Positions 1 to 24,865 of a stretch of DNA of 24,865 nucleotides are shown in pieces. The number at the start of each line of letters is the position of its first letter. Positions within the stretch are counted from its first letter, which is position 1. The stretch is from a virus. Under the pieces are notes generated by a model, which was not told where the DNA came from, did not search any database, and saw nothing but the letters and a program-made list of their open reading frames with translations. A program made the position numbers and the translations under genes. The DNA lies in the IMG/VR virus record IMGVR_UViG_3300010372_000012, positions 1 to 24,865 of that record; one strand, 5' to 3'.

Positions 1-25
1 TAGTGTTATTGATTGGGTGGTTATT

Positions 26-748
26 ATGAAAGTAAAATTAAGAGGTTGCGGTGCTGAGTTAAACTTATTGTTCGGATGTGACGCTGAGTTCTTCTTAGCT
101 GACGCTGATGGCAATGTTATACCAGCATCTAAGGTAATACCGGGAAAGAAGTTCGACCCTCATGTATTGGATAACGGTGTATGCCATCCTGATGGTTTAT
201 CCTTAGAGGTAGGTTGCCCACCAGCAGAGACACCGGAGGGTATGCTAACTAACCTGTTCGCTGTGCTTCAGGAAGTCAAGGAGAAGTTCCTCGATCCAGC
301 TGGTGTTCATATCATCCAAGCCATGCAGGTTGATTCTTCTTTAGTCAAAGGCACAGACAAAGAAGACTTAGAGTTCGGTTGTGGCTCTGAGTACGATGTG
401 TACAGCAGTAATATGTTCAAGGATTCTGATCGAGATACATCCCAGAAGATGCGGTACTCTGGATTCCATATCCACATCGGGTACACATCAGGTCAATACG
501 ATAACTTCTGGACGTACACAGATGCTGGCAGGTTAGTTCGAGTACTTGATTCTTTGGTAGACAAGTACCAGCTAGGTACAACTCCCGGCAGAGAAAAGCA
601 GTACGGCGGTCGTGGAGCTTTCCGTGTCAAGCCGTACGGCATTGAGTATCGATGTATGGACTGCTCAGTTATCACTAAACCAAGTAAGTTCAGTGCCCTA
701 GTTTCTTTCCTTAACGAAATCCCAAGTGCAATGGAGAAACTTTTATGA
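26..748 (+). CDS. COOH-NH2 ligase, type 2 (phage amidoligase, GS-like fold)
   Basis: Predicted ATP-dependent carboxylate-amine ligase that would form an amide or peptide bond; the substrate is unknown. The 240-residue protein has the spaced blocks expected of the phage type-2 family: GCDAEFF near the N-terminus, HPDGLSLEVGCPPAE in the first third, FHIHIGY in the middle, and GRGAFRVKPYGIEYRCMD near the C-terminus. The acidic residues in the first two blocks and the His-x-His and Arg/Glu of the later blocks correspond to metal and ATP positions of the glutamine-synthetase fold. An in-frame GTG lies at 17, but the ATG at 26 has GGGTGG five bases upstream and is preferred. It is the first gene of an overlapping set with a second ligase of another type and an ATP-grasp ligase. 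The family call is from recognised motifs; the role is inferred. Confidence 0.8.
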   Translation: MKVKLRGCGAELNLLFGCDAEFFLADADGNVIPASKVIPGKKFDPHVLDNGVCHPDGLSLEVGCPPAETPEGMLTNLFAVLQEVKEKFLDPAGVHIIQAMQVDSSLVKGTDKEDLEFGCGSEYDVYSSNMFKDSDRDTSQKMRYSGFHIHIGYTSGQYDNFWTYTDAGRLVRVLDSLVDKYQLGTTPGREKQYGGRGAFRVKPYGIEYRCMDCSVITKPSKFSALVSFLNEIPSAMEKLL

Positions 749-1260
749 TACCTTTGATGAACTGTTCTCCATCTGACCTAGGCTCTTACTACAACGGATG
801 TACTGTATTCGACTCTGACAAGAAACCTTGGCTGGTCAGGGAATGCGGTTCGAATAGCATCCACTGCCAAGATGATAAGGGTACAAGTAAAGCGTTCAGC
901 CGGACTGACTTGTTCGTTCACTATCTGCCACCGTTCTTCACACGTAATGGTGACATCATCGGAGTTGAGGTATCTCGTTCGTACAAGAGAGCGCCAACGT
1001 ACGACCTGTCTGTGTATCCTGAAATTGCGAGTATTCTCGACGGTTCCTTCAAGAGTACGTTCGATGGTAAGGTAGGACGCATAGGTAGGATGTTCTTCTG
1101 TGAACCTGACCGACGTATTGACTGCGCAGTCAAGTACTTCACAGACTTGTGCGGGTTCTTCAAGGAAGGTATCTTATATATCACAGACGACTTCTTAGCT
1201 GAACGGTTACAACAAATATTATCAGAAGAGGGTTCTTCATATGTGGTACGAACAGTATAG
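745..1260 (+). CDS. Unknown protein within the amidoligase cassette
   Basis: A 171-residue protein that I do not recognise. It begins with an ATGA overlap on the preceding ligase, with GGAGA seven bases before the ATG, and runs 20 bases into the next ligase, so it should be translated with both. A second ATG five codons in (757) is a possible start. It has no signal peptide or membrane segment. Its N-terminal third contains short turns such as YYNGCTVFDSDKKPWLV, which could be a small beta-barrel, and the rest is mixed alpha/beta with several cysteines. Position alone suggests that it works with the two ligases, for example as a substrate carrier, the modified protein or a structural partner. 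It could also be a small unrelated phage gene. Confidence 0.75.
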   Translation: MIPLMNCSPSDLGSYYNGCTVFDSDKKPWLVRECGSNSIHCQDDKGTSKAFSRTDLFVHYLPPFFTRNGDIIGVEVSRSYKRAPTYDLSVYPEIASILDGSFKSTFDGKVGRIGRMFFCEPDRRIDCAVKYFTDLCGFFKEGILYITDDFLAERLQQILSEEGSSYVVRTV

Positions 1261-2305
1261 TGGCAGGTCTGTTCAGAACTTAGGTTTACTGTACGGACTG
1301 GAGTTAGAGATAGAGGGTTCAGGTATCGAAGGTGCATCCTCTGAACTATCCAGTAGTAACTGGATCGTAGAACGAGATGGCTCTTTACGTAATGGTTTAG
1401 AGTTCAAGAGTCGTGGCCCTAAGACGTACGAAGAAACTGTTGGTATGATTAAGGAGTACAGTAACTTCCTAGATAAGTGCAAGGCAAGGGCTACACCACG
1501 AACATCAGTACACATCCATGTGAACACCCAGCACATGACAGCTGAGCAGATGAAGTCTATGGTGTGGTTATCTGTAGCTATGGAGCCAGTTATCTTACGA
1601 TTTTGTTCTAACCTTCGAAACCATAACGGGTACTGTATCCCTGTGTACAACAGCACGAACCTAGTTCAGTACTGGCGTAACGTGTTCAAGTTCCTTGATA
1701 AAGGTTTAACAACGTCAGAACTAACAGGGTTGTCACGTTATAAGTACGCCGCTACTGGTGCGTACCGACTACTTGACCTAGGCACAATCGAGTACCGTAT
1801 GTTTCCCGGTTGTACTGACCACACTAAGTTGTACTGGTACATAGATATACTTCGCTCTATCTATGAAGTTGCTATGTCTACCCCTGTGTCTACGTTACGT
1901 GACAAGAAATTATCCGAGGGCTTACTATCTCTTATTACTAATGTAATTCTTGAGAACCGTAAGTCCGTAACATTAAAAGAGTTAGAAAGTTTACTTGAAC
2001 GAGGTGTCCAAATGGCTAATGATATCGCAAGAACTCCGTTGACACGGCAACAACTAGTTGCCAAGCACTCCGAATTATTCCCTTCTAAGTACAAACCTGT
2101 TACTAGTTCGTCCTTAGTAGATCTTTATAAGTCTACTAACTTGAAGAAATCTCTGGCTGAGTACGACCCAGAAGAAATAGGTACTATCCTTAAAGGCAAT
2201 ATCACTGAAGTGTTCCAAGCTTTGCGTACCCAGTACCCTAACGAACCTGCGGGCATCGCTGTATTCATTCGTGAGTTAGTAACATTAGGAGCGCTGAAGG
2301 CATGA
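1241..2305 (+). CDS. Amidoligase, Amidoligase_2-like (second COOH-NH2 ligase)
   Basis: A 354-residue predicted amidoligase of the glutamine-synthetase fold, distinct in sequence from the first ligase. Visible blocks are YGLELEIEG (residues ~18-26), ERDGSLRNGLEFKSRGP (~44-60), SVHIHVN (~88-94) and GTIEYRMFPG (~181-190). These match the Glu-x-Glu, Asp-Gly-Ser, His-x-His and Glu-Tyr-Arg positions that bind metal and nucleotide in this family. The C-terminal ~150 residues are helical, carry no recognised motif, and are longer than a minimal catalytic domain needs. The ATG at 1241 has AGAAGAGGG about nine bases upstream and lies inside the end of the previous gene. Its stop overlaps the ATP-grasp start (ATGA). 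Substrate is unknown; I infer that both ligases and the ATP-grasp enzyme act on one product. Confidence 0.8.
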   Translation: MWYEQYSGRSVQNLGLLYGLELEIEGSGIEGASSELSSSNWIVERDGSLRNGLEFKSRGPKTYEETVGMIKEYSNFLDKCKARATPRTSVHIHVNTQHMTAEQMKSMVWLSVAMEPVILRFCSNLRNHNGYCIPVYNSTNLVQYWRNVFKFLDKGLTTSELTGLSRYKYAATGAYRLLDLGTIEYRMFPGCTDHTKLYWYIDILRSIYEVAMSTPVSTLRDKKLSEGLLSLITNVILENRKSVTLKELESLLERGVQMANDIARTPLTRQQLVAKHSELFPSKYKPVTSSSLVDLYKSTNLKKSLAEYDPEEIGTILKGNITEVFQALRTQYPNEPAGIAVFIRELVTLGALKA

Positions 2306-3174
2306 TTAATGTAATCTCATGGAACAACGGAGAGTCAGCCAAGGCTATTAGTTCTCTGGTCAGTAATGGTAAGTTACTTCGTAAGAACAATGCACCTGTG
2401 CCACGTAATAGCCAAGGTATCATTAACTTTGGCTGCTCTGAGATCACTCGTGATACCAGAGATGTGCTGGTATTGAATAGGCCAGAAGCTGTAGCTATTG
2501 CTTGCTCTAAGCTCAGGACATTCGAGACTATAGCAGCTCAGCTTCCATCATCTGTACCTTGGTTCACAACAGATAGTGACCAAGCTGTACTGAAAGCTAT
2601 CATAGAAGATACACCTATTGTATGTCGTACCATTGACCGTGGTCATGGCGGTGCTGGTATAGTTGTCAAGACACCAGAAGAAATACAGGCTGATGGTAAC
2701 TTACCACGAGCCGCAGTGTACGTTAAAGCTATCAAGAAGCGTCGTGAGTACCGAGTACACTGTGCATTACAGAATGGTTACATCTTCAGGATCTTAGATA
2801 TCCAGCGTAAGGTTCGGAGAGCTGGTGTTCAGGATGGAGGTGTTAACGGTGCAGATCGCCCGTTCATCTGGAACCATGATAATGATTTCGTATTCCAACG
2901 GGAAGGTGTGAACCATGACTCTGTTCCGGGCGGTGTTATTACTGTAGCTAATCGCGCTATAATCTCCCTGGGTCTTGACTTCGCAGCTATTGATATCGTA
3001 GTAGAGCAACGGACAGGTAACTGTTACGTACTGGAGGTGAACACATCACCGGGTATGGAAGGTACTACCTTAGAACGGTATCAGCTGTTCTTTAACCACC
3101 GATTTAATGGTACGCCTTTTGTTCGTTGGTCTGGTGACAGCACAGAGGAGCAAGATGATGGGTCTGAAGATTAA
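2302..3174 (+). CDS. ATP-grasp carboxylate-amine ligase (RimK-like)
   Basis: A 290-residue ATP-grasp enzyme, expected to activate a carboxylate as acyl-phosphate and join it to an amine, as RimK does when adding glutamates. The flexible ATP-binding loop is seen as RTIDRGHGGAGIVV (~residues 108-121). The acidic residues that bind magnesium lie in AAIDIVV and VLEVNTSPGMEG (~228-255), with the usual E-x-N pattern. A YRVH segment (~149-152) matches the conserved Arg/His strand. The last ~15 residues are acidic (STEEQDDGSED) and partly overlap the next gene. The ATG overlaps the preceding ligase stop as ATGA, with AGGAG ten bases upstream. The family is clear; the substrate is not, though pairing with two GS-fold ligases resembles the ligase set reported in phiEco32-type phages. 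Confidence 0.85.
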   Translation: MINVISWNNGESAKAISSLVSNGKLLRKNNAPVPRNSQGIINFGCSEITRDTRDVLVLNRPEAVAIACSKLRTFETIAAQLPSSVPWFTTDSDQAVLKAIIEDTPIVCRTIDRGHGGAGIVVKTPEEIQADGNLPRAAVYVKAIKKRREYRVHCALQNGYIFRILDIQRKVRRAGVQDGGVNGADRPFIWNHDNDFVFQREGVNHDSVPGGVITVANRAIISLGLDFAAIDIVVEQRTGNCYVLEVNTSPGMEGTTLERYQLFFNHRFNGTPFVRWSGDSTEEQDDGSED

Positions 3175-3430
3175 TCCAGAGATACAGGTACAGTACTCAT
3201 CAGTGCTAGAGGCTCAAGTAGTTCTTGATATAGCTACTAAACTAATGGGCTATGAACTAGATGTTCGCATCCGTAGCCACTTCAGGGAGCCAACTATATC
3301 AGCTCACTGTAACTCAAGAAGTACACGAATAAGACTTCGGGATGGTGATATCAGGTTAGTACATCAACCGGACTACCGAGGAATCAAGCTTAACTTCCAG
3401 CAGTTCATTGAGTACGCTGCTAAACAATAG
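3155..3430 (+). CDS. Small unknown protein at the end of the amidoligase operon
   Basis: A protein of about 91 residues with no recognised domain. The open frame extends upstream to 3107, but GAGGAG at 3145-3150 followed by two adjacent ATG codons (3155, 3158) marks the real start, giving a 20-base overlap with the ATP-grasp gene. It is basic in its centre (VRIRSHFREP, STRIRLRDGDIRLVH) and reads as mixed strand and helix, so it could bind nucleic acid or an acidic partner. No cysteine cluster or membrane segment is seen. Spacing to the next gene is 11 bases. Function unknown. Confidence 0.7.
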   Translation: MMGLKINPEIQVQYSSVLEAQVVLDIATKLMGYELDVRIRSHFREPTISAHCNSRSTRIRLRDGDIRLVHQPDYRGIKLNFQQFIEYAAKQ

Positions 3431-3433
3431 GAG
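3429..3433 (+). promoter_or_regulatory. Ribosome binding site deciding a TTG start
   Basis: AGGAG overlaps the stop codon of the preceding gene and lies eight bases before the TTG at 3442. No ATG or GTG is better placed, and residues encoded directly after the TTG match the primase N-terminus, so TTG is the likely start of the chimeric endonuclease. This may be the ancestral primase ribosome binding site, now captured by the inserted gene. Confidence 0.55.
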
Positions 3434-3441
3434 ATACTTTA

Positions 3442-4017
3442 TTGAGTAAAGTCTGCGTAGAGAAATTACCACATAAGTGCGGGTCTAAGCGTGGCCTGCA
3501 AGTGTTCCAACAAGAGGATGGTACGTACGACGCTTTTGTAGAGGAATGTCGTTCGTTATTCTATTTACATAGGGGGTACCTATATCACAAAGTAACTCGT
3601 GGTAAGACTGTAAAAGAAGGTACACCTGTTATTAATCCCGATGTGAACCTGAAAGGTTATAAACAGGTTCGAGTATATGGTAGGCCTGAGAGATATCACC
3701 GTGTTGTGTGGGCTGTAGCTTATGGAGAAGTCCCTGATGTTATTGACCACATAGATGGGGACATTCACAACAACTGCCTATCTAACTTAAGGTCTGTTAC
3801 ATCCGAGATTAATCAAAGGAATCAGAAACTGTCTTGTTTGAATATCTCAGGAAGAACCGGTGTACACAGGAATAAAAGGACTGGCAAGTACGAGGCTTAC
3901 ATAGGAATTGGTAAAGGGAAGCGTAAGCATCTCGGTCACTTCAGCTCTTTTGAAGAAGCATTCCATGCACGTAGAGAAGCTGAATCTGACTTGCTGTATA
4001 ATATTTGGAGGAACTGA
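3442..4017 (+). CDS. HNH homing endonuclease (HNH_3 + AP2-like) fused to a primase N-terminus
   Basis: A 191-residue free-standing homing endonuclease. Residues ~4-29 closely copy the start of the primase-helicase encoded just downstream (21 of 26 identical). Residues ~72-125 form an HNH nuclease: YHRVVWAVAYGEVP, then DHIDGDIHNNCLSNLRSVT with catalytic His103 and the conserved Asn residues. Residues ~132-185 resemble the AP2-type DNA-binding region seen at the C-terminus of such enzymes (GRTGVHRNKRTGKYEAYIG, then LGHFSSFEEAFHARREAE). The borrowed part stops after the first half of the zinc knuckle; the second CxxC pair is missing. The start is TTG. The stop overlaps the primase start (TGATG), and the gene's end supplies GGAGGA, the primase ribosome binding site. 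This looks like an insertion at the head of the primase gene that kept primase expression intact. Confidence 0.85.
   Translation: MSKVCVEKLPHKCGSKRGLQVFQQEDGTYDAFVEECRSLFYLHRGYLYHKVTRGKTVKEGTPVINPDVNLKGYKQVRVYGRPERYHRVVWAVAYGEVPDVIDHIDGDIHNNCLSNLRSVTSEINQRNQKLSCLNISGRTGVHRNKRTGKYEAYIGIGKGKRKHLGHFSSFEEAFHARREAESDLLYNIWRN
3451..3528 (+). repeat. Diverged duplicate of the primase 5' end, copy 1
   Basis: This 78-base segment encodes residues 4-29 of the homing endonuclease and aligns without gaps to 4023-4100 in the primase gene. By hand count 53 of 78 bases match (68%), but 21 of 26 amino acids match (81%). Of the 21 shared residues only 6 use the same codon. The differences are therefore mainly synonymous, which argues against a recent tandem duplication of this phage's own gene. 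Confidence 0.8.
4007..4012 (+). promoter_or_regulatory. Primase ribosome binding site supplied by the inserted endonuclease
   Basis: GGAGGA sits within the last codons of the homing endonuclease, four bases before the primase ATG at 4017. Because it lies inside the inserted gene, the insertion carries its own replacement signal for primase translation. Confidence 0.6.
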
Positions 4018-5675
4018 TGGGAGTTTGCGTTGAAAAGATAGCCCATAAGTGTGGCAGCAAGAGGGGGCTTCAAGTCTTTCAGGAAGACGATGGCTCCTAT
4101 ACTGGTTTCTGTTTCAGCTGTGGTACGTACGAACCAGACCCTTACGGGGAGTCAGGCTCATCACCTCCGGTTAAGAAGCTCAGGGTTAAGACTCCAGAGG
4201 AAGTACAAGCTGAGCTTCAGGAGATACAAGAGTATCCTATCCTAGCTCGTGAGGAACGCTGTATATCTCTCAAGGTTATGCAGCACTTCGGTGTCCGAAC
4301 CAGTATGTCTGAGTACCAAGCGAACACACCTGTTGCTTGCTGGTATCCGTACTACGCAGGCGATAAGCTATCAGCCTTTAAGTGCAAGACGTTCGACAAG
4401 ATCATGTTCAGCAAAGGCGACATGCGGAACGCTGATATGTTCGGCTGGCACAAGGTGTACGGTGCTAACAAGTACAAGCTGTTCATTACTGAGGGTGAGG
4501 ACGATGCTATGGCGTTGTTCAGAGTCCTTGTCAAGTCTTGGAAGTACGACTCGTACCCTGCCGTAGTGTCACTTAAGAACGGTAGTAAGTCAGCTGGCTC
4601 CTGTATCAGCAAGCACCTTCAGGACATAGAACGTATGTTCAAAGAAGTAGTCCTGTGCTTCGACAATGACGCTCCGGGACGAGCAGCAGTGTCAGCTGTA
4701 GCTAAGGTGCTGCCCGGTGTTAAAGTTGCTACACTACCACTCAAAGATGCTAATGATATGCTCATGGCAGGACGTGAGAAAGAGCTGTTCCAAGCTGTGA
4801 TGTACGAAGCAGCACCGAAGGTGTCAGGTTCCACTTATAATTCAGGTGAGATCTGGCACCTCGCTGATGAAGTAGTGGAGCAAGGTCTCGATTGGCCTTG
4901 GCCTAGTATGACTGAGGTAACAAGGGGTGCTAGGTTTGGTGAGGTTAGCTACTTCGGTGCTGGTGTTAAGATGGGTAAGTCTGTCTTAGTGGATGAGATA
5001 GCAGCGCACTTCATTACTAGGTACGATATAGCTCCGTTCCTTGTCAAGCCAGAAGAACCTATGTCTGGGACACTCAGGCGACTAGCTGGCAAGGCCATAG
5101 GAAAGGTGTTCTGGGATCCTAAGATACCGTACACCAAGGAGGAATTCCAAGAGGGCAAGGACTTAATAGGTAACAGGGCGTACATCTATGACTGCTATCA
5201 AGGTACAGACTGGGAGCAGGTCAAGCGAGAGATACGTGTGTACTCTAGCTTCGAGTCCAAGGGTTTAGTTATCCTTGATCCGTTGACTTGCTTCACTGTG
5301 GGTATGTCAATGGGTGAGCAGAACGAGAAGCTAGTATCCATAGCCTCAGAGTTCGCAGCTTTAGCTAAGGAGCTGAACTTCATAGGTGTTATCTTCTGTC
5401 ACCTGAATAGACCTGACTCTGGCGCTCCCCATGAACGTGGGGGCAAGGTGTTGTCTGTACAGTTCGCTGGATCTCGTGCCATGATGAGGTTCTGTCATTC
5501 ACTCTGGGGTTTAGAAGGGAATAAAGATCCTGACTTACCAGAGGAGGAACGTAATACTAGGTTCCTTGTACTGCTGGAGGACAGGAACTTCGGTGAGTCT
5601 ATCCGTATACCTATGTTCTATAACAAACAGACTGGTAAGTTAACTGAGTTAACGCCAAGAGTAGGAGGTGATTGA
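4017..5675 (+). CDS. DNA primase-helicase (T7 gp4-like)
   Basis: A 552-residue replicative primase-helicase that would unwind the fork 5'-3' and make primers for the phage polymerase. Residues 1-40 form a zinc-binding module with His10, Cys12, Cys32 and Cys35 as likely ligands. T7 gp4 uses four cysteines, so a His ligand is a variation. A TOPRIM domain follows: FITEGEDDA (~156-164), CFDNDAPGR (~214-222) and LPLKDANDM (~240-248). The helicase domain has a Walker A-like GAGVKMGKS (~314-322), Walker B LVILD (~417-421) and the late motifs FCHLNRP and LLEDRNFGES found in gp4-type proteins. The ATG at 4017 shares a base with the preceding stop. An in-frame TTG at 4005 is less likely because GGAGGA precedes the ATG. 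Length fits T7 gp4 (566). Confidence 0.93.
   Translation: MGVCVEKIAHKCGSKRGLQVFQEDDGSYTGFCFSCGTYEPDPYGESGSSPPVKKLRVKTPEEVQAELQEIQEYPILAREERCISLKVMQHFGVRTSMSEYQANTPVACWYPYYAGDKLSAFKCKTFDKIMFSKGDMRNADMFGWHKVYGANKYKLFITEGEDDAMALFRVLVKSWKYDSYPAVVSLKNGSKSAGSCISKHLQDIERMFKEVVLCFDNDAPGRAAVSAVAKVLPGVKVATLPLKDANDMLMAGREKELFQAVMYEAAPKVSGSTYNSGEIWHLADEVVEQGLDWPWPSMTEVTRGARFGEVSYFGAGVKMGKSVLVDEIAAHFITRYDIAPFLVKPEEPMSGTLRRLAGKAIGKVFWDPKIPYTKEEFQEGKDLIGNRAYIYDCYQGTDWEQVKREIRVYSSFESKGLVILDPLTCFTVGMSMGEQNEKLVSIASEFAALAKELNFIGVIFCHLNRPDSGAPHERGGKVLSVQFAGSRAMMRFCHSLWGLEGNKDPDLPEEERNTRFLVLLEDRNFGESIRIPMFYNKQTGKLTELTPRVGGD
4023..4100 (+). repeat. Primase 5' end, copy 2 of the duplicated segment
   Basis: Partner of the segment at 3451-3528; encodes primase residues 3-28, the first half of the zinc-binding domain. 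In this copy the zinc module continues into FCFSCG, so this is the functional one. Confidence 0.8.
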
Positions 5676-5941
5676 TGGATCTAGCAACTCACACCTTACT
5701 CGCTAGGATCGAGGAGCTAGAAGCTCAGGTGTCTTATCTATTACGTGACTCGGATGATATAGCTAGTATGCTGAACAGAAGAGTTAGTATAGAGAACCAC
5801 CTAGCTTTAGCTTACCAAGGTAAGCTAAGGCTACCAACTAAGGAAGACTGTAAGGTCTTAGCTTTACGTCTAGGCACTCCACGTAAGTACTGGAATGATT
5901 ACCTAGTTAACTACAAGTTCACTGATGAGGAGTTACACTAA
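5675..5941 (+). CDS. Small unknown protein after primase
   Basis: An 88-residue protein of unknown function. The ATG overlaps the primase stop (TGATG) and has a perfect AGGAGG six bases upstream, one of the strongest ribosome binding sites in the window. The N-terminal ~30 residues (HTLLARIEELEAQVSYLLR) form a short amphipathic helix or coiled coil, suggesting self-association or binding to a helical partner. The C-terminal half contains LRLPTKEDCKVLALRLGTPRKYW, basic and helical. It may be a small replication accessory protein, but that rests only on position. Confidence 0.7.
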   Translation: MDLATHTLLARIEELEAQVSYLLRDSDDIASMLNRRVSIENHLALAYQGKLRLPTKEDCKVLALRLGTPRKYWNDYLVNYKFTDEELH

Positions 5942-6135
5942 TGAAAGGTGCAATACATCAACCTTATTACGTTGAGAAAGTTAAAGCCACAGCTGAGGCT
6001 ATCTTCATATCTATGATGACAACCTCAGATCGTAACTTAAATGACTACGAGATATCTCAGTTAGGTATCAAAGCTACTAAACATGCTATGGCGTTCCATA
6101 AATCCTTTGGAGAGGTGATGTGTGGACGAGCTTAA
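5941..6135 (+). CDS. Small unknown helical protein
   Basis: A 64-residue, mainly helical protein beginning in a TAATG overlap with its neighbour, with GAGGAG upstream. The segment VEKVKATAEAIFISMM and the later LNDYEISQLGIKATKHAMAFHKSF look like two or three packed helices. No cysteine motif, signal peptide or membrane span is evident. I do not recognise it. Confidence 0.6.
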   Translation: MKGAIHQPYYVEKVKATAEAIFISMMTTSDRNLNDYEISQLGIKATKHAMAFHKSFGEVMCGRA

Positions 6136-6274
6136 TTATATGAAGCAGCTAGTACGTGAGTACTTAGATCTAGTTAACACAAACTACGAAGACCACTCAG
6201 AGATGTTAAAAGCTTATGGCCGTGTTGACGAGATAGAAAAAGAACTTAAGGAGTTAAGTGGCTATGAAGATTAG
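6122..6274 (+). CDS. Small unknown helical protein with GTG start
   Basis: A 50-residue open frame starting at GTG 6122, inside the end of the previous gene, with AGAGGTGA just upstream. An internal ATG at 6140 is an alternative start. The translation is strongly charged and helical (EMLKAYGRVDEIEKELKELSG), and its acidic/basic pattern suggests a coiled coil. It fills what would otherwise be a 130-base gap in a genome with almost no gaps, and its stop overlaps the next gene in the same ATGA-type manner. These points support it as real. Function unknown. Confidence 0.55.
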   Translation: MDELNYMKQLVREYLDLVNTNYEDHSEMLKAYGRVDEIEKELKELSGYED

Positions 6275-6467
6275 TATTAACGAAACAAAAACAAAGACAG
6301 TATTCGGACAGTTAGATGTAGGTGATGTGTTCCTGTACAAGAGTTCTCTGTGGTTGAAGACTCCTTTTAATAGTCCGTCAGCATTCGCTGTTGGGTCTAA
6401 GTTTACAACGCAAGTGCCTGATCACCAAGAAGTACAGAAGGTTATCTCAATCCAAGCAGAGGTTTAG
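6264..6467 (+). CDS. Small unknown beta-rich protein
   Basis: A 67-residue protein, predicted mainly beta strand: FGQLDVGDVFLYKSSLWLKTPF followed by AFAVGSKFTTQV. The 'G(D/E)VF' turn followed by a short barrel-like repeat is common in small phage proteins that carry no known activity. AAGGAG at 6248-6253 lies 4 bases before an in-frame GTG (6258) and 10 before the ATG (6264), so either could be the start. It overlaps the end of the preceding small gene. Confidence 0.6.
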   Translation: MKISINETKTKTVFGQLDVGDVFLYKSSLWLKTPFNSPSAFAVGSKFTTQVPDHQEVQKVISIQAEV

Positions 6468-6468
6468 T

Positions 6469-6609
6469 ATGAAAGTATATATTGTGGTAAGCACCGATGC
6501 TGGCGGTATTTTCTACGGAGTGTATGCCTCAAGATCTCAAGCAGAGGATGACTTAGCCAAAGTAGGGTTCGAAGCAGGCCTCTTCGAAATACTGGAGGAA
6601 GAGATCTGA
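6469..6609 (+). CDS. Small unknown protein (46 aa)
   Basis: The longer open frame starts at 6391 inside the preceding gene, but the natural start is the ATG at 6469, one base after the preceding stop and preceded by AGAGGT. The product (MKVYIVVSTDAGGIFYGVY followed by a helix with SRSQAEDDLAKVG) reads as a beta-beta-alpha unit with an acidic tail (EILEEEI). Its stop overlaps the sigma-like gene (TGATG), so the two are probably translationally coupled. Function unknown. Confidence 0.55.
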   Translation: MKVYIVVSTDAGGIFYGVYASRSQAEDDLAKVGFEAGLFEILEEEI

Positions 6610-7142
6610 TGCTATCCGAAGCTGACTTCAACCATCTGTACAAAACAGGGTACGCTAGAGCTTGTTCAATCTTCCGTAAGCAAGGGCTTGAACCTGACCA
6701 GTGTGACGATTGCGCCCAAGATATGTACGAGAGAATGTGGCGTTACCGACACCAGTGTACCGAGACGTACACCCCACTGAACTTCTGGTACTTGAACCTT
6801 CGTCATGCTATAGTTAATATAGTGCCAGCCTATAAGCGTGATGGTACATACATCTTGACGAACTCAGATGCGCTTGAGTTCTTACAGGATCATTACCCTG
6901 ACCCTGATGACCCTGAGCTACAGCTTATACTTGAGTCTTTCCTTGAGACCCTACCTCAAGAGTTAGCTCAGGATATCCTAGCTAAGTACAACTCAGTGAC
7001 CCAACAGGACGCTTACCAACTTTTAGATTCTTTAGGTTTAAGACCTTCTGGAAAAGAGTCGAAAGCTTATATGATGAGGATCAAGAGGTTAAAAGAAGAT
7101 CCAGATGTGAAGAGGATGATAGATGAATTCATTGGGAGATGA
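6609..7142 (+). CDS. ECF-like RNA polymerase sigma factor (putative)
   Basis: A 177-residue protein with the layout of an ECF sigma factor. Residues ~8-75 resemble region 2: ARACSIFRKQGLEPDQ, then CDDCAQDMYERMWRYR, which matches the usual D-x-x-Q-(D/E)-x-(F/Y)-x-R-x-W pattern for core polymerase binding, then NFWYLNLRHAIVN. After an acidic linker (PDPDDPE), residues ~103-175 give a helical segment like region 4, with SVTQQDAYQLLDSLGL and a basic recognition-type helix (AYMMRIKRLKED). phiEco32 encodes an ECF-type sigma (gp36, from memory) that directs host RNA polymerase to phage promoters; the size and the replication-gene setting here fit that. It would act on later genes, possibly the minus-strand block. 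The similarity is by eye, so the call is tentative. Confidence 0.6.
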   Translation: MLSEADFNHLYKTGYARACSIFRKQGLEPDQCDDCAQDMYERMWRYRHQCTETYTPLNFWYLNLRHAIVNIVPAYKRDGTYILTNSDALEFLQDHYPDPDDPELQLILESFLETLPQELAQDILAKYNSVTQQDAYQLLDSLGLRPSGKESKAYMMRIKRLKEDPDVKRMIDEFIGR

Positions 7143-7184
7143 GGCTAACGCTCTTATAGCTAGGTATCGTATGGAGGTTTAATG

Positions 7185-8637
7185 ATGTGGGTATTTGACC
7201 TTGAATGCGACAACCTACTAGATAGAGTCACTACTGTTCACTGCGGTGTCTTTCAAAATGTGAAAACAGGGGAGGTCAAAGAGTTTCGCCCACACCAAAT
7301 AAAAGACATGCTATCATTTATGGACAAATGTCCAATACTTATTGGGCACAACTCTATAGGGTACGACTTTCCTGTTCTTCATAAACTTTATAAATATGAA
7401 TATACCGGAAAAAAATTAGACACTGTTATCATGTCTCGTCTACTGTTCCCTAATAGACAGCTACCTAAGCAACTGGTGATAGACTACCAAGCTAAGAGAG
7501 CTGAGGGGTACACGGTAAGGATGCCGGGGACGCACTCCGTTGCATCATGGGGTTACACCTTAGGGCAGGGTAAGGTGGACTACGATGCTTGGGATAGCTT
7601 CGATGAGGAGATGATGATACGCTGTGTCACTGACGTACAGATACAGTGTATGATCTTCAAGCATCTAAGGGAACGCACCAAGCAACTAAACTGGCCTACT
7701 GAATCTCTTGAGGTTACATTCAAGTGCTTCGAGATACTCAGTAAGATGGAGCAGTACGGTTGGCTGATTGACCAGCATTTGTTACACCGTTCTATGTCTT
7801 TACTTACACATTGGATTAACAGGATAGACAGGATAGTTCATCCGTTACTTCCGAACATCGTAGAGGTGCAAGAGTCTAAGTCCAGTGGTATGTACAACTG
7901 GGTACGTAAGCCGTTCTTAGCGTCAGGTAAGTACGCCGCTATCACACTCAGGACTTTCCCTGAGCTAGATGGTGTAGATTCTAAGGATGGTTTAGTACAA
8001 GGCCCATTCAGTAGGGTATCTTTCAGACGGGTTAACTTAGACTCACGGAACGAAGCTGTCGATTACCTATTAAGCATAGGGTGGCAGCCTAAAGAGTTTA
8101 ACTATAAGACAGATGACAACGGACGAGTAATCAAGGATCACCAAGGAAACCCTATACCAACATCGCCGAAGATGAATTACAAAGATCCATTCGACGGGGT
8201 GCAAGGGTTAGTAGGTCAGCTTATAGTTAAGCGTGTACAGTGCAGGCAGCGTAGGTCTACACTGGAAGGGTACGCTGATAACATCAGGGAAGATGGCAGA
8301 ATATCCCAGCGTATCACAGGCATCGCTACCACTGGACGACTGACGCACTCAGGTATAGTTAATGTGCCCGGTGCTAGGTCGTTCTTTGGTAAGCGTATGC
8401 GTTCATTGTTCATAGCTAAGGCAGGGTACAAGATAGTAGGTACTGACTCTGTATCCTGCCAAGATAGGATGCTAGCAGCTAGGGCTAATGACCAAGCTTT
8501 CACTGACATGCTGCTTAATGGTGACAAGTCTAAGGGAACAGACGGTCACAGCATGAACATGAAAGCTATTAACAAAGCGCTTGAGAAATACAAGATCCAG
8601 ATATCAAGGGACGATGCCAAGAACCACGGTTACGGGT
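7185..8637 (+). CDS. DNA polymerase, family A (T7-like), exon 1
   Basis: N-terminal 484 residues of the replicative polymerase. The 3'-5' proofreading domain shows FDLECD (Exo I, ~4-9), HNSIGYDFP (Exo II, ~55-63) and a later RCVTDVQ (Exo III-like, ~146-152). The polymerase domain follows with ATTGRLTHSGIVNVPG, motif A as GTDSVSCQDRMLAARA (~419-434), and the first half of motif B, RDDAKNHGYG. The frame then meets TAA, but the first T of that triplet is the predicted last exon base. Two adjacent ATGs are possible; 7185 aligns with the T7 start (MIVSDIE) and has TGGAGG seven bases upstream. Joined to exon 2 (9398-9924) this gives 659 residues, a little shorter than the T7 enzyme (704). Confidence 0.92.
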
Positions 8638-9397
8638 AAACAAATCTGCCCCTTCAAGCAGTAATGCTTGTCGAATAACTATGTGAATTCAGTGGAACCT
8701 TAGCCAAATTTCCAATAGTGTTACTACTTCGGAGCATATAGCTCTTATATAGTACAACTGGGAATTGAAAGGTAATACTGAGCGAAGCTATGGGATACGA
8801 AAAAAGAAATTGTACAGATTGCGGTAAAGAGTACACACCTTGGCAGTACAACCAAGTAAGGTGTGGGGATTGTGTGGTTAAGAAAGGCAGTAGGTACAAA
8901 GGAGAACCTCCTCTTACTGAGTGTCCAACTTGTGGCACTATGTTTAGAAGAACATCTCCAAGGAAGAAGTACTGCAAACCTGAGTGCGGTGGTACACAGC
9001 GATTCGGATATATAGAATCTGCTTATGGACTTACCCCTAGACAGTACATAGATATGGTGTCGGAACACCAGAACAGATGTGCTATTTGCGGAAACAAGCC
9101 AGAAGAAATTAGTACACTACCATCGAACCACAAACATCTCTGTATTGATCACGACCATGCAACAGGAAAGGTAAGAGGGCTTCTCTGCCATCACTGTAAC
9201 ACAGGTTTAGGTCAGTTCAAAGATAATCTAATCTCTTTACAGAACGCAATTAAGTATCTCACAGAACGTGCAGAGACTATCTCGAAAGAGAGTACACCTG
9301 ATACGGATTCAGGTGGAAGCGCATAGCACCCTACATGGGTGGTGATATAGTCCGATACCCGCAGAAATGTGGGAGGCAAGGATGCCGTAACGATATG
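8638..9397 (+). ncRNA. Group I intron (IA-like) in the DNA polymerase gene
   Basis: A 760-nt self-splicing intron interrupting motif B. The exon ends in CGGGU; the internal guide GCCC at 8648-8651 pairs with GGGU, leaving the required U-G pair at the splice site. Exon joining gives TGG and restores frame: NHGYG-W-KFGASNKKLG. Other visible elements are P2 (8655-8660/8665-8670), P3 (CTATGT 8679-8684/GCATAG 9321-9326), a P4-like pair (8686-8690/8762-8766), P7 (GACTAT 9275-9280/ATAGTC 9347-9352), a GAAA-capped P7.1 (9281-9290), P7.2 (9296-9301/9309-9314), P8 (9327-9331/9337-9341), P9 (9358-9362/9369-9373) and P9.1 (9375-9378/9383-9386). The intron ends in G, as group I introns do. P7.1 and P7.2 suggest subgroup IA. 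Confidence 0.9.
8790..9326 (+). CDS. Intron-encoded HNH endonuclease (endonuclease VII-like)
   Basis: A 178-residue homing endonuclease that should cut intronless polymerase genes and spread the intron. It has two N-terminal zinc ribbons (Cys8/11/25/28 and Cys45/48/62/66), probably for DNA binding. An endonuclease VII-type HNH domain follows: YGLTPRQYIDMV, CAICG (97-101), the DHDH catalytic block (residues 120-123) and CHHCNTGLG (133-141). The C-terminal tail is polar. The ATG at 8790 has only weak ribosome-binding potential, as is usual for intron endonucleases whose translation is held down. The gene occupies the P6-side loop, but its last ~17 codons also encode intron core strands: P7 (5' strand), P7.1, P7.2 and P3 (3' strand). 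Its stop codon lies inside P3. Confidence 0.92.
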   Translation: MGYEKRNCTDCGKEYTPWQYNQVRCGDCVVKKGSRYKGEPPLTECPTCGTMFRRTSPRKKYCKPECGGTQRFGYIESAYGLTPRQYIDMVSEHQNRCAICGNKPEEISTLPSNHKHLCIDHDHATGKVRGLLCHHCNTGLGQFKDNLISLQNAIKYLTERAETISKESTPDTDSGGSA

Positions 9398-9924
9398 GGA
9401 AGTTCGGAGCTTCTAATAAGAAACTAGGTTCTATGGTAGGCATGGGTGCTGACGTTGGCGAGCTTATAGCTAATGCTTTAGCTGAGGTATCCCAAGCTCA
9501 GGCTAAGTTAGTACAAGATCTTGTAGCTCAATGGCGTTCAACAGCTCAAGTTAAGATGGGTCAGTTCGGTAGACCTGAGTTCTATAACGGGTACATTACT
9601 GGACTAGATGGCAGACCTATCTTCATAGAGCACGAGCATACAGTCTTAGTGTTCATGCTGCAATCAGATGAAGCTATTATGATGCAACTGGCTAAGGTAC
9701 TACTGTATGATAGGCTTATAAGTCTAGGCTGGAAGTGGGGAGAGCACTTTGCTTTCGTCGCTAACATACATGATGAATTTCAATGTGAAGTCAGAGAAGA
9801 CCTAGCAGAGCAGTACTCAAAGATAGCAGCAAGAGCTATCGTTAAAGCATCGGAGCAGTTAGGTTGCTCTGTTCTAGCGGAGGGTGACTCCTCTATTGGT
9901 GATAACTGGTACGAGACGCACTAA
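9398..9924 (+). CDS. DNA polymerase, family A (T7-like), exon 2
   Basis: C-terminal 175 residues of the polymerase. It opens with the end of motif B (KFGASNKKLG, equivalent to T7 FLYGAGDEKIG) and continues through NGYITGLDGRPIFIEHEHTV to motif C, NIHDEFQCEV, whose HDE holds the second catalytic aspartate. It ends GDSSIGDNWYETH, close to the T7 C-terminal pattern. The exon starts mid-codon: GG at 9398-9399 completes TGG with the exon 1 T. An internal ATG at 9433 could mislead gene callers into a separate 163-residue protein; splicing makes that unnecessary. The stop overlaps the next gene as TAATG. Confidence 0.9.
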
Positions 9925-10130
9925 TGAAACGTATAAAAACACAGTTCTTTTACAGGAGCTTTAATGGTATAAATGAAGCATTAGATAAACATGCTGAAGT
10001 TCAAACCCGCTTAATCGAGAGCATTAATGATCCCACAACATCTGAACAAACGAAAGAAAGGTACAGGTACATGCTTTCTAAATTACTAGAAAGCAAAGTT
10101 GAAGTATCGTCACTGATTGGTAAGGAGTAA
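9924..10130 (+). CDS. Small unknown helical protein after polymerase
   Basis: A 68-residue basic/helical protein starting in a TAATG overlap with polymerase. The central part (NEALDKHAEVQTRLIESIND, then KERYRYMLSKLLESKVEV) predicts two long amphipathic helices joined by a short turn, a helical hairpin. The first ten residues are basic and aromatic (KRIKTQFFYR). It has no known motif. It may associate with replication proteins, given that it is coupled to the polymerase. Confidence 0.65.
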   Translation: MKRIKTQFFYRSFNGINEALDKHAEVQTRLIESINDPTTSEQTKERYRYMLSKLLESKVEVSSLIGKE

Positions 10131-10132
10131 GT

Positions 10133-10396
10133 ATGTTCGTAGAAGTAAAAGGTAAAGACAAACAAGGTAATGATATCACGAAGCAAGTAAACTTATTGAA
10201 CGCTTCTATTATCCATGACATTAACCCAGACGACCCTGATAACAAGGGTAAATACAATTCAGTTATCTACATGCAGAATGGGTACGCTGCTTACAGTATG
10301 TGCTCAGCAGCTCAGTTAGTCCAAGCTGTACAAGGTAACGTAGTCCCAGAGCAAGCTATCATTCAACAAGGTGCTGCAAATGAATCCAATCAATAA
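10133..10396 (+). CDS. Small unknown protein (87 aa), beta-rich
   Basis: Starts at ATG 10133 with AAGGAG upstream at the end of the previous gene. The N-terminal 60 residues read as short strands (FVEVKGKDKQGND, NASIIHDINPD, NSVIYMQNGYAAYS) followed by a helix (SAAQLVQAVQGN) and a Gln/Ala-rich tail. This layout, a small sheet with one C-terminal helix, is seen in several small phage proteins of unknown role. I cannot assign a function. Its 3' end overlaps the next micro-gene by 17 bases. Confidence 0.65.
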   Translation: MFVEVKGKDKQGNDITKQVNLLNASIIHDINPDDPDNKGKYNSVIYMQNGYAAYSMCSAAQLVQAVQGNVVPEQAIIQQGAANESNQ

Positions 10397-10535
10397 AGTG
10401 TTATCATGTCTAGGGATAGCTCACATCATTGTGGCAACCATTCACCTTATTTTTGGTGATATCCAGTGGGCTACTTTTTCAACAACGGCAGCTAGTCTGC
10501 TTTTCATTCTATCACAACAACAAGAAGGTGAATAA
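10380..10535 (+). CDS. Small two-span membrane protein A (51 aa)
   Basis: An ATG at 10380 inside the end of the previous gene opens a 51-residue frame with AAGGTG about six bases upstream. It encodes two hydrophobic stretches: VLSCLGIAHIIVATIHLIF (~7-25) and WATFSTTAASLLFIL (~30-44), separated by a short polar turn (GDIQ), with a polar C-terminus. This is a helical-hairpin inner-membrane topology. Small holins, antiholins and superinfection-exclusion proteins can look like this, but no sequence feature decides between them. It directly precedes another small two-span protein. Confidence 0.6.
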   Translation: MNPINKVLSCLGIAHIIVATIHLIFGDIQWATFSTTAASLLFILSQQQEGE

Positions 10536-10538
10536 CAC

Positions 10539-10724
10539 ATGAAAGGGTATACCATTCTTTATGCAATGCTCACATATTTTTTTGCAATACTTGCAGGTTT
10601 TAATGCAGGAGCTTCACTAGCACTGTACGCCAGTGACGACCCTTTCTGGGCATCTGCAATGATGTGCACAGCTAGTGTAGTTGCGGCTGTATTCTTTTTC
10701 AAACAAACTAACAAAGGACAATAA
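10539..10724 (+). CDS. Small two-span membrane protein B (61 aa)
   Basis: A 61-residue protein four bases downstream of membrane protein A. Hydrophobic spans are YTILYAMLTYFFAILAGF (~4-21) and WASAMMCTASVVAAVFFF (~37-54), joined by a small loop with acidic residues (ASDDP). The C-terminus is basic (KQTNKGQ), so positive-inside rules place both ends in the cytoplasm. It shares topology but no obvious sequence with its neighbour, so the pair is not a clear duplication. Possible roles include holin-like permeabilisation or blocking of superinfecting phages; this is inference only. Confidence 0.65.
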   Translation: MKGYTILYAMLTYFFAILAGFNAGASLALYASDDPFWASAMMCTASVVAAVFFFKQTNKGQ

Positions 10725-10727
10725 CAC

Positions 10728-11399
10728 ATGCCATTGAACGTGAACTCAGCAAAGAAATCATCAGCTCCTAAGAAAGCTGGCCCTGTCCCATTAGATGGTG
10801 TGCAGTTAGGTGTGTTAGTACAAGTAGTAGACCTAGGTGTTCAACCCGGTGGTGAGTACCAAGGTGAGAAGAAGCCTGACTGCCAGCAGATCCGGTTAAC
10901 GTACGAACTACCTAACGATGTGCATGACTTCGACGGTGAAGAGAAGCCTCTGTTAATCTCTGAGACTTTTAACTTCTCATCACATGAGCTAAGCACCTGT
11001 ATCAAGCGTATCAACAGCATTGATCCCGGCCTTAAGATCTCAGGTGGTGACTTCGGTAAGCTAGTTGGTACACCTGTTATGATTCAGATTGTACACCGAG
11101 CAGGTAAGGGCAAGCACGATGGTCGTGTATTCGCTAACGTAGCTTCGGTATCTCCACTGATGCGTGGTATGACAGGCCCAGACGATACTTATAACCCTAA
11201 GTACTCGTACTCACCTGACGAACATGATGAAGAAGTCTGGGAAAAGATACCAGAGTTCCTACAGACTATCATCAACAACCGTTTAGACAAGCGTACAAGC
11301 TCTCCAGCAGCTTCTAAGTCAGCACCTAAGCCCACCCCACAGGCTGCACCTCAAGAACCAGCAGAGAGCGATACAGGCGCTTCTGGTGATGATTGGTAA
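10728..11399 (+). CDS. Single-stranded DNA-binding protein (putative phage SSB)
   Basis: A 223-residue protein that I read as the phage ssDNA-binding protein. Residues ~22-150 are strand-rich and fit an OB-fold: QLGVLVQVVDLGVQPG, QQIRLTYELP, KPLLISETFNFS, GTPVMIQIVHRAG and RVFANVASVSPL. A flexible Ser/Ala/Pro-rich linker follows (~185-212), ending in an acidic tail with a terminal aromatic residue (ESDTGASGDDW). Such a tail is the hallmark by which phage and bacterial SSBs recruit replication proteins. The gene lies between polymerase and exonuclease, as T7 gene 2.5 lies among replication genes. The start is the ATG at 10728. The stop overlaps the exonuclease ATG (TAATG). Confidence 0.7.
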   Translation: MPLNVNSAKKSSAPKKAGPVPLDGVQLGVLVQVVDLGVQPGGEYQGEKKPDCQQIRLTYELPNDVHDFDGEEKPLLISETFNFSSHELSTCIKRINSIDPGLKISGGDFGKLVGTPVMIQIVHRAGKGKHDGRVFANVASVSPLMRGMTGPDDTYNPKYSYSPDEHDEEVWEKIPEFLQTIINNRLDKRTSSPAASKSAPKPTPQAAPQEPAESDTGASGDDW

Positions 11400-12211
11400 T
11401 GCTACCTAAACCCACAAAGATATGTTACGACCTCGATCTTTGGAGTTACGACATAGCTTTTGCAGCTCAACCGAGGGGTGGCGAACTGCTACCCTTTAGT
11501 TACTGCATTAACTTGATTGACACTCGGTTCAAAGAGATCAGTGACAAGCTAGGTATCAAGGAGTTCTACGGATACCTTACAGGTAAAGGGAACTTCAGAG
11601 AGCAGTTAGCTGTATCTGATGTGTACAAAGGTAATAGGTCTCAGCCTAAGCCAGAGTACTACCAGTACGTACGTGATTACTTAATCAACCAGTACGGTGC
11701 TGTTGTGGTTGATAACATGGAAGCGGACGATGCTATCGCTATCGACATGACTAAAGACCAAGGGATTGTATGCTGTTCGAGAGACAAAGATCTACGTCAG
11801 GTTCAGGGCTGGCACTACGGGTACCGTGTAGGAAAGCAACCGGAGTTCCCACTTACTTATGTGGACTTTATCGGAGAACTGAGCATCTCCGACAAGAGTT
11901 CAAAGCTTGTGGGAACTGGGCTAAAGTTCTTCTTCAGTCAGGTCCTGACAGGAGATACAACGGATAATTACAAAGGTGCTAAGGGTAAAGGTGGTAAGTT
12001 CGCTTATAACTTACTGAATGAGCTGACTGATCCCGATGAGATGTACTTAAGTACTCTGTTAGTATTCCAAGATCTGTACGGAGAAGCTGAAGGTACACTT
12101 AAGTTCAAGGAGCAGTGCCAGATGGCTTGGATGGTACGTCACCTTAACCCCGATGGTTCACCTGTAATTATTTCTGGAGACAGAGGATTTTATTATGACA
12201 AGAATGACTAA
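11399..12211 (+). CDS. 5'-3' exonuclease (T7 gp6 / FEN-like)
   Basis: A 270-residue exonuclease of the flap-endonuclease/Pol I 5'-nuclease type, likely to remove RNA primers and degrade host DNA. Metal-binding acidic residues appear in order: YDLDLWSYD (~8-16), MEADDAIAID (~104-113), CSRDKDLRQV (~122-131) and LTGDTTDNYKG (~182-192). The last is followed by a helix-three-turn-helix segment (AKGKGGKFAYNLL). A TTG at 11393 is in frame, but the ATG at 11399 overlaps the SSB stop and is preferred. The 3' end overlaps the nucleotidyltransferase-like gene by 17 bases. Confidence 0.88.
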   Translation: MLPKPTKICYDLDLWSYDIAFAAQPRGGELLPFSYCINLIDTRFKEISDKLGIKEFYGYLTGKGNFREQLAVSDVYKGNRSQPKPEYYQYVRDYLINQYGAVVVDNMEADDAIAIDMTKDQGIVCCSRDKDLRQVQGWHYGYRVGKQPEFPLTYVDFIGELSISDKSSKLVGTGLKFFFSQVLTGDTTDNYKGAKGKGGKFAYNLLNELTDPDEMYLSTLLVFQDLYGEAEGTLKFKEQCQMAWMVRHLNPDGSPVIISGDRGFYYDKND

Positions 12212-13280
12212 TGAACAGTTCTCCCGACAGTGGGAGATAGCTAGACGTATCTGTAACTACAAGATACACAACTTACTAAAACCTACTATAGCTGGTGGTG
12301 CAGCTATAGATACGTACTTAAAGCGTGAGTGCAAAGACTTCGATGTGTACTTCCCTGAGTGTTTGCTAGAGCACTTCGATGTCAGTAATTTCTGTACAGC
12401 TATCGGTTTATCTGTAACATCAGAGGTGGATAGCGGAGTAGAGGTCATTAACACATCCAAAGAGTACGGTGAATGTACATTACGGTATATCATTAAGGGT
12501 GTGTTGTTAGATGCCCCTGTACATATTGAGATCATCACATGGAAACCTGTGAATGATAGCACTTGGCTACAAGATACTGATTCGATTAAATCATTCATAG
12601 CTAACAGCTACACACCTGATGATCTAGGCTCTCAGATTATAAGTACGTTCTCAGTTAACACAAGTATGTCGTACTTCTTAGGTACGTATGATGACAAGCT
12701 AGTTCTTCAGGTTCCTAAGGGATTAATTGGCTTTACGAGTCCATTACGCAGAGTAGAAGTGTACGACTTAACATCTACATTGATGGACAAATCGCTGGTG
12801 AAATACGATCAGTACTGTGATTCTCGTCCTTTCTTTTTTGATGATGAGGAGAAAGCAATGAGGTCTAAATCAATGGTCTGGAACTCAACTAAACAATCAT
12901 TCACTAAGCTAGGTGATTCTTTATTACGTATAGCTTCATTTCCTTATGATTACAAGGAGGGTTCACTTGAGCAAGAAGAACCAGCACCTTTCGACCGCAG
13001 AGATCCGCCAGTTAGTACTGACATCACAACATGGAATCTGTCCGGTGTGCGAGAGAGAAATACTACCGGAGCAAGCGTGCCTAGACCACGACCACTCGAC
13101 TGGGTTGATACGGTGCGTGCTCCACAGGAACTGCAACCAGCTAGAGTCGAAGCTCCGCAGCTTGCTGAAGAGATTTGGAGCACAGCTTTCACCTCAACAA
13201 CTGTTACAGAACCTAGAGGCCGTATGGATGGATTCGTCGCACCTCCCCATGATCCATCCAGACCACCTCACTGGGTTTAA
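12195..13280 (+). CDS. Nucleotidyltransferase-like protein with a suspicious overlapping tail
   Basis: Residues ~30-115 match the small nucleotidyltransferase fold seen in many phages: IAGGAAIDTYL (GG at 34-35), then KDFDVYF with Asp48 and Asp50 as the metal pair, and HIEII with Glu112 as a possible third acid. Such proteins move an NMP to an acceptor that is unknown here. The start at 12195 is inside the exonuclease end. The frame stays open to 13280, out of phase with the endonuclease VII gene for 314 bases. The overlapping ~104 residues contain 16 prolines and no lysine, unlike the first 257 residues, so they look like an unselected frame read across the next gene. A lost stop codon, a frameshift or true overlap are all possible. 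The catalytic part is the confident portion. Confidence 0.7.
   Translation: MTRMTNEQFSRQWEIARRICNYKIHNLLKPTIAGGAAIDTYLKRECKDFDVYFPECLLEHFDVSNFCTAIGLSVTSEVDSGVEVINTSKEYGECTLRYIIKGVLLDAPVHIEIITWKPVNDSTWLQDTDSIKSFIANSYTPDDLGSQIISTFSVNTSMSYFLGTYDDKLVLQVPKGLIGFTSPLRRVEVYDLTSTLMDKSLVKYDQYCDSRPFFFDDEEKAMRSKSMVWNSTKQSFTKLGDSLLRIASFPYDYKEGSLEQEEPAPFDRRDPPVSTDITTWNLSGVRERNTTGASVPRPRPLDWVDTVRAPQELQPARVEAPQLAEEIWSTAFTSTTVTEPRGRMDGFVAPPHDPSRPPHWV
12954..12960 (+). promoter_or_regulatory. Ribosome binding site deciding the endonuclease VII start
   Basis: AAGGAGG lies six bases before TTG 12967 and inside the open frame that begins at ATG 12946. Its near-perfect match and spacing make TTG 12967 the likely start and the upstream ATG unlikely. 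Confidence 0.6.
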
Positions 13281-13467
13281 GAAGCAGGCTAAAGCCATCC
13301 GTAAGCGCCTCAGATCAATTAAAACAGAGGTAGCTAGGAAAAGGTACAGGGCTGAGATACAACGCCTTACAGACGAGCACAGAGCGTTTATGGAGGAAGG
13401 CTCTATGACTAAAGATGAACTGGAGAAGTACCTTGAAGACAGAAATAAAGACAGACAAGCCACTTAA
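12967..13467 (+). CDS. Recombination endonuclease VII-like resolvase
   Basis: A 166-residue enzyme of the T4 gp49 family, expected to cleave branched DNA (Holliday and replication junctions) before packaging, in place of the T7 gp3 endonuclease. The nuclease core is visible: CPVCERE (zinc Cys25 and Cys28), CLDHDHSTG with Asp40, His41, Asp42 and His43, then Cys50 and Cys56 in RCVLHRNCNQLESK. The spacing of the first CxxC to the DHDH block matches T4 endonuclease VII, though its usual second CxxC is spread to C-x5-C. The rest is a basic helical region (KKQAKAIRKRLRSIKTEVARKRY) suited to dimerisation and DNA binding. TTG 12967 is the chosen start. The 5' part overlaps the previous open frame. 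Confidence 0.82.
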   Translation: MSKKNQHLSTAEIRQLVLTSQHGICPVCEREILPEQACLDHDHSTGLIRCVLHRNCNQLESKLRSLLKRFGAQLSPQQLLQNLEAVWMDSSHLPMIHPDHLTGFKKQAKAIRKRLRSIKTEVARKRYRAEIQRLTDEHRAFMEEGSMTKDELEKYLEDRNKDRQAT

Positions 13468-14227
13468 TATTATCTACATTCCAGATATGCAGCAGAAGCC
13501 GGGAGTTGATCCTAGCTTCTTGCGCGCAGTTGGTAACTACATAGTTGCTAAGAAGCCTGATATCATTGTGAATGCTGGTGACTTCTGGGATATGCCTAGC
13601 TTATCTTCGTACGATAAAGGTAAGAAAGCATCACATGGCAGGACTGTACTAGCAGATATAGAAGCTGGGCACAGGGCTATGGAGATAATGCTTGAACCTC
13701 TGTACGAATTACAAACTAGACAAGCACAGAACAAGAAGAAGGTGTACCAACCTAGGATGCTGTACTTAATGGGGAACCATGAAGAACGTATCCTTCGACA
13801 TATCGAATCTAATCCTGAGCTAGATGGTTTCTTATCTCTTGATGACTTAAGGTTAGAGTCGTACGGATGGGAAGTTATACCGTTCCTTGACACAGCTAGC
13901 ATCAATGGTGTCTTGTTCTCGCACTTCTTCTATAACCCCATGACTGGCAGGCCTTTTAGTGGGAGTATAGAGAACCGATTGAATAAGATCAAGTGCTCAT
14001 TCGTACAAGGTCATGTTCAAGGGTTACAGATAGGAACTACGTTCAGACCAGATGGCTCTCAACTGTGGGGTATCGTAGCTGGTTCAGGTTACGAACACGA
14101 AGAGGGGTACATAGGGCCACAAGCTAACGACCATTGGCGTGGTATCCTGCACTTCTATAACGTACTAGACGGTGACATGGGGCACAAGACTATAGCTTTG
14201 AAATGGCTTAAGGAGAACTATTTATGA
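13433..14227 (+). CDS. Calcineurin-like metallophosphoesterase
   Basis: A 264-residue enzyme with the complete two-metal phosphoesterase signature: IPDMQ (first Asp), NAGDFWD, MGNHEER, FSHFF and QGHVQG, in order. It probably hydrolyses a phosphodiester or phosphomonoester, and phage members sit beside replication and nuclease genes; the substrate is unknown. The start is uncertain. ATG 13415 lacks a well-spaced ribosome binding site (nearest GGAGGAAGG is 14 bases away), whereas TTG 13433 has TGGAGAAG about six bases upstream and gives a natural N-terminus. It overlaps the resolvase gene by 35 bases (53 with the ATG). The stop overlaps the next gene by ATGA. Confidence 0.88.
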   Translation: MKTEIKTDKPLNIIYIPDMQQKPGVDPSFLRAVGNYIVAKKPDIIVNAGDFWDMPSLSSYDKGKKASHGRTVLADIEAGHRAMEIMLEPLYELQTRQAQNKKKVYQPRMLYLMGNHEERILRHIESNPELDGFLSLDDLRLESYGWEVIPFLDTASINGVLFSHFFYNPMTGRPFSGSIENRLNKIKCSFVQGHVQGLQIGTTFRPDGSQLWGIVAGSGYEHEEGYIGPQANDHWRGILHFYNVLDGDMGHKTIALKWLKENYL

Positions 14228-14394
14228 TTTCCCATCCTAAAGGGGAGATGTGCTTATCTTGTACTAAACTTAAGGAGAACTGCTCGCACCTAGAGTTCTC
14301 CAAGATGTACGTGATAGAGAGGTACGATATGGATGGATTACTATTCGCTGAAGTAGCGTGTAACAAAAGGATACCGGTTAAGAATGTCAAGTAA
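14224..14394 (+). CDS. Small zinc-ribbon-like protein (56 aa)
   Basis: An ATGA-coupled gene encoding 56 residues. Cysteines at 10, 13, 20 and 47 (MCLSCTKLKENCSH, then ACNKR) suggest a small zinc site. The segment CSHLEFSKMYVIERYD resembles small phage proteins of unknown role with a C-x-x-C and 'L-x-F-x-x-M' core. Possible roles are a transcription or replication accessory factor, or a host-takeover protein. It overlaps the next gene by 11 bases. Confidence 0.65.
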   Translation: MISHPKGEMCLSCTKLKENCSHLEFSKMYVIERYDMDGLLFAEVACNKRIPVKNVK

Positions 14395-14602
14395 AAAGAA
14401 CAAAGCTACAGTAAAAGATGATAACCTGTACACATTCACAGCTAGAGGTTGCGAGTGTGAAGTGTTTTACGACATAGGTTACTATGATATGGTCTGTGTA
14501 AGAAATAAATCAGACAGAAACTTTAACAGTCCTTTATCTTTCCACTTCAACACCAGAGAACAAGCAGACTCTTTTGCAGAGTTGCTGAAGGTGAGTTCAT
14601 AA
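14384..14602 (+). CDS. Small unknown protein (72 aa)
   Basis: A 72-residue protein starting with a lysine-rich segment (SSKKNKATVKDD), followed by strand-like stretches (YTFTARGCECEVFYD, YYDMVCVRNK, LSFHFN) and a C-terminal helix (REQADSFAELLKV). This is a compact alpha/beta design with no recognised family. It starts inside the end of the zinc-ribbon gene and its stop overlaps the lysozyme-like gene (TAATG). Confidence 0.6.
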   Translation: MSSKKNKATVKDDNLYTFTARGCECEVFYDIGYYDMVCVRNKSDRNFNSPLSFHFNTREQADSFAELLKVSS

Positions 14603-15093
14603 TGTCCGTTAGCCAACAGTACAGAGAGGTGATCTCGAACACCTTAAAGAAATTCGAGGAGCTAGGTGGAGCTAAGTACTCCACTGATGCTGTTGAGTTA
14701 CTTATGATGATAGCTGCTCATGAGTCTCTGATGGGTAAGTTCTTGTGTCAGGTGAACGGGCCAGCTCTTGGTCTGTACCAGATGGAACCTTTCACACATG
14801 ATGACTTGTACAGGACGTACATCAGCAAGAACAAGGCTATTGACTTCGCTGTTAGTAAGTTCGTACCTAGTCAACACTCTTTAACAGACAAGGGTACTCA
14901 CGCTGAGTTACTGGCGACTGATATACGGTACGCTACTGTCATGGCTCGTGTGTTCTTCATGCGGTTCAAGGAACCTATCCCTTCCGATGACTTAGGTAAA
15001 GCCGAGTACGCTAAGAAGTACTGGAATACTTATGCACCTAATGCAAAAGCAACAGTTAATGATTACTTCAAAGCTTATAGGAGTTTAGTATGA
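14602..15093 (+). CDS. Lysozyme/lytic transglycosylase-like protein
   Basis: A 163-residue protein with features of lysozyme-fold peptidoglycan hydrolases. Glu41 in AAHESLMGKFLCQ fits the catalytic Glu-Ser of transglycosylases, and GPALGLYQMEPFTHDDL (~53-69) matches the 'GLxQ' substrate-groove block. Two C-terminal helical blocks follow (AELLATDIRYATVMARVFFM and AEYAKKYWNTY). No signal peptide is visible, so as an endolysin it would need a holin. It lies among early/middle genes rather than beside the tail genes, so it is unlikely to be a tail lysin. Small membrane-protein genes follow it downstream. Confidence 0.65.
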   Translation: MSVSQQYREVISNTLKKFEELGGAKYSTDAVELLMMIAAHESLMGKFLCQVNGPALGLYQMEPFTHDDLYRTYISKNKAIDFAVSKFVPSQHSLTDKGTHAELLATDIRYATVMARVFFMRFKEPIPSDDLGKAEYAKKYWNTYAPNAKATVNDYFKAYRSLV

Positions 15094-15230
15094 ACGATAC
15101 AGACTTAATTAATGACTTACTAGCAGAAGCATCGTACTCTTTCGAAGACTTAGATATCCCTGATGTAGATATCGAGTACCAAGAAGATGATGGTAATTCT
15201 AGCTGTGAGAGTGGAGCTTGCTCGATATGA
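15090..15230 (+). CDS. Highly acidic 46-residue protein
   Basis: A 46-residue gene starting in an ATGA overlap with the lysozyme-like gene. The product is very acidic, with 8 Asp and 5 Glu and only polar or hydrophobic fillers (SFEDLDIPDVDIEYQEDDG). Two cysteines in a short C-terminal tail (SCESGACSI) are four residues apart. No lysine or arginine is present. Such acidic small proteins in phages often bind and inhibit host proteins or mimic DNA, but there is no motif here to support a specific role. Its stop overlaps the next micro-gene. Confidence 0.5.
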   Translation: MNDTDLINDLLAEASYSFEDLDIPDVDIEYQEDDGNSSCESGACSI

Positions 15231-15316
15231 CATTCAAAGATCATACTAAGGTTAAACTGTTCTGGGGTGCGTACATAACTTTCTGGCTTTTATTAATTTG
15301 GATGTCCGCCCAATGA
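15227..15316 (+). CDS. 29-residue single-span membrane peptide
   Basis: A 29-residue frame with an ATGA start overlap and an ATGA end overlap. After a basic N-terminus (FKDHTKVK) it encodes one hydrophobic, tryptophan-rich span (LFWGAYITFWLLLIWM), long enough to cross the inner membrane with the N-terminus inside. It is very short, but its exact overlaps on both sides suggest that it is translated. It could be a lysis accessory peptide, given the lysozyme-like gene two positions upstream. Confidence 0.45.
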   Translation: MTFKDHTKVKLFWGAYITFWLLLIWMSAQ

Positions 15317-15525
15317 TACAGAACATAGGCAAGCTGAGCACACAGCATATCAAAGCTTTAATAGACATGCGTAATGATGAGTACACAAGAGTTCATAACG
15401 AACTTTACCAACTACGTAAAGACTTAGATCAATTACACCAAGAATTACAACTAAGACTAGACTCTTGTAAGACAGCCTCTAAGTTCCAACAGCACTTAAT
15501 TAATCAGGAAGCTACATGCAACTAA
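15313..15525 (+). CDS. Small coiled-coil protein (70 aa)
   Basis: ATG 15313 overlaps the stop of the membrane peptide (ATGA). A TTG at 15298 would extend it slightly. Residues ~10-50 are a long amphipathic helix (DEYTRVHNELYQLRKDLDQ and on to LHQELQLRLDSC), a good coiled-coil candidate, followed by a polar tail. It has no signal peptide of its own. Adjacency to the membrane peptide is discussed under findings. It overlaps the MazG-type gene by 10 bases. Confidence 0.6.
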   Translation: MIQNIGKLSTQHIKALIDMRNDEYTRVHNELYQLRKDLDQLHQELQLRLDSCKTASKFQQHLINQEATCN

Positions 15526-15830
15526 ATGACTACCAGAAGAAAGCAGAAGAGTTCCATCAATTCAAATCAATCATGTACCCGTACTTTGCCTTACCCGAAG
15601 AGGTGGGTGAGTTCCTTGGTAAGATGGCTAAGCTGCACCGAGGTGACTTCACACCAGACGATGCGTTCATCAAAGCCTTACGTAAAGAGCTAGGTGACGT
15701 TCTGTGGTGCGTTGCTGCACTAGCTAGTATCAATGGGTGGACTCTTGAGCAAGTGGCTGAGGAGAACGTACAGAAGCTTACAGACCGTAAGGAACGTAAC
15801 GTAATCAAAGGAGAAGGTGACGAGAGATGA
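15516..15830 (+). CDS. MazG-type nucleotide pyrophosphohydrolase
   Basis: A 104-residue all-helical enzyme of the MazG family, which hydrolyses nucleoside triphosphates to monophosphates and pyrophosphate; phage members may adjust dNTP pools or (p)ppGpp. The acidic metal motif is present as PEEVGEF (E-E-x-x-E; ~28-34) and KELGDVLW (E-x-x-D; ~58-65). The ending QKLTDRKERNVIKGEGDER matches the family's basic C-terminal pattern. It starts at ATG 15516 inside the preceding gene and its stop overlaps the next gene. Confidence 0.85.
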   Translation: MQLNDYQKKAEEFHQFKSIMYPYFALPEEVGEFLGKMAKLHRGDFTPDDAFIKALRKELGDVLWCVAALASINGWTLEQVAEENVQKLTDRKERNVIKGEGDER

Positions 15831-16072
15831 TGGACTCACATTACTCAGATTTATTTAACGCATCAGTACAAGAGCCAGCCCCTAAAGGTAAAGGTACGGT
15901 TATAGTAGACTTAGTTGCTAATGACTTAAGAGTACGAGCAGAGGCGGGTAAGAAGAAGTACGGTACGTACCTAATGACGGATAATGGAAGGTCAGCTTTG
16001 ATAGACGCTTATCAAGAAGCCCTCGATTTGTGTATGTATCTAAGGCAACGCATAGAAGAGGAAAGAAAGTGA
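15827..16072 (+). CDS. Small helical protein, MazG-like partner (putative)
   Basis: An 81-residue protein with a flexible N-terminal third and a helical remainder. The run KKKYGTYLMTDNGRSALIDA followed by YQEALDLCMYLRQRIEE resembles small phage proteins often found next to nucleotide-pool enzymes. The helix with E-x-L-D-L could be a degenerate MazG half, but the full metal motif is not present. It is the last confident plus-strand gene, and the convergent terminators follow it. The start is one of two adjacent ATGs (15827 or 15830). Confidence 0.65.
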   Translation: MMDSHYSDLFNASVQEPAPKGKGTVIVDLVANDLRVRAEAGKKKYGTYLMTDNGRSALIDAYQEALDLCMYLRQRIEEERK

Positions 16073-16110
16073 CGTAAAAATGTTACTAACCTTAGCTCCA
16101 GCTGTGTTTA

Positions 16111-16126
16111 ATAGTGTTATCACTAT
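16111..16126. repeat. Inverted repeat in the convergent gap
   Basis: ATAGTG and CACTAT flank a TTAT loop, a perfect 6-bp stem. It is not followed by a T-run in either direction, so it is not a classical terminator. It could be a protein-binding site or an RNA-processing hairpin at the 3' end of the plus-strand transcripts. Confidence 0.4.
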
Positions 16127-16199
16127 GATGAGCGACAGATAGTCGGGAGCGAATCATCCAGTCACTTCTTATTTATCTTCTATTTAAAAGATAATAAAG

Positions 16200-16237
16200 A
16201 AATAAAAAAGAAAATGAGGGTTAGCTGCGCGGCCCTC
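16200..16237 (-). terminator. Rho-independent terminator for the structural operon
   Basis: On the minus strand a hairpin of GAGGG paired with CCCTC (16216-16237) is followed immediately by a T-rich tract (complement of the A-rich run 16200-16215). It lies about 45 bases past the end of the minus-strand gene block, behind the first convergent hairpin, and looks like a back-up stop for leftward transcription. Confidence 0.6.
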
Positions 16238-16251
16238 CAACTACTAGAAAC

Positions 16252-16282
16252 AAAGAAGGGGGCTGTTTAGCCCCTTTTCTTT
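16252..16282. terminator. Bidirectional terminator between converging operons
   Basis: AAAGAAGGGGGCT pairs almost fully with AGCCCCTTTTCTTT around a four-base GTTT loop. The lower stem is A-rich on one arm and T-rich on the other, so it gives a stem plus U-tract in both directions. Rightward, it ends the replication/MazG transcripts; leftward, it ends the structural operon. Its last base touches the stop codon of the 597-residue virion protein gene. Confidence 0.85.
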
Positions 16283-18075
16283 TACTCTTCTGTCTGTAAG
16301 TTAGTTAAACCTAAAGACAGCTTAACAGCAGCTTCTAAAGCTGGCCCTACATCCTCTGCTCTAGCGTTCATAACCCTAGCGTACGACATAGCGTAATCGT
16401 TCAACACTCTTGACAGATCAGCGGCTCTCTTCTGAGCATCAGCTGATAAAGGTAACTGACCTTGACGAGCACCAGATAGAACTGGCACTCTGAAAGCTGG
16501 ATTACCTACGAACTGACTAGATGTATCCTGAAATCCCGCCTTGTAATCTACCTTGAACCTACCACCCTCGAATCTAATATCTAAATTCTTAGTGTAGTTC
16601 TGATCATGCAACTGTAAAGCAGGAGCTATCTTCTCTCTCATCAGCGTTCTTGCTGACTCAATCCAGATATCACTAGGATCTACACCCTCAGCAGCAGCAG
16701 CTGTCTGCACAGCATCAGATAGCTGAGGAGGATGTACAACCTTAGCTAGCCCTGATAACATACTAGGTAAAGCGTACGCTGAGTTCGCTACACCTCGCAC
16801 CTTAGCAGGCGCAGAGATACCCTCAAGCATGTTATTAACTAGAGTTGAGCCAGCATCAGCCACTACCTGTGGACTAGGTGACGTACCTAAGTCACGGATA
16901 GTATCTCCTAACATCGCGTAGTTCTGCTTAACAGTTTCTGGCTTCAGTCCGTAAGTACTAGCAGCTCTAGCTAAACCATCTGCTGTCTGTCTAGCCACTG
17001 CATCTCGGACTGTCTGAGTACTCGTACCGCCTGAGTAGTACTTAAGAACCTCGTTCATAGAGTTCAACGGAACCTTAAGAGCGTTGTTAATAAGCATAGC
17101 TCTTGATACAGAGTTATTACCGGGGTCAGCTGTGAAAGATAATGCTTTGTCCACAGACAACCTAGATAGTTCAGTCTCACTTAGCTTTAGAGGGATAGTT
17201 CCATCAAGTATCTGAATGACTGTATCTATATTAGAGTTAATACGGTTAAGTTGATCAGCACCTATGTCAGATAAGTTACCGCCTGCTTGATTCAACTGAG
17301 AAGCTAGCTGATTCTGTAAGCTAGTCTGTTGTAGCTTCAAGTTAGTTATTAGGTCTGAGGTTAACTGCATCCGACTATTAGGGTTCTTCTGTACAGCAGT
17401 ACTGTACCCCATCAGTGCAGCCCGTAAGCCACTCTCTGTGTCAGCAGAGAACTTCTGGTACACACTGTTAGATACGATTAACCGTTCTCTATCCGCTAGG
17501 TTCAACTTAGAAGTCTTGAGAGCAACTTCCTGCTGCTCTCTGGCAATTAAAGAAGCTTGGCCTGCATCCATCTGACCTAAGATAAGTAACTGGTTCTGGT
17601 CTAACTCCTCTGGGTTGTACCCCTGAGCAGCAGCTAGTTCAGCACCTTTAGACCTGTAAGACTCAAGCTGTTTAATCTGACCAGCCTCTACATCCCGCCT
17701 GTTCTTCTCATCTTCAGCTAAGAAAGACCCACCTAGTTGCTCCTTGAACACCCCGTAGTACGCCTGTCGAGTAGTCTCAGACATACCAGTCTGGGATTCA
17801 AGAACTACAGAGTTCAAGTACCGTTTAGCAGCAGCCCTATCCTCTGTGTTCTCTATCTCCGTGAATCTCTTTAGCTGTTCAACAGCCAGCTGAGAACCCT
17901 GTGTCTTCAGGTCTTCATCAATAGCAGACTGGCTCGGCCCTTTCGGGGCACGAACCAATCTTAAGGCATCTGATAAGAACCCTGCAACCTGCTGCCCCGT
18001 GGTGTCAACCACAGGACGCTGGATACTAGGAGCTGATAGGTTCTGAACCTGTAATGGATTACTGAAATCCGCCAT
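16282..18075 (-). CDS. Internal virion protein (597 aa, ejection-type)
   Basis: A 597-residue, largely helical protein rich in Gln, Ala and Ser, with long coiled-coil-prone stretches (ELAAAQGYNPEELDQNQLL, QLQQTSLQNQL-type segments at ~245-265). It has no membrane span or catalytic motif. It follows the giant ejection protein with one base between them, and its size and place match the T7 core protein gp15 in role, though I see no clear sequence match. The start ATG has AGAGGA upstream on the minus strand. It is probably ejected into the host or forms an internal core. It is the last gene before the terminators. Confidence 0.65.
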   Translation of the reverse strand: MADFSNPLQVQNLSAPSIQRPVVDTTGQQVAGFLSDALRLVRAPKGPSQSAIDEDLKTQGSQLAVEQLKRFTEIENTEDRAAAKRYLNSVVLESQTGMSETTRQAYYGVFKEQLGGSFLAEDEKNRRDVEAGQIKQLESYRSKGAELAAAQGYNPEELDQNQLLILGQMDAGQASLIAREQQEVALKTSKLNLADRERLIVSNSVYQKFSADTESGLRAALMGYSTAVQKNPNSRMQLTSDLITNLKLQQTSLQNQLASQLNQAGGNLSDIGADQLNRINSNIDTVIQILDGTIPLKLSETELSRLSVDKALSFTADPGNNSVSRAMLINNALKVPLNSMNEVLKYYSGGTSTQTVRDAVARQTADGLARAASTYGLKPETVKQNYAMLGDTIRDLGTSPSPQVVADAGSTLVNNMLEGISAPAKVRGVANSAYALPSMLSGLAKVVHPPQLSDAVQTAAAAEGVDPSDIWIESARTLMREKIAPALQLHDQNYTKNLDIRFEGGRFKVDYKAGFQDTSSQFVGNPAFRVPVLSGARQGQLPLSADAQKRAADLSRVLNDYAMSYARVMNARAEDVGPALEAAVKLSLGLTNLQTEE

Positions 18076-18076
18076 A

Positions 18077-21000
18077 CTATTCCTCTTCTTTCCTTTCTAA
18101 GAACTCTAACAGCATGTCTGCATGAGGTGCATGTGCTGGGTTCAGTGCTTTGTACTGTCTGATTCTAGCCTTAGCATCCTCAGAACTAAGATTAGAGAAC
18201 AGTTTCTCAGCATGTTGGGTTAACAATCCATCAGGTGTGAACGCTAGCTGACGCATAAAGGTTTCCTTAGCTATACTGGCAGTGTTCGGAGAATCAGATA
18301 GAGTTAAGTCTATCATCCGAGTTCCCTCTAGCACAGCCTGAACCAGTACGTCACCTGATATCTGGTCTCTTGAGTACTCACCTAGGAAGTCGATAGCTAT
18401 ACGGTTAGCTGCCTTAGCAACTAGCTGAGCTTCCTCCTCTACACCGTACACCTTATTCAAGTCAGCGTACCGAGCCTGAACAGACTCTGGTGGTATACTG
18501 AACATGATAGGTATCCAAGATAAGTCAGCTACATCAGCGATAGGTTTACCGTTAGAGTCCACGTACACACCCCACTTAGCAGCGAAGTACGCTTTCTCGG
18601 CATCACGGAAACCAGCCAGAGACTTAGTACCTATAGACTTCATCAGCTTTAGCGCATCCTCGGAGGTCATCTCCTCAGATGTACTATAAGCCTGACCTAA
18701 GTTGTACAAGTTCCTAGCTGTATCCCAAAGAGCAACACTAGGGCCACCTAAGACTAACCCACCATCATTAGTGAACATCATCTCTAAGGTAGAACGCATA
18801 GCGCCAATAGGTGAGATACGTGAAGCTACATCGAACTTCTCTCCGAACACATCCTCAACACCCTTACCTACTAAACCATCCATGTACAAAGAGATTAACT
18901 CTTTAGGTACACCTTGGTCTTCGAAGTACTGAGTAGTCTTCAGACCTTGCTCATCAGTCAAAGCGTAAGTACCTATACCGAACAACCCTGACATACCCAT
19001 AACTGTCATAAAGGATTGACCCCATGAGTCAGCGTACGGGTTCGTACCATCAGCAGATAACTTAACTCTGTTACCCGTTAGCAGTCTAGTAGACGGGTCG
19101 GCCACAAGCTGCAAAGACATACGATGTACATGCTGAATGAACTGTAACTGTAACGACAAGAAGTTCTGTTGGTAGTTGAACTGGTCAGCACGGTTCTGGT
19201 TAAAGGTTAACCGACGAGCAAGCGCAGTCGTTTCCTCAGTACCTCTACGGGATAGTTGATAGTCTAAACCTTTCTTGCTGATGATCTCAGAAGCTGCATG
19301 GTTCCATGCGAACAAGTTAGAGAAGTCAATAGCAGTACGCTGAGGGATAAGCAACAACTTACCAGCTCTTGCTACAGCTTCAACCGGGTTAACAGCGTTC
19401 TTAAAGAACGTCTTAGATAGCACGTTATGACGACCAGCCTCTATCTTACCACCTTCCGCCAGAGCACTGTAGATATCGTTACCCATGTTAGTGCTGAACA
19501 TACCAGACTCTTTCATGTTCTTGATGTACTTCTGGTACTTCTCTCCAGTCATGCCTGAACCGAACGTTTTAGCTAGTAAGTCATAGCTATGCCTACCATC
19601 GAACGCTAGAGCAGTCAAGGTATTTAACGAACGAGGCACTGTCCGTGATACGAACCTAGCTGGGTTCTGTGTACCTAAGTACAGTATCTGAGAACTGTTA
19701 GCCATGATCTGGTACAGAGGACGAGAGGCTATGAACATAGCTGTAGTTAACTCTTTAGTCTTCTGGAAAGCTACATCACCACCTCTTGAAGCAGCACGTA
19801 AAGCACCACCAGAGAACGTAGAACCTCCAGCGCGTAAGCTCTCAGCCCAAGAGTCAACGTGGTTCAGGAACATAGTAATATCCTTACCCATCACTGACCG
19901 TTCGACTGTAGATATATAGTCGTGGAATCTTTTGGCTTCATCTACTAAACCATTAGTCTTAGCGGCATCCTTCCACTTAGGAGAGAACTCCTTGAAGTCA
20001 GGGAAGAAGCCTTCGTACCCATCCATGAACTTACCGTACGTCTGACTGAATCTCTCCTTAAGCATGTCAATAGCTTCAACACCTAAGTACCTACGAGCTT
20101 CATGCACACCTTTATTCAGAGCTTCCTCTGGATCTAACACATGAGCTAAACCCTCTGGGCCTAGTAACCTCTCACCACGTTTACGAGCATGAGCAGGTAA
20201 GCCAGTAGTACTGCCAGTGATATCTAAACCTACTTCCAGCTCACCTTCAACAGTCAGCTTGGTGCTGTACTTAGCTTCAATAGCTAGGATATCAGCTTCA
20301 GTAGCTGCGCCACCTAGTTCATCTATCTCTTGAGCTATCATTGCAGCCCTAGCTTCGTCAGCTTGAACATTGTTAGCGTAGATACCAACAGCTTTAGAGT
20401 ACTGGTCATCAACACCGTTAACCTGACGAGATACAGTAGCCTCTACCTTGAATGAAGTACCGCCTTTATGACCGTACCCAAGGAAAGCTAGTGCATCTTC
20501 ACCTTTGTAGTTCACATCTATGTGACCCTTACGGATATTCATAGGTGTATTAGTTAAAGGTTTAATGTCAGTAGTGTTAACGATAGCGTAAGTCACAGCT
20601 TTACCATCTGTGAACTCAGCATTCCTACTGAGAGCTACAACCATCTTGTTAGTATCTTTATAGATACCATCTAACAGGTCATCTGTCAAAGGAACGTACG
20701 AGCCCGTAGTAACGTCATACAACTCTTTACCCCACACAGTAGTAGTATCCCCTAGGGGTGCCTGTGTTGGCTTCACTGAGCTGATTACAGGACGTTCTAC
20801 GATAGGTTTAGCATGTAGATTCCCACCTAAATCCTTCAGGATACCATCTCTAGTGTACACAGACTTGAACCCCCGAGAGTTAAGCTTGTTGTACGTAGCC
20901 ACTTGACGTACATGAGCCATAGAATCGTAGAAATCCCTAGCTCCTGTGTACGCTTTCCAAGTTCTGTTAGAGATATTAGTACCTAGAACAGACTCAGCAT

Positions 21001-23200
21001 GCCCTTTACTAGAGAACACTACCTCTTCTGAGTCACCTAACTCCAGCATCCGTGACCAATCGGCTTTATCCTTACCGTCGTTCATCCGTAAGACAGGGTT
21101 CAACATCCCTCTTTGGATAGTCGCCAATCTATTAGCCTTATCTGTGTAGTTAGATACCGTATCAAACAGGTCTCTCTCTACCCTCATAGCAAAGTTAATA
21201 AGCCCGTTAGAGATAGCGTTACTAGGTAAGAATACCTGAGAGTCGAACGGGTTAACGAACGCTGTGTTAGGGCGTATCTTAACATCTGAACGTACAAAGA
21301 ACTCTAGCTCACCTGTGAAGTCAGGGCTAACATCAGCTACTTGCATTAGCTCTGACTGTATACCACGAGGTTTAGCTAGTATCTCGTAAGATTCACCGAA
21401 CAAGAACTTAGCTGCGTTGTCTGCTTCGCCGATGGTACTGTATCCACCATCCTTAGATGCACCGAATACAGAACGAATAAGTAAACCACCTGACTCCTCA
21501 CCTAAGATCTCCGAACCAGATGGGTGCAGAGTACCGCGGGAGTTCTTAGCTACCATCTGAGAGTACTTATCAGGAACCTGAGCTAACTCCCCTTCACGAA
21601 GTAAAGTTAAACCAGAGTGATCTGATAACTCTCTGTTGAACTGTTCATACCGTACAGATCTATTCACCCTCTCAGAGTTCGTAGGAACGTCTGTAAGCAT
21701 GTTAGGATGCACACCAATAGGTGAGCTAGGGTCAGGTACTAATCTCTCAACCAGCTGCTCTGGAGTAACTCCTAGGGCCTGCACTGCTTTAGGGTTCGCT
21801 TGGATAGCTTTAGCTAACAGAACAGAAGCTTGCTCAGGGTTCGTCTCCTTCATCGTATCTAAGAGAGAACCAGTCCCTGTCTGCAAGTTCACATCAGCTC
21901 TTGGGTCACGAGTCATCGCCCTTGAAGCTATAGCTGAATCTTCGATAGCTGAGTTAATAACTCTGTTGATCTCTGCTATAGTATCAGGAGACCAAGAAGC
22001 GTTCATGCTAGCTCTACCTAGTAATTTAATACTAGCCATCTTAGCTAACGCTGGTAGTTTCTTAACTACCCCAGCAACCACAGTTACATCTAAAGTATCG
22101 AACGCATCAGCGATGTTACCTAGAGTTACCTGACCTGAGTTCGCCTTACGTAGCTCATCCTTAATAACATCGAACAGTTCGTTAGACCACACAGGGTTAA
22201 CTTCAGGAGCTACTTCGTCTAGTGAACTGACAACAGTCTGTAGTTCCTCTAGTCGTAGGTACAGATCATCTAGTGTTACGTTAGGGTCAGTCAAGTACTG
22301 AATAATCTTATCTGCGTGCGCTGATTTAAAAGCGTACTGGTCTAGTGATACCGACTCACCAAATGATTCTTGTAAGATACCTAACAGTTTACCTTGGTCG
22401 TACCGACCTGCAACAGACTGAGCTGGGTTCAACAGAGCTGTGAACCAATCGCTTACCGTTGAACGCTCTAGATCAGAGTCAGACTTCCGAGACAGCATAT
22501 CGTCGATAGCTCTACGGTACATAACCTCACCAGCTACATGCTGGAAGTCTCCCAAGTACTGACGTTGTTCAGGAGTTAAATTCGAAGACACCTCAGCTAC
22601 TAACTGAGATACCTTCTCCATTGTTTGGACATCAGTACTCTGCTCTTGAACTAATGCCTGAGCTTCCAGCCCAGCCTGTGGGTCAGCTTGTACACCAGTT
22701 AAAGCTTCTAGGTTCTGCCATAGTGCAGCATTAATAGAACCTACTTCCTTTCTAGTTCTCTCGTCTAAGAAAGAACTTAACAAAGGTGAGGCACCAGTTG
22801 ATACTAAGTCAGCTGCTACCTCTTGCATTACACCCTGAACATCCTCACCATCACCAGCCATAGACATACTAACTAGAGTACCTATCTCAGAAGCTTTGTG
22901 TTCTGCTTTAGGTTTAACACTAGGTTGTACGAACTGCTCAAAGAAAGTATAGTCTTGCTCTTGTGTCTCGGTGAAAAAAGAAGTACCAACCAAAGGTGAA
23001 GCTTGTGGCTGTGCTGGTACTTCTGCGGGAACTTGTGTCTTTAGAATCTCTGGAGTTATCTCAGTGTTCAAGCTGCCAGAGTCCTGTATCTCTTTATCAG
23101 CTAACTCTTTATCTGTCACAGGAGTAGAGGCAGCTATGAGAGTCTCCTCTGGGATACCCATAGCAGTACCTTGCTCTAGCAGTTCTTGATCAGTAGCCAT
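18077..23200 (-). CDS. Giant internal virion / DNA ejection protein (1707 aa)
   Basis: A single 1707-residue open frame in the position of T7 gp16, the large ejected core protein (1318 residues). It is mainly helical and hydrophilic. Its N-terminal ~100 residues are Pro/Glu/Gln-rich and probably flexible. A hydrophobic stretch near residues ~1390-1410 (FMTVMGMSGLFGIGTYAL) could insert in a membrane. A central part (~560-700) is strand-rich. I did not find the lytic transglycosylase block that starts T7 gp16 (the ES-x-G / GLxQ pattern), so wall digestion may be done by another protein. It is preceded by AAGGA on the minus strand. It is too different from the N4 virion RNA polymerase to suggest that role. 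Confidence 0.75.
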   Translation of the reverse strand: MATDQELLEQGTAMGIPEETLIAASTPVTDKELADKEIQDSGSLNTEITPEILKTQVPAEVPAQPQASPLVGTSFFTETQEQDYTFFEQFVQPSVKPKAEHKASEIGTLVSMSMAGDGEDVQGVMQEVAADLVSTGASPLLSSFLDERTRKEVGSINAALWQNLEALTGVQADPQAGLEAQALVQEQSTDVQTMEKVSQLVAEVSSNLTPEQRQYLGDFQHVAGEVMYRRAIDDMLSRKSDSDLERSTVSDWFTALLNPAQSVAGRYDQGKLLGILQESFGESVSLDQYAFKSAHADKIIQYLTDPNVTLDDLYLRLEELQTVVSSLDEVAPEVNPVWSNELFDVIKDELRKANSGQVTLGNIADAFDTLDVTVVAGVVKKLPALAKMASIKLLGRASMNASWSPDTIAEINRVINSAIEDSAIASRAMTRDPRADVNLQTGTGSLLDTMKETNPEQASVLLAKAIQANPKAVQALGVTPEQLVERLVPDPSSPIGVHPNMLTDVPTNSERVNRSVRYEQFNRELSDHSGLTLLREGELAQVPDKYSQMVAKNSRGTLHPSGSEILGEESGGLLIRSVFGASKDGGYSTIGEADNAAKFLFGESYEILAKPRGIQSELMQVADVSPDFTGELEFFVRSDVKIRPNTAFVNPFDSQVFLPSNAISNGLINFAMRVERDLFDTVSNYTDKANRLATIQRGMLNPVLRMNDGKDKADWSRMLELGDSEEVVFSSKGHAESVLGTNISNRTWKAYTGARDFYDSMAHVRQVATYNKLNSRGFKSVYTRDGILKDLGGNLHAKPIVERPVISSVKPTQAPLGDTTTVWGKELYDVTTGSYVPLTDDLLDGIYKDTNKMVVALSRNAEFTDGKAVTYAIVNTTDIKPLTNTPMNIRKGHIDVNYKGEDALAFLGYGHKGGTSFKVEATVSRQVNGVDDQYSKAVGIYANNVQADEARAAMIAQEIDELGGAATEADILAIEAKYSTKLTVEGELEVGLDITGSTTGLPAHARKRGERLLGPEGLAHVLDPEEALNKGVHEARRYLGVEAIDMLKERFSQTYGKFMDGYEGFFPDFKEFSPKWKDAAKTNGLVDEAKRFHDYISTVERSVMGKDITMFLNHVDSWAESLRAGGSTFSGGALRAASRGGDVAFQKTKELTTAMFIASRPLYQIMANSSQILYLGTQNPARFVSRTVPRSLNTLTALAFDGRHSYDLLAKTFGSGMTGEKYQKYIKNMKESGMFSTNMGNDIYSALAEGGKIEAGRHNVLSKTFFKNAVNPVEAVARAGKLLLIPQRTAIDFSNLFAWNHAASEIISKKGLDYQLSRRGTEETTALARRLTFNQNRADQFNYQQNFLSLQLQFIQHVHRMSLQLVADPSTRLLTGNRVKLSADGTNPYADSWGQSFMTVMGMSGLFGIGTYALTDEQGLKTTQYFEDQGVPKELISLYMDGLVGKGVEDVFGEKFDVASRISPIGAMRSTLEMMFTNDGGLVLGGPSVALWDTARNLYNLGQAYSTSEEMTSEDALKLMKSIGTKSLAGFRDAEKAYFAAKWGVYVDSNGKPIADVADLSWIPIMFSIPPESVQARYADLNKVYGVEEEAQLVAKAANRIAIDFLGEYSRDQISGDVLVQAVLEGTRMIDLTLSDSPNTASIAKETFMRQLAFTPDGLLTQHAEKLFSNLSSEDAKARIRQYKALNPAHAPHADMLLEFLERKEEE

Positions 23201-23213
23201 TCTTTATTCCTTG

Positions 23214-23657
23214 CTAAGCTGAACCAGAACCGCCAGCTGGGATTCCACCAGCTGCGCTGGCGCCCATTAATGCTAGGCTTGATACAGCAGAGTACGTACC
23301 AGCTTGTGATTGGTATCTAGCTGCTCTGCGATTGAACTGGTTAATAACGCCAACACCTGTCTCAGTCTGTTGACTGAACGCTAGGTTACTTGCTGCTGTT
23401 GTTTGTATACTAGCTAGCTGCCCAGACAATCCAGAGGAGTCAGCTGTGCCAGATGATACCCCTTGTTGCAGAGCAGAAGCCCTAGCTATCTGTGCTTGTC
23501 TTAGTTGTTGTAATCTGTCTCTCTGAGCACTTCGTCCTTCTATTTTTTGCTGAACTCTACCAGCCCTCTCTGTAGCTTTCCTAGCTTTGTTCTGAGAGTA
23601 CACCGAAGCACCAGTAGCTACGGCTGCGACAGCAACCGCTGCGATAACACCTGTCAT
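23214..23657 (-). CDS. Small internal virion protein (T7 gp14-like)
   Basis: A 147-residue protein with a hydrophobic N-terminal segment (VIAAVAVAAVATGASVY), a basic Gln/Arg-rich helical region (KATERAGRVQQKIEGRSAQR onwards) and a Ser/Gly/Ala-rich, low-complexity C-terminal half ending in a Gly-rich tail. This layout is typical of the T7 gp14 class of ejected proteins that help form the outer-membrane channel. AGGAGA precedes the start. It lies directly before the giant ejection protein, in the same order as T7 14-15/16. It overlaps the cupin-like gene by ATGA. Confidence 0.7.
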   Translation of the reverse strand: MTGVIAAVAVAAVATGASVYSQNKARKATERAGRVQQKIEGRSAQRDRLQQLRQAQIARASALQQGVSSGTADSSGLSGQLASIQTTAASNLAFSQQTETGVGVINQFNRRAARYQSQAGTYSAVSSLALMGASAAGGIPAGGSGSA

Positions 23658-24067
23658 ATTTCTTTCTCCTGAAGTAAGTCTTGCTCGTTAGGTACAGACA
23701 TTAGCTCTAGTAAACCTTCATGGGATTTAGCATCAGTCTTATGTACCGACACCCACACAGTATCGTCATGAGCGTACCCAGCACGCTTACGGCCCGGTAC
23801 GCCGACGAATAAGTTGTACCCAGTGTACCTCTGTAGGCCTTTATCAGTTACCACTGAGATATCGCCTGAGATCATTATATCAACGTACGGATCTTTCCAT
23901 ACACGAGAAATAAGAGCTGTACCTTTTGGTATGATAATCTCTCTTGTGTATAAACCAGAAGCTACGAACTCTAGTGTAGGTATCTCTACCTGCTCTTCTT
24001 GTAACATTTTATCCTGAAGAGCTAGGATACCTTCTTTATCATTTATGTATTTAACTATGGTATCCAT
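23654..24067 (-). CDS. Cupin-like beta-barrel protein, structural neighbourhood
   Basis: A 137-residue protein whose middle (FVASGLYTREIIIPKGTAL, then DIMISGDISVVTDKG, then VGVPGRKRAGYAHDDTVWVSVHKT) has the strand pattern of a small cupin. The family is common in podovirus genomes near tail genes. The typical metal-binding histidines are not obvious (only two histidines near the C-terminal strands), so it may be a structural rather than enzymatic barrel. It starts in a TAATG overlap with the tail gene. Exact role unknown. Confidence 0.65.
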   Translation of the reverse strand: MDTIVKYINDKEGILALQDKMLQEEQVEIPTLEFVASGLYTREIIIPKGTALISRVWKDPYVDIMISGDISVVTDKGLQRYTGYNLFVGVPGRKRAGYAHDDTVWVSVHKTDAKSHEGLLELMSVPNEQDLLQEKEI

Positions 24068-24865
24068 TACATCCTTCCTTTAGCTGTGTACTGTACACTG
24101 AAGCCTAACATCTCAACAGCATCTGACCCTACAGCATCGAACCTGAACTGGACAGCCTTACCTTTACCACGTAATTTATCTTTGAACTGGACAACTGTAT
24201 CCCCAGTATCAAAAGAAGATACGCCGTCATTAGCTGGTGCCCACCCCCTTGGTACAGGGTTGTATATCTGCCTCGAAGCTTCTTTAGCGGATGTCCTGAA
24301 GTCCCACTGCACAGACATGTTACATGAACTAGGTCTGTCAAAGAAGTACTCACCAACACCTGTGGTAACTGTTGTCTCAGTTTTCCTGAAGAACACGTTA
24401 ACCAAAGGAGCACCTTTGTTCCGTGTGTAGTTCCCTAATGTTTCATAGTTCGTGACTAAGTACGAGCTGTATTCTTCAGTCCCGTAGTCTCTATAATCTG
24501 ATACTGACTCTTGATCATTAACAGCTAAGTACCAACTGGTAGAAGGGTCGCCACCTGCGTTACCTACACGGACTACGAAGTAAGATCTCTGATCAACTGT
24601 TGAGTACACTATAGAGTCGGGTACTCTTGAAGAGCTAGATGTACTTAACTGCCAAGGATACCACCCACCTACCTCAAGATTCAGAACTAAGATCTCTCCA
24701 GTGAATCTCTTGTGGCAGTAGATAGACTTATCTTTCTCGTTGTAATGCAGGAGCAGGTTCTCATTAGAGAACGACTTCCACTTAGTTCTAATTGTAGAAT
24801 CAGTTAAGGAAGTTACTCTTGGGTTCCCGAAGTCATCAGTACTAATAGAGAACATAGAGTCTGAA
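24067..24865 (-). CDS. Tail tubular-type protein (T7 gp12-like), 3' part only
   Basis: The C-terminal ~265 residues of a larger tail protein. The frame continues upstream through the window edge without a stop, so the apparent ATG at 24855 is internal. The sequence is strand-rich with aromatic repeats (EVGGWYPWQLS, SWYLAVND, EYFFDRP). It ends RGKGKAVQFRFDA...VEMLGFSVQYTAKGRM, the pattern that closes many gp12-type nozzle proteins. Its position before the cupin-like and gp14-like genes fits that role. Confidence 0.72.
   Translation of the reverse strand, partial: SDSMFSISTDDFGNPRVTSLTDSTIRTKWKSFSNENLLLHYNEKDKSIYCHKRFTGEILVLNLEVGGWYPWQLSTSSSSRVPDSIVYSTVDQRSYFVVRVGNAGGDPSTSWYLAVNDQESVSDYRDYGTEEYSSYLVTNYETLGNYTRNKGAPLVNVFFRKTETTVTTGVGEYFFDRPSSCNMSVQWDFRTSAKEASRQIYNPVPRGWAPANDGVSSFDTGDTVVQFKDKLRGKGKAVQFRFDAVGSDAVEMLGFSVQYTAKGRM

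Follow-up and report, generated by a model that had tools for sequence, protein, structure and literature searches.

Why does a phage primase gene begin twice, and did one of its two beginnings come from elsewhere? The question is raised by a 24,865-nucleotide stretch of viral DNA (the window; IMG/VR virus record IMGVR_UViG_3300010372_000012, positions 1 to 24,865), in which a nuclease open reading frame (ORF; 3442-4017) and the primase ORF that starts at 4017 open with related sequences. Over 28 aligned codons, the two start copies (3454-3537 and 4026-4109) are identical at 21 residues and at 55 of 84 nucleotides, with different codons at 15 of the 21 common residues, base differences of 7, 3, and 19 at codon positions 1, 2, and 3, and no identical run longer than 8 bases. 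Their similarity is far above chance in a shuffle test, with a protein alignment score of 134 compared to a best score of 41 among 5000 shuffles, and they form the top-scoring pair among 2838 neighboring ORF pairs from 189 loci. The next-best pairs in that set are unrelated proteins or small repeats, no other case of a long leader occurs in it, and no second primase-start copy is found in 512 phage records (512 matches at 512 places). The copy fused to the nuclease ends after codon 32 (F), just short of the second half of the zinc module (C-F-S-C), and the HNH protein begins where it ends, at the midpoint of that module. A first-pass annotation had described both copies at these places, and its counts of 21/26 residues and 53/78 nucleotides come from the same alignment trimmed slightly at the end; its 15 recoded residues in 21 are confirmed by our codon comparison, as is its observation that the copy is cut in the middle of the zinc module where the nuclease begins, before the C-F-S-C codons.

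Among phages, the nearest to the window are oyster-sample genomes of Melvirus (Zobellviridae), together with one IMG/VR contig. Two of them, the IMG/VR contig 3300010372_000013 (L007) and PQ867846 (L002), carry an uninterrupted primase start and are the insertion-free relatives that the first-pass annotation had proposed to look for. The nuclease is absent from the site between primase codons 32 and 33 in L007, L002, and L003, constituting a present/absent polymorphism, and the flanks of the empty sites in L007 and L002 match the window at about 88 to 91%. Codons 1 to 32 of the nuclease-fused copy are identical to L007 at 91 of 96 nucleotides, to L002 at 87, and to L003 at 80; every residue of this copy is also found in empty-site relatives, and the upstream flank runs into it without a break when compared with them. 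The start of the complete primase, in contrast, matches L007 at 62 and L002 at 65 of 96 nucleotides. Since the nuclease copy matches the empty-site relatives and the complete-primase copy does not, the comparison identifies the nuclease leader as the start of the resident primase and shows that it is the complete primase that begins with the foreign piece.

The foreign tract is delimited by how the differences are distributed along the gene. Past codon 32, the window primase is identical to L007 at 1441 of 1563 nucleotides, so that the two differ at 34 of 96 positions in codons 1 to 32 and at 122 of 1563 beyond (Fisher p=3e-13). The same excess of 5' differences is seen between L001 (PQ867847) and L002 (p=8e-17), and none is seen between the empty-site pair L007 and L002 (p=0.59). 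The downstream copy of the window is nearest to the equivalent segment of L001, with 82 of 96 nucleotides identical. Beyond codon 32, the window is nearest to L007 and L001 is nearest to L002, although the foreign 5' end is common to the window and L001; because these affinities disagree, the foreign 5' end has a history that differs from that of the rest of the gene. As for a donor of the recoded 5' end, one degenerate pattern gave no exact match in viral_contigs, genome_contigs gave none, and the phage collection gave L001 only.

These comparisons also define the anatomy of the locus, all parts of which lie on the + strand. The resident primase ribosome binding site (RBS; AGGAG, 3429-3433), which lies in the same AATAGGAGATACTTTATTGAGTAAA that precedes the uninterrupted primase of L007 and L002, is now used by the nuclease, whose start codon is the resident TTG. 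Native primase codons 1 to 32 (3442-3537), assigned by nucleotide match to L007, L002, and L003, continue in frame into the nuclease. When the codons are compared one by one with those of L002, L007, and L003, an inserted element of 572 bp (3538-4109) emerges that consists of the nuclease body and a foreign primase 5' end and sits exactly between resident primase codons 32 and 33. The resulting nuclease ORF (3442-4017) encodes 191 amino acids, namely, the 32-residue primase-derived leader followed by an HNH_3 nuclease with a possibly AP2-like C-terminal part. Within the 3' end of the nuclease gene lies a new primase RBS (GGAGGA, 4007-4012), behind which the primase restarts at ATG 4017 in a TGATG stop/start overlap (4015-4019). 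The foreign, recoded primase 5' end (4017-4109) is the counterpart of resident codons 1 to 32 and leads into a 29-bp block identical to L007 (4110-4138), which holds the codons for the C-F-S-C zinc motif and is likely the right-hand recombination point, where resident primase sequence resumes. The rest of the resident primase/helicase (4110-5675) comprises the second half of the zinc module, Toprim, and a DnaB-like helicase (Pfam Toprim_2 and DnaB_C matches). The primase is thereby complete from 4017, and the host gene is not left as two complementary coding parts. It had been proposed from the sequence of the window that the nuclease is read from the original RBS and start of the primase and that the insert supplies the primase with a new one, and both proposals agree with the anatomy described here. 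As established by comparison with relatives, then, the locus combines an insertion at codon 32/33, capture of the resident start and RBS, completion of the primase by a foreign 5' end, and matching empty sites. Just upstream of the primase, the window also holds an amidoligase/COOH-NH2 ligase and ATP-grasp cluster (17-3174) that is common to the Melvirus relatives examined.

The nuclease protein matches Pfam PF13392 (HNH_3, E=1.1e-11), which, together with the empty-site relatives, upholds the earlier description of an HNH gene of the homing-endonuclease type inside the primase gene. It also matches I-HmuI (PDB 1u3e, E=2e-4), and its residues D102, H103, and N124, which are invariant in 12 homologues, align with the D/H/N residues of I-HmuI that we take to be the catalytic ones. 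Judged by this alignment, the HNH active-site residues are intact in the window nuclease. I-HmuI thus belongs to the same nuclease family, with matching active-site residues, but it is encoded in a group I intron and the window nuclease is not. A match to the DNA-binding AP2 domain (20.6 bits, E=5.6e-4) is below the Pfam cut-off of 33.3, and in an AlphaFold2 model built from 12 sequences (mean pLDDT 75), strands at 141-167 followed by a helix at 170-190 are compatible with an AP2-like fold. The folded part of the model starts at about residue 30.

Mobile elements of other kinds are found in replication genes of the window and its relatives. The DNA polymerase gene of the window is split at 8638-9393; the interruption, probably a group I intron (RF00028 in Rfam, with 25 bits and E=4e-4 for this region), contains an endonuclease VII-type ORF (8790-9326). 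The gene is uninterrupted there in L001 and L003. Several relatives carry primase inserts near codon 320, in the ATP-binding region (L007 3955-4679; L003 3946-4230 and 4738-5566; L085 2485-3142); most of these carry an HNH ORF, and the insert in L007 gives a group I intron match (44 bits, E=9e-10). Mobile elements of several types seem to have a hot spot in the primase gene.

Layouts similar to that of the window are present in other phages, as drawn from the best 60 records per query. In L001, another Melvirus, about 6 resident primase codons are followed by a different nuclease, from a family whose members start with a motif like KLVxGVGINDADY, and then by the foreign 5' end. Because L001 pairs a different nuclease with a related foreign 5' end, the nuclease and the recoded piece are not strictly one linked unit. 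In Klebsiella phage KpnP_VR7901, the HNH gene starts ATGAGTATAT on an intact primase leader, and the primase differs from that of Asterion at 46 of 111 positions at the start compared to 20 of 873 in the next part (p=1e-32); compared with Klyazma, the same jump extends to about codon 160, beyond which the gapless comparison is out of register. A second HNH gene lies directly 3' of the primase of KpnP_VR7901 (L080, 3153-3635) and is missing there from Klyazma, so that this primase is bracketed by two nuclease genes. In Pectobacterium phage Arno18, the nuclease is placed on the RBS and ATG from which the Arno162 primase is read. The two primases differ by 9 synonymous and 0 nonsynonymous changes in the first 32 codons, and the counts for the other 340 codons compared are 10 and 1 (p=5e-6). 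The number of primase codons kept on the nuclease thus ranges from 32 in the window to about 6 in L001, 3 in KpnP_VR7901, and 1 in Arno18.

Looser arrangements also exist. In TH29 and GJ1, a nuclease precedes the primase, whose 5' end diverges over about 650 bp from that of ST32 and TH24, a layout in which start capture is not seen. Erwinia phage Fifi44, compared with SNU27, likewise has a nuclease before the primase, and only 2 codons are changed at its primase 5' end; being almost unrecoded, it indicates that a neighboring nuclease alone does not force the recoding pattern. The thymidylate synthase 3' end upstream of the Fifi44 nuclease matches at 89% and the downstream primase at 99% (L137 700-1117 versus L141), as would be seen if conversion had affected the upstream side of the nuclease instead. 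The nuclease is directly 5' of the primase in T2S1 (L079/L086), for which no close relative was found for comparison, and in APT65 (L139). The HNH gene at the ends of the former record (L079/L086, PQ867848) spans the record start and is annotated as a non-coding feature; it is probably intact, since about 42 residues repeat at both ends of the circularized record.

Other accounts of the paired starts have to be weighed against a resident leader and a foreign replacement. The first-pass annotation correctly held that one of the two starts is foreign but took it to be the leader, with which the nuclease would have arrived in front of an undisturbed resident primase. The strong DNA difference between the copies fits such an arrival, but L007 and L002 contradict it: the leader (91/96 and 87/96), not the complete-primase start (62/96 and 65/96), matches the empty sites, and the upstream flank joins the leader unbroken, so that the assignment is reversed and this history is very improbable. 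Tandem copies with a conserved protein sequence could also stem from a local duplication of the primase start that later diverged, with the nuclease in between, an origin that the first-pass annotation had itself raised against its view. In a phylogenetic tree, however, L007/L002 are the neighbors of the upstream copy, the downstream copy is placed beside the L001 segment and, weakly, beside L004, and a sister placement of the two copies of the window is rejected (delta logL 40.6, AU p=0.00013), making local duplication extremely improbable. A further account, in which 3538-4109 is spliced out as a group I intron or bypassed and the resident frame is restored, draws on the position of the insert between codons, with no base lost, and on the group I introns elsewhere in these genes. 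However, an Rfam search at E<=1 gave no family match in 3400-4200 and none in the counterpart region of L001, whereas the same search recovered as positive controls the group I introns in the window polymerase gene (E=4e-4) and in the L007 primase (E=9e-10). Moreover, the nuclease ORF has its own stop and the primase restarts downstream, a complete primase start, in frame and with an RBS, closes the insert, and L001 has lost the resident primase codons beyond about the sixth (codons 7 to 32), so that splicing could not restore its gene. A group I intron at 3538-4109 was rejected on the lack of an Rfam match and the missing L001 codons, and restoration by splicing or bypass is accordingly very unlikely.

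The two remaining alternatives accept the resident leader and the foreign replacement but assign them other roles. The leader might be functional, retained because it guides the nuclease to the primase locus or to the replication fork or because it regulates the nuclease; each of its residues also occurs in empty-site relatives, and the first half of the zinc module lies within it. Nevertheless, the long form is restricted to the window, the leaders of the other carriers being about 6, 3, and 1 codons, and the insertion may simply be young. Residues 1 to 27 are modeled at pLDDT<50, which is weak evidence of a passive extension because few aligned homologues cover the leader. The targeting role suggested in the first-pass annotation is thus without support, a functional leader in general is quite improbable, and the primase-derived leader is probably a by-product. 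Alternatively, the nuclease could be a passenger that marks a boundary, with the primase 5' end exchanged because of hot-spot recombination or escape from another phage's nuclease. The near lack of recoding in Fifi44, the different nuclease that accompanies a related 5' end in L001, and the known occurrence of homing endonuclease genes at exchange boundaries (PMC10448857) are all consistent with a passenger; against it, the divergent tract starts at the nuclease and extends into the downstream gene in the pairs compared, and the nuclease active site is intact. We regard this passenger account as unlikely.

The explanation that we consider probable is that an intronless HNH homing endonuclease invaded the 5' end of the primase/helicase gene together with a recoded, cleavage-resistant rescue 5' end. 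The nuclease would recognize the 5' region of the resident primase close to the codons of the conserved zinc motif and, in co-infection, break a primase gene without the element. Repair of the break would copy the nuclease and the recoded 5' end together from the carrier, with the right-hand exchange falling in the first block identical between donor and recipient, here 29 bp. The left end would be joined in frame near the resident start, and as a consequence, the resident start would drive the nuclease. The recoded 5' end may have two jobs, namely, to restore the essential gene and to leave no intact target; together with the interruption of the upstream copy, it would keep the carrier from being cut. 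Because the two copies share runs of at most 8 bp, recombinational loss of the nuclease should be rare. The arrangement in the window could represent the first invasion of this kind or the acquisition of a pre-formed element by ordinary homing.

The closest parallel is found in fungal mitochondria, where a mobile ORF brings a foreign C-terminal end for its host gene and pushes the native one out of place, as described in the sections of PMC3630166 consulted (citing Paquin 1994) for Allomyces macrogynus atp6 (Paquin 1994) and Glomus atp6, atp9, cox2, and nad3. Both systems combine a homing endonuclease ORF in an essential gene with a foreign copy of the gene end that was lost, and in both, the displaced end is native, with 91 to 98% identity to relatives compared to 64 to 81% for the inserted end in fungi and 91/96 compared to 62/96 in the window (PMC3630166). 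However, the fungal element carries the 3' (C-terminal) end and resides in mitochondria, whereas the window element carries the 5' (N-terminal) end and resides in a phage, so that it works like the fungal type without being a member of it. Unlike in the fungal elements as described there, the displaced native end in the window supplies the start and RBS of the nuclease. Phage T4 free-standing nucleases (seg and mob) show intronless homing, co-conversion of flanks, and use of host promoters, and they resemble the window nuclease as promoterless genes beside or in essential replication genes (PMC2988022). They lie between genes or split a gene in two, though, and start capture with a replacement 5' end is not described for them in the portions of that source consulted. 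Likewise, mobA in the T4 topoisomerase gene and mobE in Aeh1 nrdA are HNH nucleases within essential genes, but there the host gene stays as two polypeptides, while the window primase is made whole by the recoded 5' end (PMC2988022). More generally, nuclease genes in phages are concentrated at essential genes and at boundaries of exchange (PMC10448857). The engineered home-and-rescue drive HomeR, as outlined in PMC7968924, is alike in principle, linking a homing nuclease against an essential gene to a re-coded rescue, but it is a synthetic Cas9 system in Drosophila with no relation of descent to the window element. Among phages, the portions of the open-access literature consulted yielded no nuclease that takes over the start of the gene it targets while providing that gene with a recoded 5' end.

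More tentatively, and as something possible rather than probable, we propose that the window holds one instance of a recurrent phage "home-and-rescue" module, in which intronless nucleases that capture the start and RBS would be paired with a recoded, cleavage-resistant 5' end. Such modules would have arisen several times over, from nucleases unrelated to one another, in Zobellviridae and Ounavirinae and, less strictly, in Chaseviridae. Pairs of phages that can be grown (TH29 or GJ1 with ST32, Arno18 with Arno162, and KpnP_VR7901 with Asterion) open both the protection of the carrier and the rescue of the gene to direct testing. The locus suggests that a selfish nuclease needs neither an intron nor an intein to lodge in an essential gene if it replaces the part that it cuts off. 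The duplicated resident start serves as a fossil from which one can read where the element inserted, which way the transfer went, and how far the foreign tract reaches, traces that are usually invisible for free-standing homing endonucleases. Importantly, the first 100 or so bases of such primase genes can differ in history from the remainder.
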